Assembly: GCF_000024065.1 (NCBI RefSeq)
Contig: NC_013174.1
Coordinates: forward strand, 558,001-622,000
Direction of reading: 5' to 3'
DNA: 64,000 bases
Source: Jonesia denitrificans DSM 20603
GTDB taxonomy: Bacteria; Actinomycetota; Actinomycetes; Actinomycetales; Cellulomonadaceae
Within the stretch, counting starts at the first letter, position 1, and each line of letters begins with the position of its first letter. Below are positions 1-64,000 of this stretch, piece by piece. The notes under the pieces are model-generated. The model did no database searches. It was not told where the DNA came from and saw only the letters and a list, made by a program, of their open reading frames with translations. The position numbers and the translations under genes were made by a program.

Positions 1-456
1 GTCTTTAGGCATGGCGTAGATCGCGCCTTGGCCCTGAACAGAGCCGTCGTACCGGTAGGAGTCAACTCCGTACTGCCAGATGTTGTTGAAGTCAACGATC
101 TCGGACTTTTCAACGTGCTCGGTGATGTCCATGACGACGCCGGAGTTGGCGAACCCTTGAACCTCGCCTGGAGCAATGTAGAAGACATCAGGGACTTGGC
201 GTCCTGTGATCGCTGCTTTGAGCTTGGTGGAGTATTCGTCAGCGGTGGTGACGATGATGTCGACCTCGACGCCGGTTGCCTCTTCGTAGGTGGCAACAAC
301 TTCTTCGTAGGCTTTCTTTTCGTCCTCGCCGCCACGGAACATGAAGGTGAGTTTCTTGGTTCCGTCGTCGTCGCCGGAACCGCCGCTGCATGCGGTTAAT
401 GCTAGTGATGCGGTGAGCAGGACGGCGCCTGCCTGGATAAAGCGTGACTTCTTCAT
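1..456 (-). CDS. ABC transporter sugar-binding lipoprotein (partial, N-terminal 152 residues)
   Basis: Extracellular solute-binding protein, family 1 type, that would capture a sugar outside the membrane and deliver it to an ABC permease. The gene begins at the ATG complementary to 454-456, preceded by GAGAGGA, and runs off the left edge of the window, so the C-terminal part is missing. Residues 1-22 form a basic, hydrophobic signal ending in LTAC, so Cys23 is the predicted lipidated residue of a lipoprotein. The mature part begins with a Gly/Ser/Asp linker and then a beta strand (KLTFMF), as usual for this family. It is transcribed away from the GH27-GH51-GH43 genes, which suggests that its ligand is an arabinose-containing oligosaccharide. 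The ligand is inferred from context only; the fold assignment is solid. Confidence 0.85.
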   Translation of the reverse strand, partial: MKKSRFIQAGAVLLTASLALTACSGGSGDDDGTKKLTFMFRGGEDEKKAYEEVVATYEEATGVEVDIIVTTADEYSTKLKAAITGRQVPDVFYIAPGEVQGFANSGVVMDITEHVEKSEIVDFNNIWQYGVDSYRYDGSVQGQGAIYAMPKD

Positions 457-557
457 CACGGTTCCTCTCTGGAAGTGGTGCATATCCGGACAGTGCGCGG
501 ACCGGGGTGGGGTGACTTTCAGAATATGTGGTGTCACATGTTCTTCCCGCGACTGTC

Positions 558-577
558 GTGAATCGTCGTCGATTCAC
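558..577. repeat. Inverted repeat GTGAATCG-N4-CGATTCAC
   Basis: Perfect 8-bp arms separated by TCGT, in the divergent spacer upstream of the binding-protein gene. It shares the TGAATCG half-site with the palindrome upstream of the cellulase (25345-25356). It may be a second regulator's operator; no T-tract follows it. Confidence 0.45.
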
Positions 578-583
578 TTGTTC

Positions 584-595
584 TACATCGATGTA
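584..595. promoter_or_regulatory. Operator-like palindrome 1 (TACATCGATGTA)
   Basis: Perfect 12-bp palindrome with a central CG, typical in form of LacI-family operators. It is the copy nearest the solute-binding protein gene. It recurs imperfectly at 649-660 and 728-739 in the same 346-bp divergent spacer, so it is probably the site of the repressor controlling the arabinan locus. That regulator is not in this window. Confidence 0.6.
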
Positions 596-648
596 AATAA
601 CCTTGCACCACAAGCTCGATGGCGTCAAGAGTGTGACGGAAACAATTT

Positions 649-660
649 TACATCGATGGA
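649..660. promoter_or_regulatory. Operator-like palindrome 2 (TACATCGATGGA)
   Basis: Second copy of the spacer palindrome, with one diverged end (10 of 12 positions match copy 1). It lies roughly midway between the two divergent genes, which would permit looping or shared control of both promoters. Confidence 0.5.
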
Positions 661-692
661 GAATTGTGACCGTTCCTTGATCTCGATCGGTG

Positions 693-723
693 TTGACGTG
701 CCCCCGGGGTGGCTGGGTAGACT
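693..723 (+). promoter_or_regulatory. Candidate promoter of the GH27-GH51-GH43 operon
   Basis: TTGACG at 693-698 and TAGACT at 718-723 with a 19-bp spacer, slightly longer than the optimum. Transcription would start near the third operator copy at 728-739, consistent with repression at the start site. Found by eye only. Confidence 0.35.
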
Positions 724-727
724 CCTT

Positions 728-739
728 TACAACGATGTA
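728..739. promoter_or_regulatory. Operator-like palindrome 3 (TACAACGATGTA)
   Basis: Third copy of the spacer palindrome, 11 of 12 positions identical to copy 1, about 60 bp before the GH27 start and just downstream of the candidate -10 element. Confidence 0.55.
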
Positions 740-802
740 GAAATGGGTTGAGGACAAGAACACGCGCCGCAATCCCACTGATAATCAGCAAAGGGGCTGC
801 AC

Positions 803-2110
803 ATGCGTCCATCGCACCCACCCATGGGATGGAACTCCTGGGACTGCTTCGGGACAACCGTCACCGAACATGAGCTCCTCGCCAACGCAGAGGTCATGGC
901 TGCCCGGTTGTTGCCATCAGGATGGAACACGATCGTGTGCGACATCCAATGGTACGAGCCTGCAGCCAAAGCCGGCGGATACAATGACAACGCCGACCTC
1001 CACCTCGATAGCTACGGTCGTCCACTGCCTGTTCCCCAACGATTCCCCTCCGCCACAACCATCAATGGCACTCCCACAGGATTCACCCACATCGCCCACA
1101 GCATTCACGCCAAAGGGCTTGCCTTTGGTGTCCACCTCATGCGTGGAATCCCACGGCAGGCGGTGACCAACAACCTGCCCATCGCCCACTCGTCGCACTA
1201 TGCTGGCGACGTCGCTGACACCACCTCCACGTGCCCATGGAACACAGACAACTACGGGGTCAACCCCGAACATCCGGGCGCACAAGATTGGTATGACGCA
1301 CTCATCGACCAACTCGCGAGCTGGGGAATCGACTTCCTCAAAATCGACGACATGCTCGCCCCCTACCACGCCAGCGAGATCGAACTCGTCCACCGAGCCA
1401 TCGCCCGTGCTGAACACCGCCACAACCGAACAATCACGCTGTCCCTGTCGCCCGGAACACGGGTCTCACTGACCCGACGAGATCACCTTGCCGCCCACGC
1501 AACAATGTGGCGCATCAGCGATGACCTGTGGGACCGGTGGGAGGACATCACCGCCCAAATCGACCGCCTCGCCCTGTGGGCGCCCCACCAAACACCAGGA
1601 GCGTGGGCGGACGCGGACATGTTGCCACTGGGACGCATCGGCGTGAGAGCAGAACGAGGCCAACCCCGCAACAGCGCCTTGACCATCACCGAGCAACGGA
1701 CCCTCATGTCCGCATGGACACTGGCTCAGTCGCCTCTCATGATGGGCGGTGATCTTGCCACGAGTAGTGATGTCACCTTCGAGCTCCTCACCAACAGTGC
1801 GGTTCTTGAGCACTACCGCCAAGGCATTGCAGCGCACTGCATCCTTGCTGAAGGAAAAACCCGGGTGTGGCTCACCCCTGCCCACGCGCCCACGCGCCAC
1901 GTCGCAGTGATGAACCTCGATGACACTGCACGCACCCATATCATCGACCTTGATGACATTGCCGCCCCCCACACAACAAGCGCGACAGATGTGTGGACCG
2001 GACGCCACTATGCCGTCACCACGGACACTGCGACGCACCCCTACCGGCACATCGCAGTGACTGTACCCGCCCACGGTGTCGCCCACTTGGCGCTCACCAG
2101 TTCGCACTAA
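803..2110 (+). CDS. GH27 family glycosidase (alpha-galactosidase or beta-L-arabinopyranosidase)
   Basis: Cytoplasmic retaining glycosidase of family 27; no signal peptide is present, so it should act on imported oligosaccharides. The family's N-terminal MGWNSWD occupies residues 8-14. The nucleophile is expected in FLKIDD (Asp182 or Asp183) and the acid/base in WRISDD (Asp240 or Asp241). The C-terminal part is the usual beta-sandwich. Length (435 residues) fits the family. It is followed 24 bp later by a GH51 arabinofuranosidase and then a GH43 arabinanase, so removal of terminal L-arabinopyranose is at least as likely as removal of galactose. GH27 contains both activities, and sequence reading alone cannot separate them. 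The start is supported by AAGGGG ten bases upstream. Confidence 0.85.
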   Translation: MRPSHPPMGWNSWDCFGTTVTEHELLANAEVMAARLLPSGWNTIVCDIQWYEPAAKAGGYNDNADLHLDSYGRPLPVPQRFPSATTINGTPTGFTHIAHSIHAKGLAFGVHLMRGIPRQAVTNNLPIAHSSHYAGDVADTTSTCPWNTDNYGVNPEHPGAQDWYDALIDQLASWGIDFLKIDDMLAPYHASEIELVHRAIARAEHRHNRTITLSLSPGTRVSLTRRDHLAAHATMWRISDDLWDRWEDITAQIDRLALWAPHQTPGAWADADMLPLGRIGVRAERGQPRNSALTITEQRTLMSAWTLAQSPLMMGGDLATSSDVTFELLTNSAVLEHYRQGIAAHCILAEGKTRVWLTPAHAPTRHVAVMNLDDTARTHIIDLDDIAAPHTTSATDVWTGRHYAVTTDTATHPYRHIAVTVPAHGVAHLALTSSH

Positions 2111-2134
2111 CCACTCACCGACGCAAGGGAGCAC

Positions 2135-3661
2135 ATGATGAGTACCGCACGCCTTCACCTCGACCCAGCATTTACTGTCGGCCCAGTTCGCCGCCGCACC
2201 TTCGGTGCGTTTGTGGAGCACCTTGGCCGTTGCGTGTACGAAGGAATCTACGAACCAGAACACCCCAGCGCCGACGCTGACGGGTTTCGCACTGACGTTC
2301 TCGAACTCACCAAAGAGCTTGGTGTCTCTTCCGTGCGGTATCCCGGTGGGAACTTCGTGTCCGGATACCGGTGGGAAGATGGCATTGGACCACGCGAAGA
2401 ACGCCCCGTCCGCCTCGACCTCGCTTGGCACTCCTCAGACCCCAACCACGTCGGTGTTGACGAATACATGGCTTGGTGTGAGAAAGCCGGGGTTGAACCC
2501 ATGATGGCGGTCAACCTTGGGACACGGGGCGTCCAAGAAGCACTTGATCTCTTGGAATACTGCAATGTGCCCGGTGGTACCTACTGGTCAGACCTCCGGC
2601 GGAAAAACGGGCGAGAAGAACCCTACCGCATCACGATGTGGTGCCTGGGTAACGAAATGGACGGCCCTTGGCAAATCGGTCACAAAACGGCTGAGGAGTA
2701 TGCGCGCCTCGCTACTGAAACAGCCCGTGCTATGCGGATGATCGACCCCACCATTGAGCTCATTGTGTGTGGGTCCTCCGCCTCAGACATGGAGACCTTC
2801 GGTGCGTGGGAAGCGACCGTGCTCAACGAAGCATATGAACAAGTGGACATGATTTCGGCCCACGCCTACTACTGGGAGAAGGACGGAGATCTTGCCTCCT
2901 TTATGGCCTCAGCAGTCAATATGGATCATTTCATTGACTCGGTGACGGCAGCCGCTGATTGGGTGCGGGCGGTGAAGAAAACCGACAAGCGCATCATGAT
3001 TTCCTTTGATGAATGGAACGTGTGGTACATGGACCGCGCAGAATCCGTACCGCCCAAGGGGGACGATTGGCCGGTGGCACCAGTTCTTCTGGAGGACCAC
3101 TACAACGTTGCTGATGCAGTTGTTGTGGGGAACTTGCTCATCTCGTTGCTCCGCCACACTGATCGTGTGGCCTCGGCGTCTCTTGCGCAATTGGTTAACG
3201 TGATCGCGCCGATCATGACCGAAAAGTCGGGGCGTGCGTATAAGCAAACAACGTTCCACCCGTTCGCGTTGACCTCGCAGTTTGCCCGCGGTGATGTCCT
3301 TCAGGTGGGAATTGATTCACCAACCATGACAACAGCTCGCTTTGGTGAGGTGCCGACCATTGATGCGGTTGCGACCCGTGATCCTGACACGGGGGAGACG
3401 TCTGTGTTCGTGGTGAACCGCGCCCTTGAGGGGGAGACGACCATCAGCATTGACACTCGTGCGCTGACCGAATGGGCAGACACTGAACTGACTGGTGTGT
3501 CAGCCTCGACGTATGCCCACAGTGACCACACGTGGCAGGCCACTGCGGATGACGATGCGACCGTTGCAGTTCAGACCAATGAGAGCGCCACGCGTGAGGG
3601 GCACACAGTGACCGTGACTGTTCCGGCAATCTCTTGGACGCATCTGCATCTGACCCGCTGA
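2135..3661 (+). CDS. GH51 alpha-L-arabinofuranosidase
   Basis: Intracellular enzyme that removes terminal alpha-L-arabinofuranose from arabinan, arabinoxylan or arabino-oligosaccharides. It has the family's (beta/alpha)8 barrel and C-terminal sandwich in 508 residues. The acid/base is Glu174 in LGNEMDG and the nucleophile is Glu293 in SFDEWNVWY; SVRYPGGNF near the N-terminus is also family-typical. No signal peptide is seen. Two adjacent ATG codons (2135 and 2138) follow AGGGAG, and either could be used. It sits between the GH27 and GH43 genes in one apparent operon. Confidence 0.93.
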   Translation: MMSTARLHLDPAFTVGPVRRRTFGAFVEHLGRCVYEGIYEPEHPSADADGFRTDVLELTKELGVSSVRYPGGNFVSGYRWEDGIGPREERPVRLDLAWHSSDPNHVGVDEYMAWCEKAGVEPMMAVNLGTRGVQEALDLLEYCNVPGGTYWSDLRRKNGREEPYRITMWCLGNEMDGPWQIGHKTAEEYARLATETARAMRMIDPTIELIVCGSSASDMETFGAWEATVLNEAYEQVDMISAHAYYWEKDGDLASFMASAVNMDHFIDSVTAAADWVRAVKKTDKRIMISFDEWNVWYMDRAESVPPKGDDWPVAPVLLEDHYNVADAVVVGNLLISLLRHTDRVASASLAQLVNVIAPIMTEKSGRAYKQTTFHPFALTSQFARGDVLQVGIDSPTMTTARFGEVPTIDAVATRDPDTGETSVFVVNRALEGETTISIDTRALTEWADTELTGVSASTYAHSDHTWQATADDDATVAVQTNESATREGHTVTVTVPAISWTHLHLTR

Positions 3662-3693
3662 TCTGGTTGCTGACCCGCTGTGAAGGAGTAGTT

Positions 3694-4794
3694 GTGCGTA
3701 GTTCTCAGGTAGCTGCGGTTGCGGTTGTGATCGCTGTCGCCGTCACGAGCGGGTGTGCTCCCACTGCACCGTACGCGGTGCAGTGGGAGCCTTCGGGGTC
3801 CGTGGACACCCATGATCCTGCTCTCATTATTGACGATGGCGGGACAACGGACACCATCGATGATGTGTGGTACGTGTATTCCACGGGAAATGGTGCTGTG
3901 GGCTTAGGGTCACCGCAAGTGCGTCAGTCTACCGATCAGGGCAAGACGTGGGATGAGGTGGGTCCCGCGTGGCGTGCTGAGGATGAACCGTACTGGGCGC
4001 GGGAACTGATTTCGGGTGTGGATAATTTTTGGGCACCAGAGGTAGTCGCGCATGACGGTGTGTATTACATGTACTACTCGGCGTCGACTTTCGGGTCGAA
4101 TACCTCACTTATTGGGTTGTACACGAACACAACCTTGGACCCTGATGATCCTGAGTATCGGTGGGAGGATCAGGGTGAGGTAGTGCGGTCAACGGGTTCG
4201 TCACCGTTTAATGCGATTGACCCCGGGGTGATTACCGATGCGCACGGTGAGCCGTGGATGGTGTTTGGGTCCTTCTGGGAAGGGCTCTTTATGGTCCCCT
4301 TGGAGTGGCCGTCGGGCAAGCTTCCTGGACAAGCAGGTGTCACTGACGATCCGCTGGGCAGTTCTGGGGTAGAACCGGTCCAGGTTGCTGATCGCGGGTA
4401 TGCCCCCAATGCGATTGAGGCCGGGTTCCTTTATGAGCGGGAGGGGTGGTATTACCTGTTCTTCTCCCGTGATTCATGTTGCCAGGGGACTGATTCGACC
4501 TACAACATGGCGGTGGGGCGCTCGCGTGACATCACAGGCCCTTATGTTGACGATGCAGGGGTTGCGTTGACTGAGGACGGAGGCCGCCCGTTGCTGGGTA
4601 CCGTGGGGACCATGATTGGGCCTGGGGGCCAGTCTGTTGCTCGGGTAGGAAACAAGGATGTCCTGGCGTTTCACTATTATGACAAGGACTTGGGGGGAAT
4701 GTTCCAGTTAGGTTTGCGTGAGCTTGCGTGGACCGACGATGGGTGGCCGATTGTGACCACACCGCAGGACGAGGAGTTATTGCCCGAAGGGTGA
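3694..4794 (+). CDS. GH43 endo-/exo-arabinanase lipoprotein
   Basis: Five-bladed beta-propeller glycosidase of family 43, most like alpha-1,5-L-arabinanases. The catalytic triad is visible: Asp41 in HDP, the pKa-modulating Asp176 in AIDPG and the general acid Glu242 in NAIEAGF. FWAPEV and YYMYYSAS are further family marks. I place the start at GTG 3694, after GAAGGAG; the open frame extends upstream into the GH51 gene but without a ribosome site. From this start the protein opens with a short signal ending in SGC, so Cys21 should be lipidated and the enzyme held outside the membrane. It would cut arabinan at the surface for uptake by the neighbouring binding protein, with GH51 and GH27 finishing the job inside. 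Confidence 0.88.
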   Translation: MRSSQVAAVAVVIAVAVTSGCAPTAPYAVQWEPSGSVDTHDPALIIDDGGTTDTIDDVWYVYSTGNGAVGLGSPQVRQSTDQGKTWDEVGPAWRAEDEPYWARELISGVDNFWAPEVVAHDGVYYMYYSASTFGSNTSLIGLYTNTTLDPDDPEYRWEDQGEVVRSTGSSPFNAIDPGVITDAHGEPWMVFGSFWEGLFMVPLEWPSGKLPGQAGVTDDPLGSSGVEPVQVADRGYAPNAIEAGFLYEREGWYYLFFSRDSCCQGTDSTYNMAVGRSRDITGPYVDDAGVALTEDGGRPLLGTVGTMIGPGGQSVARVGNKDVLAFHYYDKDLGGMFQLGLRELAWTDDGWPIVTTPQDEELLPEG

Positions 4795-4855
4795 TCTACA
4801 GGTCGGTGGGCTTGTGCAGGGGCTTGTTAGCCAACCGGGTCACTAGCATGGGGGT

Positions 4856-5119
4856 ATGGCTGCCTCTGACGCTCTTGTGGTCCTGTATTCTCGGTCGACC
4901 TGCCCACTGTGTGATGATGCGCGGGCCACGGTGGAACGGGTGTGTCGTGACGTGGGAGCAACCTGGACGGAGATCCTTATTGATGACTCACCCAGTTTGA
5001 TCGCAGCCTTTGGCGAGTACGTTCCTGTGGTGGAGGTTGGCGGTGTGCAACAGGGGTTTTGGCACATCGATAGTCAGCGATTGCGCCGAGCAGTTGAGCG
5101 GTCACAGCCGGGTGGCTAG
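4856..5119 (+). CDS. Glutaredoxin-like (DUF836-type) thiol protein
   Basis: Small protein of 87 residues with one thioredoxin-fold domain. It opens with a beta strand and the redox motif CPLC at residues 16-19, and has a cis-proline-type VPVVEV strand, as in DUF836 glutaredoxins. Such proteins are thought to exchange thiols or disulfides in the cytoplasm; the partner is unknown. It is co-directional with the arabinan genes but separated by 61 bp and probably independent. It ends in front of a strong hairpin shared with the convergent YceI gene. Confidence 0.75.
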   Translation: MAASDALVVLYSRSTCPLCDDARATVERVCRDVGATWTEILIDDSPSLIAAFGEYVPVVEVGGVQQGFWHIDSQRLRRAVERSQPGG

Positions 5120-5140
5120 CCTGAATTATTCGTGTCATAA

Positions 5141-5186
5141 CAGATGGGTGGGGTCCAACGTGGTTGCGTTGGACCCCACCCATCTG
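5141..5186. terminator. Bidirectional terminator with perfect 20-bp arms
   Basis: Two 20-bp arms (5141-5160 and 5167-5186) are perfectly complementary, with a 6-nt loop TGGTTG, lying between convergent genes. There is no long T run on either side, so termination by hairpin alone is inferred. Confidence 0.8.
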
Positions 5187-5199
5187 TGTGTGGACTGTG

Positions 5200-5745
5200 T
5201 CAGCCTTTGATGGCGGAGATGTCGAGTGCGATCTTGACTTTGTCGCCAACCAGGACGCCACCGGTTTCGAGGGCGGCGTTCCAGGTGAGACCGAAGTCTT
5301 TGCGCGAGATTTCGAGGTTTCCTTCGAATGCGGTGCGGGCGTTACCAAATGGGTCGGTTGCTGCGCCGGTGTACTCGACGTCGATGTCAACGGAGCGGGT
5401 GACGCCGTTGATGGTGAGGTCTCCGGTGACGGTGAGGTCGTCAGGTGTTCCGGTTACGGAGGTCGAGGTGAAGGTCCAGGTGGGGTTGGCGTCGACGTTG
5501 AAGAAGTCAGCGGACTTGAGGTGACCGTCGCGGTCGGCTGAGCCGGTGTCGATGCCGGTGGCGTCGAGTTCAGCAACGACGCTGGAAGCTTCAATGGCGT
5601 CGGCGATGGTGATGGTGGCGGATGTGATGGGTACGTTGCCGCGGACTTTGGAGATGCCGGCGTGGCGCACAGTGAATGATGCGCTGGAGTGGCTTGCGTC
5701 GACGGTGTAGGTGCCTGGGGTGACTTCTGTGGGGATCGCGGTCAT
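5200..5745 (-). CDS. YceI family lipid-binding lipocalin-like protein
   Basis: Protein of 181 residues with the YceI beta-barrel signature: YTVDASHSSASFTVRH near the N-terminus, then RKDFGLTWNA and VGDKVKI towards the C-terminus. Family members bind long polyprenyl or related lipids in a hydrophobic pocket; the ligand here is unknown. No signal peptide is seen, so it would be cytoplasmic as in most actinobacterial homologues. AAGGAG precedes the ATG. A MarR-type palindrome covers the likely transcription start (5774-5800), and a MarR gene faces away on the other side of the spacer, so regulation by that MarR is probable. Confidence 0.9.
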   Translation of the reverse strand: MTAIPTEVTPGTYTVDASHSSASFTVRHAGISKVRGNVPITSATITIADAIEASSVVAELDATGIDTGSADRDGHLKSADFFNVDANPTWTFTSTSVTGTPDDLTVTGDLTINGVTRSVDIDVEYTGAATDPFGNARTAFEGNLEISRKDFGLTWNAALETGGVLVGDKVKIALDISAIKG

Positions 5746-5773
5746 GGTGTCTCCTTGGGTTTCTGGGATGTGG

Positions 5774-5800
5774 TTGAAGGCTCAATAGTTGAGGCTTCAA
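5774..5800. promoter_or_regulatory. MarR-type operator for yceI
   Basis: Long near-palindrome with half-sites TTGAAGGCTCAA and TTGAGGCTTCAA around TAG. TTGA/TCAA ends are typical of MarR-family boxes. It begins within the candidate yceI -10 and covers the expected start of transcription. Confidence 0.6.
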
Positions 5801-5826
5801 GTAATTCGTTCCTTCACTCTAATCAA
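5798..5826 (-). promoter_or_regulatory. Candidate yceI promoter
   Basis: On the minus strand TTGATT (5826-5821), a 17-bp spacer, then TACTTG (5803-5798). The -10 is a weak match, but the spacing and the overlapping operator support it. Confidence 0.4.
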
Positions 5827-5851
5827 AATGCACACGCGACGCAAGCGCTAC

Positions 5852-5863
5852 TTGAACAATCAA
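5852..5863. promoter_or_regulatory. Second MarR-type box TTGAACAATCAA
   Basis: TTGA-N4-TCAA half-sites as in the larger operator at 5774-5800, on the side of the spacer closer to the marR gene. It may serve autoregulation. Confidence 0.45.
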
Positions 5864-6005
5864 ATATTTACTGGCCTGACGTCACAGGTTCACCTGTCCA
5901 CGCGACCAACCAGGATGTGAGGTCCCAGGACGCACAAGAATCACATCAGGTATTTTGGGTACCGATTTGTCCATGACGCACGCAGTGTGCCAAGCAGGGG
6001 GATGC

Positions 6006-6491
6006 ATGAGCGCGGAGACCACAGAGTTCACCAACTGGCTCACACCAGAACAGCAGCAGCACTGGCGGCGTTACCTCGAGGGTAATGCTCGGCTCTGGGA
6101 TGCACTCGCGCGAGACCTCGAATCAGCGACCCAACTATCGCTCAGCGAGTACGAAATTCTCGTGCGCCTATCCGAGCGAGACCTGCGCACCATGCGGATG
6201 TCCGAACTCGCCCAGGAACTGGCTCAGTCGCGCTCGCGGATCACCCACACTGTCCGCAGGCTGGAGGGGAGAGGGCTGGTCTATCGGGCGCACACTCCAC
6301 GCGATGGGCGAGGGGTGAACTGCGTCATGACCAGACTTGGGCATGACGTGTTGCGCAGAGCTGCCCCCATTCACGTGGCCTCAGTTCGTGCCCGCCTCAT
6401 CGATGTGATCAGTGACGAAGAGTTGGCTGTCCTGGGGGCAGTTTTCGAACGGTTGGTCCAGGTTGTGTCAGATGAAAGTCACGAGGACTGA
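6006..6491 (+). CDS. MarR family transcriptional regulator
   Basis: Winged-helix repressor of 161 residues. LSEYEILVRLSE starts the DNA-binding domain, the recognition region is around LAQSRSRITHTVRRLE, and the wing contains RDGRGVN; flanking helices form the dimer interface. I choose ATG 6006 because AGGGGG lies six bases ahead. The frame is open further upstream (ATG 5973) without a ribosome site. It is divergent from yceI, and two TTGA/TCAA boxes lie in the spacer, so it probably represses yceI and itself. The inducer is unknown. Confidence 0.9.
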   Translation: MSAETTEFTNWLTPEQQQHWRRYLEGNARLWDALARDLESATQLSLSEYEILVRLSERDLRTMRMSELAQELAQSRSRITHTVRRLEGRGLVYRAHTPRDGRGVNCVMTRLGHDVLRRAAPIHVASVRARLIDVISDEELAVLGAVFERLVQVVSDESHED

Positions 6492-6528
6492 CCTGCCATT
6501 GCGTGGCGCAGTCTGTAAGACTTGAGGC

Positions 6529-7173
6529 ATGTCTACAACGATCGTGCATTTGCTGCGCCACGGCGAGGTCCACAACCCTGACAAAATCTTGTACGGGAGA
6601 TTGCCCCACTACCGGTTGTCTGAGCTGGGTCAAGAAATGGCCGCGCGAGTGGCAACCCACCTTCACGACGGAGGGCATGACATCACTGCTGTCGTGGCTT
6701 CGCCGTTGCAGCGTGCACAGGAAACAGCTGCTCCCACTGCCGCAACGTATGGTCTTGACATCATCACAGATGAGCGGCTCATTGAGGCGGAAAACTACTT
6801 TGAGGGGAAAACTTTCGGTGTGGGCGACGGCTCCTTACGTCACCCAGAGCACTGGCCGCGCCTCATCAACCCCTTTCGTCCTTCCTGGGGGGAAGCGTAC
6901 AAAGAGCAGGTCGCTCGGATGCACGCTGCCGTGGACGCAGCACGTGAGCGTGCGCGTGGACATGAGGCGTTGCTCGTCTCGCATCAGCTTCCCATCTGGA
7001 TTGCTCGGCAAGCGTATGAGAAGAAGAAGTTGTGGCACGATCCGCGTAAACGCGAATGCAATTTGGCGTCACTGACCTCGTTGACATTCACCAATGACGT
7101 TCTTGTTGCGGTCAATTACAGTGAACCGGTTGCAGACCTGTATCCGGGCGCATCGCGAGTTGCCGGCGCGTAA
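6529..7173 (+). CDS. Histidine phosphatase family protein
   Basis: Phosphoglycerate-mutase-like phosphatase of 214 residues. The catalytic LRHGE motif is at residues 9-13 with His11 as the phospho-acceptor; a second His in VSHQLPIW and an Arg in SPLQRAQET complete the usual pocket. Substrate unknown. It lies directly upstream of the TlpA-CcdA-ResB-CcsB genes, as histidine phosphatases commonly do in actinobacteria, so it may be co-transcribed; its role there is not established. Confidence 0.9.
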   Translation: MSTTIVHLLRHGEVHNPDKILYGRLPHYRLSELGQEMAARVATHLHDGGHDITAVVASPLQRAQETAAPTAATYGLDIITDERLIEAENYFEGKTFGVGDGSLRHPEHWPRLINPFRPSWGEAYKEQVARMHAAVDAARERARGHEALLVSHQLPIWIARQAYEKKKLWHDPRKRECNLASLTSLTFTNDVLVAVNYSEPVADLYPGASRVAGA

Positions 7174-7197
7174 CTTTCCCAGAATCTTCACAGGCAA

Positions 7198-7836
7198 ATG
7201 CGAAAGAGTGCCATCGTGGCTTCCCCAGCTTTGTTCACCCCCATGAAACGTCCCGTTATTGCAGTTCTTCTCGCCCTCGCTACTGCCAGTGGCGTGGTCG
7301 GCTGCGCCCAGGAATCCGGTAATTCCACTGATGTGGTCCAGCAGGGCTACCAATCGGGCGATGGGTCGATCACGACCTGGGATCCCGCTGACCGCCCTGG
7401 CCCAGTTGTGCTGGAAGGTGTGTCGATGACTGGTGATCAGGTGACTACTGAACAGTGGCAAGGGCAGATCGTTGTCCTCAACACCTGGTACGCCGCGTGC
7501 CCGCCATGCCGGGCGGAGGCGGATGACCTTGTTGCTGTGGCGAGCGCCCGCGCTGATGATGGTGTGCAATTTTTGGGGATTAATCGCCACGATGACACCG
7601 GGACGGCCGCAGCGTTTGAACGTGAACATGGTGTGACCTGGCCGAGCCTTCATGATGTTGATGGTGCTGCCACAGCTGCGTTGTCGGGGGTGGTCCCTGT
7701 CAAGGCAGTGCCCACCACGGTGATTGTTGACGAGCAGGGGCGAGTTGCTGCTCGCGTCTTGGGTGAGGTCAGCGAAGCGACACTCAATGGGTTGATTGAT
7801 GATGTGCGTGCCGCCTCGGGTGTGGATGCCCCGTGA
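7198..7836 (+). CDS. TlpA/ResA-like thioredoxin lipoprotein
   Basis: Membrane-anchored, extracytoplasmic thiol-disulfide protein that keeps apocytochrome c cysteines reduced before heme attachment. The signal ends in VVGC, with the lipidated Cys at residue 36 from this start, or 21 if translation begins at ATG 7243. The second start gives a more normal signal length, but neither has a strong ribosome site. The redox site CPPC is at residues 101-104. VKAVPTTVIVDEQG holds the cis-proline loop. The stop overlaps the start of ccdA, its likely electron donor. Confidence 0.88.
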   Translation: MRKSAIVASPALFTPMKRPVIAVLLALATASGVVGCAQESGNSTDVVQQGYQSGDGSITTWDPADRPGPVVLEGVSMTGDQVTTEQWQGQIVVLNTWYAACPPCRAEADDLVAVASARADDGVQFLGINRHDDTGTAAAFEREHGVTWPSLHDVDGAATAALSGVVPVKAVPTTVIVDEQGRVAARVLGEVSEATLNGLIDDVRAASGVDAP

Positions 7837-8612
7837 TGTCCTCGATTGGTGACGCCTTTGCGACGACAGCTTTTTCTGGGTCAATGGTGCTGGCGTTACC
7901 TGTTGCTCTTCTGGCCGGGCTAGTGTCTTTTGCCTCGCCGTGTGTTGTTCCCCTCGTTCCTGGCTACATCGGGTTTGTCTCCGGGTTGGCAGCTCAGAAT
8001 GTGACCCCTGGCCCCGGTGTTGGGTCACGCGTGGCGTCGTGGCGTGTGGTGTGGGGTGTCCTCCTTTTCGTGGTCGGTTTCACGGCAGTCTTTGTCACTG
8101 CGGGAGTTCTCACGGGAGCGGTGGGTGCGGCACTGAACCAGTGGACTGACATCATTTCTCAGGTGTTGGGGGTGCTCGTCATTGTCATGGGACTGGCGTT
8201 TATGGGGGTTTTTTCGCGGCTTCAGTGGGAGGCGCGTCTGCATGTGACACCTCGGGCGGGGCTGTGGGGAGCCCCTGTGTTAGGTGTGGTGTTCGGGTTG
8301 GGGTGGACTCCGTGTTTGGGCCCCACGTTGGTGGCGATCAACGCGTTGGCGTTGTCGGAAGGCACGTGGCAGCGCGGCGCGCTGTTGGCGGTTGCGTATT
8401 CTTTGGGGTTGGGATTGCCGTTTATCGCATTGGGTGTGGCCCTGAACCGTTCCCGACCGGTATTAGCGTGGCTGAAACGTCACCGTCGTGGTGTGCAGGT
8501 GGCAGGCGGGTTGATGCTGACCATCCTCGGGGTAGCGCTGGTGACTGGTGTGTGGACGTGGTTGTCCTCCCAGATGTCGTTGTGGATTGGCGGGACAGGG
8601 ACGGTGGTGTAG
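7833..8612 (+). CDS. ccdA: CcdA cytochrome c biogenesis membrane protein
   Basis: Membrane protein of 259 residues with six predicted helices that passes electrons from cytoplasmic thioredoxin to extracytoplasmic thiol carriers. The redox-active cysteines are Cys37 in FASPCVVP and Cys161 in GWTPCLGP, one in each half of the internal repeat. Start GTG 7833 overlaps the stop of the TlpA-like gene; ATG 7836 is an alternative. Its reductant target is very likely the TlpA-like lipoprotein encoded just upstream, and the resB gene follows immediately. Confidence 0.92.
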   Translation: MMSSIGDAFATTAFSGSMVLALPVALLAGLVSFASPCVVPLVPGYIGFVSGLAAQNVTPGPGVGSRVASWRVVWGVLLFVVGFTAVFVTAGVLTGAVGAALNQWTDIISQVLGVLVIVMGLAFMGVFSRLQWEARLHVTPRAGLWGAPVLGVVFGLGWTPCLGPTLVAINALALSEGTWQRGALLAVAYSLGLGLPFIALGVALNRSRPVLAWLKRHRRGVQVAGGLMLTILGVALVTGVWTWLSSQMSLWIGGTGTVV

Positions 8613-10211
8613 ATGGCGAACAGTCAGTCTCGTGGTCAGGCGCCGATTGCTCCTGAGTTGTCAGTGGGTGGTTGGTTGCGGTTTTTATGGCGGCAGTTAA
8701 CGTCGATGCGGGTTGCGTTGTTGCTGTTGATGTTGCTTGCTGTGGCCGCGATCCCGGGCTCTGTCTTTCCGCAGTGGGATCAAGATGCGGTCGCCACTGC
8801 TCAGTATGTTGCCGACCATCCTGATTCGGCGGTGTGGTTGGATCGGTTGGGTTTCTTTTCGGTGTATTCGTCACCGTGGTTTTCTGCGATCTATCTCCTG
8901 CTGTTCACATCCCTGATTGGGTGCATTATTCCGCGGGTGGGTGTGTATGCCACGGCATTGCGCATGCCGCCTCCGCGTGTTCCGCGAGTGTTGACGAGGT
9001 TTCCTGGTCACAGTGTGCGCGCCTGGGAAGATGTCGATGCTGCTGGTGCGGCGACTCGGATTGCTGAGGCGCTGCGCGGGGGGCGTCTGTGGCGTCGGTT
9101 TCGGGTGGATTCTTCCCAGGGGGACGATGGCCAGTGGTTGGTTGCCGCTGAGCGTGGGTATGCACGGGAGGCGGGGAACCTGCTTTTTCACATCTCGCTC
9201 GTGGGGATTTTGGTGAGCTTTGGGGTGGGTCAGGCGGTGGAGTATCGCGGTCAGGCCATTGTGCAGGTGGGGCGGGGGTTTGTGAACGCCCAGGTCGCCT
9301 ACGACACGTTTGAGTCTGGGTCGTTGTTCCGTGATGAGATTATGCCGAACTTCCGGGTCACACTTGATGACTTCACGTCCTCGTTTCGGGTCACTGATTC
9401 GAAGGCGGAAGATTTCACCGCGTTTGTCACGGTGACTGACAGTGGCGGCCAGCGCGCTGAGCGGACCATTAAGGTCAATGCACCGTTGAATGTTGATGGG
9501 GCGAACATTTACCTCATGGGCAATGGGCATGCCCCGGTGGTGACGGTGCGTGATGCGGCGGGTGAGGTGGCGTTTTCTGGTGCTGTGACGTTCCTCCCAG
9601 AAGATGCGCAGTACACCTCGCGGGGGGTGATTAAGGTTCCAGATGTGTCCACGGGAGACCAGTTGGGCTTCAACGGGTACTTGTTGCCGACTGCGCAGTT
9701 CACTGGTGACACAGTGCGTTCGCTGTACCCCGAGGCGCTTGATCCCTATCTTGTTCTTGATTTGTACGTCGGGGATCTGGGTCTCGATGAGGGGATTCCG
9801 CAGAATGTCTACCAACTTTCAACGAACCGGATGACCCCCGTGGCGGGGACTGCGGCAGGAACTCCTCCGGTCATTCTTGCGCAGGGCGAAACCGTTGATC
9901 TTCCGCAAGGTCTGGGCACAATCACGTTTGAGGACACTGTTCGTTACGCTGCTTTTGATGTGCGTGCGGACCCGATGCTGCCGTGGTTGTTGGTTTTCTC
10001 GGTGCTCGCGTTAGTTGGGGTGGCACTGTCCTTGTTTGTGCCGCGGCGCCGGGTGTGGGCTCGGGTGACATCTGACGATGCGAATGGGGTCATCGTGGAG
10101 ATGGCCGCGTTGGCGCGTGGTGAGGACCAAGGACTGACTTTTGAGATTGACCGAGCATGGGCCATAGCAACTGGCGCTACCGCTCGACGACAACGAACCC
10201 GTGAACTGTAG
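8613..10211 (+). CDS. resB: ResB cytochrome c biogenesis protein
   Basis: Component of the System II heme export and cytochrome c synthetase complex. Of its 532 residues, the first helices (around LLLLMLLAVAAIPG and IYLLLFTSLIGCIIP) and a helix near NLLFHISLVGILVSFGVG precede a large extracytoplasmic domain; a last helix (PWLLVFSVLALVGVALSLFV) is near the C-terminus. This topology and length are typical. It starts directly after the ccdA stop and pairs with CcsB 32 bp downstream. Confidence 0.92.
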   Translation: MANSQSRGQAPIAPELSVGGWLRFLWRQLTSMRVALLLLMLLAVAAIPGSVFPQWDQDAVATAQYVADHPDSAVWLDRLGFFSVYSSPWFSAIYLLLFTSLIGCIIPRVGVYATALRMPPPRVPRVLTRFPGHSVRAWEDVDAAGAATRIAEALRGGRLWRRFRVDSSQGDDGQWLVAAERGYAREAGNLLFHISLVGILVSFGVGQAVEYRGQAIVQVGRGFVNAQVAYDTFESGSLFRDEIMPNFRVTLDDFTSSFRVTDSKAEDFTAFVTVTDSGGQRAERTIKVNAPLNVDGANIYLMGNGHAPVVTVRDAAGEVAFSGAVTFLPEDAQYTSRGVIKVPDVSTGDQLGFNGYLLPTAQFTGDTVRSLYPEALDPYLVLDLYVGDLGLDEGIPQNVYQLSTNRMTPVAGTAAGTPPVILAQGETVDLPQGLGTITFEDTVRYAAFDVRADPMLPWLLVFSVLALVGVALSLFVPRRRVWARVTSDDANGVIVEMAALARGEDQGLTFEIDRAWAIATGATARRQRTREL

Positions 10212-10243
10212 GGTCACAGTGCGGGATAAGGAAAGGCATCACC

Positions 10244-11149
10244 ATGAATCTCAGTGAACTGAGTGATTACTTTGTGTGGGGAACGGTCAGCGCGTACACG
10301 CTCGCGATGGTGGCGTTCGCCATAGATTTGGCGAAAGTCGCCGAGAATGTGCGCTCTGATGAACGCCCTACCTATGTGGGTCGGTCGACTCGGGCGCTGG
10401 GTATTGCCATGGCCTTAACCACTGTGGGGGTGCTCTTTCACCTGGTTGCCGCGATTGTGCGAGGGTTCGCGGCAGGCCGGGTGCCGTGGGCTAACATGTA
10501 TGAATTTACGTTGACTGGAACACTAGCCGCTGTGGGTGTCTTCCTCGTGGTCAACCTATGGAAAGAGATCCGGTTTCTTGGTGTCTTTGTGACTGTTCTT
10601 GCGATCACTTTCCTTATGGTGGGGTTGCAAGCGTTCCACATCGACGCTGATGGTGTGGAACCAGCGTTGCAGTCGTACTGGATTGTTATCCACGTGGGTA
10701 TCGCAGTGTTAGCGACCGGGTTGTTCACTGTGGCGTTCATTATTTCGGTGCTGCAGTTGATGCGTGCTGCGTGGAATCGGGCAACTGAAGCAGGCAATAC
10801 CCCACGGTGGGCGTGGCGTGCTGTCCTTCCAGCCCCTGATCGGCTTGAGGCGTTGTCTTTCCGCCTCAACGCGGTGGCTTTTGTCATGTGGACCTTCACG
10901 ATCATTGGTGGCGCTGTGTGGGCTAATGACGCGTGGGGTCGAGCGTGGAACTGGGACCCCAAAGAAGTATGGTCCTTCATTGTGTGGGTCATCTACGCCG
11001 CCTACCTGCATGCACGTGCCACTCGCGGCTGGGATGGTCAACGCGCTGCCTGGTTTGTTGTGGTGGGGTATGCCGCTGTGCTCTTTAACTTCACCGGCGT
11101 CAACATTTTGTTTGACGGGCTCCACTCCTACGCCCAACTCCCACAGTAA
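10244..11149 (+). CDS. ccsB: CcsB (ResC) cytochrome c synthetase subunit
   Basis: Multi-helix membrane protein of 301 residues that presents heme for covalent attachment to CXXCH apocytochromes. The tryptophan-rich heme-handling motif WGRAWNWDPKE begins at Trp231, with conserved histidines in flanking helices (for example LHARATRGW). AAGGA precedes the ATG. It is the last gene of the tlpA-ccdA-resB-ccsB operon and is followed by a strong hairpin. Confidence 0.94.
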   Translation: MNLSELSDYFVWGTVSAYTLAMVAFAIDLAKVAENVRSDERPTYVGRSTRALGIAMALTTVGVLFHLVAAIVRGFAAGRVPWANMYEFTLTGTLAAVGVFLVVNLWKEIRFLGVFVTVLAITFLMVGLQAFHIDADGVEPALQSYWIVIHVGIAVLATGLFTVAFIISVLQLMRAAWNRATEAGNTPRWAWRAVLPAPDRLEALSFRLNAVAFVMWTFTIIGGAVWANDAWGRAWNWDPKEVWSFIVWVIYAAYLHARATRGWDGQRAAWFVVVGYAAVLFNFTGVNILFDGLHSYAQLPQ

Positions 11150-11174
11150 GAACTCTGGGCCTTATCAACGGGCA

Positions 11175-11204
11175 ATGCCCCTCGCCGTTACTGGCGGGGG
11201 GCAT
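11175..11204. terminator. Hairpin terminator between ccsB and the convergent gene
   Basis: Arms of 12 bp (11175-11186 and 11193-11204) pair with one wobble around GTTACT. The stop codon of the convergent minus-strand gene lies in this hairpin. Confidence 0.65.
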
Positions 11205-11655
11205 CGCTGTGTGGGTCATCTGTGTGAGGTGGCTCGTCTCCATGGTCGTCCTCATCGGGGGTGGAAGAATCCGACTGTGGTGGGCCTTGCTGCGGCGGGT
11301 TCGGTGATGATGGTGATGACGTGGTTGGTGAACCCGCTGACGGGCCTGTCCCGTTCTTTCGTTGTTCGCGGGCGAGCCGCCACAGAAAGTCAGGGTCGTC
11401 GTCAGGCGCCCTGGGACCTGCCGGACGAACCGGCCCGCGCCCAGATCCACGCATCGGGTGGACCGGGGTTGTTCCAGAACGACCGGAGGTGAAAACAATC
11501 CAGATCAAAGGACCAAGAAGCGGCAGCAAAATAATGACAACCGCCCACAAGAATTTTGGCGCACCACCACGTTTGTGTTCATCAGAGTTGATGAGATCAA
11601 TGAGGCAGTACAGGGCGGACAAAAATATGGCGAAGAACAACACAGCACGAAGCAT
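11188..11655 (-). CDS. PLDc_N-domain small membrane protein
   Basis: Protein of 155 residues. It opens with a hydrophobic helix (LRAVLFFAIFLSALYCLIDL), then a short charged loop and a second helix (FLWAVVIILLPLLGPLIWIV), the two-helix PLDc_N arrangement found in many actinobacterial membrane proteins. The remaining two thirds are a low-complexity tail rich in Ser, Pro, Asp and His, probably cytoplasmic and disordered. Function unknown. It faces the ccsB operon and diverges from the DUF4229 gene. Confidence 0.75.
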   Translation of the reverse strand: MLRAVLFFAIFLSALYCLIDLINSDEHKRGGAPKFLWAVVIILLPLLGPLIWIVFTSGRSGTTPVHPMRGSGRGPVRPAGPRAPDDDPDFLWRLAREQRKNGTGPSAGSPTTSSPSSPNPPQQGPPQSDSSTPDEDDHGDEPPHTDDPHSDAPRQ

Positions 11656-11686
11656 GAAACTAGCCTAGACGGTTTAGGCTGGGACT

Positions 11687-11959
11687 GTGCCACTCGTTGT
11701 GTATTCTCTGATCCGTATCGGTCTTATTCTCTTGTGCGCCTGGGGCCTTTTTGAGGCAGGCGCACGCGGTCTTGTCTTGTGGCTGTTGGCCATTGTGTTA
11801 GGGATGATGCTGTCTTACCTGTTGTTTCGTGGTCCACGCGATGCGGCAGCACGCTACCTCCAGGAGCGTAGCGAACATCACTCTGCGCGAGCATCGTCAA
11901 AGCGTTGTGGAAAGGGCGCCCAGGAAGACAACGCTCATGAGGACGGGCTCGCACAGTAG
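11687..11959 (+). CDS. DUF4229 small membrane protein
   Basis: Protein of 90 residues with two hydrophobic helices (about residues 3-20 and 27-46), a short basic linker (FRGPRDAAARYLQER) and a charged tail. This matches DUF4229 proteins commonly found beside menA in actinobacteria, and the gene indeed converges on menA 28 bp away. Function unknown; a link to quinone synthesis rests on synteny only. Start GTG. Confidence 0.7.
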   Translation: MPLVVYSLIRIGLILLCAWGLFEAGARGLVLWLLAIVLGMMLSYLLFRGPRDAAARYLQERSEHHSARASSKRCGKGAQEDNAHEDGLAQ

Positions 11960-11987
11960 CGTTGCTGGCAGTGTCGCTCCAGCGGGG

Positions 11988-12866
11988 CTATGAACCGGCA
12001 AGGGCGAGTGCACCACCAAAGAGTATCCCGTAGCCCAGTTCGTAGAGTCCGGTTCCCGCAAGGACGGGGATAAGGAGTTTCCCTCGTGCCCCAACACGCA
12101 CGGCAAGCGCCAGCATGGTGGCGGGGACGAGGAGCAGCAGGGTGAGGAAGGTCCAAGGGACCCAGAATCCTTGGATGACAGCGATGATGAGCGGTAGCCA
12201 GATCATGGCGACATAGGTGGATCGTGCGCGGTGTTCCCCAAGTTTTACGGCGAGGGTGTGTTTGCCGGCTAGGTGGTCGGTGGGGATGTCACGAATGTTG
12301 TTGACCATGAGAAGAGCGCAGGCGATGAGTCCGACTCCGACTGCGCCGAGAGCCCCGGGCCAGGTGACGGTGTCTGCCTGAATGTATTGTGTTCCCAGCG
12401 TGGCGACGAGCCCGAAGAACACAAAGACACCCACTTCACCGTAGCCGGCGTAACCGTAGGGCCGGCGACCACCGGTGTAGAACCAGGCTGCTGCGATGGC
12501 AGCGAGACCGACTATGCCAAGCCACCAATGCCCGGTGAGGGCCAGGATGACAAGCCCAAGAGCTGCACCGACCCCTAGGGCAAGGAAGGCGGCTATTTTC
12601 ACGGTGTGGGCTGGGGCAGCACCTGATGCGGTTAATCGCAAGGGGCCAACGCGGTCGAGATCTGTTCCCCGGACACCGTCGGAGTAATCGTTGGCGTAGT
12701 TCACCCCGATTTGGAGGGCGAAGGCGACGGCAAGTGCAAGGAGGGTGAGTGTTGGGGAGTAGGCGTTGATGTGTGCGGCTGCGCCTGCCCCGATGAGGAC
12801 GGGGGCTGCTGCTGCGGGGAGTGTGCGTGGCCGTGCGCCACTGATCCATTCGCTCATGGTCGCCAT
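11988..12866 (-). CDS. menA: 1,4-dihydroxy-2-naphthoate polyprenyltransferase
   Basis: Integral membrane prenyltransferase that attaches the polyprenyl chain to dihydroxynaphthoate, giving demethylmenaquinone. The Asp-rich motif NDYSDGVRGTD is at residues 59-69, followed by about nine hydrophobic helices over 292 residues; a second charged motif, RDIPTDHLAGKHT, matches the UbiA superfamily. ATG 12866 is preceded by AAAGG. The upstream neighbour on the same strand is menE (12 bp gap), so the two are probably one transcript. Confidence 0.94.
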   Translation of the reverse strand: MATMSEWISGARPRTLPAAAAPVLIGAGAAAHINAYSPTLTLLALAVAFALQIGVNYANDYSDGVRGTDLDRVGPLRLTASGAAPAHTVKIAAFLALGVGAALGLVILALTGHWWLGIVGLAAIAAAWFYTGGRRPYGYAGYGEVGVFVFFGLVATLGTQYIQADTVTWPGALGAVGVGLIACALLMVNNIRDIPTDHLAGKHTLAVKLGEHRARSTYVAMIWLPLIIAVIQGFWVPWTFLTLLLLVPATMLALAVRVGARGKLLIPVLAGTGLYELGYGILFGGALALAGS

Positions 12867-12878
12867 GGAGGTGCCCTT

Positions 12879-13979
12879 TCAGAGTCCTTGCTCACGTACA
12901 GTGTTGGTGGCCCACGCGGCCACTGCTCGTCGGTTGATTTTTCCGCTGGGACCGAGCGGAAAATCGGTGGTGATGAGTAGTCGTTGCGGGAGTTGTGCCG
13001 CGTTAAGACTACGGGACAATTCGGTGCGGATTGCGTTGAGGGTGGGAATCTCGCTGTCAGCGCAGACGGTGATGACAGCGGTGACTGCTTGACCCCAGTG
13101 CGGGTGGGGGGTCGCTACCGTGCACGCGCCGGTGACGCCGGGCACAGTCAGGAGCGCATCGTCAATGGGGGCAGGGGCGACTTTGACGCCCCCAGTGTTG
13201 ATGATGTCGTCGATGCGCCCGGTGATCGTGAGACGTCCGCCTGTCAGGGTGCCAAGGTCGTTTGTGAGGTGCCAGCGGGTGTTGTTGATTGTGGGGAATG
13301 CTGCTGCGGTTGCGGCGGGGTTGTCAAGGTAACCGCTCGCAAGGGTGGGTCCGGTGAGCATGATGCGCTGATCCGGGGTGAGCTTGATTGTGACCCCGGG
13401 CAGTGCGGTGCCGTCGTACACGCATCCGCCTGCTGTTTCTGACATGCCGTAGGTGCGGGTCACGGGTAATTTCAGTTCCGTGATAGTGGCAGACAGGTGA
13501 GATGTAGGGGCTGCTCCACCCAAAAGAATGGCGTTGAAGGAACGGAGGGCCGCGATGCTTTCACTGCGCCGCACGTGGTCCGGGTCCAAGAGGAGGGTGT
13601 CCAGTTGGGTGGGTACGAGCGATGTTGCGGTGAATGTGTGGTTCAAGCGTGACACGCCTTGGAGGAAAGCGGTGGGGGTGAAACCAGCTGTGCGGTCCAC
13701 GGACACTGGGCGTGTTCCAGCGACGAGGGAGCGGGCGATAACTTGGATCCCAGCGATGTGTGTGGTGGGTAATGCCAGGAGCCATTGGGCGTGGCCACCA
13801 AGGTGGTGTGCGGTGCCCTGCGCACCGTTGATGAGTGCTGTTGCCGGAATGATCACCGTTTTTGCACTCCCGGTACTGCCGGAGGTAGGAACAAATACCT
13901 GTGCGTGGCTGGGGTCGTGCAGGAGCGTGGCGAGAGCGTCATAGCTGTAGCCATCTGGTGGCGGGGCAGACAAGTTCAC
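12879..13979 (-). CDS. menE: o-Succinylbenzoate-CoA ligase
   Basis: AMP-forming acyl-CoA ligase that activates o-succinylbenzoate. The phosphate-binding loop TSGSTGSAK is at residues 32-40, TYGMSETAGG is the A5-type motif, and a C-terminal lysine lies in FPLGPSGKINRR. At 366 residues it is shorter than acyl-CoA ligases in general but normal for actinobacterial MenE, which lacks part of the N-terminal domain. The start is GTG 13979 without a clear ribosome site; TAACCT lies about six bases ahead on the coding strand, so a leaderless transcript is possible. It precedes menA. Confidence 0.9.
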   Translation of the reverse strand: MNLSAPPPDGYSYDALATLLHDPSHAQVFVPTSGSTGSAKTVIIPATALINGAQGTAHHLGGHAQWLLALPTTHIAGIQVIARSLVAGTRPVSVDRTAGFTPTAFLQGVSRLNHTFTATSLVPTQLDTLLLDPDHVRRSESIAALRSFNAILLGGAAPTSHLSATITELKLPVTRTYGMSETAGGCVYDGTALPGVTIKLTPDQRIMLTGPTLASGYLDNPAATAAAFPTINNTRWHLTNDLGTLTGGRLTITGRIDDIINTGGVKVAPAPIDDALLTVPGVTGACTVATPHPHWGQAVTAVITVCADSEIPTLNAIRTELSRSLNAAQLPQRLLITTDFPLGPSGKINRRAVAAWATNTVREQGL

Positions 13980-14053
13980 TGAACTAGGTTACGCACAGTC
14001 ATAGACTGACGATAAGTACGCGTGGTTGTTGTCCCTGCTTGTGAGGAGCATGT

Positions 14054-15184
14054 GTGGTGAATGTGGTGAGTCCAGTGTCCCGTGTGGTGGGCGACGGTCG
14101 GCGTTGGCGTGAGCGTCGCGTTCGTGTCCAGGTTGTTTCTGCTCTGGTCGCGGCGGCCAGCATGGTGGCAGTTGCTGGGTGCGGCACAACAGAACCTGCA
14201 CCAACAGTCACTGCGACGGCGACCACAACTCCTGATGCGCAGATGTCGAAGTCTGCGCCACCAGAACCAGAGGTCACGCCCGTGTGGCCGTTGACGGGGC
14301 GGGAAACATCAAAGGATACCGACCGCCCAGTGGTGTCGGTGAAAGTGGAGAACTCAGCATCCGCCCGGCCGCAATCCGGACTTGAAGACGCTGATGTGGT
14401 GTGGGAGACCATTGTTGAGTTTGATGTGTCTCGGTTGATTGCTGTGTTTCATTCGCGCTATGGGCGTGATGTGGGGCCAATTAGAAGTGTGCGTCCTATG
14501 GACCCGACAGTCGTTGCGCCGCTGGGCGGGGCGTTGGTGTACTCGGGTGGTCAATCCGGAATCCTCAAGCTCGCCCGTGGAATGTCAACGGTGACCACAA
14601 TTGATGAAAACAACGCAAGTGGGTCGATGTGGCGGGCCCGCGGCCGCTATGCACCCCACAATCTGTATGGTGACACCACAAAGATGGCGGGTTTGGTGGG
14701 AAAAAAGTATGCCTCCGAACCCAAGGAGCAGTTTGCGTTTGCTCCTGATGCGGCTTCAGCCACAGCGGTTACTCAGGGGCGCCGGTCCAATGGGGCGTCG
14801 TTAGTCATGTCGTCGCTGTCTGCACCGTCCTGGACGTGGAATAGTGATGACAAGACGTTCATGCGGTTCGAAGGCGGCAGTGCGCACGTCTCGGCAACTG
14901 CCGGTCAATTGTCTGCAGTGAATGTGGTGGTCATTGAAGCCAAACACATTGATTCAGGGTTTAATGCCCAGAACAATGCCCCTGTACCTGACTATGTGTT
15001 AACCGGAACCGGGAAAGCAACAGTGTGGTCACACGGACATGTGGTGCGCGGGACGTGGCACAAAAAGAAGAAGTCATCAGCGTTGGTGCTGCGGACCACT
15101 GACGGTGACGAACTGCTGTTGGCGCCGGGAAACACGTGGGTAGAACTCCTCCCACAAGGCAAAGGGACCGTCACGGTCAAGTAA
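14054..15184 (+). CDS. DUF3048 lipoprotein (YerB-like)
   Basis: Secreted lipoprotein of 376 residues. An N-terminal basic stretch and hydrophobic segment end in VAGC, with Cys43 predicted to be lipidated, followed by a Thr/Pro/Ala linker. The DUF3048 domain is marked by VENSASARPQSGLEDAD and by RYGRDVGPIRSVRP. Family members such as YerB are extracytoplasmic and of unknown activity. GAGGAG precedes the start GTG; GTG 14057 is also possible. It diverges from menE. Confidence 0.88.
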   Translation: MVNVVSPVSRVVGDGRRWRERRVRVQVVSALVAAASMVAVAGCGTTEPAPTVTATATTTPDAQMSKSAPPEPEVTPVWPLTGRETSKDTDRPVVSVKVENSASARPQSGLEDADVVWETIVEFDVSRLIAVFHSRYGRDVGPIRSVRPMDPTVVAPLGGALVYSGGQSGILKLARGMSTVTTIDENNASGSMWRARGRYAPHNLYGDTTKMAGLVGKKYASEPKEQFAFAPDAASATAVTQGRRSNGASLVMSSLSAPSWTWNSDDKTFMRFEGGSAHVSATAGQLSAVNVVVIEAKHIDSGFNAQNNAPVPDYVLTGTGKATVWSHGHVVRGTWHKKKKSSALVLRTTDGDELLLAPGNTWVELLPQGKGTVTVK

Positions 15185-15225
15185 CGTTTCCTTGATCTAG
15201 GGTGAATGGGCAGGCAAGGAAACGT
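15184..15225. terminator. Inverted repeat after the DUF3048 gene
   Basis: Arms ACGTTTCCTTG and CAAGGAAACGT (11 bp, perfect) with a 20-nt loop. No T run follows, so it could be either a terminator or a site for a regulator of the next gene. Confidence 0.4.
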
Positions 15226-15246
15226 GCGCGCTGACATCATGTCACT

Positions 15247-15528
15247 ATGACCACTGACGAGGAAGACCCCTCACCCCCACCCTACGCACCCAACTACGGG
15301 CTACGGCGAGTGACCTCCCACCCCATCAAGGGGTACAAGCCGCTGCCAGACCCTGACGGCCACGATGACGAGGATGGCACCACCCCCACGGATGCCACCC
15401 CACTCCACGGCTCGTCAGTGATCTCAGTGGCCACCGCGTTCGTCATTGCCGGAGCACTGATTGTTGCGGGGGCGCAACTTGCAGCCCACCTCATCACCTG
15501 GTTCGGAGGTGTCCTGTCCGGGCTGTAG
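15247..15528 (+). CDS. Small single-helix membrane protein, unknown
   Basis: Protein of 93 residues not recognised as a named family. The first 55 residues are hydrophilic and rich in Pro, Asp and Thr; one hydrophobic helix spans about residues 58-84 (VISVATAFVIAGALIVAG and on). It should be inserted with the N-terminal part in the cytoplasm, judging from positive charges (RR, K) on that side. It ends 13 bp from the menB stop on the other strand. Coding is supported by the clear helix and third-position C/G bias. Confidence 0.55.
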   Translation: MTTDEEDPSPPPYAPNYGLRRVTSHPIKGYKPLPDPDGHDDEDGTTPTDATPLHGSSVISVATAFVIAGALIVAGAQLAAHLITWFGGVLSGL

Positions 15529-15541
15529 CCTCGCCAACACC

Positions 15542-16495
15542 TCAGAAATAGTAAGGGAACTGATCCCACTGCGGGTCACGACGCTCAAGGAACGCATCAC
15601 GCCCCTCCACAGCTTCGTCAGTCATATACGCCAACCGTGTCGCCTCACCTGCGAACACTTGCTGCCCCATGAGTCCGTCATCAGGCAAATTGAACGCGTA
15701 CTTCAGCATACGAATAGCCTGAGGCGACTTGGTGGCAATAATCCGGGCATACTCCAACCCCGCTGCTTCCAAATCCTCATGGTCAACAACATCATTGACT
15801 GCACCCCAGTCCAAGGCATCCTGAGCGCTGTACTCGCGGGCCAAGAAAAAAATCTCCCGAGCACGCTTCTGCCCCACCTGACGCGCCAAATACGCTGACC
15901 CGTACCCACCATCAAAGGAACCCACGTTCGCATCGGTCTGCATAAACCGGGCATGTTGGCGGCTGGCGATAGACAAATCAGCAACAACATGCAACGAATG
16001 GCCACCCCCCGCAGCCCACCCACTCACCAAGGCAACAACCACCTTCGGCATCATCCGAATCAAACGCTGCACCTCAAGAATGTGCAACCGCCCCGCCCGG
16101 GCAGGATCAATCGAATCAGCCGTCTGAGCGCTGTTGTCCGCCACATAACGGTAGCCATCACGACCACGAATCCGTTGATCCCCACCAGAACAAAAAGCCC
16201 ACCCACCATCACGCGGGCTGGGTCCATTACCGGTCAGCAACACCGTGCCCACACTGGACGTCATCCGGGCATGATCCAAAATTCGGGACAACTCATCCAC
16301 CGTGTGCGGCCGAAACGCATTGCGCACCTCAGGGCGATCAAACGCCACCCGCACAACAGGCAAATCCACCTCCCCATCCCCAGATCGGTCAACACCACGG
16401 TGATAGGTCATGTCAGTCAGGTCCTCAAACCCGTCAACAGTGCGCCACACAGTGGGATCAAAAGTGTCAGACACAGTGGTAGGAAGTTCGCTCAC
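15542..16495 (-). CDS. menB: 1,4-Dihydroxy-2-naphthoyl-CoA synthase
   Basis: Crotonase-fold enzyme that closes the second ring of the menaquinone head group from o-succinylbenzoyl-CoA. FCSGGDQRIRGRDGY (from residue 101) is the MenB signature, with the oxyanion-forming glycines and the loop that binds the CoA ester; SGWAAGGGHSLH holds the second oxyanion glycine. The C-terminal WDQFPYYF tail is also typical. At 317 residues it is slightly longer than the E. coli enzyme through its N-terminus. It diverges from the tetR gene. Confidence 0.95.
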   Translation of the reverse strand: MSELPTTVSDTFDPTVWRTVDGFEDLTDMTYHRGVDRSGDGEVDLPVVRVAFDRPEVRNAFRPHTVDELSRILDHARMTSSVGTVLLTGNGPSPRDGGWAFCSGGDQRIRGRDGYRYVADNSAQTADSIDPARAGRLHILEVQRLIRMMPKVVVALVSGWAAGGGHSLHVVADLSIASRQHARFMQTDANVGSFDGGYGSAYLARQVGQKRAREIFFLAREYSAQDALDWGAVNDVVDHEDLEAAGLEYARIIATKSPQAIRMLKYAFNLPDDGLMGQQVFAGEATRLAYMTDEAVEGRDAFLERRDPQWDQFPYYF

Positions 16496-16594
16496 GACCC
16501 CACTCTAAAACACAACACCCCCACATAGGACCCCAACCGCGAACACCGGTTAACATCCCGTCAACAAAACCACCCAGCTCGTTACATAGTTGAT

Positions 16595-16612
16595 ACCTCA
16601 CCAGGGTGATGT
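16595..16612. promoter_or_regulatory. Candidate TetR operator
   Basis: Near-palindrome with arms ACCTCACC and GGTGATGT around AG (one mismatch), ending 14 bp before the tetR start in the menB-tetR spacer. Likely the regulator's own site. Confidence 0.45.
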
Positions 16613-16626
16613 GAAACACAACGTCA

Positions 16627-17250
16627 ATGAGCGGCACATACAGTGACGACATGACCACCCAACCGCGACGACAAACGCGTGGAACAGCCCGTCGAGACAC
16701 AATCATCGACGCTGCCCGCAGCCTCATCACCCAGCACGGGCCCTCCTACCTCACCCACAGACGAGTCGCAGACACCGCTGGGGTGCCACTCGCGGCAACC
16801 ACCTACTACTTCACCTCCCTCGTCGACCTCCTCGCCGCCGCCGGTGAACGCATGTGGTCATCGTGGACCACCCACACAGTCACCTGCGTCACCCAAGCAC
16901 TTATGAACCCGCCACACACACCAGACGAATACAGCGCAGTGATCGTCGATGCGATCCTCCCCCCAGGCGACGACACCGCCCTGCGAGGCCACTACGAACA
17001 CCTCATCAGCCAAGGACGCAACCACGCCTCCACCCCCACCCTGGATGCCTACCGGGCCACACATCGACAAGCAGTCGACACCCTCATCACCGCGCTAGGC
17101 CTCCCACTCACCGCCGACACCGTGATCGCCTGTGTCGAAGGCGCAGCCCTCCGCTCCCTGGGAAACCACGACACCCCCCGCGAGACCGCACGCCACCAAC
17201 TCACCCTCCTGCTTGACGCAGCCACCCCCGCCCACGCCATTCCCGCATAA
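16627..17250 (+). CDS. TetR family transcriptional regulator
   Basis: Repressor of 207 residues. The helix-turn-helix lies at about residues 20-65, with the typical LTHRRVADTAGVPLAATTYY recognition region ending in Tyr-Tyr-Phe. The C-terminal ligand domain is not recognisable. ATG 16651 is an alternative start; neither has a good ribosome site, so the mRNA may be leaderless. The gene lies between divergent menB and menC (9 bp downstream), so it may control menaquinone genes or simply share a transcript with menC-menD. Its coding strand is extremely C-rich. Confidence 0.85.
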   Translation: MSGTYSDDMTTQPRRQTRGTARRDTIIDAARSLITQHGPSYLTHRRVADTAGVPLAATTYYFTSLVDLLAAAGERMWSSWTTHTVTCVTQALMNPPHTPDEYSAVIVDAILPPGDDTALRGHYEHLISQGRNHASTPTLDAYRATHRQAVDTLITALGLPLTADTVIACVEGAALRSLGNHDTPRETARHQLTLLLDAATPAHAIPA

Positions 17251-17259
17251 AGTAGAGGA

Positions 17260-18216
17260 GTGCACGTCTACTCCCTGCCCCTGACCACCCGCTTCCGCGG
17301 CATCACCACCCGCCACGGCGTCCTCACCCACGGTCCCCACGGGTGGGCAGAATTCTCCCCCTTCGAGGAATACGACGATACCGAAGCCACCGCCTGGTAC
17401 CGGTGCGCCTGGGAAGCAGCACACCTCACCCCACCACCAACCCACCGCACTCGCATCCCCGTCAACGTCACCATCCCCGCCACCACGCCCGAACACGCCC
17501 ACGCCCGCGTCCTCGCGTCACACGGCTGCACCACCGCAAAAGTGAAAGTCGCAGAACCTGGTCAAACCCTCGCCCACGACCAAGAACGCCTCGAAGCAGT
17601 CCGTGACGCACTCGGTCCCACCGGACACATCCGCATCGACGCCAACGGCGCCTGGGACCCCGACACCGCCCTCCACAACCTACGCCACCTCGACAAAGCC
17701 GCCGGTGGACTCCAATACGCCGAACAACCCTGCCCCACAGTCGAGGACCTCGCCACCCTACGCCGCCGCACCACCATCCCCATCGCCGCCGACGAATCCA
17801 TCCGCCGCACAGGAGACCCTCACCGCGTCGTTGCCGCACACGCAGCCGACATCCTGATCCTCAAAGTCCAACCCCTCGGCGGCATCCGCGCCTGCCTCGA
17901 ACTCGCCGAAGAACTTGCACTGCCCGTCGTCGTGTCCTCCGCCCTGGAATCATCGGTCGGTATCGCCTACGGACTCCAACTTGCCGCCAGCCTCCCCACC
18001 CTCGACTACGCCTGTGGACTGGCCACCACCTCACTGTTCACCACCGACACCGTCCCCACACCCCTCACCCCCACCAACGGCATGATGAACCTACCCATAG
18101 CCCAACCCACACCGCACACTCTCACCACCACCGCAGCACCCCCCACCGTCCGCACCTGGTGGGAACAGCGTGTCCACCGAGTCGCCGCGCTCGCAGGCCT
18201 GCCGCCACTCGCGTGA
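17260..18216 (+). CDS. menC: o-Succinylbenzoate synthase
   Basis: Enolase-superfamily enzyme that dehydrates SHCHC to o-succinylbenzoate. The catalytic lysines are Lys94 or Lys96 in AKVKV and Lys202 in ILKVQP; metal ligands are Asp127 (RIDANG), Glu155 (YAEQP) and Asp178 (AADES). Length of 318 residues fits actinobacterial MenC. The start is GTG 17260; the N-terminal VYSLPLTTRFRGI is right for the family although the purine-rich AGAGGA abuts the start codon, an unusually short spacing. menD follows after 15 bp. Confidence 0.92.
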   Translation: MHVYSLPLTTRFRGITTRHGVLTHGPHGWAEFSPFEEYDDTEATAWYRCAWEAAHLTPPPTHRTRIPVNVTIPATTPEHAHARVLASHGCTTAKVKVAEPGQTLAHDQERLEAVRDALGPTGHIRIDANGAWDPDTALHNLRHLDKAAGGLQYAEQPCPTVEDLATLRRRTTIPIAADESIRRTGDPHRVVAAHAADILILKVQPLGGIRACLELAEELALPVVVSSALESSVGIAYGLQLAASLPTLDYACGLATTSLFTTDTVPTPLTPTNGMMNLPIAQPTPHTLTTTAAPPTVRTWWEQRVHRVAALAGLPPLA

Positions 18217-18231
18217 ACAGGGCGTTAGGCT

Positions 18232-20061
18232 ATGGCTATGTCTGCGCCTGACCTGTCCGCTGAGTTGCCCACGTCGTTGAGCACGGCGTGGGAGCTGATC
18301 ACCCAGTTTGTGGCGCTTGGTGGACGCCACGTGGTTCTTTCGCCAGGATCTCGGTCCGCGCCTTTGGCGTATGTCGCAGCGGTTGCCCATGAGGCTGGGT
18401 TGCTGACACTGCATGTGCGCATCGACGAACGAAGCGCCGCGTTTGTCGCGTTAGGGATGGCCAAAGCGGATCCGAGTCGACCAGTTATTGTGGCCATGAC
18501 ATCAGGAACCGCGGTCGCGAACGCACATCCGGCAGTGCTTGAAGCTGACCACAGCGGATTGCCCCTCATCGTGGTGTCTGCAGACCGACCTTTTGAGTTG
18601 CGTGGCACCGGTGCCAACCAGACAACGACCCAACCAGGGATGTTTGGGTGTGCCGTGCGCTGGTCCACTGACATACCAGCGTTCGCGGGAGTGGACGGCA
18701 TGACACCAGCCGATGCGCAGGCAACCCGAAACGCAGTGAACCGGGCGGTGGCCTACTCGGTGGGGTCGGTTGGGGGCCCTCGTGGCCCCGTGCACATCAA
18801 TGTGGCATTCCGAGACCCGCTTGCCCCATCATCTGAGCAACGTGAGGAACTTGTCCGCCGCGCACAACGTGTGCGCGCCAACGGGTTAGACGGTGGGACT
18901 GTGTTTGTGTCCAGTTACCCACCGAACGATGCCTCCATCACCGCTGGCCAAACAAGAAACACTGACGTCACACATGATGTGATTGACGGTCTTCGCACCA
19001 CCACACGCACGGTCATCCTCGCGGGTGACACCGCCCCCACCCAGATCATTGACATCGCTGAGCGGTATGGGTGGCCGATCCTCGCTGAACCCTCGTCAGG
19101 GGTCAACGGGGCAGCGCCAACCATTGCTGGTGGGGCGCTGATCCTGGCCCGTGCAGGACACCCCATCAGCAGCGTCTACCGTACGTTGGTCGAGCAAGTT
19201 GAGCACGTTATTGTTGTGGGGCACCCCACATTGAGTCGTGATGCGATTGCGCTGATGCGTCGCGCCCCACAGCTGACAATCGCACCAGATCACCGGGTCC
19301 AATGGACAGACCCCACGGGGACAGCAACGGCAGTCATCCCGTTCTCTGTTCTTTCCCCTCACCTTCGCTCCGCAACCGCTGTGTCCACCGACGCCACCTG
19401 GCTGTCTCGGTGGCAGCAGGCCGGCAGCGACCTGCTCACTCAACTTTCCGAGCAACTGGACGCACAGGAACAGTTTTCCGCTCCCGGGCACTTAGCGCCA
19501 TACCAGTATGTGCGCGCGCTCGTGGCCAGTGTGACCCCCCAGCACATCCTCATGGTGGGGGCGTCCTCGGTGATCCGCGATATTGATCGCGTCGCCCCTG
19601 TTCCTGCGTGCGTGCAGGTGTACGCGAACCGTGGGTTGGCGGGAATTGATGGCACTGTCTCGACAGCGCAGGGCATCGCCTTGACCTCGCCCGACCGTCA
19701 CACTGTCTTGGTCCTTGGTGACCTCACTTTCCTCCACGACATCAATGGTCTTGTCATTGGCCCAGAAGAGCCCCCCGTGTCGTTGACCATTGTTGTCCTC
19801 AACGACAACGGTGGGGCGATCTTTGGTGGGCTTGAACATGCCCGCAGCGGCGACCCAGCCCTGCTGGAACGAGTGTTTGCCACCCCGCATGGCGCGCGCA
19901 TCGACGATCTTGCCCGCGGGTACGGGGCCACCTATCAGCGGGTTAACACACCAGAAGACCTCGGTGGCATGCTCACAGTCAAGCCTGCTGGGATTCACGT
20001 CGTCGAGGTCGTCACCTCACGGGAAGAACGAGGAAACCTTGATGCACTTCTCTCACAGTGA
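18232..20061 (+). CDS. menD: SEPHCHC synthase (MenD)
   Basis: Thiamine-diphosphate enzyme that joins isochorismate and 2-oxoglutarate, the first committed step of menaquinone synthesis. Its 609 residues have the N-terminal Pyr domain (VVLSPGSRSAPLAYVA, IDERSAAFVALG), a central domain, and the C-terminal PP domain with LGDLTFLHDING and NDNGGAIFGGLE. ATG 18232 or 18238 could start translation. It follows menC directly, so the substrate producer and user are co-transcribed. Confidence 0.95.
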   Translation: MAMSAPDLSAELPTSLSTAWELITQFVALGGRHVVLSPGSRSAPLAYVAAVAHEAGLLTLHVRIDERSAAFVALGMAKADPSRPVIVAMTSGTAVANAHPAVLEADHSGLPLIVVSADRPFELRGTGANQTTTQPGMFGCAVRWSTDIPAFAGVDGMTPADAQATRNAVNRAVAYSVGSVGGPRGPVHINVAFRDPLAPSSEQREELVRRAQRVRANGLDGGTVFVSSYPPNDASITAGQTRNTDVTHDVIDGLRTTTRTVILAGDTAPTQIIDIAERYGWPILAEPSSGVNGAAPTIAGGALILARAGHPISSVYRTLVEQVEHVIVVGHPTLSRDAIALMRRAPQLTIAPDHRVQWTDPTGTATAVIPFSVLSPHLRSATAVSTDATWLSRWQQAGSDLLTQLSEQLDAQEQFSAPGHLAPYQYVRALVASVTPQHILMVGASSVIRDIDRVAPVPACVQVYANRGLAGIDGTVSTAQGIALTSPDRHTVLVLGDLTFLHDINGLVIGPEEPPVSLTIVVLNDNGGAIFGGLEHARSGDPALLERVFATPHGARIDDLARGYGATYQRVNTPEDLGGMLTVKPAGIHVVEVVTSREERGNLDALLSQ

Positions 20062-20067
20062 ACACCG

Positions 20068-20103
20068 CTGTGACCAGCAATTATAAGGCTTTTCACAGTT
20101 TTT
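20068..20103 (+). terminator. Weak terminator after menD
   Basis: CTGTGA at 20068-20073 pairs with TCACAG at 20093-20098 and is followed at once by TTTTT. The stem is only 6 bp with a 19-nt loop. Confidence 0.35.
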
Positions 20104-20176
20104 GAAGTGAACTCCCAGGCAGTTTTGGGCGCCATGTCAGTCCACCGGTGTTTTCTTGTAGTGACACAAGGAGGAC

Positions 20177-21589
20177 ATGATGACTACACCAGAAAACACC
20201 ACACCACACTCAGACCACCACAACGGTGCCCCAACTCCCACCAGCGCACAACAATCGTTGCCTGTTGATGCCCAACCCACCACGTCGCTACCTGCGACAC
20301 CGCCACCACCACCAAGCATCCCGACCCCGCCTCCCGCCGCCCCCGAGGCACCCAGGGCACACACTCCACGGCAACGCCTCTGGCTGCCCATCACCACCAC
20401 AGCTGTTCTCACTGCGATCCTTGCATCGCTGGGGACTGCCACCGCGATCAACGCATGGCCACAACAAGACGAACCGGCTCAACCTGCCCCCACCGCAGCA
20501 ACCCAAGACACAACAACGACCGCGCCTGTCGCCCACTCCACGTCCACCAACCCTGACTGGCAGGCAGTCACATCGGCAGTCTCAGCCTCAGTCGTAGCCA
20601 TCGAGGTCGACGCTCAAAGCGGGTCAGGTCAAGGGTCCGGAGTAATCATTGACTCGGACGGGCGGATCCTCACCAACAACCACGTTGTGGAATCAGGTGA
20701 ACAAGGCACGATCACGGTCACTCTGGACGACGGTCGGATCTTTGACGCAACGATCACAGGTCTTGACGCAGCCACCGACCTTGCTGTCATCACACTGACA
20801 GACCCGCCCGCAGACCTCGTCCCCGCCATCTTCGCTGACTCTAACGATGTCACTGTCGGAGACTCAGTCATCGCCATTGGAAACCCCCTTGGCCTGTCGC
20901 AAACCGCAACCACCGGGATCGTTTCTGCGCTCAACAGGCCCGTAACGACAGCCCAAACAGAAGACGGAACCCTCGTCGTCACCAACGCCATCCAAATTGA
21001 CGCCGCCATTAACCCCGGTAACTCCGGTGGGCCACTGTTCAACGCCCAAGGCGAGGTCATCGGAATCACCTCGTCTATTGCAACAATGTCGCAAGGAATG
21101 TCCGGAAGTTCCGGGTCCATCGGACTCGGATTCGCGATCCCCGCGAACTTGGCGCAAAACATTGGTGACCAACTCATCGCCAACGGCGAAGCAGAACATG
21201 CCTTCCTTGGTGTGTCCATGACGGACGGCACCGCAGAAGTCGACGGTGCCACCCGCCAAGGCGCGCTCGTGGCAGAAGTCAGTGACGGGAGCCCAGCAGA
21301 CAATGCCGGGATTACCGCTCAAGACCTCATCATCTCTTTGAACGGCAAACCTGTGACCGGAGCTGAATCGCTGACTGGTCTCGTGCGCGAACTTCAATCA
21401 GGCCAACAAGTCCCGGTAGAAGTGGTCCGTGACGGCACAACCCGCACCGTGACCGTGACCCTGGCTAGTCGCACCGAAAACGCGACCACCGCACCACAAA
21501 ACGACGACACGACACCAGACTCCACCCAACCCAACAACATCCCGGACCTCAACGACCTCTTTGGTCAGCGTCCAGGACGTCAAGGGTAA
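20177..21589 (+). CDS. HtrA/DegP-like trypsin-type serine protease with PDZ domain
   Basis: Membrane-anchored quality-control protease of 470 residues. A Pro/Thr-rich cytoplasmic N-terminus (about 70 residues) precedes one helix (LWLPITTTAVLTAILASLG) and an extracytoplasmic protease domain. The catalytic triad is His169 (NNHVVE), Asp201 (ATDLAVI) and Ser283 (GNSGGPLF). A PDZ domain follows (FLGVSM to about VTVTLAS), then a disordered tail. AGGAGG lies four bases before ATG 20177; ATG 20180 is adjacent. It lies between menD and menF but has no known role in quinone synthesis. Confidence 0.93.
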   Translation: MMTTPENTTPHSDHHNGAPTPTSAQQSLPVDAQPTTSLPATPPPPPSIPTPPPAAPEAPRAHTPRQRLWLPITTTAVLTAILASLGTATAINAWPQQDEPAQPAPTAATQDTTTTAPVAHSTSTNPDWQAVTSAVSASVVAIEVDAQSGSGQGSGVIIDSDGRILTNNHVVESGEQGTITVTLDDGRIFDATITGLDAATDLAVITLTDPPADLVPAIFADSNDVTVGDSVIAIGNPLGLSQTATTGIVSALNRPVTTAQTEDGTLVVTNAIQIDAAINPGNSGGPLFNAQGEVIGITSSIATMSQGMSGSSGSIGLGFAIPANLAQNIGDQLIANGEAEHAFLGVSMTDGTAEVDGATRQGALVAEVSDGSPADNAGITAQDLIISLNGKPVTGAESLTGLVRELQSGQQVPVEVVRDGTTRTVTVTLASRTENATTAPQNDDTTPDSTQPNNIPDLNDLFGQRPGRQG

Positions 21590-21621
21590 CCCGGAGAAGA
21601 ACAAGGGCAAAGGTCAGGGAC

Positions 21622-22980
21622 CTACGCCACCCCACCTTGCAACGCCGACACCATCGGAGCGAGCTTCGCGTCAGTCTCAACTAACTCATCAGCTGGGACT
21701 GACGCGGCAACAATGCCGCACCCAGCGAACACGCGCATCACCCTGGCATCGGTTGGGTCAAGGTGGCCAGAGCGCAACGCAATACCCCACTCACCATCAC
21801 CATCACCACCCATCCACCCCACCGGGCCCGCATACCGGCCACGGTCCATCAACTCAATGTCCGCGATCATGTGAGCAGCCCGCACAGTCGGTGTGCCACA
21901 CACCGCTGCAGTCGGGTGAAGCGCCGCCGCCAACGACAACGACGTTTCATGACGGTGCGGATCAATCACCCCAGTCACATCACTGGCCAAATGCAACACG
22001 TTCGGCAAATGCAGCACAAAAGGCGACTCAGGAACATTTAACGACGTGCAGTGAGGAGCCAACGCCTCCGCTACCGAAATCACCGCATACTCATGCTCCT
22101 CGAGATCCTTTGATGACTTCGCCAACAACCCGGCACGAGCAGTATCGGTTTCATCATCGCCCGTCCGCTGGATAGTGCCCGCCAACACCCGTGACGTTGC
22201 CAACCCGCGCTCCGCACGCACCAGCAACTCCGGGGTCGCCCCCACCAAACCCCCCACACTAAACGTCCAACACCCCTGATACGCAGACACCAAATGCGTC
22301 AACAAAAATCGGGTATCAATAGGACGTTCGGCAGTAGCCACCACATCGCGAGCCAGCACAATCTTGTCCAGCTCACCGCCACGAATCCTCCCGACAGCCT
22401 GTGCCACAATGTCCATCCACTGCGCACGCGACACCGACCCATCCGAAAACGACACCGACCCCGCCGACACCACCGGGTCATGGTGACGCACCTCATCCAA
22501 ATGCGCAGCCAACAAATCCACATGCGCACTGGTCTGACCCGAGGCATCCTCCGCACAAATCGTTGTCAACCACCACGACGACCCGCGACGCCCCACCACA
22601 ACCTTCGGCACAATAAGAACCGACTCATCAGCAGACGCATACGAAAAAGCAAACGACCCAAACGCAACCAAGCCCGTGCCTGCACGACGCACATCGTCAC
22701 GCACCACCGCCAACTCGCGCACCTGCGCCCACCACGCCTGCGCCGCCTCAAACCGCTGCGGACCAGAAGTCACCACCCGAGCAGCCTCACCCCAACCCAC
22801 CAACCCCTCACCACGACGCACCCACGCCAACGCACCAGAACCAGGCAACACCGCCAACAGGGCATCCACACCCTCACCCAACGGCTCCACCGAAACAGTA
22901 TGCGCCACCAACCTCGGCACCTGCCCCGACACACTCCCAGACGACAACGACGACGACGCGACACGATCAACAGGATTCAC
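21622..22980 (-). CDS. menF: Isochorismate synthase
   Basis: Chorismate-binding enzyme that isomerises chorismate to isochorismate for MenD. The C-terminal catalytic domain is clear: [30 protein letters not shown] with the active-site region, and [13 protein letters not shown] followed by [11 protein letters not shown] near the end. I start at GTG 22980; the frame is open 201 bases further upstream, but that would run through menG. This gives 452 residues, normal for MenF. It diverges from menG with a 51-bp spacer. Confidence 0.9.
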
Positions 22981-23031
22981 AAGCCCCACTGTAACGCTCA
23001 GCGCCACCAACCGGTCTGCAATAATGAGCAC

Positions 23032-23739
23032 ATGCCACGAGCCGACCTCGACAAAAAGCCCACCGACGTCGCCGCGATGTTCGACGGAATCGCCCGCCGC
23101 TACGACCTCACCAACGACATCATCTCCCTCGGCCAAGACCGCCGCTGGCGTCGCGCCACCGTCGACGCCGTCAACGCCCAACCCGGGGAACGCATCCTCG
23201 ACCTCGCTGCCGGAACCGGCACCTCCTCACTCCCGTTCGACGCTGCAGGAGCACGCGTCATCCCCTGCGACTTCTCCACCGGGATGCTCGCAGTAGGCCG
23301 CAGCAGGCGTCCCGACCTGCCCTTCATCGCCGGCGACGCCATGAAACTTCCCTTCGCCGACGAATCATTCGACGCCGCAACCATCTCCTTTGGCCTGCGC
23401 AACGTCGCCGACACCCACGCAGCGCTCGCCGAGATTCTCCGGGTGTTGCGTCCTGGCGGGCGGCTTGTTGTGTGTGAATTTTCCACACCCACGTGGGGTC
23501 CGATGCGCACCGTGTACTCCGAATATCTGATGAAGGCGCTGCCGCGGGTGGCAGGGGCGATCACCTCAGATTCGGGGTCCTATTCGTACCTGGCTGAGTC
23601 CATTGCCCACTGGCCTGATCAAGAAACGTTGGGGGCCTTGATGCTGCGTGTGGGCTACCGTCCTGTGCGTTACCGAAACCTCAGCGGAGGCATTGTAGCT
23701 TTGCACCATGCTGCGAAACCTCACAGTGAGCGTCAATGA
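23032..23739 (+). CDS. menG: Demethylmenaquinone methyltransferase
   Basis: SAM-dependent C-methyltransferase (UbiE/MenG family) for the last step of menaquinone synthesis. Of 235 residues, the SAM-binding [14 protein letters not shown] is at 56-69, [20 protein letters not shown] and [11 protein letters not shown] are the family marks, and [16 protein letters not shown] is the C-terminal motif. The frame is open far upstream, but homology begins at ATG 23032, which also avoids overlap with menF. A very strong terminator follows. Confidence 0.95.
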
Positions 23740-23754
23740 GGTGACTGCGGGGCA

Positions 23755-23802
23755 AAACAAAGGCGGGTCGTGAGCACCGGTGCTCACGACCCGCCTTTGT
23801 TT
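23755..23802. terminator. 48-bp perfect palindrome, bidirectional terminator
   Basis: Bases 23755-23778 are the exact reverse complement of 23779-23802, ending in TTTGTTT on either strand. It lies between convergent menG and the cellulase gene and should terminate both. Confidence 0.88.
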
Positions 23803-23859
23803 CTGGATGTGGGTGAGGCATCCTGACGATTCGTTACCCTCACTGAGTTGATGCGGCTA

Positions 23860-25200
23860 TTACCACTTGGCGTTACGTGCGAGTTCTAGTGCGCCTGCCT
23901 GCCACCATTGACCTGCTGCGGGGCCACCGTTGCAGGAACCGTCAGATTCGCCGGGCAGTTTGATCCACAAGTTTCCGCGGTGGGCACCCGAAGCATTCAG
24001 TGATGGTTGTTCACCGAGTGCACGTCCGGAGGGGTTGCACCATTCGCCGTTGGATCCGTTGCCGTTGCGTGAGGTGTCAACAACGAACTTTTTCCCTCCG
24101 ATGAGATCGGAGATGCGCTGTCCGTAGGCAACGGAGTCTGCGGTGGTGTGGTAGTTCGAGACGTTGAGGGAGAACCCTGCAGCGTGTTCGATTCCTGCTT
24201 GCTGGAGGCGTTCTGCCATGACTTCTGCTGTTTTCCAGCCGCTGTTTCCGGCGTCGATGTAAACCTCTGCACCTGCGTTTGTCAGTGTTTGTGCTGCGTA
24301 GGCGAGGTATCCAGCGCGGTCGCCTTGGCCATCGCAGTCACCGAGTTGGGGGAGCGCGTCGGGCTCGAGCACAATGAGGGGGTTCCCCACGATCCCTTGG
24401 GCAACAGCGTTGATCCAGTTGGCGTATTCGCTGGTGGCTACCCCTCCTGAGGAGTGGTTGCCACAGTCACGTCCGGGGATTGCGTACGCCACGAAGGCTG
24501 CCTTTTTCCCGGCTTCGTGTGCGTCAGTGGTGAGTTGGCGAACTTTTTCAGTGACTTCTGAGTTGGAGTCCCAGTCGCCAATCCATCGTGCTGCGGGGGT
24601 GAGGGCAATTTTTGCCAGAAGGTCTTTGTCAGATCCGCTTGCGGCTTGCCATGCCTCGTAGGCCTGGGTGTCAGTGTCGAGGAATAGTGCACTGGGGTTT
24701 GGGGCTGGCTCGTCGGTGGGGTCTGGGTCTGGGTCGACTGGGTCGGTTGGGTCGGTTGGCTCGGGGTCTGGTGGTGTGACTGGGGAGCCGTCCACGGAAC
24801 ACGCGACGCCGTTGAGCGTGAAGGCGGTGGGGGCTGTGGGGGAGGAACCTTGACCGATGAATCCGAAGCTTGTGCTTCCGTTGGTACCAAGCGCGCCGTT
24901 CCAGGAGACGTTACCTGCTGTCACGGTGTTTCCGGTTTGGGAGACCGTGGCGTTCCACGCCTGGGCGATGCTTTGGCCGGCTGGTTCGTTCCAGGTAATT
25001 TCCCAGGAGTTGATGGGGTCGCCCGTGTTTGTCACGGTGACTGCCCCCTGGAAGCCACCGGGCCATTGACTAGCGATGCTGTAGTCGACCGTGCATCCTG
25101 CTGCGGCATGTGCTGGTGCGGCAGTGAGGAGTGCTGCTGGGATGAGTCCTGCTCCCACAAGTGCTGCTGTGGTGAGGAGCGATGTCGTGCGCTGTCTCAT
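23860..25200 (-). CDS. Secreted CBM2-GH6 cellulase
   Basis: Inverting beta-1,4-glucanase exported to the medium. Residues 1-32 are a Sec signal peptide ending AHA; 33-135 are a cellulose-binding CBM2 with the paired Cys36 and Cys134 and surface Trp residues; 136-170 are a Pro/Asp/Thr linker; 171-446 are a family 6 catalytic domain. Key residues are Asp245 in PGRDCGNHSSGG and the general acid Asp281 in VLEPDALPQL; Cys246 is followed by the expected partner in GDCD. The compact loops suggest an endoglucanase rather than a cellobiohydrolase. A LacI-type palindrome lies upstream at 25345-25356. CCTCCA-complement (TGGAGG) precedes the ATG. Confidence 0.95.
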   Translation of the reverse strand: MRQRTTSLLTTAALVGAGLIPAALLTAAPAHAAAGCTVDYSIASQWPGGFQGAVTVTNTGDPINSWEITWNEPAGQSIAQAWNATVSQTGNTVTAGNVSWNGALGTNGSTSFGFIGQGSSPTAPTAFTLNGVACSVDGSPVTPPDPEPTDPTDPVDPDPDPTDEPAPNPSALFLDTDTQAYEAWQAASGSDKDLLAKIALTPAARWIGDWDSNSEVTEKVRQLTTDAHEAGKKAAFVAYAIPGRDCGNHSSGGVATSEYANWINAVAQGIVGNPLIVLEPDALPQLGDCDGQGDRAGYLAYAAQTLTNAGAEVYIDAGNSGWKTAEVMAERLQQAGIEHAAGFSLNVSNYHTTADSVAYGQRISDLIGGKKFVVDTSRNGNGSNGEWCNPSGRALGEQPSLNASGAHRGNLWIKLPGESDGSCNGGPAAGQWWQAGALELARNAKW

Positions 25201-25344
25201 GAAACCTCCAGTTGGTGTTGAGCGCGTACCTCATGACTATGACTGTGATGGGGGTGTTCGTCCAGGTGGAGAAGTCGCCATCTCGGTGGCGTCATAGTGG
25301 TACGGGCAAGAGTACGGGGGTGCACCGGTGGTGGGGGAAGTGTG

Positions 25345-25356
25345 TGAATCGTTTCA
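25345..25356. promoter_or_regulatory. LacI-type operator upstream of the cellulase
   Basis: TGAATCGTTTCA (minus strand TGAAACGATTCA), half-sites TGAA around a central CG with one asymmetric position. It is 145 bp before the cellulase start and shows the form of LacI-family carbohydrate repressor sites. Confidence 0.5.
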
Positions 25357-25604
25357 GTTCGTTGACTGTTCGGTGAGCGTGCTGCCTGTCGTGTGGGAGG
25401 TGACTTCTGTCCCTGTTCACAGACGACGGTAATGTGATCTGCCCCACACTTTATGATGCGTGATGCGGGTGAAGAGCAAAGCCGGCCCGCCCGCTATGTG
25501 AGATTCTTGTGAAGGGTTCCCCGGAATCTTCGCGGTTCGGCGTGTTGGTTCACCGGAGCCCTTCCTTGGAATAGTGCGAGTTTTAGCACCTCGGGCAGGA
25601 CAGG

Positions 25605-25623
25605 TGAGGTAAGCCTAAGCGGA
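25605..25623. promoter_or_regulatory. DtxR/IdeR-like iron box upstream of nuo
   Basis: TGAGGTAAGCCTAAGCGGA agrees at 15 of 19 positions with the degenerate DtxR/IdeR box TWAGGTWAGSCTWACCTWA as I remember it; the left half and centre are nearly exact. It overlaps the -35 of the candidate nuo promoter at 25620-25648. Not tested with a weight matrix. Confidence 0.5.
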
Positions 25624-25648
25624 CATGCTGTGTGATCGTGGCTACAGT
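25620..25648 (+). promoter_or_regulatory. Candidate nuo promoter
   Basis: CGGACA at 25620-25625, 17-bp spacer, TACAGT at 25643-25648. This would give a leader of about 270 nt before nuoA. A second possible -10, TATGAT at 25452-25457, lacks a good -35. Confidence 0.45.
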
Positions 25649-25658
25649 ATGAAACGGT

Positions 25659-25680
25659 GCCTGTGGCTCCTCTCACAGGC
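25659..25680 (+). promoter_or_regulatory. Leader hairpin 1 of nuo
   Basis: GCCTGTG and CACAGGC form a perfect 7-bp stem around an 8-nt loop, just downstream of the expected transcription start. Confidence 0.4.
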
Positions 25681-25721
25681 CTCCGCAGTGGTCGAAGACG
25701 ACCTTCTTGCGCGCCCGCCCA

Positions 25722-25751
25722 CCAGTGCGGACGCACTGGGACTTCGGTCCC
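25722..25751 (+). promoter_or_regulatory. Overlapping, competing leader hairpins of nuo
   Basis: CCAGTGCG/CGCACTGG (25722-25739, perfect 8 bp, 2-nt centre) overlaps GGGAC-TTCG-GTCCC (25738-25751, a UUCG tetraloop). Bases 25738-25739 belong to both, so the two stems cannot form fully at once. No known riboswitch class was recognised. Confidence 0.4.
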
Positions 25752-25791
25752 ACTGACAGTGTGAACAGGTGGCAAAGGATTGGGAGAGGTT

Positions 25792-25920
25792 ATGACAGTC
25801 AACGGCGAACTGGTCCGTGGCGCTGTCCAGAGCAGAGGCTGGACACGCAACCACCCAGGCATCAGCCTGTTGAGTCACGCCCACCCGCACGCCCCCACTC
25901 TTCCCGCGACAAGGTGGTAG
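25792..25920 (+). CDS. Possible 42-residue leader peptide upstream of nuoA
   Basis: Short ORF in the 727-bp stretch between the cellulase and nuoA, which otherwise holds no convincing gene. ATG 25792 is preceded by GGGAGAGG with good spacing, and the TAG at 25918-25920 ends seven bases before the nuoA ATG, inside the purine-rich region that serves nuoA. The peptide starts MTVNGELVRG and ends ATRW, with no transmembrane segment and no recognised family. Translation to its stop would bring ribosomes to the nuoA start, so it may couple or control nuoA translation. The evidence is position and ribosome site only. Confidence 0.4.
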   Translation: MTVNGELVRGAVQSRGWTRNHPGISLLSHAHPHAPTLPATRW

Positions 25921-25927
25921 GAACGCC

Positions 25928-26290
25928 ATGACAAACCCCTACGTCCCGCTTCTCATCCTCATGGGCATTGCCCTGATCTTGGCTATCGGTGGGGTGGTAG
26001 CGAGCGCTCTCATCGGCCCAAAGAAATACAACAAAGCCAAACTAGAAGCCTATGAATGCGGGATCCAGCCCACACCGCACGCCGCAGAAGGTGGGAAATT
26101 CCCTGTCAAGTACTACCTCGTGGCAATGACCTTCATCGTTTTCGACATCGAAATCATCTTCCTCTACCCGTGGGCCGTCGACTTCGCGCACCTGGCAACC
26201 TTTGGTGTCGTCGCGATGCTCTCCTTCCTCGCCCTGATCACCGTGCCATTCTTGTACGAGTGGCGCCGTGGCGGATTCGACTGGGCTTAA
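25928..26290 (+). CDS. nuoA: NADH-quinone oxidoreductase subunit A
   Basis: Three-helix membrane subunit of complex I, 120 residues, at the junction of the peripheral and membrane arms. Helices are near residues 6-28, 65-85 and 92-110. The conserved loop AYECGIQP carries the Cys typical of NuoA/ND3, and FDIEIIFLYPWA is the second conserved block. First gene of an unbroken nuoA-N operon; AGGA precedes the ATG. Confidence 0.96.
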   Translation: MTNPYVPLLILMGIALILAIGGVVASALIGPKKYNKAKLEAYECGIQPTPHAAEGGKFPVKYYLVAMTFIVFDIEIIFLYPWAVDFAHLATFGVVAMLSFLALITVPFLYEWRRGGFDWA

Positions 26291-26311
26291 CCAGAAAGGC
26301 AGGCATAGACC

Positions 26312-26863
26312 ATGGCACACGATGACTCCACACCAGGGTTCTTCACCGCATCACTGGAAGACGTTGCTGGCCTCTTCCGTAAAGGATCGATGTGGCCGGT
26401 GACGTTCGGGCTAGCGTGCTGCGCAATCGAAATGATGGCGACAGCGTCCTCCCGCTTTGACGTTGCCCGGTTCGGGATGGAAGTGTTCCGCGCTTCCCCT
26501 CGTCAGGCTGACCTCATGATCGTGGCCGGCCGAGTGTCACAAAAAATGGCTCCAGTTGTCCGTCAGGTCTATGACCAAATGGCGGAACCCAAATGGGTCC
26601 TGTCCATGGGCGTGTGCGCATCGTCAGGCGGAATGTTCAACAACTACGCCATTGTGCAAGGTGTTGATCACATCGTCCCGGTCGACATTTACCTGCCAGG
26701 GTGTCCACCGAGACCAGAAATGCTCATCAACGCCATGCTGGAACTCCACAAACAAGTACAAGAACAACCTCTCTTTGGTAACCGTCGGGCCATCATCGAG
26801 AAAGTGGAGCGCGCTGCTCTCGATGCAACCCCCGTCTCCCAGATGAAAGGCCTGCTGGCATGA
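26312..26863 (+). CDS. nuoB: NADH-quinone oxidoreductase subunit B
   Basis: Peripheral-arm subunit holding cluster N2, the [4Fe-4S] centre that passes electrons to menaquinone. Ligands are the adjacent Cys36-Cys37 in GLACCAIE, Cys102 in GVCASSGG and Cys131 in LPGCPPRPE. 183 residues, normal length. AGAAAGGCAGG precedes the start, and the stop overlaps nuoC by four bases. Confidence 0.97.
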
Positions 26864-27579
26864 GCGAGGTCACCGGCCCTCACCACCAACAACAACACAG
26901 CCCATCGTTGTTCAGCGACAACACCCACGAAGTTGTTGATGTCCGCCACGGGATGTTCGGCGTCCACGACGCCGGGGACACCTCCGGGTTTGGTGGCCTC
27001 ACACGGTACGTGGGAATCCCCAAATCCTCACCGCGGCCGCTGGGCGGATGGTTTGATGACGTCGTGGACATCCTCGATGAAATTATGGCCGAACACAACA
27101 TTTCTGGTGCAATCGAATCAGCAGTCGTCGACCGTGGCGAACTGACACTCTTCATCGCTCGCGAGCACCTCGTCGCAGTCAGCCAAGCTCTCCGTGACGA
27201 TCAAGACCTGCGCTTTGAACTGTCCCTCGGTGTGTCAGGTGTGCACTACCCTCACGATCAGGGACGCGAACTCCACGCGGTGTACCACCTCACCTCCGTC
27301 ACACATGGGCGTTCTCTTCGTCTCGAGGTTGCAGCACCAGAAACCGACCCCACCATCCCTTCCACTGTGTCGGTGTACCCGGGAAACGACTGGCACGAAC
27401 GTGAAACCTTTGACTTCTTCGGGATCAACTTCACCGGACGCGACGATCTCACCCGCATCGAAATGCCCGATGACTGGCCAGGCCACCCGCAGCGCAAAGA
27501 CTACCCACTTGGTGGCATTCCCGTGGAATACAAAGGCGCCACCATTCCTCCCGCAGACCAACGGAGGTCCTACTCATGA
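26860..27579 (+). CDS. nuoC: NADH-quinone oxidoreductase subunit C
   Basis: 30-kDa-type subunit of the peripheral arm, 239 residues. The family signature [15 protein letters not shown] and the C-terminal [15 protein letters not shown] are intact. It is a separate protein from NuoD, unlike the NuoCD fusion of E. coli. Starts in an ATGA overlap with nuoB and overlaps nuoD by four bases, implying coupled translation. Confidence 0.96.
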
Positions 27580-28916
27580 GTGCACCCACCCAAGGCCCCC
27601 ACGCCACCCGCAATGTCTTTGACACCGACGACGTCTCCTTCGAAGCAATGGGAGGCGACTGGGATGATGTCGCTGCACGCATCCGCGAACTCGGTGAAGA
27701 ACGCATCGTCGTTAATATGGGACCTCAACACCCCTCCACCCACGGTGTGCTGCGGCTCATGTTGGAAATGGACGGCGAATACGTCACTGAAGCGCGCGCA
27801 GGAGTCGGCTACCTGCACACGGGTATCGAAAAGAACATGGAGTACCGAACCTTCACTCAAGGTGTGACGTTCTGTACCCGCATGGACTACCTTGCCTCCT
27901 TCTTCCAAGAAGTTGCCTACTGCCTCGCGGTCGAAAGGCTCCTCGGAATAGAAGCACCCGAACGCGCGCAAATCATCCGCGTGATCCTCATGGAACTGAA
28001 CCGTATTTCCTCGCACTTCGTTTGCTTAGGAACAGGCGGAAACGAACTCGGGGCCACCACCGTGATGACAGCAGCCTTCACTGGTCGTGAAGAGATCCTT
28101 CGAATCTTCGAGTCCGCATCCGGGCTCCGCATGAACAATGCATTCATTCGGCCCGGGGGAGTAGCCCAAGACGTCCCCGCAGGGTTCGTGGACGAGGTGC
28201 GCTCACGGCTGCCAAAAATCGAAAAATACCTCACCGACCTCGCCGACCTGTGCCTAGGAAACCCCATCTTCAAACTCCGGACCGTCGGTGTCGGACACCT
28301 CAACCTCGCCGGAGCCATGGCGCTCGGCATCACCGGCCCCATTTTGCGGTCAGCCGGACTCCCATACGATGCCCGCAAAGCCAAACCCTACTGTGGGTAC
28401 GAAACCTACGACTTCGACATCCCAGTCTCCAACGACGCAGACTCCTACGCCCGGGTGGTCCTGCGAGCCGAAGAATGCTGGCAGTCACTGCGCATCATCC
28501 GTCAAGCACTCGACCGCCTTGACAACACCGCAGGAGCCCCCGTCATGGTCGAGGACAAAAAAATCGCCTGGCCCGCACAACTGGCAATCTCCTCCGACGG
28601 ACAAGGCAACTCCTTCGAACACATCCGAAAAATTATGGGCAGCTCCATGGAAGCCCTCATCCACCACTTCAAACTCGTCACCGAAGGGTTCCGAGTCCCG
28701 GCAGGCCAAGTCTGGCAAACCGTCGAACACCCCCGTGGAGAGCTTGGAGTTCACCTCGTCTCCGATGGCGGAACACGCCCCTACCGGGCGCACTTCCGTG
28801 ACCCGTCCTTCAATAACCTCCAAGCAACGTCCATCATGTGCGAAGGCGGCCAGGTCGCTGACGTCGTTGTTGCCGTGGCTTCAATTGACCCCGTGATGGG
28901 AGGCGTCGACCGATGA
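27576..28916 (+). CDS. nuoD: NADH-quinone oxidoreductase subunit D
   Basis: 49-kDa-type subunit that forms the quinone pocket with Nuo[17 protein letters not shown] is the conserved N-terminal motif containing the quinone-site histidines, [10 protein letters not shown] follows, and the C-terminus ends in DPVMGGVDR as in nearly all NuoD. 446 residues. Confidence 0.97.
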
Positions 28917-29722
28917 CAACAGATGCACAGACACCCAAACCCCGTGCAGTAGGATACGAACCCGAGACCCTGGAACAACTCTGCACGGACGCAGCAACAA
29001 TCATGGGACGCTACCCCAACGCACGCTCAGCGCTCCTGCCCATGCTGCATCTTGTCCAATCCGTCGACGGGTACGTCACCCGCCGAGGTATCCAATTCTG
29101 CGCAGACCAACTCGACCTCACCGCCGCCGAGGTGTCCGCAGTCGCCACCTTCTACACCCAATACAAACGCCGCCCCAACGGTGATTACACCGTCGGCGTG
29201 TGCACCAACACACTGTGCGCTGTCATGGGCGGAGACGCCATCTACGAAGAACTCTCCACCTACCTCGGCATCGGTCACGACGAAACCACCGACGACGGGA
29301 AAATCACCCTCGAACGGGTCGAATGCAACGCAGGCTGCGACTACGCGCCTGTCGTCATGGTTAACTGGGAATTCTTCGACAACCAAACCCCAGACAGCAT
29401 GAAAAAGATCGTCGACGAACTCCGGCTCGGAAACGACGTCACTCCAAGTCGTGGCCCCACGAAAGTGTGCGACTTCAAACACGTCTCACGAGTCCTTGCA
29501 GGGTTCAACGACGGCCTTGCCGACCAAGGACCCGGCGCAGGTGACGCCTCAATCCAAGGGACGCGCATCGCGAAACACAGCAGTGACCACACCACAAAGC
29601 AGCCCTCCGCAACCACCACCCCAGACGCAAGCGAACCACACACCGGTGACAAAGGGTCCTCCGCAGAACGACCCACCCCCCAAGGAACACCCACGAGCGA
29701 CGACGGGAAGGACCTGACATGA
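28913..29722 (+). CDS. nuoE: NADH-quinone oxidoreductase subunit E with long disordered tail
   Basis: 24-kDa-type subunit of the NADH dehydrogenase module, thioredoxin-like, binding [2Fe-2S] cluster N1a through Cys97, Cys102, Cys138 and Cys142. Homology ends near residue 200. The last 70 or so residues are low complexity, rich in Thr, Pro, Ser and Asp, with no recognised domain; E. coli NuoE has 166 residues in all. Overlaps nuoD and nuoF by four bases each. Confidence 0.94.
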
Positions 29723-31065
29723 GCACCGTCGGGCTATCACCTGTTCTCACCGAATTCTGGGACCACCCACAGTCCTGGACCATGGACACCTACCTTGACC
29801 ATGGTGGATACGAAGGCTTGAAAAAAGCCCTCACCATGGACCCTGCAGCCATCGTCCAAGAAGTGAAAGACTCCGGTCTGCGTGGTCGTGGGGGAGCAGG
29901 ATTCCCCACCGGGATGAAGTGGGGCTTCCTCCCACCAGACGACGGCGGACCACGATACCTGGTCGTCAACGCAGACGAATCAGAACCAGGAACCTGCAAA
30001 GACATCCCCCTCATGATGGCCACCCCACAGTTCCTCATCGAAGGGGTCATCATCACCTCCTTCGCGATCGGTTGCCGCCACGCCTTCATTTACGTCCGTG
30101 GAGAAGTCGTCCACGTCTACCGCCGACTCCTCAAAGCAGTCGAAGAGGCCTACGACCGAGGATTCCTCGGGGACAACATCCTTGGAAGCGGGTACTCCCT
30201 GGACGTCACCGTCCACGCAGGTGCTGGAGCCTACATTTGTGGTGAAGAAACGGCACTCCTTGACTCCCTCGAAGGTCGCCGCGGGCAACCTCGCCTCAAG
30301 CCGCCCTTCCCCGCTGTCGCCGGGCTCTACGCACGGCCCACCGTGGTCAACAACGTGGAATCAGTGGCCTCAGTTCCGCAAATCATTGCCCGCGGCGCCT
30401 CCTGGTTTACCTCTCTGGGAACCGAAAAGTCCGCCGGACATGGACTGTTCTCCTTGTCAGGACACGTTGAACGCCCAGGACAATACGAAGCGCCACTGGG
30501 AATCACTCTGCGTGAACTCCTCGACATGGCTGGTGGAATCCGAGGTGGACGTCAACTGAAGTTCTGGACCCCCGGTGGCTCCTCCACCCCCATCTTCACC
30601 GCCGACCACCTCGACACCCCCCTCGACTACGAATCTGTGGGTGCCGCAGGCTCAATGCTCGGTACCAGAGCCCTGCAAATCTTTGACGACACCACCTCCG
30701 TGGTCCGCGCAGTGACCCGCTGGACAGAGTTCTACGCCCACGAATCCTGTGGAAAATGCACCCCATGTCGAGAAGGAACCTACTGGCTCAAACAAGTGCT
30801 ACGCCGAATCGAAGCAGGACAGGGCACCCAAGGAGACATTGAGAAACTCCTCGACCTGTGCGACAACATCCTTGGACGGGCGTTTTGTGCACTCGGCGAC
30901 GGTGCCACCTCATGTATTACATCCGCCATCCAGTACTTCCGTGACGAATTCGAAGCAGGGATGCACACCCCCGCATGGGAACTGTTCCCACCAGAACGCT
31001 CTGCTCTCTTTGACTACCAACCGCGGAACCGTGACGCCCTTGCCGCAGCAGGAGACCACTCATGA
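29719..31065 (+). CDS. nuoF: NADH-quinone oxidoreductase subunit F
   Basis: 51-kDa-type subunit that binds NADH and FMN and holds cluster N3. The flavin/NADH glycine loop [11 protein letters not shown] begins near residue 55, with [12 protein letters not shown] further on. N3 ligands are Cys344, Cys347 and Cys350 in [11 protein letters not shown] and Cys390 in FCALGDG. 448 residues. Confidence 0.97.
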
Positions 31066-33650
31066 GTGATGACATCACCATCAACATTGACGGCATCGAC
31101 ACCTCGGTGCCCCGCGGAACCCTCGTCATCCGGGCAGCAGAAAAACTCGGAATCGACATCCCACGTTTTTGCGACCACCCGCTCCTGGAGCCAGCAGGCG
31201 CCTGCCGCCAATGCCTCGTCGACGTCGAAATGCCCGACCGTGAAGGCAACCTGCGGCCCATGCCCAAACCCCAAGCATCCTGCACCCTGGCAGCAAGCGA
31301 CGGAATGGTCATCCGCACCCAGCTGACCTCGCCCACCGCAGACAAGGCACAAAAAGGCGTGCTCGAACTGCTCCTCATTAACCACCCACTCGACTGCCCC
31401 ATCTGCGACAAGGGAGGGGAGTGCCCACTACAAAACCAAGCACTCTCTCACGGCCACCCAGACTCACGGTTCACCGACGTCAAACGAACCTTCCCTAAAC
31501 CCATCAACGTCTCCACCCAAATCTTGCTCGACCGAGAACGGTGTGTCCTGTGTCAACGATGCACCCGCTTCTCCAAACAAATCGCCGGTGACGCATTCAT
31601 TGATCTCCAAAAACGCGGCGCCATGCAACAAATTGGCCGATTTGACGCCACAGTCCTGGGCTTCGACGATGACTACCAACTCGATGGCCTCAGCGACGAC
31701 GCCACTGCACTCGCTGGCCCCGACCTCCCCGTTGGTCCAGCAGAACTCGACGAAGCAGGCGACACATTCTCCTCCTACTTCTCCGGCAACACCATCCAAA
31801 TCTGCCCTGTCGGTGCCCTGACATCGGCGGCCTACCGATTCCGGGCGCGCCCCTTCGACCTGGTGTCCACACCTGCAATTGCAGAACACGACTCCAGCGG
31901 ATCCGCGATCCGCGTCGATCACCGGCGTGGCAGCGTCCTACGACGCCTCGCCGGCAACGACCCAGCCGTCAACGAAGAATGGATCACTGACAAAGACCGA
32001 TTCGCCTTCACCTGGCACACCGCACCGGGCCGCATCACCACCCCCATGGTTCGCGAACGCGGCACCGACGGATTCCGTGGCGAACTACGAGAAGCATCAT
32101 GGAATGAAGCGTTACAACTCGCAGCCCGCGGTCTCACACAAGCAGCCAACCCAGACACCACAACTCATGCTGGAGTGCTTACCGGTGGGCGACTGACCAT
32201 CGAAGACTCTTACGCCTACGCAACATTTGCACGCGTTGCGCTCGGCACCAACGACATCGATGCGCGCGCCCGAGTGGCCAGCACCGAAGAAGAACACTTC
32301 CTCGGGGCACACATCGCCGGGCGCGGGGTCACCGTGACCTTTGCTGACCTGGAACAAGCAGCCCACGTCGTTCTCGTCGGGTACGAACCCGAAGAGGAAG
32401 GAGGGGTTGTCTTCCTGCGGCTACGCAAAGCCGCCCGAACCGGCACCTTACGCACCTGGGCAATTGCGCCCTTCGCCAGTCGAGGACTGCAGCGCATCGA
32501 CAATTCCACGCTGCTTGCCACCCGCCCTGGTGACGAAGCAACAGTCCTTCACCAACTCGCACACACCGATGAAGCCCCCGCCGAGATCGTTGACCTTCGC
32601 ACCGCACTCCATGACGCAGGAAAAGACGCGATCATCGTTGTTGGCGAACGCCTCGCCGGGGTCCCCGGTGCATACAGTGCACTGACGACACTCACTCAGG
32701 CCACCGGTGCCCGAGTGGCTTGGATCCCACGGCGCATCGGTGAACGAGCAGCCCTCGAGATGGGTGCCCTGCCCACCCTCCTCCCCGGAGGACGCCCCGT
32801 GACCGACCCGTCAGCTCGGGTGGACCTGGCAGCCCACTGGGGTGTAGACACTCTCCCCAGCCAGCCGGGTCGCTCCACCAGCGAGATCCTTGCGGCACTG
32901 TCCAGTGGAGAACTCAATTCGGTGCTCATTGGTGGTCTTGAACTAGCAGACCTTCCCGACCCTGACGCCGCACGGAACGCACTAGACGTTGCCGACTTTG
33001 TCGTCTCTCTCGAAGTGCGCCACTCCGACGTCACACCCTATGCCGACGTCATCCTGCCCGTCGCACCCCCGTCAGAAAAAGCAGGAGCCTACTGGAACTG
33101 GGAAGGACGAGTACGCACCTTCGGGCAAGCACTCACCACCAACGCGCTACCCGATCACCGGGTTCTCGCAATGCTCGCTGACACCATCGGGCGCCCCACC
33201 GGCACCCACACACTCACCGAGGTGAGAGCCCACATCGATGCGCTTGGCCCGTGGGACGGAACTCGTCTTGAGACGCCGCACACCCCGGCACCCTCGCACA
33301 TAGCCCTTCACCAAGGAGAAGCGATCCTTGCCACCTGGCACCTCCTCCTCGACGATGGAGCCCTCCAGGTCGGCGAACGTTTCCTCGCAGGAACAGCAAA
33401 AACACCAGTCGCACGCATCAGTGCAGATACAGCCGCGGCCATCGGAGTGACTGACGGACACCCTGTCACTGTCTCCACCCCCCGCGGTTCCATCACGCTA
33501 CCCGCAGCGATCACCACAATGCCCCGCGACGTGGTCTGGTTGCCGCAACGATCCCCCGGATCACACGTGTACACCACGCTCGGTGCAACTGCCGGGGACC
33601 GTGTCACTCTCACGCCAGGCACACCGGAGACAGAAGGGAAGGACCAGTGA
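31062..33650 (+). CDS. nuoG: NADH-quinone oxidoreductase subunit G
   Basis: 75-kDa-type iron-sulfur subunit, 862 residues. The N-terminal ferredoxin domain binds a [2Fe-2S] cluster ([16 protein letters not shown]), followed by the His-Cys motif near [15 protein letters not shown], a [4Fe-4S] site in [12 protein letters not shown] and the molybdopterin-oxidoreductase-like region that begins near [12 protein letters not shown]. The molybdopterin domain has no cofactor in complex I. Starts in an ATGA overlap with nuoF. Confidence 0.96.
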
Positions 33651-34987
33651 TGGCTGACTTCTCGACCGACACACTCATCACATCCATCATCAAAGCTGTC
33701 CTCATCGTTGTTTTCCTCTTGCTCTCCGTTCTCATCGCAATCTGGTTTGAACGCAAAGTCATTGGACGCATGCAGGAACGCCCAGGACCCAACGTGCACG
33801 GCCCATTCGGATTACTCCAGTCCCTCTTCGACGCCATGAAACTCCTCATTAAAGAGGACATCACCGTCAAAGCGGCCGACAAGGTCGTGTACATCCTGGC
33901 CCCCATGATCTCGGTGTTTTGTGCGCTACTCGTCTTCGCGGTCATCCCGCTCGGACCAGAAGTACGCATCCCCTTCACCGACATCATCACCCCACTGCAA
34001 CTCACTGACTTCCCTGTTGCCACGCTGTATATCCTTGCGTGTGCATCCGTGGGGGTCTACGGCATTGTCCTTGGTGGCTGGTCCTCCGGCTCCACCTACC
34101 CGCTGCTTGGATCCGTGCGATCCACCGCACAAGTGATCAGCTACGAGCTTGCCATGGGCCTGTCCCTGGTCTCGGTCTTCATCATGGCTGGGTCAATGTC
34201 CACCTCCCAGATCGTGGACAGCCAAGACACCATGTGGTGGCTGTTCCCGCTTTTTCCAGCATTCATCATTTACGTCATTTCCATGATGGGCGAGGTCAAC
34301 CGCCTCCCCTTCGACCTTCCCGAGGCCGGAGGGGAACTGGTCTCCGGGTACATGACCGAATACTCCTCGATGAAGTTTGCGTGGTTCTTCCTCGCCGAAT
34401 ACATCAACATGCTCAACGTATCCGCAGTCGCAACAACACTCTTCCTTGGCGGATACCATGCTCCCTGGCCCATCTCGCAGATCAACGACGGCATGTTTGA
34501 CCAAGGATGGTGGGGGTTGCTGTGGTTCCTCATCAAACTGTGGGGTTTCATGTTCTTCTTCGTGTGGGTTCGAGGGACAGTGGTTCGCTTCCGCTACGAC
34601 CAGTTCATGATTTTCGGATGGAAAGTCCTCATCCCATTCGCTCTTGGGTGGATTTTCATCCTCGCTGCTTTCCGCGGTGTCCAAGAGTTCGGGAATATTG
34701 ACGCCCGTCCAATCCTCTTTGCCATCGCAGCGATCGCTGCGGTGTTGCTCGTGGTCACACTCATCATTGACCAACGGACGAGTGCGCGCAGCCAACCGGA
34801 GCGTGCATCGGCAAACACGAACGAGAACGAACCCCCATTCGATGCGTTCGCCAACGGGTACCCGGTGCCACCACTACCCGGACAAACCCTGCCACCGTCA
34901 CCACGTGCAGCGCGCCGCGCTGCGCAGCCAGCGACCCGCACAGCACAAGTGGAATCCACCGGCCAGGAGGACAACGATGACAACTGA
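33650..34987 (+). CDS. nuoH: NADH-quinone oxidoreductase subunit H with C-terminal extension
   Basis: Membrane subunit that forms the entrance of the quinone chamber. Eight helices; conserved acidic loop motifs [15 protein letters not shown] and [19 protein letters not shown] are intact. Homology ends near residue 385; the remaining 60 residues are a hydrophilic Pro/Ala/Arg-rich tail not present in E. coli NuoH but common in actinobacteria. ATG 33650 shares its A with the nuoG stop (TGATG). Confidence 0.95.
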
Positions 34988-35717
34988 CGGTCTCACCCCC
35001 AATGAACTCCCCGGCGTTGCCGACTATGAATCTGCGATGCCGCCAGCCGGCCCTATGAAAAAACTCCTTGCGCCTGTCGCAGGGTTTGGCGTCACCCTCA
35101 ACTCCTTCTTCAGCCCCACAGTTACTGAACAGTACCCATTCGAAAAAGTCCCCACGAAGCCGCGGTATCACGGTCGCCACCAACTCAACCGGTACCCTGA
35201 TGGTCTGGAAAAATGCATTGGCTGCGAACTGTGTGCGTGGGCTTGCCCAGCTGACGCAATCTATGTTGAGGGCGGCTCCAACGCCGAGCTCCCCGACGGA
35301 GCGCACATGTCACCGGGAGAGCGGTACGGCAAGGTCTACCAAATCAACTACTTACGGTGCATTTTTTGTGGGCTGTGCATCGAAGCGTGTCCCACCCGTG
35401 CGCTCACCATGACGAACGACTATGAGCTTGCTGGTCCCACCCGTGAAGGGATGATCTACGAGAAACAGGACCTTCTCGCTCCACTGGTTGACGGCATGCT
35501 CGCTGCGCCGCACCCCATGGCTCCGGGCACCAAAGACACGAACTATTACCGCGGTGAGGTGAACGGGCCCACCACGGAACAAGTGGATTGGGTCGCCGAG
35601 CATCGTCCCGATGACGCCACACTTGATGGCGCCAGGTCTGCTGTCACCACACCTGGTGGGGCCAACGGGTCGGTGTCAAACCCTGCTGCCATGGATGAAA
35701 AGACGGTGACCCGATGA
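34977..35717 (+). CDS. nuoI: NADH-quinone oxidoreductase subunit I
   Basis: TYKY-type ferredoxin subunit carrying two [4Fe-4S] clusters (N6a, N6b) through Cys80, 83, 86, 90 and Cys128, 131, 134, 138. I start at ATG 34977, after CAGGAGGACA; the frame is open much further upstream but inside nuoH. The 246 residues include a tail of about 60 residues beyond the ferredoxin fold. Overlaps nuoH by 11 bases. Confidence 0.95.
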
Positions 35718-36562
35718 CCTCCACAGCTGAAGCCGTCCTATTTTGGTCGCTTGCACCATTGATGGTGCTCGCAGCGATGGGCCTGCTCTTTGCGCGCAAA
35801 GCCGTTCATGCAACCATCAGCGTGGTGTTTGTCATGATCAGCCTTGCGGTCTTGTACGTAGCAAATGAGGCGCCGTTCTTGGGGATCGCCCAGGTCGTTG
35901 TTTACACCGGTGCGATCATGATGTTGTTCTTGTTTGTCATCATGCTTGTGGGTGTGGGAGCGTCTGATTCCCTTGTGGAAACGGTCCGAGGCCAACGGTT
36001 CATTGGTGTGTTGTTTGCTGGCGGGTTGGCCATTATATTGCTGGCTTTCCTTGGGCGGCTCACAGTTGGTCCGGGTGTGGGGCATGAGGCGACTGTGGCC
36101 GACAACCCCACCGCGATCGCTCGGGTTCTCCTGGGTAACTTTGTGTTTCCCCTGGAACTGGTGGGTGTGTTGCTTGTGACGGCCGCACTAGCTGCGTTGT
36201 CGTTGACGCACCAGCGTAGGTTGCGTGACCGGGTGTCTCAAAAAGACCTTGCCGATGCGCGGGTTGCGCAGGGCCGCCGTCTCACTCCGCTGCCAAGCCC
36301 GGGTGTGTTTGCTGGACGTAACGCTATGGATGTGCCTGCTCTTGATCCGCACGGGCGGCCGGTGGAGTCATCGGTCTCACGGGTGCTGCGGGCGCGTGGT
36401 CAGGAACGTGACGCTTTTGTTGACCCAGAGATTATTGAGGTGACTGAGGCGTCACGGCCGGCTGTGGGTACGTGGGATCGACCTGAGCGCGGAAGTGATT
36501 CGGCTGAGTCGGCTGCGAGCGAGGGTGATAGCAACACCCGGGAAGAGTCGGGGGAGAAATAA
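35714..36562 (+). CDS. nuoJ: NADH-quinone oxidoreductase subunit J
   Basis: Five-helix membrane subunit. Helix 3 contains [16 protein letters not shown] with the pi-bulge region conserved in ND6/NuoJ. Homology stops near residue 165; the remaining 115 residues are hydrophilic and charged, an extension often seen in actinobacterial NuoJ. Starts in an ATGA overlap with nuoI. Confidence 0.94.
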
Positions 36563-36861
36563 TGGAGTACTCGAACTACTTATATCTCGCCGTCATCTTG
36601 TTTTCGATCGGCGGTGCAACGGTGTTGTTGCGGCGAAACGCGATCATCGTGTTTATGGGCATCGAACTCATGCTTAATGCCGCAAACCTTGCATTTGTGA
36701 CGTTTTCGCGTATGCACGGGGATGTGTCTGGTCAGGTGGTCGCGTTCTTCGTGATGACTGTGGCCGCAGCCGAGGTTGTTGTGGGACTTGCCATTATCGT
36801 GTCCATTTATCGATCACGCAGGACGGTGTCGGTTGACGACATCAGCCTGCTGAAGAACTAG
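36562..36861 (+). CDS. nuoK: NADH-quinone oxidoreductase subunit K
   Basis: Three-helix membrane subunit of 99 residues, part of the proton-pumping E-channel. The conserved glutamates lie in [14 protein letters not shown] and [12 protein letters not shown]. Its ATG shares the A of the nuoJ stop. Confidence 0.96.
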
Positions 36862-36877
36862 CCACAGGGAGTCACCC

Positions 36878-38788
36878 ATGATTGATGCTGCCTGGCTCCT
36901 TATCGCCATTCCGCTGCTGAGTGCCGCATTTCTTCTTCTGTCCGGTCGCCGAAGCGACCGTTGGGGACATTGGATTGGTGTGTGTGCCTCTGGAGCGGCG
37001 TTCGTGGTAGGCGCTGTGATCCTTGTTGATCTGCTTGGTCGTGATGCAGGGGACCGGGTGCATGATGTGCACCTGTTCGACTGGATTTCGGCCGGTGACT
37101 TGGTTGTTCATGCTGGATTACGGATCGATCCGCTGTCCATGACGTTCGTCATGCTGGTCACCTGTGTTGGTTCGCTCATTCACGTGTACTCAGTGGCGTA
37201 CATGGAGCATGACGCTGACCGGCGCCGATTCTTCGCTTACTTGAACCTCTTTGTTGCCGCGATGCTCATCCTCGTGCTTGCGGACTCCTACCTGCTGTTG
37301 TTTGTTGGGTGGGAAGGCGTGGGGTTAGCGTCCTACCTGTTGATCGGTTTCTGGAACCACGTGCCGCAGTACGCCACTGCTGCGAAGAAAGCATTCATCA
37401 TGAACCGTGTCGCTGACGTGGGCATGATTGTTGCTCTTGGCGCACTGTTCAGCACATTTGGTGCACTTGATTTTGCGACTGTGGAACAAGCCGCTGGCAC
37501 CGCCAGCGAACCCATCATGACGCTCATCGGGTTGATGCTTCTTGTGGCTGCGTGCGGTAAGTCGGCGCAATTCCCCCTGCAAGCCTGGCTTGGCGATGCG
37601 ATGGCTGGTCCGACCCCCGTGTCTGCGTTGATTCACGCGGCCACGATGGTGACAGCTGGTGTGTACCTCATTGTGCGGTCCGGGCCCGTATACGAGCAGG
37701 CGCCAACAGCGCTGTTGGTTGTTGCCCTGATTGGGGCGATCACGTTGTTGTTCGGGGCGATTGTGGGGTGCGCAAAAGACGACATCAAGAAGGCGCTTGC
37801 TGCGTCAACCATGTCCCAGATCGGGTACATGATGCTGGCTGCTGGGCTTGGGCCCATTGGTTACGCCTTCGCGATCTTCCACTTGCTTACTCACGGGTTC
37901 TTTAAGGCAGGAATGTTCTTGGGGGCGGGGTCAGTCATGCATGGCATGAATGACGATGTCAACATGCGCCACTACGGGAATCTGTCGCGCTTCATGAAGG
38001 TCACCTGGATTACCTTCGGGCTCGGGTGGCTCGCGATTCTTGGGGTGCCACCATTTTCTGGTTTCTGGTCGAAAGACAAGATCATTGAAGCGGCGTTCTC
38101 AGCAGATCACGGTCATGGTTGGCAGCCGTGGGTCTTTGGTTTGGTTGCCCTCTTTGGTGCAGGGCTGACCGCGTTCTACATGTCACGGTTGTTCTTCATG
38201 ACCTTCCATGGCAAGGCACGGTGGGCCACTGAGGAGTCCAGCCCGCTTCCCCAACGTCACCCTCATGAATCGCCACGGCTGATGACGGTCCCCATGATCA
38301 TCCTTGCCCTCGGCTCAGCTGGTCTCGGCTTGTTCTTGGCGTTGGGTGATGGTTTTGTCACGTGGTTGGAACCCACCACGGGTGTACTTGAGCACCATGA
38401 ACCAGTGCTACCGATCCCCGTCATCATGATCTCCACTCTTGTTGTGGTGTTTGTGGGAGCGGCTCTCGCTTGGCGGCAGTATGGTGCATCTGATGTGCCT
38501 ACGACGCCGCCTATCGGGTCACCACTGACACGGGCAGCCCGCCGTGACCTGTACCAAGACGATGTCAACGAGGCGCTGATCATGCGTCCAGGTCAGTACG
38601 CAACACGGACCCTTGTGTACGCGGATAAGAAGGTTCTCGACAACGCTGTGACGGGAACAGCTGGACTTGTTGGCTCCTTCGGGTTGCTCTTGCGCAAGCT
38701 TCAGAACGGACACGTGCGCACATACGCTGCGTACATCATCATCGGCCTCGTCGCGATGCTTCTTGCCCTCGCGCCGTGGTGGAACTGA
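36878..38788 (+). CDS. nuoL: NADH-quinone oxidoreductase subunit L
   Basis: Antiporter-like distal pump subunit, 636 residues with about 16 helices. The conserved [17 protein letters not shown], the broken-helix region [17 protein letters not shown] and [12 protein letters not shown] are present, including the functional Lys and His residues. A charged segment and final C-terminal helix ([17 protein letters not shown]) match the lateral helix HL region. Confidence 0.97.
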
Positions 38789-38800
38789 AGGGAATAACCC

Positions 38801-40324
38801 ATGTCGATCGATTCCCTCCCGCTCATCACGATCACTGCGGCCATCCCGCTGGTTGCTGCCGTGGTGTTGTGGCTCCTGCCTGCAACCGTGGCTCGAGTTG
38901 CGCGCCCCATTGCTTTGACAGCGTCTCTTGTGACGCTTGGAGCCGGTGTCGTGATGGTGGCATCGTTTGATACTAGTCAGTCTGCAACCCATCAATTTGT
39001 AGAAACGTATCGCTGGATTGAGCCTATTGGCGCCTCGTACGCTGTTGGTGTTGATGGGGTGGGCCTTGCACTGGTGATACTGTCAGTTCTTCTTGTGCCG
39101 CTTGTCATCTTGGCGGCGTGGAAGGAACACGGTGGTGTGACGGTTGGTTCGGGCTCGAGGTTGCGTCACTACCTCGCCCTCATTTTGGTACTCGAAACGA
39201 TGATGGTGCTGATCTTCGCGGCCAGAGACGTGTTCTTGTTCTATGTCGTCTTCGAAGCGATGCTCATTCCGGTCTACTTCATGATCGGGCTGTTTGGGCA
39301 CGGGGCTCGCAGGCGTTACGCTGCGATCAAGTTCCTCTTGTTCTCCTTGGTTGGTGGGCTCATCATGCTCATCGCGATGATCGCTTTGTTCATCACCGGG
39401 CCAGGCGGAGCGGAAGGTTTCCTCATCTCATCATTGACTGGTGCGGTGGAAAACCCAACCTTAGAGAAGTGGATCTTCCTCGGGTTCTTCATTCCCTTTG
39501 CCATTAAGGCGCCAATGTTCCCCGTCCACACCTGGCTACCTGACACGGCACAGCACGCCCCGGCAGGAACATCTGTCCTACTGGTTGGCGTTCTTGACAA
39601 GGTCGGGACTTTCGGGATGCTGACGTTGTGTTTGCCACTGTTCCCCAACGCGAGCCAGTGGGCGGCCCCCACCATCATTATCCTCGCACTGATATCGATC
39701 ATTTACGGTGCACTGTTAGCGCTGGGCCAACGCGACCTCATGCGGTTGATTGCTTACACGTCGGTGTCCCACTTTGGGTTCATCGTCTTAGGGATTTTCA
39801 CGTTCTCGTCAGCGGGAATCTCAGGATCTGCGTTCTACATGGTCAACCATGGCCTGTCGACAGGTTTAATGTTCCTGGTCGCTGGCTTCCTCTTCCTGCG
39901 CTCACGGAGCGTGACACCGCAGCACATTGCCGAATATGGGGGAATGCAACGGGTCACTCCTGTTCTCGCCGGGGTGTTCCTGGTTGCAGGTCTGTCCGCA
40001 CTATCAATGCCCGGTCTTTCCACATTTATTTCAGAGATCACCGTGCTCATCGCAGCGTTTGACACTTCTCCTTGGGTTGCTGCTATTGCTGCACTTGGTG
40101 TCATCCTTGCCGCGCTCTATATTCTCTTAACCTACCAACGCATCTTCACAGGGCCGCCGCCTGCCAACACAGAACCAACCGCGGATCTCACTGTCCGCGA
40201 GAAGGTGGTGGCTGCACCCCTGATTGCTGTGATGCTCCTCTTGGGTTTCCTGCCCGGATTAGCTCTTTCCTACCTCAGCGAACCGGCTGATGTCGCTGTC
40301 ACCACTGTGCAAGGAGGCAACTGA
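38801..40324 (+). CDS. nuoM: NADH-quinone oxidoreductase subunit M
   Basis: Antiporter-like pump subunit, 507 residues, about 14 helices. FYVVFEAMLIPVYFMIG carries the conserved Glu of helix 5, FAIKAPMFPVHTWLPDTAQH the conserved Lys, and VGVLDKVGTFGML follows as usual. Twelve bases after nuoL; its stop overlaps nuoN. Confidence 0.97.
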   Translation: MSIDSLPLITITAAIPLVAAVVLWLLPATVARVARPIALTASLVTLGAGVVMVASFDTSQSATHQFVETYRWIEPIGASYAVGVDGVGLALVILSVLLVPLVILAAWKEHGGVTVGSGSRLRHYLALILVLETMMVLIFAARDVFLFYVVFEAMLIPVYFMIGLFGHGARRRYAAIKFLLFSLVGGLIMLIAMIALFITGPGGAEGFLISSLTGAVENPTLEKWIFLGFFIPFAIKAPMFPVHTWLPDTAQHAPAGTSVLLVGVLDKVGTFGMLTLCLPLFPNASQWAAPTIIILALISIIYGALLALGQRDLMRLIAYTSVSHFGFIVLGIFTFSSAGISGSAFYMVNHGLSTGLMFLVAGFLFLRSRSVTPQHIAEYGGMQRVTPVLAGVFLVAGLSALSMPGLSTFISEITVLIAAFDTSPWVAAIAALGVILAALYILLTYQRIFTGPPPANTEPTADLTVREKVVAAPLIAVMLLLGFLPGLALSYLSEPADVAVTTVQGGN

Positions 40325-42111
40325 TGTTCGCCGCTGACCTGCCCATTTTCCAAGCGCCAGTCCTGAACTGGTTTGCGCTCACCCCGTACCTGATCGTTTT
40401 TGGTGCGGCCGTGATTGGTGTGCTGGTGGAAGCTTTCGCGCCAGCACGGTCACGCCGACCCGTGCAGATTGCCTTGTTGCTGGCTGCGCAAATTGCTGCA
40501 CTGATCATGGTTGTCTGGCACGCAGCACGGCTGCAATCATTAACGTCACAGCAAATCGAGCGTGCAGACGTCTTCCCAGCAGGCACCGCGCTGGCTATTG
40601 ACCCGCTCAGCTCGGTCATCCAGGTCATCTTGCTGGTCGCATCGATCTTTGCATCCTTAGTCATGATCGACCGAACCACCGCACACCAGGATCCGTTTGC
40701 TCCCAGTGCAGCGGCAATCCCCGGGTCCCGGTATGAAGAAGACGCCCGGTCACAGGGCATTGAACAAACAGAGGTGTTCCCACTGCTGTTGTTCACGATC
40801 GGTGGGATGCTCGTTTTCCCAGCCGCAGGGGACTGGGTCACCATGTTCGTGGCCCTCGAAGTGTTCTCACTTCCTCTCTATGCACTCACAGCGATGGCTC
40901 GCAGACGCCGGTTACTCTCCCAAGAAGCGTCCTTCAAATACTTCACATTGGGGGCGTTTTCTTCAGCCTTATTCCTCTTCGGTATAGCACTGATGTACGG
41001 GTTCACTCAGTCCATCGACCTGCTTGCGCCCAGTGCAGTGGTTCAACAGGGCGTCGCCAGCGGAACATTCAGTGACAACAGCGTCCTGTACTTCGCTGGA
41101 ATTGCACTGATCCTCGTGGGAATCTTCTTCAAAATTGGTGCCGCACCGTTCCACGCGTGGACCCCAGATGTTTACCAAGGAGCGCCCACCCCCATCACGG
41201 GGTTCATGGCCGCATGTACCAAAATTGCTGCGTTTGGCGTTCTCACGCGCATCCTTATCTTCTGTGTCAATGCGACGACCGAGCAGGTCTTTAACGTCAT
41301 CGCCCCTGTCGTTGCAGGGGTAGCGATCGCGACCATGCTTGTCGGAGCAATCATGGCCATCACCCAAACCAACATGGTGCGGATGCTTGCCTACTCCTCG
41401 ATCGGGCACGCAGGTTTCCTCCTCATTCCGCTCACATCCCTTGGCCCGCATAGTCTTCGAGCATTAGCGTTCTACCTGTTGACCTACTCATTCGCCACAA
41501 TCGGTGCTTTTGCTGTGGTCATGCTCGTGCGGGAACGCACAGCAAGCGGCGAAGTCACCGGCGAAGCGTCACACATCGGCCAGTGGGCTGGACTTGCACG
41601 GCGCTCTCCGTTGCTCGCCGGATCAATGACCATCTTCTTGTTGTCCTTTGCAGGAGTTCCACTCACGGCCGGGTTTATTGCCAAGTTCCAAGCATTCGCG
41701 CCAGCAGTGTACGAACAAGCCTGGCCCGTTGTGATTGTCGCGATCCTCGCATCGGCTATTTCGCTGTTTGTCTACATTCGGCTCATCGTACTCATGTTCT
41801 TTGTTGCCCCAGCTGAAGAACGTGACCAACACAGTGATGCAACCGTACCGTCACCGAACAATGCCGACCCGGCTGAAGTTCCCGACGCACAACTCGCAAG
41901 CAATGACACGCACACCAGTCCGGGTGCCAGGGACGCCCAACGTCTCTCACCAGCTAAGACTGCGGTCATCGATGCTGATGAATCGGTTGGGGTCACCGCT
42001 GTTCAATCCACAGGACCTGCGTTCGCAGTCATTCTTGTTAGCGCAGCACTCACAGTGATTTTGGGAATTATCCCAGGGCCTGTGCTTGATCTCATCGCGT
42101 CCTTGGTGTGA
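40324..42111 (+). CDS. nuoN: NADH-quinone oxidoreductase subunit N with hydrophilic insertion
   Basis: Antiporter-like pump subunit, 595 residues, longer than E. coli NuoN (485). FKIGAAPFHAWTPDVYQG has the conserved Lys; FVALEVFSLPLYAL has the conserved Glu. About 60 hydrophilic residues at roughly 496-560, rich in Asp, Ser and Pro, sit between the penultimate and last helices. Start ATG overlaps the nuoM stop (TGATG). Last gene of the operon. Confidence 0.96.
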   Translation: MFAADLPIFQAPVLNWFALTPYLIVFGAAVIGVLVEAFAPARSRRPVQIALLLAAQIAALIMVVWHAARLQSLTSQQIERADVFPAGTALAIDPLSSVIQVILLVASIFASLVMIDRTTAHQDPFAPSAAAIPGSRYEEDARSQGIEQTEVFPLLLFTIGGMLVFPAAGDWVTMFVALEVFSLPLYALTAMARRRRLLSQEASFKYFTLGAFSSALFLFGIALMYGFTQSIDLLAPSAVVQQGVASGTFSDNSVLYFAGIALILVGIFFKIGAAPFHAWTPDVYQGAPTPITGFMAACTKIAAFGVLTRILIFCVNATTEQVFNVIAPVVAGVAIATMLVGAIMAITQTNMVRMLAYSSIGHAGFLLIPLTSLGPHSLRALAFYLLTYSFATIGAFAVVMLVRERTASGEVTGEASHIGQWAGLARRSPLLAGSMTIFLLSFAGVPLTAGFIAKFQAFAPAVYEQAWPVVIVAILASAISLFVYIRLIVLMFFVAPAEERDQHSDATVPSPNNADPAEVPDAQLASNDTHTSPGARDAQRLSPAKTAVIDADESVGVTAVQSTGPAFAVILVSAALTVILGIIPGPVLDLIASLV

Positions 42112-42179
42112 TCTGGGGCGTTGTCCACGGTCTGGGCCGTCGGCTGCGGTAGATTAGGGAAAGAAACGTCAGAATGTGC

Positions 42180-42211
42180 GACGGACACCTTGCTGCGCGC
42201 GAGGGTCCGTC
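42180..42211 (+). promoter_or_regulatory. Hairpin in the leader of the polyprenyl synthase gene
   Basis: GACGGAC (42180-42186) pairs with GTCCGTC (42205-42211), with two further G-C pairs past a bulged A. It is 35 bp before the start codon and may act as an nuo terminator or as a leader structure; no T run follows. Confidence 0.3.
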
Positions 42212-42246
42212 TCGCGAGTCCGCATCACAAAGGCTAAGTTCAACCT

Positions 42247-43257
42247 GTGACTAACGTATCCCTGGCTCTTCCGCTCGCGGATGAAAAGCTTGCCACCGCA
42301 CTCACTGAGGAGCTCCAGCACGTCGAGGAGCACCTGAGGTCGGCCACATCTCACGCGGACACTGTCGTGAATGAAGCCAGCCAACACCTTGCCAACGCTG
42401 GTGGCAAACGCCTGCGGCCGTTACTCACCCTCCTTGCTGCGCACGTGGGGCAAGGCGTGAACGATGACGTCCGGCAAGCTGCGTTGGTCGTGGAACTCAC
42501 CCACCTTGCTTCTCTCTATCATGATGACGTCATGGATTCCGCGCCGTTACGACGCGGTGCTCCTTCTGCTCATGAGGTGTGGGGAAACTCTGTTGCGATC
42601 CTCACCGGTGATCTCCTTTTCGCGCGGGCATCGCGTCTCGTGGCTAACCTTGGCCCTGAAGCAGTCCACATTCAAGCTGTGACCTTTGAGCGTCTCTGCC
42701 TGGGGCAACTCCACGAAACAATGGGTGTGCGCGACGGCGATGACCCTGTTGAACACTACATTGGGGTCCTCGCCGATAAGACAGCGTCTTTGCTGGCCAC
42801 TTCTGCTTTGCTGGGGGCGAAGTTCGCTGGCGCCGATCACGGTATTCAGCAGGCACTAGCCCGCTACGGTGAAAATGTTGGGGTTGCGTTCCAACTTGCG
42901 GATGACATCATCGATCTCACCTCTGATGGTGACGTGACCGGAAAAACGCAAGGAACTGACTTGCGTGAGCAGGTGCCCACAATGCCCGTTCTTTTGCTCC
43001 GTGCACAGGTTCTGTCCGGGCACGCGAGCCAGGACGACCGTGATCTGTTGGCATTGATTGACTCTGACCTTTCTGACGATGCAGCTCTCGCGGCGGCAGT
43101 TGAGCAGCTCAGGGCACACCGCGTCATTGAACTGACACGCCAGCGGGCAAGTGCCTATGCAGACCAAGCTGTCCGTGAATTAGACAGTCTGCCCGAAGGT
43201 CCTGTTCGGCAAGCTCTGCAGGATTTCGCCCATATTTTGGTGGAACGAACAGCGTAA
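42247..43257 (+). CDS. Polyprenyl diphosphate synthase
   Basis: Trans-prenyl chain elongation enzyme of 336 residues, probably making the menaquinone side chain for MenA. The first Asp-rich motif DDVMD is at residues 93-97 with GGKRLRP upstream; the second, DDIID, is at 219-223. The small residues before the first motif suggest a long-chain product, but chain length cannot be read reliably. GTG start. It follows nuoN by 135 bp in the same direction, tying side-chain synthesis to complex I. Confidence 0.92.
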   Translation: MTNVSLALPLADEKLATALTEELQHVEEHLRSATSHADTVVNEASQHLANAGGKRLRPLLTLLAAHVGQGVNDDVRQAALVVELTHLASLYHDDVMDSAPLRRGAPSAHEVWGNSVAILTGDLLFARASRLVANLGPEAVHIQAVTFERLCLGQLHETMGVRDGDDPVEHYIGVLADKTASLLATSALLGAKFAGADHGIQQALARYGENVGVAFQLADDIIDLTSDGDVTGKTQGTDLREQVPTMPVLLLRAQVLSGHASQDDRDLLALIDSDLSDDAALAAAVEQLRAHRVIELTRQRASAYADQAVRELDSLPEGPVRQALQDFAHILVERTA

Positions 43258-43433
43258 TCGCACCTTTTTCACCCTGTCAGGAGTGTGCTTCACTGTGGTG
43301 CTTCGTGTCAGACGGATAGGATCAGTCAAAGACGCACGTTCAGCGTGTGACGTAACTGTCGACCAGTAGTGGAAGACAGAAGACAGGTCCTCCGTATCGC
43401 GGTGGACGTAGTATGACGTAAGGGCTCAGTGAC

Positions 43434-44567
43434 GTGTTCTCGTACTCCCCGGGTGATCAGATTGCACTCGTTGTCGACCATTTTGCGGTTCTCCTACCGG
43501 GCGATACAAAAACCTCGATCATCCACACCATTTGGGAGCGCTGCTACTCCACGACACATCGCGGGTTGCTGGGTATTTTGCAAGCAGTGACCTCAGCTGT
43601 TGATCCCACGCTGGAAAATCTCCCGGATTTTGTCTTGGTGGAACGACGTGAACATGGCAGGCTCAGCGATGTTCGCATCGCTGTGAGCGGAGACGCAATT
43701 GCCCGCGTCAAGCAAACCAATGACGACGCGATTCATGAGGTATCGGGACGACACATTGCCATGTGGCTTGAACAAGGGTATTCCTCCGTGGAGTTCCTCG
43801 AAATAGGCGAACACCGCGGATCGCAGTCGTATCCCATCGTTTCGGGAGTTGTCCGTTGCTCGGGCCTGATTTGGGAGGCAGAAGTCCCCACGGGAACGTC
43901 CCCTCAATCCAGCCCACTCGCCGTGATTTCTCCACCCAGTGCGCCACTTCACACCATCGATGAGGACCTTGGTCGCACTCTCATCGAAATTCCCGATGAG
44001 TGGTTGAGTGACCACGACGTCGACGAATCACGAGCTGATTACGCCATGGACCAATCTCTCTCGCTCGATGACGTCAACGAGCAGCGAGATGACGCAGAAT
44101 ATCCACCAGCGCATCAACAAGCCGTTGAGCCCGTAGGGGCGGCAACGAGCGCAGGAACAGGGGGTGGTGGATACGCCAGCGCACCAGCCCCGTTCGCAGC
44201 AAGCGCGGCACCACCTCCCATGGTTGGAGCCGGAGTCGTACGGTTTTCCCACGGTGAGGTTGTGGAGTTGGGCAGTCCCATTGTGATCGGACGCCGCCCG
44301 TCACACGACGGTGCAGGGGCACCCGTCACCGCCCGACTAATCTCAGTTCCGAGCCCATCGAAAGACATCTCCCGCAACCACGTCATGATCCGTATCGAAG
44401 CAGGTCACGTCCTTGCTGAGGACCTTGATTCTGTCAATGGGACAGTCCTGCGCCGACGCGGTGAACCCGAGCGAACCTTGCCCGCACGCGAACCGGTACT
44501 AATCCTCAACGATGATGTTGTCGATCTAGGAGATGGCGTCTCGCTCGAGTTCATTGGGGTGAGATGA
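43434..44567 (+). CDS. FHA-domain protein with an uncharacterised N-terminal domain
   Basis: Cytoplasmic protein of 377 residues. About residues 1-155 form an alpha/beta domain I do not recognise (VVDHFAVLLPGD, TIWERCYS, VLVERREHGRLSDVRI). An acidic and Ala/Gly/Pro-rich linker follows to residue 265, and a C-terminal FHA domain covers about 270-377. The phosphothreonine-binding residues are canonical: GRRPSH near 286, SRNH near 313 and SVNGT near 335. It should read threonine phosphorylation by a Ser/Thr kinase encoded elsewhere. GTG start; the next gene holds a second, degenerate FHA domain. Confidence 0.8.
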   Translation: MFSYSPGDQIALVVDHFAVLLPGDTKTSIIHTIWERCYSTTHRGLLGILQAVTSAVDPTLENLPDFVLVERREHGRLSDVRIAVSGDAIARVKQTNDDAIHEVSGRHIAMWLEQGYSSVEFLEIGEHRGSQSYPIVSGVVRCSGLIWEAEVPTGTSPQSSPLAVISPPSAPLHTIDEDLGRTLIEIPDEWLSDHDVDESRADYAMDQSLSLDDVNEQRDDAEYPPAHQQAVEPVGAATSAGTGGGGYASAPAPFAASAAPPPMVGAGVVRFSHGEVVELGSPIVIGRRPSHDGAGAPVTARLISVPSPSKDISRNHVMIRIEAGHVLAEDLDSVNGTVLRRRGEPERTLPAREPVLILNDDVVDLGDGVSLEFIGVR

Positions 44568-44741
44568 TACTTGCCCGGTGCGCTTTATAAGGCGCATACT
44601 CATAACCGACAACTCTGGGAGATGGGGAGATCTCCGCAGAGACCGACGATATCGCGAACACGAGGGTGTTCTTCACCCGCCGGGACAGGTACAGTCATGG
44701 CCTGTACTGTCGCGCGCAACAACAACATGGGAGTCTCCACA

Positions 44742-45446
44742 ATGTCAGCACCGCAGCTGTCGCTTGAGTATTGCGGCGAGTGGTTCCAACCGAACCCCGC
44801 CCAGAACTTCGACATCGGTCGCGAAGGGGACCTCACCATCGACGACAATCCATACCTCCACCGACGCTTTTTGAAGGTGTCGTACCAGGAAGGGATTTGG
44901 TGGTTGTCGAACGTGGGGTCACTGCTTTCAGCGACTGTGTGTGACACCTCAGGCGGCGTTCAATCCTGGCTGTCGCCAGGGAACCGGATTCCCATTGTTT
45001 TCCCTTCCACCACTATTGTCTTTACCGCTGGCCCCACAACGTATGAGCTTTTGGCGCATCTTGAGGGGCAGCAGTACCAAGCCGAGCAGGTTCCTGCTCC
45101 GGAATCTGGCGACCAAACCATTGGAATGATCAACTTCACGCTTAGCCAAAAGCAACTCATCGTCGCTTTGTGCGAACCGATGTTGCGCCGTGAAGGCACA
45201 GGTTTCACCGAGATCCCATCGACTGCAGATGCGGCAAAACGCCTAGGATGGGCCGTGACGCGGTTTAACCGCAAGCTGGATAACGTTTGCGACAAACTTG
45301 ACCGGATGGGTGTGAAGGGGCTGCGAGGCGGACCAAAGCAGCTTGCCACGAACCGGCGTGCACGCCTTGTTGAGTATGCGGTCACAACCCGTCTTGTGAC
45401 GGCTGATGACCTTCCGTTACTTGATATCAAGGATGAGGAAGCCTGA
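44742..45446 (+). CDS. Degenerate FHA domain fused to a helix-turn-helix
   Basis: Protein of 234 residues. Residues 20-105 resemble an FHA fold: FDIGREGD matches the first conserved block, but the Ser-Arg-x-x-His block reads PYLHRRF and the Asn-Gly block reads LSNVGS, so phosphopeptide binding may be altered or lost. Residues about 132-200 look like a winged helix-turn-helix (LSQKQLIVALCEP, then AAKRLGWAVTRFNRKLDNVCDKL), similar in form to response-regulator output domains. ATG 44742 follows GGGAG; the frame is open upstream to 44571. The 174-bp leader holds several small inverted repeats (for example GTACAG/CTGTAC). Function unknown; a transcription factor or adaptor is inferred. Confidence 0.7.
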   Translation: MSAPQLSLEYCGEWFQPNPAQNFDIGREGDLTIDDNPYLHRRFLKVSYQEGIWWLSNVGSLLSATVCDTSGGVQSWLSPGNRIPIVFPSTTIVFTAGPTTYELLAHLEGQQYQAEQVPAPESGDQTIGMINFTLSQKQLIVALCEPMLRREGTGFTEIPSTADAAKRLGWAVTRFNRKLDNVCDKLDRMGVKGLRGGPKQLATNRRARLVEYAVTTRLVTADDLPLLDIKDEEA

Positions 45447-45464
45447 CTGTTACGGTGAGCGTTG

Positions 45465-45962
45465 ATGACGGACAATAGGGGTATGCAGCAAGCACAGTTT
45501 CCGTCACAAGCGTTCCCTGCCTATCCTCGTTTGAGTGTAAATAAACCTGATGGGTGGGTAGAACTCGCGGCGGTCGGGTTGCCCCTTGCACTTGCGGCAG
45601 AGGTGCCCGCTGGTGCTTTTCGACCGAACGTGCTTGTGACCCTGACGCGACACGGAGCAGATTTTCAGGTGGAGCACGCCGTCAAGGACCTGAATAAGCG
45701 GCTCAAGGCATTGACGCGCTTTCGGGAGGAAGAGCGGGTCACTGATCACGCACATGGCGGTGACCGCATTCGGGTACGTGGGCGTTTCGCTGGGGCTCGT
45801 GGTGAAGTGGTCCGGCAAGATGTGAGCGTTGTGGTGATAAACCGTGGACATGTGTATGACGTGGTCGAGATCACGGGTACATGTTCCCTGGCATCAGGTG
45901 ACAATAGAGAGACAGAGATCCGTTCCGTCATTGACTCGCTCGTGGTCACGTGTGACGAGTAG
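45465..45962 (+). CDS. Uncharacterised protein, possibly LpqN/Mog1-PsbP-like
   Basis: Protein of 165 residues, no signal peptide or membrane helix. The pattern of strands (GWVELAA, RPNVLVTLTRHG, RIRVRGRF, RQDVSVVVINRGHVYDVVEITGT) with a final helix carrying IRSVIDSLVV resembles the Mog1/PsbP-like fold of LpqN and DUF1795 proteins, but I cannot confirm it. TTG 45462 or ATG 45465 may start, after GGTGAG. It lies 18 bp after the FHA-HTH gene in the same direction and so is probably part of the same module. Confidence 0.55.
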   Translation: MTDNRGMQQAQFPSQAFPAYPRLSVNKPDGWVELAAVGLPLALAAEVPAGAFRPNVLVTLTRHGADFQVEHAVKDLNKRLKALTRFREEERVTDHAHGGDRIRVRGRFAGARGEVVRQDVSVVVINRGHVYDVVEITGTCSLASGDNRETEIRSVIDSLVVTCDE

Positions 45963-46118
45963 GAGCGGGCTTGGCAGGGCTTCACAAGAGGTTACAACCT
46001 CCCAAGTCCTGAACCGGACATTCCCAAACTGACAGATCCTTGTCAGGGTAGTCCTCAGCAATGAAGACATTCGCGGCGCGCATCTTTGTGCCGCCCACAA
46101 CGGAAGGCGCACATCTCC

Positions 46119-47510
46119 GTGAGCATCGATCGTCCATTACGGGTAGCTGTGGTTGGGGCTGGTCCCGCCGGTATCTACGCGTCAGACATCCTGTCAAAGA
46201 CCGACCTCAACGTGTCCATTGACCTCTTTGACCGCTTACCCGCGCCGTTTGGTTTAGTTCGTTATGGTGTTGCTCCAGATCACCCACGTATCAAGCAAAT
46301 CATTACGGCATTGCATAAGGTCCTTGACCGGGGTGATATCCGACTGTTGTCGAATGTCGACTTTGGTGTGGACCTGAAACTTGAAAACCTGCGGGAATTC
46401 TATGATGCAGTGATTTTCTCTACGGGGGCGATTAAGGATGCTGCTCTCACTATTCCTGGCATTGAGCTAGATGGCTCTTATGGTGCTGCGGACTTTGTCT
46501 CGTGGTACGACGGCCACCCTGATGTTCCTGACACGTGGCCGTTGAATGCTCAATCCATCGCAGTGTTGGGCGCCGGGAACGTTGCTCTCGATGTTGCCCG
46601 GATTCTGTCAAAGCATCCGAAAGATCTGTTAAGTACTGAGATCCCGGACAATGTCTACCAGGGACTTGTGCAAAGCCCAGTTACCGACGTGCATGTCTTT
46701 GCGCGGCGCGGCCCGGCGCAAGCGAAATTCTCACCTCTTGAGTTGCGTGAACTAGGGCACATCCCCGACGTGGATGTTGTTGTTTACCCCGAGGACTTTG
46801 AGTTTGATGAGGGGTCGATCGCAGCCATCAACTCATCCAACCAGACGAAACAGGTCGTCAAGACTCTCACCGATTGGACGTTGCGGGACCCATCGACGCT
46901 GACTGCCTCGCGCCGTCTTCACCTCCATTTCCTCCATGCTCCTCACGAGTTGGTTGACACCGATGGTGACGGGCGCGTTGATGTGCTTCGTACTGAGCGC
47001 ACCGCGTTGAACGGGGACGGGACCGTCTCGGGGACAGGCAAGATCCAGGAATGGCCGGTTCAGGCTGTCTACCGTGCTATTGGTTACTTTGGTTCTGCGC
47101 TCCCTGAGGTGCCTTATGACGACGTGCGCGGCGTGATTACCAACGCCGAGGGTCGCGTTGTGGACATCAATGGTGATCACGTTGCAGGGTTGTATTGCAC
47201 GGGGTGGATTAAGCGTGGTCCGGTGGGGCTGATCGGGCACACGAAGTCAGATGCGTCTGAGACAATCCGTCACCTTGTTGAGGATGCTGCAGACCTCGAT
47301 TCATTTGCCACAGCAACGCGCCCTGACCCGTCAGACATCACTGATTTCCTTGCTGAGCGTGGTGTGGATGTCATTGAATGGTCGGGGTGGAAGCTCTTGG
47401 ATGCGTGGGAACAAGCCTTGGGGGAAAAAGCGGGGCGTGAACGTATCAAGGTTGTTCCGCGCGCGGAACAGATTGGTATCTCGTTAGCTCGGATCACAGC
47501 TGATAGCTAG
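46119..47510 (+). CDS. Ferredoxin-NADP+ reductase, FprA/adrenodoxin-reductase type
   Basis: Two-dinucleotide-binding-domain flavoprotein that moves electrons between NADPH and a ferredoxin. The FAD loop VVGAGPAGIYASD begins at residue 11, LPAPFGLVRYGVAPDH is the adrenodoxin-reductase signature, the NADP loop LGAGNVALDVAR is near 150, and GWIKRGPVGLIGHTKSDA near the C-terminus completes FAD binding. I use GTG 46119, behind GGAAGG; GTG 46086 is an in-frame alternative. 463 residues, normal for FprA. Stands alone, followed by a good terminator. Confidence 0.93.
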   Translation: MSIDRPLRVAVVGAGPAGIYASDILSKTDLNVSIDLFDRLPAPFGLVRYGVAPDHPRIKQIITALHKVLDRGDIRLLSNVDFGVDLKLENLREFYDAVIFSTGAIKDAALTIPGIELDGSYGAADFVSWYDGHPDVPDTWPLNAQSIAVLGAGNVALDVARILSKHPKDLLSTEIPDNVYQGLVQSPVTDVHVFARRGPAQAKFSPLELRELGHIPDVDVVVYPEDFEFDEGSIAAINSSNQTKQVVKTLTDWTLRDPSTLTASRRLHLHFLHAPHELVDTDGDGRVDVLRTERTALNGDGTVSGTGKIQEWPVQAVYRAIGYFGSALPEVPYDDVRGVITNAEGRVVDINGDHVAGLYCTGWIKRGPVGLIGHTKSDASETIRHLVEDAADLDSFATATRPDPSDITDFLAERGVDVIEWSGWKLLDAWEQALGEKAGRERIKVVPRAEQIGISLARITADS

Positions 47511-47523
47511 ACGCTGTGGGAAC

Positions 47524-47564
47524 ACGGGGGCTTGGTTGCGCGACCAAGCCCCCGTTGCGCTTTT
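47524..47564 (+). terminator. Rho-independent terminator after the FprA-like gene
   Basis: 13-bp perfect arms ACGGGGGCTTGGT and ACCAAGCCCCCGT around TGCGCG, followed by GCGCTTTT. Confidence 0.88.
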
Positions 47565-47653
47565 CGGGGGTAGCCGGGAACGTTTAATCGCGGTGGGGCG
47601 TTGGACCAGTTGACACGGAAACACGCGATGACTGGGTTGGAGGAGAGGTTTCG

Positions 47654-48511
47654 ATGGGTCATCGGCATCTCAACGGGGTAAAGACCGCTGCATTATTTGG
47701 CGTGATGTGGGCGCTGTTGTTGGGTTTGTGGTATCTCGTTGCTGGCGATTCTCCTGGCCTTTTGCTGCTTTTCAGTGCTTTTGGTTTGGCGATGACGTTT
47801 TACACATTTTGGAACTCTGACAAGTTAGCGATTCGATCCATGCACGCCCGCCCGGTCTCAGAACTTGAGGCTCTAGCGATGTATCGGATTGTGCGTGAGT
47901 TGTCGACGGCTGCTCGCCAGCCGATGCCTCGCTTGTATGTGTCGCCCACAATGAGCCCTAATGCTTTTGCGACCGGGCGCAGTCCGCGCCATGCCGCGGT
48001 GTGTTGCACGGAGGGGCTCTTGGCGATGTTGGATGAGCGAGAACTTCGGGGGGTGCTGGGCCATGAACTCATGCACGTGTACAACCGTGACATTTTGACG
48101 TCATCGGTGGCGGCTGCGATTGCCGGGGTTATTTCTTCGGTGGCGAATCTTTTGTTCTTTTTTGGTGGGTCAGACCGTGACCGCAACCCGTTGCTTGCTC
48201 TGGCCACAATGATTGTGGCGCCCGTTGCTGCCACTGTCATTCAGTTAGCTATCTCGCGTACTCGCGAGTATGACGCAGACCAGGACGGGGCGCGTTTGAC
48301 GGGGGATCCGTTGGCGTTGGCTTCGGCGCTGCGGAAACTTGAGGCCGGCACGGCGCGGGCTCCGTTGCCGGCGACCCAAGATCTTGCTGATGTGTCGCAC
48401 CTGATGATTGCCAATCCTTTTCGGGCTGGTGGGATAGCGTCTTTGTTCGCTACGCACCCTCCCATGAATCAACGGATCGCCCGTCTAGAAGCTATGGCGG
48501 GACGTTTCTGA
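47654..48511 (+). CDS. htpX: HtpX-like M48 zinc metalloprotease
   Basis: Membrane-bound zinc protease for quality control of membrane proteins. Of 285 residues, two N-terminal helices are followed by the catalytic domain with HELMH at 137-141 (zinc His137 and His141, catalytic Glu138) and the third ligand Glu205 in REYDADQDGA; two further helices lie between. GGAGAGG precedes the ATG. It is monocistronic in appearance. Confidence 0.94.
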   Translation: MGHRHLNGVKTAALFGVMWALLLGLWYLVAGDSPGLLLLFSAFGLAMTFYTFWNSDKLAIRSMHARPVSELEALAMYRIVRELSTAARQPMPRLYVSPTMSPNAFATGRSPRHAAVCCTEGLLAMLDERELRGVLGHELMHVYNRDILTSSVAAAIAGVISSVANLLFFFGGSDRDRNPLLALATMIVAPVAATVIQLAISRTREYDADQDGARLTGDPLALASALRKLEAGTARAPLPATQDLADVSHLMIANPFRAGGIASLFATHPPMNQRIARLEAMAGRF

Positions 48512-48554
48512 CCTGTGTGAGGTGTTGATGCTGGTGACGCCGTAAACTGTCGGC

Positions 48555-49799
48555 GTGCGTCTCTTTGAGGTTCGGTGGCTTCCACTTGCGTTGAGTTACC
48601 TGTGTTGTGGTGTCGTGATTGCGCGTGGGCTGGGTGAACCGTGGGATGCGATGTGGCATCTGCACGCATCGCAGTGGGGCTGGCCTGGTGTGCTGCGTGA
48701 TGTGGTGACGTCATTCGTTGTGGTGTCGACCGTTGTTGCGCTGGTTGTGGCGGCGCTGGATACACGGGTGGCGGCAGGGGTGTTAGTTGTCCCTGTGTTG
48801 GCCTCTGTGTTCTCTCTTGTGGTGTCTGCGGCGTCAGCACGGTGGCTGGCCGCATTCGATGGCGCGGTGGTTGCGTCGTGGTGTGCGCTGGTTTTCCTGG
48901 TGCGTTGGCAGCAGCGGCGGCTTCGTGTGCGGTTGCGTCATGTGGTGCCAGGGGTGGCATATCCTTCGCCTGAGCTGCTTGGTGAGGTATTTGCGGCACG
49001 CCCAACGGAGCGGTGGGCTCCCTGGGTTGTGTGGGCTGCCTGGGGTGTTCCTCTCGTTGCTGCGCTGGTGAGTGTGGTCGGGCTCGTTTCCTCGGTTGAG
49101 TCCCGGCACGAGGCCGTGTGGGAGATGGCCACAGTGACTGCTGTGTCCGGTGATGTGGTCACTGTGACGCAAGCTGGTGGACGTTCGTGTGAGCTTGAAG
49201 TGTGGGATGAGCACATTGTCGGTGCTCAGGTACCCACGTTGATGGGGGAGGACGGTTGGTGTGAGATCACCACGTTGGGGGAGTATCAGGATGTGACCTG
49301 GCCGCTCGCGTTGGTGTGGCTCTTGGTTCATGTGGAGGTGGTTGTCTGGCTGCTGTGGGGGCGGTCCTGGTCTGTGGTCGATGCGGTTGTGCGCCGCGGG
49401 GTGGTGGCGCGTTATGTGGGTGGTGTGAGCCCGCTGCGGTGGGAAGGTCCGTGGGCGTTGCGGTCGGTGCCGGTGGGAACGGTGACGGTGCCGTGGTTGG
49501 TTGAAGAACTGACTGTTCCGGTGGTCCATGGTGGTGCGTTGGATGGTGGTTCTTCGCGCAGTGTTGATGTGGTTCTTCGTGTTCATCGAGTGGGATGGTC
49601 GCGTGATCTTCGCATGTTCCTTGCGGATCAGGCTGGTGCGAGTGAGGTGATGCGACAGGTTCCGCAGCAGTGGGGAAGTATCGTCGTGGTCGATCGGGCA
49701 CACCCTACCCGTGTGGTTGTGGCGTACCGGACGGGTGAAGTGTTTGTGGGGCGGATGGTTGACGCTCGGGGCTTGGTGGGGGTTGCTTCTCGTCGGTGA
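48555..49799 (+). CDS. Uncharacterised multi-helix membrane protein
   Basis: Protein of 414 residues, not assigned to a family. It has four or five hydrophobic helices in the first 200 residues, an extracytoplasmic segment with two cysteines (SCELEVWD and GWCEITT), another helix near VTWPLALVWLLVHVEVVVWL, then a soluble C-terminal part of about 140 residues. The helix-beta-helix layout is like DUF3592-type membrane proteins, an uncertain comparison. GTG start 43 bp after htpX. Strongly G- and T-rich coding strand. Confidence 0.65.
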   Translation: MRLFEVRWLPLALSYLCCGVVIARGLGEPWDAMWHLHASQWGWPGVLRDVVTSFVVVSTVVALVVAALDTRVAAGVLVVPVLASVFSLVVSAASARWLAAFDGAVVASWCALVFLVRWQQRRLRVRLRHVVPGVAYPSPELLGEVFAARPTERWAPWVVWAAWGVPLVAALVSVVGLVSSVESRHEAVWEMATVTAVSGDVVTVTQAGGRSCELEVWDEHIVGAQVPTLMGEDGWCEITTLGEYQDVTWPLALVWLLVHVEVVVWLLWGRSWSVVDAVVRRGVVARYVGGVSPLRWEGPWALRSVPVGTVTVPWLVEELTVPVVHGGALDGGSSRSVDVVLRVHRVGWSRDLRMFLADQAGASEVMRQVPQQWGSIVVVDRAHPTRVVVAYRTGEVFVGRMVDARGLVGVASRR

Positions 49800-49805
49800 G
49801 GGCCG

Positions 49806-50603
49806 TTACACGTGGAGGTTGTAGAGTTCGGCAAGATACCGGGCGACTCCATCGTCGTGGTGTGCCAGGGCGTGTCCGTCAGCGTGGTGGAGCACATCGG
49901 GGTGTGCGTTGGCCACGGCGATTCCAGTTCCTGCCCAGGTGAGCATGGGGAGGTCGTTGGGCATGTCACCGAAGGCGATGACTTGAGATGCGGGGACGTT
50001 GTGGTCGGCGGCCCACTGTGCGAGTGCGGCGGCTTTGGTGACTCCTGGGGCGGTCATTTCGGCGAGGCCTCCCGCGCCGGAGAAGGCGAGGAGGGCGCGG
50101 TCGTCGAGGACATTGTGCACCTGTGTGAAGAAGGTTGTGTCATCGAGATGTGGTGCTTGGGCGAGGAGTTTTCCTACTGGGACATCGACCATTGTTTCGA
50201 TGAATGCCCAGCGTGTGTGGGGTCCGTGTGGGTGTTGGGATACGAAGTGGGGGTCGAAGACGACTCCAGTGTGTCGTTCTGCGCCAAGCGCGATTCCGGG
50301 GATCGCTTCGCGGAGATCTGTGACGATGCGCTGCACCTCGCCGTGGGTGAAACCGCGTATCCGGGTGGCGGTGTGGGTGGTGAAGTTCCACATGAGCGCC
50401 CCGTTGAGACAGATCGCCCGGCCGTGGGCCGGGGCGATCTGTTCTAGTGGTGCCATCCATCGTGGGGGTCGTGCGGTGACAAAAATGATCTGGACACCGT
50501 GGTCCTCCAGTTGTTGGAGGACGCGGCGGGTGAACCGCGAGACGCTGAGGTCGGGTCGTAAGAGCGTTCCGTCCAGGTCTGTGGCGACGATGGCGGGTAG
50601 CAT
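49806..50603 (-). CDS. HAD-superfamily (Cof-type) phosphatase
   Basis: Haloacid-dehalogenase-like hydrolase of 265 residues, probably a sugar-phosphate or flavin-related phosphatase. Motif I is ATDLDGTLL with nucleophile Asp9 and Asp11, and motif IV is FGDMPNDLPML. The large C2B cap between the motifs places it in the Cof subfamily. Substrate unknown. It converges on the membrane protein gene six bases away and follows yajQ by three bases, so the two are probably co-transcribed. Confidence 0.92.
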   Translation of the reverse strand: MLPAIVATDLDGTLLRPDLSVSRFTRRVLQQLEDHGVQIIFVTARPPRWMAPLEQIAPAHGRAICLNGALMWNFTTHTATRIRGFTHGEVQRIVTDLREAIPGIALGAERHTGVVFDPHFVSQHPHGPHTRWAFIETMVDVPVGKLLAQAPHLDDTTFFTQVHNVLDDRALLAFSGAGGLAEMTAPGVTKAAALAQWAADHNVPASQVIAFGDMPNDLPMLTWAGTGIAVANAHPDVLHHADGHALAHHDDGVARYLAELYNLHV

Positions 50604-50606
50604 CTG

Positions 50607-51104
50607 TCAGCGGTAGTTCGTGAATTGCACGGCGAAGTCGAGGTCTGATTCACGCAGGAGTGTTTGTACTGCCTGGAGGTCATCGCGTGATTTCGAGGTG
50701 GCGCGGACTTCATCGCCGGTGATCTGGGTTTTCACGCCCTTTGGACCTTCTTCACGGATAATCTTGGTGACTTTTTTGGCTCGGTCGCCTGCGAGTCCTT
50801 CTTTGAGGATCCCTTCGAGGCGGTACTCTTTGCCGGACGCTTGGGGTTCTTTGTCGTCCGTGTCGAAAGCTTTGAGGGAAACGCCGCGTTTGATGAGTTT
50901 TGTTTGGAACACGTCGAGGATGGCGAGTACTCGTTCGGCTGAGTTTGCCGTGAGAACGATTTTTTCGGTGCCTGACCATGAGATCGTGGCGCCGGTGTTC
51001 TTGAAGTCGTAGCGTTGGGAGATCTCTTTTGCTGCTTGGTTCAGGGCATTGTCGACTTCCTGACGATCGACGCGCGAAACGATGTCCATGGAGGAATCAG
51101 CCAT
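50607..51104 (-). CDS. YajQ family nucleotide-binding protein
   Basis: Protein of 165 residues matching YajQ/DUF520 over its full length: [20 protein letters not shown] at the N-terminus, [10 protein letters not shown] and a C-terminal block with [15 protein letters not shown]. YajQ relatives bind cyclic di-GMP in some proteobacteria; whether actinobacterial members do so is not established. AGGAAGG precedes the ATG. Co-directional with the HAD gene. Confidence 0.93.
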
Positions 51105-51340
51105 TGTGTACCTTCCTAGTTCAGGGTGAGGGGAGCCTCACGAACGTGTGAGTCGTTGTGCCACCACTGTATCGGGCTGCGCTGAGCAGTGCATTGAGGT
51201 GCTCGTTTCGGTGAGGGTGCGAGTGTGATCATGCACTCATCGGGAATGGGGGTCGTGGATTTCTCATTTTCTCGATCTTTGAGTATCGTTGATTCTGCTC
51301 AAGACGGAGCGTGATGCGTTCACGTTCATCTAGGGTGGAA

Positions 51341-51422
51341 GGCAGCTTGCCCGAGCGGCCAAAGGGAGCTGACTGTAAATCAGCCGCGTCATGCTTCGTG
51401 GGTTCGAATCCCTCAGCTGCCA
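51341..51422 (+). tRNA. tRNA-Tyr (GTA)
   Basis: Acceptor GGCAGCT pairs with AGCTGCC; anticodon GTA at 51375-51377; a long variable arm and GGTTCGAATCC T-arm are present. No CCA is encoded. Confidence 0.97.
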
Positions 51423-51429
51423 CAGATGG

Positions 51430-51463
51430 GCGGGGAGAGTCATTGTGATTCTCCCCGCTTTTT
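51430..51463 (+). terminator. Terminator after tRNA-Tyr
   Basis: GCGGGGAGA pairs with TCTCCCCGC, the stem extending inward with one G-T wobble, and TTTTT follows. Confidence 0.85.
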
Positions 51464-51654
51464 GTTGCCTCTTTTGTTGCTTCTGATGTGTGGCGCGTGC
51501 GAGGTGATGTGTGGGTGATGACTGCTTGGGGGATTGTGAATCCCGGGAAGATCAGGAAAGTCGGTCCTATCGTGGCTGATCAGGTGGGGTGACCACCGTC
51601 ACCTGTGTAGTGATTTGGTGTTGGGTAGTGAGTGTGTGTAGTCTTTTTGTCGTT

Positions 51655-51726
51655 GCCCCCGTAGCTCAGTGGTAGAGCGCAATCTTGGTAAGATTGAGGT
51701 CACGGGTCCGATTCCCGTCGGGGGCT
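51655..51726 (+). tRNA. tRNA-Thr (GGT)
   Basis: Acceptor GCCCCCG pairs with CGGGGGC; anticodon GGT at 51687-51689 in a CAATC/GATTG stem; the T-arm is GGGTCCGATTCCC. Confidence 0.97.
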
Positions 51727-51729
51727 CTG

Positions 51730-51759
51730 TTGATGTCAAAATGCGTGACGTGGCATAAT
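51730..51759 (+). promoter_or_regulatory. Candidate promoter for tRNA-Met
   Basis: TTGATG at 51730-51735, 18-bp spacer, CATAAT at 51754-51759, followed by the tRNA 65 bp on. A CTCGAG hairpin (51809-51824 region) lies directly before the tRNA. Confidence 0.45.
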
Positions 51760-51824
51760 GAAACGTCGTCGTGGCTTTGGCGTCACAACTGAAGGCTTCG
51801 GTCTTCACTCGAGAACTCACTCGA

Positions 51825-51898
51825 GGCGGGATAGCTCAGCTGGTCAGAGCGCACGGCTCATAATCGTGAGGTCGCGGGTTCGAGCCCCGCTCCCGCTA
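51825..51898 (+). tRNA. tRNA-Met (CAT, elongator type)
   Basis: GGCGGGA pairs with TCCCGCT through one terminal G-T; anticodon CAT at 51859-51861; T-arm GGTTCGAGCCC. The paired first base favours elongator over initiator tRNA. Confidence 0.93.
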
Positions 51899-51912
51899 CA
51901 AATACCCTGTAC

Positions 51913-51933
51913 GCACGCTACGGCGTGCTTTTT
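51913..51933 (+). terminator. Terminator between tRNA-Met and rpmG
   Basis: GCACGC-TACG-GCGTGC stem-loop followed by TTTTT. It may end the tRNA transcript or attenuate read-through into rpmG. Confidence 0.7.
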
Positions 51934-51978
51934 GTTCGATCTGGCAGCGCCCATAGCGGCGCGAGAGGTGGCACTACC

Positions 51979-52149
51979 GTGGCAAGCAAGAGCTCTGACG
52001 TTCGCCCGAAGATCACGCTCGCATGCGTGGACTGCAAGGAACGTAACTACATCACCAAGAAGAACCGTCGCAACAACCCAGACCGTCTCGAAATGGCGAA
52101 GTTCTGCCCACGTTGCGGCAAGCACACTGCACACCGCGAGACTCGCTGA
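51979..52149 (+). CDS. rpmG: 50S ribosomal protein L33
   Basis: Large-subunit ribosomal protein of 56 residues. It keeps two Cys pairs (CVDCKERNY and [10 protein letters not shown]), so it is the zinc-binding C+ form, which often coexists with a cysteine-free paralogue used at low zinc. I start at GTG 51979, behind GAGAGGTGG, since homology begins with [14 protein letters not shown]. The maoC pair follows by 21 bp, a common actinobacterial order. Confidence 0.95.
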
Positions 52150-52170
52150 TCTTTGATACGAGGGGATACC

Positions 52171-52653
52171 GTGGCGATCAATCACGAATTTGTTGGCCGT
52201 CAGTATCCGCGCACCGCGCCTTATCAGGTGTCACGGGCAAAGATCAGTGAGTTCGCTCGCGCTGTAGGTTCAACCAACCCCGCCTGCTTCCAGTTGGAAG
52301 CAGCGCGGGGTTGTGGCTTTTCCGATCTTGTTGCGCCATCGACGTTCGCTGTGATCGTGGCGCAACAGGCTGAGGCGCAGTACATTGAGGACCCTGACGC
52401 GCGCGTCGATTTCTCGCGGGTCGTTCACGCGGATGAACGGATGACGTACAGCCGTCCCATTGTTGCTGGGGATGATCTGGTTACGGAACTCTATGTGGAC
52501 AAGATCGTCGAACGTGGAGCGTTGGCAATGGTCACGACTCGTTGCGAGGTTTTTTCTGTTCCTCATCAAGGCACTCCCGATGTGACTGACGGTGCAGGCG
52601 AGCATGTGGTCACCGTTGTTTCGACTCTCGCTATTCGTGGGGAGGACGCATGA
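52171..52653 (+). CDS. MaoC-like dehydratase N-terminal subunit (HadA type)
   Basis: Hot-dog-fold protein of 160 residues, like the FAS1/HadA-type component of a (3R)-hydroxyacyl dehydratase. GRQYPRTAPYQVSRAKISEF and HADERMTYSRPIVAGDDL are the family blocks. The hydratase catalytic Asp/His pair is expected in its partner, not here. GTG start 52171 follows AGGGG. The stop overlaps the next gene (ATGA), suggesting a heterodimer made in equal amounts. Confidence 0.88.
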   Translation: MAINHEFVGRQYPRTAPYQVSRAKISEFARAVGSTNPACFQLEAARGCGFSDLVAPSTFAVIVAQQAEAQYIEDPDARVDFSRVVHADERMTYSRPIVAGDDLVTELYVDKIVERGALAMVTTRCEVFSVPHQGTPDVTDGAGEHVVTVVSTLAIRGEDA

Positions 52654-53084
52654 ATAACTGGGCTGTCCCAGCGTTTGATGACGTTTCTGTTGGTGACGTG
52701 GTTGCTCAACTCTCCTACGAAGTCACCCGTCAAGATTTGGTGCGTTACGCGGGCGCTAGCGGCGATCTCAACCCAATCCACTTCAACGATGCGTTTGCGC
52801 ACTCTGTGGGGCTCGATGGTGTCATTGCCCATGGGATGCACACGATGGGTCGTGCTATGGCGGTGGCGGAGCAGTGGCTTGGTGATCAGCGAGCTGTTGT
52901 GGATATCCAGACTCGGTTTGCGCGGCCGATTCCAGTCCCGGCGTTGGCTAGCGCAGTCGTTGAGGTGACTGTCACGGTCGGGGCCCGCGATGAAGAACTG
53001 CGTAGGGTGCGGTTGGATATCACTGTGATCAGTGGCGGGGTGAAAGTGCTCGCCAAGGCGCAGATGGTCGCTCAGTTGGCTTAA
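52650..53084 (+). CDS. MaoC-like dehydratase catalytic subunit (HadB type)
   Basis: R-specific enoyl hydratase/dehydratase hot-dog protein, 144 residues. The catalytic motif YAGASGDLNPIHFND contains the Asp and His; DGVIAHGMHTMG is the second conserved block. Overlaps its partner by four bases. The pair probably dehydrates a 3-hydroxyacyl thioester; substrate unknown. In related actinobacteria these genes are typically followed by murB, which here is displaced by 4 kb. Confidence 0.92.
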   Translation: MNNWAVPAFDDVSVGDVVAQLSYEVTRQDLVRYAGASGDLNPIHFNDAFAHSVGLDGVIAHGMHTMGRAMAVAEQWLGDQRAVVDIQTRFARPIPVPALASAVVEVTVTVGARDEELRRVRLDITVISGGVKVLAKAQMVAQLA

Positions 53085-53130
53085 GTATTCCACGGTCACT
53101 GCGGAATGTGGTCTCGCTGCAGGACAGCGT

Positions 53131-53163
53131 CGACACGGTCACAATGTGGCCGTGTCGTTTTTT
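53131..53163 (+). terminator. Terminator of the rpmG-maoC genes
   Basis: CGACACGG pairs with CCGTGTCG, extended inward by a wobble and CAC/GTG around AAT, then TTTTTT. The stop codon of the convergent lacI-type gene lies inside the stem. Confidence 0.85.
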
Positions 53164-54383
53164 GTGGAATTGTTGTGGTCGCGTTTATTGTGCTCCGTCA
53201 GTGTGGTGGGGACGGGGCCGCTTGTATCGCCAAGCACTGGTGGTACGGGTAAGTGTTGGCTGGTGACAGTGTTGTTGTCAAGGACGTCGAGGACAGCTTG
53301 TGCGATAGCTTCCCCTTTGCCCGGTAGTGGTTGTCGTGCAGTGGTGAGTTGTTCCCCTGCGAGCCAGGGAAGGTGCACCCCATCAAATCCGGTAATGGAA
53401 AGGTCTTCGGGGACCCGAAAGCCCATGTCACGTGCTTGTTGGAGCACTCCTGCCGCAAGAAGGTCTGAGTGTGCCATGATCGCGGTGGGGCGTTGACCGT
53501 CAGGGTAGTTGGTGGGGTCCAGCAAAGCGGCGCCGGCTCGGTGTCCTTCTTCGACAAGGGAAGCTTGTGCCTCCCAGATCAGGGTTGGTGTGACCCCTGC
53601 GTCAAGCATTCCGTGCAGACGGCCCCACGAGGGGAGAGCATAAGGGGGACGGCCCGCAAGGTGAGGGGTGCGAGCATGCGCTGGTGTGGTATTTGAGTTG
53701 TTGTTATTGGCGTGAGTAAGTGCCTGATTGTAGCGTTCGGTCAGTTCGTGGATGTGGGTGAGCCCATGGTGTCCATCTCCGAGCGATAGTGATACGCAGG
53801 CAATGCGTGTGTGTCCAAGATCAACAAGGTGCTGGGTCAGCGCTGTGATTGCGGCGCGGTCTCCCAGTTCGATGTAGGAAGATCCGTCGACGTGCTGACC
53901 TTCAGAAATGATGATCGGGATGTGCCGTTCGGCCAGGGCGTGGTAGGTCGGGTCGTGAGCATGTCCTCCCCATAGGAGAATCGCTGCGTCCATGGCAGTA
54001 GAACGGATCAGGGGGTGGACGTGATCATGGGGTTGCTGTGCCGTGGTGTTTGTGGGGTGGTCAGCGGGAATGAGGAGAACGCCAAGGCCGTGTTCGCCTA
54101 GTCGTCTGACGAGCCCGTCCAGAGCGGAGACGAGAACCGGGTCACGGAAGCCTCGCCGTATTGCATCGCCAATGACAACCCCCACGATGCCGGTTTTTCC
54201 GGATCGTAGTTGTCGTCCGAGCGCAGAGGGACCGGTGTAGCCGAGTTCGCGGGCTGCGTGGAGTACTTTTGTGCGGGTGGCCTCGGCGATGGGTCCGGAG
54301 TTGGAGAAGGCGAGAGATGCGGTTGAGATGGACACTCCTGCGTGGCGTGCCACGGTGGAGAGTGTGGGTTTCGTGGTGGACAT
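53139..54383 (-). CDS. LacI family transcriptional regulator
   Basis: Repressor of 414 residues, longer than the usual 330-350. The helix-turn-helix is at residues 7-26 (LSTVARHAGVSISTASLAF) with the hinge helix following; the periplasmic-binding-like sensor domain covers the rest (for example GVVIGD, ITGFDGVHLPWL). Extra length comes from an Asn/Thr/His-rich loop near THANNNNSNTTPAH and a disordered tail. It is divergent from two MFS genes with two palindromes in the spacer, so these transporters are its likely targets. Ligand unknown. Confidence 0.92.
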   Translation of the reverse strand: MSTTKPTLSTVARHAGVSISTASLAFSNSGPIAEATRTKVLHAARELGYTGPSALGRQLRSGKTGIVGVVIGDAIRRGFRDPVLVSALDGLVRRLGEHGLGVLLIPADHPTNTTAQQPHDHVHPLIRSTAMDAAILLWGGHAHDPTYHALAERHIPIIISEGQHVDGSSYIELGDRAAITALTQHLVDLGHTRIACVSLSLGDGHHGLTHIHELTERYNQALTHANNNNSNTTPAHARTPHLAGRPPYALPSWGRLHGMLDAGVTPTLIWEAQASLVEEGHRAGAALLDPTNYPDGQRPTAIMAHSDLLAAGVLQQARDMGFRVPEDLSITGFDGVHLPWLAGEQLTTARQPLPGKGEAIAQAVLDVLDNNTVTSQHLPVPPVLGDTSGPVPTTLTEHNKRDHNNSTKNDTATL

Positions 54384-54409
54384 CGCATCGCTTTCTTTGG
54401 GGAATTCGA

Positions 54410-54438
54410 TTGACGGAACCGATCGGTTCGGCGACTAT
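54410..54438 (+). promoter_or_regulatory. Candidate promoter of the MFS gene pair
   Basis: TTGACG at 54410-54415, a 17-bp spacer and GACTAT at 54433-54438. The spacer begins with the palindrome at 54416-54429. Confidence 0.45.
54416..54429. promoter_or_regulatory. LacI-type operator 1 (GAACCGATCGGTTC)
   Basis: Perfect 14-bp palindrome lying between the -35 and -10 of the candidate MFS promoter; it shares the GAA-CGAT-TTC frame with operator 2. Confidence 0.65.
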
Positions 54439-54451
54439 TGAAGTCTAGGAG

Positions 54452-54465
54452 TCGAATCGATTCGA
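54452..54465. promoter_or_regulatory. LacI-type operator 2 (TCGAATCGATTCGA)
   Basis: Perfect 14-bp palindrome whose centre is 36 bp from that of operator 1, just past the expected MFS transcription start. Confidence 0.65.
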
Positions 54466-54526
54466 ATTCAGATTCTTCCACTCTCTGGCACGAAAGGCCA
54501 CCACCATTTCTGCTCCACCCGCCCTG

Positions 54527-55858
54527 ATGACGTCATCGAATAGTGCAGCGCAGATCGCCCGCGCGCGGTGGTCACTGATTGTGCTGTTTGCGCTTCTTGG
54601 GTTGTCGTACTCCAGTTGGCTGGGGCGCCTCCCCACGGTCAAAGAAGCTCTCAATCTGACCGAATCCCAGTTGGGTGTTGTGTTCCTGGCCGGTGCGATC
54701 GGTTCGTTGTGTTGCGTGACCATCGCTGGACATCTCGTTGTTCGGGTCGGCGGACGCACACTCTTGACAATCAGCGCAGTGGGCATTTCTGTTGCTTTTA
54801 TTCTCGAAGGGCTTGGTCCCACGCTTGGGTCTGTCCCGCTCCTCGCCTTGGGAATTTTTCTCAATGGATGCTTTGTTGCGTTAACGAACGTTCCGCAAAA
54901 CGTTGAGACTGCGGCCGTGGAACGGCGAGTGGGGCGCGCGATCCTCCCGCACTTCCACGCTGCGTATTCGATTGGTGCGGTCGTGGGGGCACTGATTGGT
55001 GCTGCCTGCGCTGCCGCGGATGTTCCCCTTGTCACGCAACTGAGTGTGACCGCGGTGGTGACACTCGTTGTTCGTCTAGTCCTCATCCCCAACATTGTGT
55101 TGGACACGCACTTGAGTGACGAAGAACGCTGGGACCGTGCCCGAACCGCACGCCAACGTAGGGTGGAGCGCGCCGAGGTTCGAGCTGGAATCGTTACACC
55201 AACACAACCTCGCACTCTGGCAGTGCTTCTTCGATCACGGCGAGCTTCGTTGGGGCAGGCGCTCGGCGCCTGGCGTGAGCCCCGCACTGTGCTGATTGGT
55301 GTCATCATCTTCGCTGCCGCGATGTCTGAGGGGTCAGCAAACAACTGGCTTGCGATTGCTGTTGTGACGGGATTTGACCGACCAGAAGCAACGGGAGCAC
55401 TGATGTTGTCAGTGTTCCTGGTATCCATGACAGTTGTGCGGCTCGCTGGCACACGTGTGATTGACCGCTATGGTCGCGTCGCGGTGTTGTCTGTCTCCGG
55501 GGTGACGTCGATGGTAGGTCTGATTGTGTTTGGAGTCGCCCCGCACTTCAGTGTTGCTGTTCTCGGCATTGTGCTGTGGGGGGCTGGGGCGGCACTCGCT
55601 GTACCCTTAGGAATTTCTGCGGCGTCAGATGACCCGCTCAAGGCGGCAGCGCGGGTGTCCGTGGTGTCCGCATTCGCATCCAGTGCCTCGCTTGCAGCGC
55701 CACCCGTGTTGGGTTTTGTTGCCGAAGTGACTGGTACACGACTCGCCCTGACACTCATTGTGGTGTTCCTTGCGGTAGGGGTAGCGGTGTCACGCAATGT
55801 GGCACCGATTCAACGGCATAGCAGCGAAGACACTGTCGTGCCTGATGAGAAAGTGTGA
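54527..55858 (+). CDS. MFS transporter, first of a tandem pair
   Basis: Twelve-helix major facilitator protein of 443 residues. LGRLPTVKEALNLTESQLG after helix 1 and PHFHAAYSIGAVVGALIGA in helix 5 are the marks of the YbjJ/fucose-permease-like group; the central loop (about 190-245) is long and basic. Substrate unknown; a sugar is likely because a LacI regulator is divergent. It shares the second half (EGSANNWLAIAVVTGFD, WGAGAALAVPLGISAASDDP) with the next protein. Confidence 0.87.
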   Translation: MTSSNSAAQIARARWSLIVLFALLGLSYSSWLGRLPTVKEALNLTESQLGVVFLAGAIGSLCCVTIAGHLVVRVGGRTLLTISAVGISVAFILEGLGPTLGSVPLLALGIFLNGCFVALTNVPQNVETAAVERRVGRAILPHFHAAYSIGAVVGALIGAACAAADVPLVTQLSVTAVVTLVVRLVLIPNIVLDTHLSDEERWDRARTARQRRVERAEVRAGIVTPTQPRTLAVLLRSRRASLGQALGAWREPRTVLIGVIIFAAAMSEGSANNWLAIAVVTGFDRPEATGALMLSVFLVSMTVVRLAGTRVIDRYGRVAVLSVSGVTSMVGLIVFGVAPHFSVAVLGIVLWGAGAALAVPLGISAASDDPLKAAARVSVVSAFASSASLAAPPVLGFVAEVTGTRLALTLIVVFLAVGVAVSRNVAPIQRHSSEDTVVPDEKV

Positions 55859-57132
55859 AGAGAGTGACTCTAGGTCAAAGTGCTACCCGCGAGATCACCG
55901 TCTCACGGGCGACAATTGCGGTATACACCACCTTCTTTGTGGTGGGATTTGTCTTTGCGTCGTGGGCGTCTCGTCTTGTCGCCGTACGTGATGCGCTGGC
56001 GTTCACCCCCGCAGAAATGGGCCGTCTGCTGCTCGTCGGTGCGATCGGATCGATTGTGGCGCTCCCCGTCTCCGGGTGGGTCGTTCAGCGAATTGGCGGG
56101 CGGCGAACCATTGTGGGGTTCTCCATTCTCATGTGCCTTGGGTATGGCGGAACAGCGGCCACCGTGGGCAGCGTGCCACTGGTCGTGACAGCAATTCTGT
56201 TGCTTGTTGGTGGTGTCGGAATGGGCGTCATGGACTCCGCGATGAACCTTGAAGGGGCGCGTGTGGAAACAGTGATCGGCCGGTCGATCATGCCGCGCTT
56301 CCACGGGTTCTTTTCCTTAGGAACAATGGGCGGGGCGCTCGTTGGTGCAGGCCTCGCTCGGCTTGGTGTGTCGCTGCCATGGCACGTAGGAACTGCCATT
56401 CTTGCCGGGTTTGTTGTGGTGCAGTTCGCGGCACGGTCAGTGCTCCCTGCCGGGTATGGAATCACAGACATCCCCGTTGCGGGTGACGTTCCGCAACACA
56501 GTGACCAACCTGCCACCCAAGACCCCGCACCAAGCGTGTGGCAGGCGTGGGGTGAGCGACACACGTGGTTGATTGGCGTCGTCATCTTGGCTGCTGCACT
56601 GACCGAAGGAGCAGGCAACGATTGGATTGCGCTGGGAGTCAGCGACGGGTTTGACGTCAGCGAATCCTGGGGTGCGTTTGCACTGTTTGTGTTCCTGACT
56701 TTCATGACGATCATCCGTTTTCTCGGTACCTCAGTGGTGGACACCTTTGGTCGTGTCGCTGTTCTGCGGGCCTGCGGGATCAGCGCTATCGTCGGGCTCA
56801 TGGTGTACGCCCTTGCACCAACACTGTGGCTTGCAGTCATCGGCGCAGCGATGTGGGGGGCAGGTGCCTCGTTGGGATTCCCCCTGGGTATGTCAGCGGC
56901 AAGCGATGACCCAGTCCGTGCTCCAGCTCGAGTTGCTGTGGTGGCAACCATTGGCTACACGGCGTTCTTTATCGGCCCACCCCTCCTGGGCGAACTTGCC
57001 GACCACTTCGGGTATCGCCTGGCGATGCTCGTGATCGTTGTCCCAGCTGTCCTGTCTGTGCTTGTGGCCGGTGTTGCACGCCGCCGTGAGGCAGGCACCA
57101 GCACGGTCGGGCACGCTGCATCCACCCGGTAG
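55855..57132 (+). CDS. MFS transporter, second of a tandem pair
   Basis: Twelve-helix major facilitator protein of 425 residues, paralogue of the preceding one: RFHGFFSLGTMGGALVGAG, EGAGNDWIALGVSDGFD and WGAGASLGFPLGMSAASDDP align with its counterparts without gaps. GTG 55855 overlaps the upstream stop (GTGA), so translation is coupled, and the two may work together or on related substrates. murB starts 9 bp after its stop, so read-through into murB is likely. Confidence 0.87.
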   Translation: MKRVTLGQSATREITVSRATIAVYTTFFVVGFVFASWASRLVAVRDALAFTPAEMGRLLLVGAIGSIVALPVSGWVVQRIGGRRTIVGFSILMCLGYGGTAATVGSVPLVVTAILLLVGGVGMGVMDSAMNLEGARVETVIGRSIMPRFHGFFSLGTMGGALVGAGLARLGVSLPWHVGTAILAGFVVVQFAARSVLPAGYGITDIPVAGDVPQHSDQPATQDPAPSVWQAWGERHTWLIGVVILAAALTEGAGNDWIALGVSDGFDVSESWGAFALFVFLTFMTIIRFLGTSVVDTFGRVAVLRACGISAIVGLMVYALAPTLWLAVIGAAMWGAGASLGFPLGMSAASDDPVRAPARVAVVATIGYTAFFIGPPLLGELADHFGYRLAMLVIVVPAVLSVLVAGVARRREAGTSTVGHAASTR

Positions 57133-57141
57133 GCTGGTGGC

Positions 57142-58404
57142 GTGACTGATCTGACCGTAACCCGCCCTGCCGTCCTGGACCGCGCATCGACAACGCGAAC
57201 CTTCGCTGACCTCACCACACTGCGCGTGGGGGGACCAATCGACACTTACGTGGATACCACAACAGAGCAAGAGTTCATTGACGTGATCTCCTACGCAGAC
57301 GCGGTAGGGCTCCCACTCCTTGTCATCGGAGGTGGGTCCAACATCGTTGCGCAGGATGCACCATTTCCCGGCATTGTCGTTCGAGACATCCGCACCGGTG
57401 TCGCAATTGAGTCCCAGGACTCGTGTGGTGGAGCGACCGTGACAGTGCCCGCCGGACACGTGTGGGATGACCTCGTCGATGATGCGCTTGCCGCGGGCTG
57501 GGTGGGTATCGAATGCCTCGCCGGGATCCCCGGCACGGTCGGTGCAGCCCCCGTCCAAAACATCGGAGCCTACGGTCAAGAGGTCGCCCACGTCATTTCA
57601 TCAGTACGGGTGTGGGATCGCAAGGAACGCCGGGCACGACTTTTTGCAGTCGGTGAACTAGCATTCGCCTACCGCGACTCACTGCTCAAACGCACCATGA
57701 CTGACCGGACAACCGGGCCGCTATGGGGGCCCAGCCCCCGCTACATCGTCCTTGCTGTGTCCTTCCAATTTCGGTTGGGCACCCGGTCCGCCCCCATCGC
57801 GTACCAAGAACTTGCCACCCACCTGGGTGTTGACCTGGGAGACAGAGCCAACACAACAACCGTCGCGGATGCGGTCCGCGCGTTGCGTGCCCGCAAAGAC
57901 ATGCTTGAAGATCCCACCGGGCGCCCACCACATACCCAGCGCAGCGCATCGACAAACAGCACCGACACCACCGCCCACCACGACCCCTCCTACAACAGGT
58001 GGAGTGCTGGTTCCTTCTTCACCAATCCCATCATTGCTGCCAGCGACGCAGCCAACCTGCCACACGGGGCCCCCACCTACCCAGTGCGGACCACACAATC
58101 TGAAACCACCGCTGGACCATCACTAGGTGCCATCGACCCCGACCATGTGAAAACTTCCGCGGCCTGGCTCATCGACCATGCGGGACTTCACCGCGGATAC
58201 GGGCTCACAGGACATCACTCCCCAGCAACGCTCTCCACCGTCCACACCCTTGCACTGACCAATCGGGGAACCGCCACCGCAACCGACATCCGCGCTCTAG
58301 CAGACCACGTGATTGCCAAGGTCCACGCCACATTCGGGATCACTTTGCAGCCCGAACCCGTCCACATCACCACAATCCCAGTGGTAGACATCACACAAGA
58401 CTGA
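57142..58404 (+). CDS. murB: UDP-N-acetylenolpyruvoylglucosamine reductase
   Basis: FAD enzyme that makes UDP-N-acetylmuramate for peptidoglycan. TTLRVGGPIDTYVDT, the FAD loop VIGGGSNIVAQD (from 62) and GIPGTVGAAPVQNIGAYGQE are intact, AYRDSLLK follows, and the catalytic Ser is in SAGSFFTNPI. At 420 residues it is longer than E. coli MurB (342); the extra residues lie mainly in the C-terminal third around a Thr/His-rich loop. GTG start. Essential gene placed directly behind the MFS pair. Confidence 0.94.
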   Translation: MTDLTVTRPAVLDRASTTRTFADLTTLRVGGPIDTYVDTTTEQEFIDVISYADAVGLPLLVIGGGSNIVAQDAPFPGIVVRDIRTGVAIESQDSCGGATVTVPAGHVWDDLVDDALAAGWVGIECLAGIPGTVGAAPVQNIGAYGQEVAHVISSVRVWDRKERRARLFAVGELAFAYRDSLLKRTMTDRTTGPLWGPSPRYIVLAVSFQFRLGTRSAPIAYQELATHLGVDLGDRANTTTVADAVRALRARKDMLEDPTGRPPHTQRSASTNSTDTTAHHDPSYNRWSAGSFFTNPIIAASDAANLPHGAPTYPVRTTQSETTAGPSLGAIDPDHVKTSAAWLIDHAGLHRGYGLTGHHSPATLSTVHTLALTNRGTATATDIRALADHVIAKVHATFGITLQPEPVHITTIPVVDITQD

Positions 58405-58415
58405 CGCCATCTTCC

Positions 58416-58457
58416 TGTTACCTCTCAGACTCCCACGGTCCACGCAGATAGGTAACA
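58416..58457. repeat. Inverted repeat TGTTACCT/AGGTAACA
   Basis: Perfect 8-bp arms 26 bp apart, filling most of the 61-bp spacer between murB and the UMF1-type gene. A regulator site or weak terminator. Confidence 0.35.
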
Positions 58458-58465
58458 ATGACGCC

Positions 58466-59872
58466 ATGACGACCGCCGCAACACGCCCGGCGCCCCCCGG
58501 GCGTCCCCTCGACCGCCCCCGAACTATCGCCGCATGGGCCCTGTGGGATTGGGGGTCAGCAGCCTGGAACGCGGTCATTACCACGTTCGTGTTCACCACC
58601 TGGCTCACCTCCCGATCATTTGTGCCAGACGAACTCGTCACCCAAGAAACACAAGGAAACGCACAAGCCACAGCCGAGGTCGCAGCGGTCATGGCCGAAC
58701 ACACCACCTGGCTATCCTGGGGAACCGCCGTCGCCGGAGTCGCGATCGCGCTCGCCGCACCGGTGTTAGGTGCCCGGGCTGACGCCAGTGGCCGCCGTCG
58801 GCTATGGCTTGGAATCAACACCACGGTTGTTGTCGTCCTCTCGGCGTTGCTTGTCCTCATCAACCCCGACGCCACCAACCAGGCTCACCAGGTCATGATT
58901 GGGGTGGGACTCCTGTCATTGGGGAACATCTTCTTTGAGCTGGCGTCGGTGAACTACAACGCGATGCTCAACCAGATCTCCACCCCCCACAATCGGGGAC
59001 GCATTTCGGGCCTCGGGTGGGGAGCAGGGTATCTGGGTGGAATTGTCCTGCTACTCATCGTGTTCACAGCGTTCATCAACCCTGATGTTGGGCTCTTCGG
59101 GGTGACCTCCGACGGCGGATGGGATGTCCGGCTGTCTGTGCTGCTGGCCGCCGTCTGGTTTGCCCTCTGGGCGATCCCGGTGTTCTTTGCTGTGCCACAC
59201 CACCAAGCACCGGTCAGTGTTCCTCCCACAATCCGTGCCTCGTACGTGAAAGTAGCTCGTGATGTCGCCAGTTTGTGGCGCAAGGAACGCACAACGATGC
59301 GGTTCCTCATCGCTGCTGCCATCTACCGAGACGGGTTAGCTGGAGTGTTTCTCTATGGCGGGCTGATCGCATCGACAGTTTTTGGGTTTTCCCCATCGCA
59401 GGTCATCATGTTTGCGATCGCTGCCAATGTGGTCTCTGGCGTCGCCACCATGATTTTTGGGTTTATTGAGGATACAGTGGGCCCGCGGGTCGTTATCCTC
59501 GTGTCACTTGTCGGCATGATCGTATCCGGGTTTGCGGTCTTTGTGGGCAGCGACAGCGGGCAGGGCGTTTTCTGGGTGGGTGGATTATTCCTGTGTGTCT
59601 TTGTTGGTCCGGCTCAATCGGCGTCCCGGTCCACAGTGTCACGACTGGCTCGACCCACCATGGAGGGGGAACTGTTTGGGTTGTATGCCATGACAGGACG
59701 GGTGGTGTCTTTTCTTGCCCCCCTTGCGTTTGGGGTGATGGTTGCACTCTTTGGTGACAATCGTTTTGGTGTGCTTGGGCTTGTGCTCATTTTGTTGCTA
59801 GGTGTGATCCTTGTGTGGCCGCTACGGCTCACGGAACACACCACCCCACACCCCTCCGGGGACCGTGCGTGA
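58466..59872 (+). CDS. UMF1-type MFS transporter (Atg22-like)
   Basis: Twelve-helix membrane protein of 468 residues. The N-terminal AAWALWDWGSAAWNAVITTFVF is the mark of the UMF1/Atg22-like group, and LASVNYNAMLNQISTPHNRGRISGLGWG is its second block. Members include yeast vacuolar amino-acid exporters; bacterial substrates are unknown. A GTGA overlap joins it to the following hydrolase gene. Confidence 0.9.
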   Translation: MTTAATRPAPPGRPLDRPRTIAAWALWDWGSAAWNAVITTFVFTTWLTSRSFVPDELVTQETQGNAQATAEVAAVMAEHTTWLSWGTAVAGVAIALAAPVLGARADASGRRRLWLGINTTVVVVLSALLVLINPDATNQAHQVMIGVGLLSLGNIFFELASVNYNAMLNQISTPHNRGRISGLGWGAGYLGGIVLLLIVFTAFINPDVGLFGVTSDGGWDVRLSVLLAAVWFALWAIPVFFAVPHHQAPVSVPPTIRASYVKVARDVASLWRKERTTMRFLIAAAIYRDGLAGVFLYGGLIASTVFGFSPSQVIMFAIAANVVSGVATMIFGFIEDTVGPRVVILVSLVGMIVSGFAVFVGSDSGQGVFWVGGLFLCVFVGPAQSASRSTVSRLARPTMEGELFGLYAMTGRVVSFLAPLAFGVMVALFGDNRFGVLGLVLILLLGVILVWPLRLTEHTTPHPSGDRA

Positions 59873-60933
59873 CTCGGCATACCGGCCATGGCCCCCGGGA
59901 GCCCGTGGAGTGGGAACCGGACCTTCTCGGCGATCCTTGGCGCCGCACATCGGTTGCTCTTCCACCCATCAGAGGAGAACGTGTCATTGCGACTCTCGTC
60001 GCATCAACCACGACGTTGGCTTCCACACCCGCATCTTGCGATGCGCACCCCAGCACCCAATCCACCGCAGTGTTGTACCTCCATGGGTTTAATGACTATT
60101 TCTTCCATACGCATCTCGCCACCGAGGTTGAGCAGATGGGGCTCGGATTTTTCGCGCTCGACCTGCACGGATATGGGCGCTCCACGACGTCAGAAGAGAC
60201 CCGCAATGATTGTCATTCACTGCGCGAGTACGGCAATGACCTCGCGTGGGCAACGCAGGTGATTGCCGAGCGCGGGTGGGAGCGACTCCTCATCATGGGG
60301 CACTCCACTGGCGGGCTCATTGCCACGCTGTGGGCGTACTCAGCGACTGGGCGGGCGCGGGTGGACGGTTTGATCCTCAATAGCCCGTGGTTCGAGCTGA
60401 ACAGGCCCTGGTTTGATCGAGTGATCGCCACCCGCATCCTTCATGCGGTGGGGGAGTACGCGACGGACTATGTCCTGACTCACGACCCGTCCCCCTACAC
60501 TGAATTCCTGCACCACTCCACTGGAGGGCAGTGGGACTTTGACCTCCGCTTTAAGCGGGCTGAACCGACACCTGTCCGTGCCGGGTGGATGCGTGCCATC
60601 CGGGCTGGGCACGCCCGCCTCGCGCGCGGACTACACCTGTCGGTCCCGGTGTTATTAGCAACAAGCGATGCGAGCGCATCGTGGGCTGACCCACCAGACG
60701 TTGTGGCGCACGCAGACACTGTCCTCAACGTTGCGGACATTCAGGCACGCGCAGACAAAGTTGGGTACAAAGTCACTACAGTCCGTGTCCCAGGCGGAGT
60801 TCATGACCTTGCATTAAGCAACCGGGCTGCACGACACGCGTATCTTGATGCGATCGCGCAGTGGCTACGAGACAATGGATTTATCGAGCCACAAGCGATC
60901 GACCAAGGAGCGCACCGTCATGATCCATCTTGA
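59869..60933 (+). CDS. Alpha/beta hydrolase
   Basis: Serine hydrolase of 354 residues in the lysophospholipase/monoacylglycerol-lipase-like group. YLHGFNDYFFHTHLA is the oxyanion region, GHSTGGL carries the nucleophile Ser146, and the catalytic His is in GGVHDLALS near the end. Start GTG 59869 follows CGGGGA and overlaps the transporter stop; the frame is open 54 bases upstream within that gene. Substrate unknown. It overlaps the following gntR by 14 bases. Confidence 0.9.
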   Translation: MTRHTGHGPREPVEWEPDLLGDPWRRTSVALPPIRGERVIATLVASTTTLASTPASCDAHPSTQSTAVLYLHGFNDYFFHTHLATEVEQMGLGFFALDLHGYGRSTTSEETRNDCHSLREYGNDLAWATQVIAERGWERLLIMGHSTGGLIATLWAYSATGRARVDGLILNSPWFELNRPWFDRVIATRILHAVGEYATDYVLTHDPSPYTEFLHHSTGGQWDFDLRFKRAEPTPVRAGWMRAIRAGHARLARGLHLSVPVLLATSDASASWADPPDVVAHADTVLNVADIQARADKVGYKVTTVRVPGGVHDLALSNRAARHAYLDAIAQWLRDNGFIEPQAIDQGAHRHDPS

Positions 60934-61279
60934 CCTGACGTCTGGCACACCCCCCTTCACCCAAATCAAACGCCAGATCATTGACCAGATTTCCCGCGGG
61001 CAGCTGCCAGTGGGAGAAAAACTCCCCCCTATCCGTACGCTGGCGCAGGAACTGGGGTTGGCAGTTAACACGGTTGCCCGTAGTTATCGAGCACTCGAAG
61101 ATGAAGGCTACGTTGTCACCCAAGGGCGTGCTGGTACGCGTGTGTCTGCGCGTGCTGTGAGTAAAGAGGTTGCACTTGCCCACCACGCCAAAGCGTATGT
61201 GGCGATCGCACGTGAGGCCGGTGCCAGCGACGACGAAGCACTCGACGCGATTCGCGCCTTCCTCAAGGATATGCCTTAG
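60920..61279 (+). CDS. GntR family regulator (YtrA type)
   Basis: Short winged-helix regulator of 119 residues: LTSGTPPFTQIKRQIIDQI, LPPIRTLAQELGLAVNTVAR with the recognition helix, and RAGTRVS in the wing. A short helical C-terminus in place of a ligand domain is characteristic of the YtrA subfamily. ATG 60920 follows AAGGAG inside the end of the hydrolase gene. Target genes unknown, possibly its own operon. Confidence 0.92.
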   Translation: MIHLDLTSGTPPFTQIKRQIIDQISRGQLPVGEKLPPIRTLAQELGLAVNTVARSYRALEDEGYVVTQGRAGTRVSARAVSKEVALAHHAKAYVAIAREAGASDDEALDAIRAFLKDMP

Positions 61280-61359
61280 GACACCACACCATCGTGGTGG
61301 TGAACGTACAGTTCTTCTGAGCCGCGGGTGCAGTGAACGGAACAACGTAGAGTGGGGAC

Positions 61360-62223
61360 GTGATTATTGCGACCCACAACGGAAAATTCCATGCTGACGA
61401 CGTCTTCGGCGTTGCCCTCCTCACAGACCTGTACCCGGATGCCACAATCGTGCGTACCCGGGATCCACAGATGCTCGACACCGCAGACATCGTTCTTGAT
61501 GTTGGTGGGGTTTACGACCCCACCACGCACCGCTACGACCACCACCAGCAATCCTCTGGGGCCAGGCCCAGTGGCATTCTCTACTCAGCATTTGGGTTGC
61601 TGTGGCAGGATTACGGGCGCACCTGGTGCAACAATGACGACATTTGGCAGAAAATTGACACCCGACTCGTCACTGCTATCGACGCTGTGGACAACGGCCA
61701 AGATCTTTACACCCTCACCGACTACAAAATTCGACCTTTTGACCTGTCGGAATACCTTGGTCTGTTCAACCCCATCACCGAGGATGAAGACTTCGACACT
61801 CAGTTCACTGGTGCCGTTGAGCTCGCCCGAACTGTCCTCCACCGTCTCCGGGCCAAATACGGCGCCGTCATCGCTGCCGAGGAGTACTTCACCACACAGT
61901 ATGCGGCAAGCCCTGACCGCCGCTACGTCATCCTTGAGCGATACGTCCCTCACGGTGCAATAGCCACTAAACAGCCGGAACTTCTCTACACCGTCTACCC
62001 AGGAGCAACCGGGAACTGGACCATACAGGCAGTCCGACCCGACCTCGCTCAATTCGCTAACCGCAAAGACCTCCCCGCCGCATGGCGTGGACTCAACGGC
62101 TCCGACCTCGCCGCCGTCACCGGAGTGACCGACGCCGTTTTCTGCCACAAAGCCGGCTTCATCTGCGCGGCCGAAAGCCGCGAAGGAGCCGAACAACTCC
62201 TCGCCCAAGCCCTCGCCGCGTAA
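61360..62223 (+). CDS. MYG1 family metal-dependent protein
   Basis: UPF0160/MYG1 protein of 287 residues with a DHH-like phosphoesterase core: IIATHNGKFHADDVFGVALL, then DIVLDVGGVYDP and TTHRYDHHQ supply the metal ligands. Eukaryotic MYG1 is a 3'-to-5' RNA exonuclease; bacterial members are assumed to be nucleases too. GTG start after GTGGGG. Monocistronic in appearance, ended by a hairpin. Confidence 0.9.
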   Translation: MIIATHNGKFHADDVFGVALLTDLYPDATIVRTRDPQMLDTADIVLDVGGVYDPTTHRYDHHQQSSGARPSGILYSAFGLLWQDYGRTWCNNDDIWQKIDTRLVTAIDAVDNGQDLYTLTDYKIRPFDLSEYLGLFNPITEDEDFDTQFTGAVELARTVLHRLRAKYGAVIAAEEYFTTQYAASPDRRYVILERYVPHGAIATKQPELLYTVYPGATGNWTIQAVRPDLAQFANRKDLPAAWRGLNGSDLAAVTGVTDAVFCHKAGFICAAESREGAEQLLAQALAA

Positions 62224-62244
62224 CGCCCTCCACCCCACACCTGC

Positions 62245-62281
62245 CGATGCGCCCCACCATCACCGGCCACGGGGCGCATCG
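62245..62281. terminator. Bidirectional hairpin between MYG1 gene and add
   Basis: Perfect 11-bp arms CGATGCGCCCC and GGGGCGCATCG with a 15-nt loop between convergent genes. Confidence 0.75.
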
Positions 62282-62287
62282 TTGTAC

Positions 62288-63310
62288 TCACGCTCCACGG
62301 GCAAGCCACGCGTCAATTTCAGCAACAGCACGCTCGCGGACAGCAGGCGGCGCAAACGATGCATCAAAAGACGAGCGAGCAAGATGAGCAAGCTGCTCAT
62401 CACTCAAGCCATGGACCATCCGAGCTGACTCATACTGCGCAACCAGGCGGGACTTAAACAACAACGGGTCATCCGCACCTAACGCGATCGTTGCCCCCGC
62501 ATCAATCAACGACGCCAACGGTACATCCTCATCGCTGTTATACACACCCAAACTGACATTCGATGCAGGATTCACCTCCAACGCAATGCCACTTCGAACT
62601 AACTCATCTAAGACCCGCCGGTCCTCAACCGCCCGCACCCCATGACCCAACCGGTTCGGAGCCAACTGCGACACCACCACCTCCACATGGTCAGCCCCCA
62701 ACAACTCACCACCATGAGGAACAGACGCCAAACCAGCGCGACGGGCCAGGCGGAACGCATGCTCAAACTCACTCGTTCGACCACGACGCTCGTCATTCGA
62801 TAACCCAAACCCCATCACCTCGCCATCCCCATCACCGGCATACCGGGCCGCAAGACGAGCCAACGTCCGAGCCTCCAACGGATGTCGCATCCGCGATGAC
62901 GCCACCACAACTCCCACCGACACCCCCCACTGACGTGCAGCAATCTTGGCCTCATCAAGGACGATCTCCAGCGCCGGAGTGATCCCACCCACAAACGGTG
63001 CATACGAGGTCGGATCCACCTGAAACTCAAGCCGCCACGACCCTTCCGCGGCATCATCCTCCACCATCTCCCGCACTACCCGACGCATATCCGCCTCACC
63101 GCGCACACACGCACGAGCCGCATCGTAAAGCCGCTGAAACCGAAACCACCCACGTGACGTGGCCGGCAACCGCCACTGCTGCGAACTTGTCACCCCCTCC
63201 GGTAGACGAATGCCATACACAGCAGCCAACTCAGCCACCGTGCTTGGACGCATCGACCCAGTGAAATGAAGATGAAGATGAGCTTTTGGAAGCAAACGCA
63301 GATCACGCAT
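62288..63310 (-). CDS. Adenosine deaminase family protein
   Basis: Zinc amidohydrolase of 340 residues that should deaminate adenosine or a related purine. KAHLHLHFTGSM at 9-20 gives zinc His13 and His15; HGGE, NRLGHGVRA, NPASNVSLGV and GADDPLL follow in order as in the family. Thr17 stands where many members have Asp, and ADDP where many have TDDP. I start at ATG 63310 behind GGGAG; the frame is open 90 bases upstream without homology. It diverges from the flavodoxin gene. Confidence 0.87.
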   Translation of the reverse strand: MRDLRLLPKAHLHLHFTGSMRPSTVAELAAVYGIRLPEGVTSSQQWRLPATSRGWFRFQRLYDAARACVRGEADMRRVVREMVEDDAAEGSWRLEFQVDPTSYAPFVGGITPALEIVLDEAKIAARQWGVSVGVVVASSRMRHPLEARTLARLAARYAGDGDGEVMGFGLSNDERRGRTSEFEHAFRLARRAGLASVPHGGELLGADHVEVVVSQLAPNRLGHGVRAVEDRRVLDELVRSGIALEVNPASNVSLGVYNSDEDVPLASLIDAGATIALGADDPLLFKSRLVAQYESARMVHGLSDEQLAHLARSSFDASFAPPAVRERAVAEIDAWLARGA

Positions 63311-63437
63311 GACCGCAGTCTCCCACGTGAGCGAGCCCACCAGCACCCGCAACACCTCGGGACCTCCGGCCCACGAAGAACGGCCACCTGTCAGAAACAC
63401 TTAAAGACAAACACCGCACACACCACGGAGGGGGATC

Positions 63438-63941
63438 ATGCGAGTACTCGTCACCGCAGCATCACGACACGGATCAACACGTGAGATCGCTGCCGAAATT
63501 GCCGCCACAATTCGCGCCACAGGTATCGACGCGATCGAACGTGAACCACGAGATGTCATCAACCTTGACGGATACGACGCCGTCATCCTTGGGTCCGCAA
63601 TCTACGTCGGACAATGGCTCGGCGACGCCAAAGACTTCGCCGACCGACACGCCGAAGCGTTACGAGAACGCCGCACCTGGCTCTTCTCCTCTGGGTTAGC
63701 CAACCAACCCAGCAAAGACGCGAACAACGCCCCCGCGCTCCTTGCTCGAATGCAGCAACTCCAAGTAGAAGGACATCGACACTTCCCCGGGAAACTCGAC
63801 GTCCTCCAACTCTCACTCGCAGAGCGCGCAGCAATCATGGCGGCACGAGGGAAGTACGGAGATTCCCGAGACATGAACGCAGTGCGCGCCTGGGCCCGCG
63901 ACATCACCAGCGCACTCACCGCTGTTCCCAGCCGCTCATAA
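63438..63941 (+). CDS. Flavodoxin domain protein
   Basis: FMN-binding flavodoxin-like protein of 167 residues. The phosphate loop TAASRHGSTREIAAEIA is at residues 6-22, and GYDAVILGSAIYVGQW and LFSSGLAN follow as expected. It resembles the flavodoxin-like HemG-type protoporphyrinogen oxidases in length and layout, so an oxidase or reductase role with menaquinone is possible. GGAGGGGG precedes the ATG. Confidence 0.88.
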   Translation: MRVLVTAASRHGSTREIAAEIAATIRATGIDAIEREPRDVINLDGYDAVILGSAIYVGQWLGDAKDFADRHAEALRERRTWLFSSGLANQPSKDANNAPALLARMQQLQVEGHRHFPGKLDVLQLSLAERAAIMAARGKYGDSRDMNAVRAWARDITSALTAVPSRS

Positions 63942-63943
63942 AC

Positions 63944-63968
63944 CTCAGCGTTCCCGCTAACAGCTGAG
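63944..63968 (+). terminator. Weak hairpin after the flavodoxin gene
   Basis: CTCAGC pairs with GCTGAG, with GTT/AAC inside past a bulge; no T run. Beyond it to the right edge nothing else is seen. Confidence 0.3.
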
Positions 63969-64000
63969 ACAACCGCGATTAACACTTTGTCCGCACCATC

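Follow-up and report, generated by a model that had tools for sequence, protein, structure and literature searches.

A reduced T7SSd-like gene cluster in Jonesia denitrificans keeps a probable DNA-binding FHA protein and its candidate operator

We analysed a window of 64,000 nucleotides from Jonesia denitrificans DSM 20603 (the whole stretch of DNA; coordinates count from its first letter) and found that its three-gene FHA locus at 43434-45962 is, by comparison of gene orders, a reduced T7SSd-like secretion/kinase cluster of Micrococcales. We consider it likely that the best-conserved product, FHA-HTH, is a DNA-binding regulator of the palindrome ATGGGGAGNNCTCCCCAT and that its phospho-input comes via FHA1, the first protein. 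FHA-HTH very probably recognises this palindrome of about 20 letters, which precedes secretion, flagellar and cell-wall genes across the actinobacterial order, and the palindrome as a candidate operator linked to FHA-HTH is new here.

The three open reading frames, all on the forward strand, were confirmed at the positions first proposed for them, and the genes are real. FHA1 (43434..44567; ORF, Pfam, AF2 model and 26-sequence alignment) consists of a folded N-terminal domain (aa 1-150), a disordered linker and a canonical C-terminal FHA domain (about aa 265-376). FHA-HTH (44742..45446), the predicted regulator, has 234 aa from the ATG at 44742, and its start is uncertain: the ORF opens at 44571, earlier in-frame starts are present, and homology runs from that ATG. 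The third gene (45462..45962; ORF and Pfam) encodes an LpqN-domain protein, as the earlier note had suspected, since Lpp-LpqN (PF10738) scores 24.2 bits against a Pfam cut-off of 22.4; the lipobox Cys of LpqN lipoproteins is absent, none of the ORF's first 40 residues being Cys. A sigma-70 promoter scan of 43200-46150 gave 0 promoters versus 1.2 expected.

In relatives, the cluster runs DUF58-TGase-RDD/FHA-PP2C-FHA1-Ser/Thr kinase-FHA-HTH-FHA/FtsK ATPase-WXG100-LpqN, as read from 80 named loci and 29 of 31 further loci (two were lost by the ORF picker), with Pfam on some clusters. FHA1 and FHA-HTH stand together in 69 of 72 named loci, 68 of the 72 named loci having at least 5.5 kb upstream also have a kinase no further than about 3.2 kb on that side, and an FtsK-type ATPase with an N-terminal FHA is found on the same strand in 66 of the 77 having at least 4.6 kb downstream. 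WXG100 and kinase genes are found in relatives such as L044, where WXG100 scores 24.0 bits, under the Pfam cut-off of 27.3. LpqN is the member most often missing, being present in 17 of 68 named loci having at least 9 kb downstream, and we reject it as a constant one. Hence, the idea of a self-contained three-gene module is contradicted by these gene orders and by the rarity of LpqN, whereas FHA1 and FHA-HTH are indeed kept together and co-occur with kinase, FtsK ATPase and WXG100 genes.

Genes for the FHA-FtsK ATPase, WXG100, kinase and PP2C are absent from the window locus. The remark that no kinase or phosphatase is adjacent holds for the window genome, but most relatives do have a kinase nearby, and we take loss as the best account of why the kinase and phosphatase are missing. 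Intermediates occur: two Sanguibacter loci (L083 and L084) keep PP2C and kinase without the ATPase, and G019 is also intermediate. The window genome's best match to the ATPase of a relative is an EccC-like protein, separate and without the FHA part (31% identity over query residues 195-1223).

These losses could mean that all three genes are in decay and have no function themselves, and window FHA1, only 34.5-37% identical to that of G016 and G013 and missing the zinc-ribbon motif present in most relatives' FHA1, would fit such decay. However, all three ORFs are intact, exact operators exist elsewhere in the window genome, and FHA-HTH keeps 94%, 81% and 76% identity to G001, G016 and G019, respectively, despite synonymous sites at or near saturation, so we regard decay as extremely improbable. 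Among neighbouring genes, pN is lowest for FHA-HTH versus G001 and G016, and second to that of FprA versus G013 and G019. Two matches to FHA-HTH in G013 had raised gene fission, which we rejected as the split reflects a stretch of Ns in the assembly.

The canonical FHA domain of FHA1 (44226..44561, forward strand; Pfam, alignment and fold comparison) matches Pfam FHA at residues 284-366 with 29.3 bits (cut-off 20.7). All 26 aligned sequences share G286, R287, S313, H316, N335, G336 and T337, and R314 is nearly invariant; with the GR, Ser-Arg-x-His and Asn-Gly residues kept across this alignment, the phosphothreonine-binding site appears as intact as the earlier note had judged it. The linker holds a conserved island, DEDLGRTLIEIPDEWL, centred on Thr182 (43977..43979, forward strand), a candidate phosphorylation site. 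This island and its Thr are kept in FHA1 of G001, G016 and G013, and a looser form was read by eye in the alignment of two Sanguibacter FHA1 proteins.

The N-terminal domain of FHA1 (43434..43883, forward strand), with pLDDT block means of 79-96 in the AF2 model, may adopt a PP2C-like fold that lacks the catalytic motif, as PP2C-type phosphatases occupy Foldseek ranks 47-50 (prob 0.99-1.00, E 0.014-0.018). No DGxGG metal-binding motif occurs in the window FHA1 sequence, and against a local PP2C profile (41 of 73 PP2C sequences) the hhalign probability is under 1%. The PP2C assignment is thus unsupported by sequence profile and is retained only as a structural lead.

FHA-HTH of the window has no Pfam match at E<=1, and fold comparison places an FHA beta-sandwich in both FHA1 and FHA-HTH (for FHA1, Pfam does too). 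Its degenerate FHA domain (aa 1-110; 44742..45071, forward strand; alignment, model and fold comparison) is modelled at residues 5-108, with Z 13.3 to the Rv1747 FHA-1 domain and the EmbR FHA among the structural matches (Z 12.6). The GR is invariant, yet none of the 29 sequences keeps the Ser or the NGT-position Asn; in all of them residues 36-41 are N-[PL]-[YF]-L-H-R, with no Ser or Thr at the usual Ser position. Since the phosphothreonine-binding residues are missing, direct reading of phosphorylation by this domain in the usual way is unlikely. One reading of the earlier note's proposal is a free-standing signalling unit whose FHA-HTH protein recognises phosphothreonine directly through its FHA domain and so switches transcription; the fusion of an FHA fold to a predicted HTH, the structural match to EmbR and the kinase adjoining in most relatives speak for this, but in view of the lost residues we hold it to be improbable. 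Entry of the phospho-signal through FHA1 is more likely than through the degenerate FHA.

The FHA-HTH model has helices at residues 134-149, 161-168 and 172-188, the last two being spaced like a helix-turn-helix with pLDDT block means of 77-90. We place the predicted HTH on these two (45222..45305, forward strand; TRFNRKLDNVC in the second helix). Residues 189-204 are coil with pLDDT partly under 50; hence, of the proposed degenerate FHA joined to a winged HTH, the degenerate FHA stands and the wing finds no confident counterpart in the model. HTH family matches appear in 3 of 50 FHA-HTH sequences and are weak (HTH_8, best E 0.02). Compared with known structures, the C-terminal part has no HTH match, the PDB fold lists being filled by FHA domains, so a DNA-binding fold there is predicted by the model and unmatched among these structures. 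A PDB sequence search with the FHA-HTH profile gave four matches at E 0.25 or worse, which we took as chance.

Of the 396 genomes of the order, 163 have the FHA-HTH gene. Elsewhere, two relatives lie in plasmids, and one from a phage set is on an unverified faecal scaffold that we take for bacterial DNA; none was found in viral contigs.

The gap between FHA1 and FHA-HTH in the window carries a degenerate copy of the palindrome, the candidate operator GATGGGGAGATCTCCGCAGA (44621..44640, unstranded), which has 3 mismatches to GATGGGGAGATCTCCCCATC and lies about 100 bp 5' of the FHA-HTH ATG. It is the best match within the 64-kb window, the next best having 6 mismatches, and the same gap in G001 and G013 holds degenerate copies with 6 and 5 mismatches, respectively. 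This degenerate site before FHA-HTH suggests that the gene may be autoregulated in the window species. A second inverted repeat, TACAG-N7-CTGTA, was seen by eye in this gap in G000 and G001.

The window genome has two exact palindrome sites and three with at most one mismatch, versus 0.001 and 0.05 expected, assuming independent bases at the window's G+C content. The G000 sites are far from the cluster, at 2.17 and 2.18 Mb. For the window genome's kinase/FN3 cluster (L037), the best site has 6 mismatches in 20 and the only upstream candidate has 7, so we claim no operator there; candidates with 5 mismatches, also weak, precede the kinase/FN3 cluster in G001 and G013. At the WXG100 pair of the window genome, there is no palindrome better than 5-mismatch candidates.

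We first saw the motif by eye upstream of FN3 giants and afterwards tested it elsewhere. A motif matrix was trained on 8 of 16 such stretches picked by best match; among the 8 left aside, L186 was alone in scoring well. The counts given below rest on a fixed consensus or pattern, and some of the genomes overlap with those of motif discovery. In the 80 named loci (1.54 Mb), 63 sites with at most 2 mismatches fall in 51 loci, versus 0 for the reversed motif. Sixty-eight of these loci have a usable FtsK end and 63 have at least 400 bp after the stop; a site with at most 3 mismatches lies within about 80 bp after the FtsK stop in 40 of the 63, versus 1 of 63 for the reversed motif. A WXG100-like ORF is next in 24 of these 40 (the ORF rule gave 26, with L095 and L107 discounted as wrong frames). 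The 23 loci with no site after FtsK are mostly from Arthrobacter and relatives.

Of the 163 genomes with FHA-HTH, 107 contain the exact core, versus 2 of the 233 without (Fisher p 9e-52), and the reversed-motif control gives 9 of 396. Within 18 mixed genera, the figures are 56 of 76 versus 1 of 67 (permutation p<=5e-6); per-genus counts and two genome lists were entered by hand from tables for this comparison, and dropping three mixed genera without any motif alters only the denominators, the within-genus hits and p being unchanged. Where the locus was read in 20 motif-bearing genomes, FHA-HTH was present in 20, FHA1 in 19, PP2C in 18, the kinase in 16 and the ATPase in 5. Since FHA-HTH is the only gene present in all 20, it is the likely binder, although FHA1 is nearly as constant. 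In G111, FHA-HTH has no FHA1, PP2C, kinase or ATPase within 8 kb, and three exact sites lie elsewhere.

Co-occurrence is not binding, and the palindrome might be read by another, unlinked regulator, with FHA-HTH merely accompanying it in a perhaps non-transcriptional role, e.g. as a scaffold. Two genomes (G105 and G211) carry the motif with FHA-HTH undetected, and 56 of the 163 FHA-HTH genomes lack an exact match, including G001 (same genus) and G013. However, sites distant from the cluster accompany FHA-HTH (G000, G019, G164 and G111), and there is no exact site in G044 and G024, which have a TsdC-like ATPase and no FHA-HTH, nor in G006, G009, G020 and G025, which have an FN3-giant gene and no FHA-HTH. 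The Pfam-scanned clusters also contain no other DNA-binding domain save a weak zinc ribbon in the RDD/FHA protein. An unlinked regulator is thus rather unlikely, and we favour FHA-HTH as the binder.

In relatives, the palindrome lies before WXG100 genes, Ig/FN3-giant operons, and flagellar and NlpC/P60 genes. These targets come from a simple ORF chooser applied in one set to the sites of 5 genomes and in another to 16, selected among listed places. Several site neighbours cannot be assigned clearly or have no link to the surface (BCCT transporter, OsmC-like, MFS, DUF349-like and mraZ). Some sites are located within predicted ORFs; among these are the ones before a sigma factor and VanY, for which we took the true start to be further in than the predicted ORF start.

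We propose that FHA-HTH binds ATGGGGAGNNCTCCCCAT, presumably as a dimer, and that in relatives it would control the cluster's WXG100 promoter and the Ig/FN3-giant operon as well as unlinked surface genes (other T7SS genes, flagellar genes and NlpC/P60 hydrolases). FHA1, with its intact phosphothreonine pocket and conserved linker Thr, would probably be the protein that reads kinase activity, and FHA-HTH would deliver the output, docking to FHA1 or another partner independently of phosphate. The window species would have lost the ATPase, WXG100, kinase and PP2C from this locus and retained the regulator, its partner FHA1 and the out-of-locus operators. The sequences themselves show the reduced cluster, the operator and the association, and from these we infer direct binding by FHA-HTH, the direction of regulation and the phospho-signal. 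The suggestion that the set converts Ser/Thr phosphorylation into transcription remains plausible. FHA1 and FHA-HTH belong to a Ser/Thr-kinase/phosphatase system and the second protein is very probably a regulator with a definable operator, but direct reading of phosphate by FHA-HTH is unlikely.

More tentatively, at somewhat less than even confidence, FHA-HTH may represent a new regulator family in which a phosphate-blind FHA couples Ser/Thr-kinase systems to DNA by docking, with one palindrome regulon through which type VII secretion, flagella and cell-wall hydrolases are coordinated throughout Micrococcales. The regulator of Jonesia-like genomes would then have survived the loss of its secretion machine and kept the regulon. 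If true, T7SS, motility and cell-wall remodelling would be under one regulator in a large actinobacterial group, with an example of a regulator persisting after loss of its home system. With a candidate regulator, a candidate operator of 18-20 bp and a set of target promoters in hand, the question of T7SS regulation is now testable.

Among known systems, EmbR of mycobacteria is a kinase-linked FHA transcription factor whose DNA-binding region is N-terminal and of SARP type and whose FHA is C-terminal. FHA-HTH likewise joins an FHA to a (predicted) DNA-binding domain within one protein, but its FHA is N-terminal, its C-terminal HTH belongs to no Pfam family and its phosphothreonine residues are lost; SARP-type/BTAD domains have no Pfam match at E<=1 in window FHA-HTH and none among 50 sequences. 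According to the T7SSd paper of Garrett, Higginson and Palmer (2024; PMC11217815), the FHA-pseudokinase pair EssC/EssB of T7SSb also has FHA domains without a phosphothreonine site, which dock independently of phosphate, although they sit on a secretion ATPase and not on a DNA-binding protein. TseJ (DUF6382 + FHA), which that text assigns to T7SSe, resembles FHA1 in having an N-terminal domain and a C-terminal FHA in a kinase/PPM T7SS cluster; we rejected DUF6382 for the FHA1 N-terminal domain, as it has no match in the window genome or in 26 FHA1 sequences (E<=1). The available portion of the same main text describes kinases, phosphatases and FHA proteins as frequent beside variant T7SS clusters and raises phospho-regulation as a possibility; its sole transcription regulator there is the LytR-like TsiN of T7SSi, and that portion has no mention of helix-turn-helix, Micrococcales, Arthrobacter, Cellulo- or transglutaminase. 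Compared by gene content with T7SSd as described there, the relatives' cluster shares the FHA-FtsK ATPase, WXG100, Ser/Thr kinase and upstream Ig-type giant, and adds PP2C, FHA1, FHA-HTH, DUF58, transglutaminase, RDD/FHA and LpqN, whereas the window locus retains no T7SSd core gene. The bifidobacterial PFNA cluster, according to the available part of PMC8430577 (where no FHA-HTH is named), comprises a kinase, an FN3 protein, AAA/MoxR, DUF58 and transglutaminase, sometimes with a phosphatase and FHA. The window module differs from it and lies about 120 kb from the window genome's own PFNA-like cluster. This second cluster, at about 478-500 kb, has the PFNA gene set: L037, like L070, carries PP2C, FHA, kinase and an FN3/Ig giant (Pfam), then MoxR, DUF58 and TGase (tblastn).

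We found that FHA1 (43434-44567), FHA-HTH (44571/44742-45446) and LpqN (45462-45962) are intact forward-strand ORFs in a complete genome of 2,749,646 bp, flanked by a polyprenyl synthase gene behind nuoLMN on one side and an FprA-like reductase gene on the other (names read from sequence). Alignment showed that FHA1 retains the canonical phosphothreonine residues, as the earlier note had proposed. For FHA-HTH, a model built with 49 relatives places an FHA domain at residues 5-108 (fold-comparison Z of 13.3 to Rv1747 FHA-1 and 12.6 to EmbR). An alignment of 29 sequences shows conservation of GR and of the N-[PL]-[YF]-L-H-R behind it, but not of the phosphothreonine Ser and Asn (positions placed by reading the DD and VGS anchors), which bears out the suspected degeneracy of this domain. 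Helices follow at 134-149, 161-168, 172-188, 205-215 and 221-228; the second and third show HTH spacing, but no wing was predicted with confidence. The winged fold suggested before is supported as a predicted HTH, for which the fold lists, filled by FHA domains, gave no structural match. Elsewhere in the window, 48555-49799 encodes a predicted 414-aa protein that matched no Pfam family at E ≤ 0.01 and clusters, among the loci compared, only with one protein of the congeneric genome G001.

FHA-HTH is present in 32 of 59 related genomes and in 163/396 genomes of the order. In a full-cluster relative (L044), the gene order by Pfam is DUF58, TgpA/transglutaminase, RDD-FHA, PP2C, FHA1, Ser/Thr kinase, FHA-HTH, FHA-FtsK ATPase (1485 aa), WXG100-like (24.0 bits, below the Pfam cut-off of 27.3) and LpqN, followed by FprA and HtpX. 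We analysed 80 named loci among at least 558 relatives and, counting those with enough sequence for each gene, found the kinase in 68/72, FHA1 and PP2C each in 69/72, the ATPase in 66/77 and LpqN in 17/68; the neighbourhood search did recover co-occurrence with kinases and T7SSd-like genes. In many relatives, coordinates place Ig/FN3-giant genes upstream of the cluster; G003, G007 and G031 have 3 or 4 such matches per genome, some ~6.2 kb apart as if tandem. The full cluster resembles T7SSd, with additional genes, because T7SSd has a kinase, FHA-FtsK ATPase, WXG100 and Ig-type giant (PMC11217815).

The relative G019 and two named Sanguibacter loci have PP2C-FHA1-kinase-FHA-HTH-LpqN-FprA-HtpX and no ATPase, and only FHA1, FHA-HTH and LpqN are left, in an unchanged chromosomal place, in the window genome, G001, G013 and G016. 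The simplest reading of these gene orders is stepwise loss toward the window state; on this reading the three intact genes are the reduced remainder of a larger kinase/ATPase cluster and not the self-contained module first envisaged. Two further occurrences were seen: a distant FHA-HTH relative on a Streptomyces plasmid (L171:5917-8231; 26% identity, annotated serine/threonine kinase) immediately preceding a protein kinase gene, and a 58% identical FHA-HTH on an unverified faecal 'bacteriophage' scaffold (MT835585.1, L241), possibly bacterial DNA.

With synonymous sites at or near saturation, FHA-HTH had the lowest pN of eight genes against G001 (0.039; FprA 0.084, nuoM 0.153) and of seven genes against G016; against G019 and, with just the FHA half aligned, against G013, it ranked second to FprA. 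FHA1 diverges faster than FHA-HTH (69% identity to G001, 37% to G013, 34.5% to G016). Its disordered linker (pLDDT <50) nevertheless has one conserved island, DEDLGRTLIEIPDEWL in the window protein, which contains Thr182 and is kept in the window genome, G001, G013 and G016; two Sanguibacter proteins carry a looser version. The island may be a kinase target and a ligand of the FHA domain. The N-domain may have a PP2C-like fold: PP2C-type structures appeared at Foldseek ranks 47-50, and PP2C sequence-profile comparison gave no support. In most rows of the FHA1 alignment a zinc-ribbon-like CxxGHxNPPxxxxCxxCG precedes the FHA domain; the window protein, L127 and L129 are without it.

A palindrome, GATGGGGAGATCTCCCCATC, was first noticed upstream of the FN3 giants in full-cluster relatives. 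Its best match in the window (44621-44640, 3 mismatches; next best 6) falls in the 174-bp gap preceding FHA-HTH; the same gap holds degenerate copies in G001 (6 mismatches) and G013 (5) and none in G016. The 80 named loci (1.54 Mb), not used for motif training, contain 63 sites with ≤2 mismatches, in 51 loci, and the reversed motif gave 0. A site with ≤3 mismatches follows the ATPase stop in 40/63 loci, always within ~80 bp (reversed control 1/63), and in 24 of the 40 the small ORF that comes next is WXG100-like. Against this, the site is absent in 23/63 loci, chiefly Arthrobacter and relatives.

We found the exact core TGGGKAGNNCTMCCCA in 109/396 genomes (read backwards, in 9): in 107/163 with FHA-HTH versus 2/233 without (Fisher p 9e-52). 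Because relatedness confounds association across genomes, we compared within 18 mixed genera and found 56/76 versus 1/67 (permutation p ≤ 5e-6), for example 4/4 versus 0/3 in genus g21 and 5/7 versus 0/26 in g33. Many sites lie far from the cluster. Among genomes lacking FHA-HTH, no exact site was found in G044 and G024, which have a related ATPase, or in G006, G009, G020 and G025, which have an FN3-giant gene. On the other side, 56/163 genomes, G001 and G013 among them, have FHA-HTH and no exact site.

In 17-kb FHA-HTH neighbourhoods of 20 motif-bearing genomes (tblastn, E ≤ 1e-4), FHA-HTH was present in 20, FHA1 in 19, PP2C in 18, kinase in 16, MoxR and DUF58 in 12 each, FN3 in 10 and ATPase in 5. 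FHA-HTH is the sole gene always present, but FHA1 is nearly as constant. One genome (G111, L248) has FHA-HTH with no other cluster gene near, and its three exact sites lie in other parts of the genome, one of them preceding a WXG100-like gene; three Microbacterium loci (L133, L137, L143) have FHA-HTH, no kinase, FHA1 or PP2C nearby, and surrounding sites with 1 to 3 mismatches. Hence, from the counts and these loci, FHA-HTH is the one constant gene; it is also the only one with a likely DNA-binding part.

The window genome has 2 exact sites; allowing up to 1, 2 and 3 mismatches raises the count to 3, 12 and 32 (expected 0.001 for exact sites, then 0.05, 1.1 and 15.6). The reversed control gave 9 sites at ≤3 mismatches, and the weaker classes therefore include chance matches. 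Exact sites lie ~290 bp upstream of an NlpC/P60 gene and ~180 and 440 bp from HIRAN and MTES_1575 protein genes, a site with 1 mismatch is at a sigma-70-family factor and FlgN, and sites with 2 are at VanY and Lsr2. G019 has an exact site at a WXG100-type pair and one with 1 mismatch in a sigma factor/FlgN-like gap. Other genomes have sites in a WXG100/EccD gap, at further WXG100-like and flgB-like genes, and at a DtxR-NlpC locus similar to that of the window genome (flgB, DtxR, the G019 genes and several WXG100-like proteins, lacking a Pfam call, were named by sequence reading); unrelated neighbours include a BCCT transporter and mraZ. At L193 (~7365-7400), an exact operator is embedded in a perfect inverted repeat of greater length, ACATGTCCATGGGGAG-TT-CTCCCCATGGACATGT, with the gene for an MTES_1575 REase protein on one side and that for a HIRAN-domain protein on the other.

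Sequence comparison shows a reduced cluster, a candidate operator and an operator/FHA-HTH association. We infer that FHA-HTH recognises the palindrome in dimeric form and controls genes for secretion and surface functions as well as, in the window, its own gene. A kinase would phosphorylate FHA1 or a partner, FHA1 would read the phosphothreonine, and FHA-HTH would receive this state by docking through its phosphate-blind FHA. The window genome encodes five Ser/Thr kinases above the Pfam cut-off, one in a PFNA-type cluster at ~478-500 kb, so the signal could arrive in trans. Against the regulatory reading, that cluster and the window genome's own WXG100 pair show weak candidate sites only. The PFNA-type cluster (L037, L070; PP2C-FHA-kinase-Ig/FN3 giant-MoxR-DUF58-TGase, no FHA-HTH) resembles the bifidobacterial PFNA cluster. 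A separate T7SS-like locus of the window genome (L081, 2662000-2681900), between apparent heme biosynthesis genes, has an EccC-like protein of 1426 aa, an EccD-like protein and two WXG100-type genes (by reading).

A literature search that missed most subscription journals returned no paper on the palindrome and, in titles and abstract starts on FHA with T7SS, WXG100, winged helix or regulon, and on LpqN, EmbR and T7SSd, no description of an FHA-HTH-type regulator. The proposed docking is likened to EssC, for which a phosphate-blind FHA is described (PMC11217815). EmbR is a precedent for FHA-linked regulators; FHA-HTH differs from it in domain order, DNA-binding domain, the lost phosphothreonine site and its candidate target genes.
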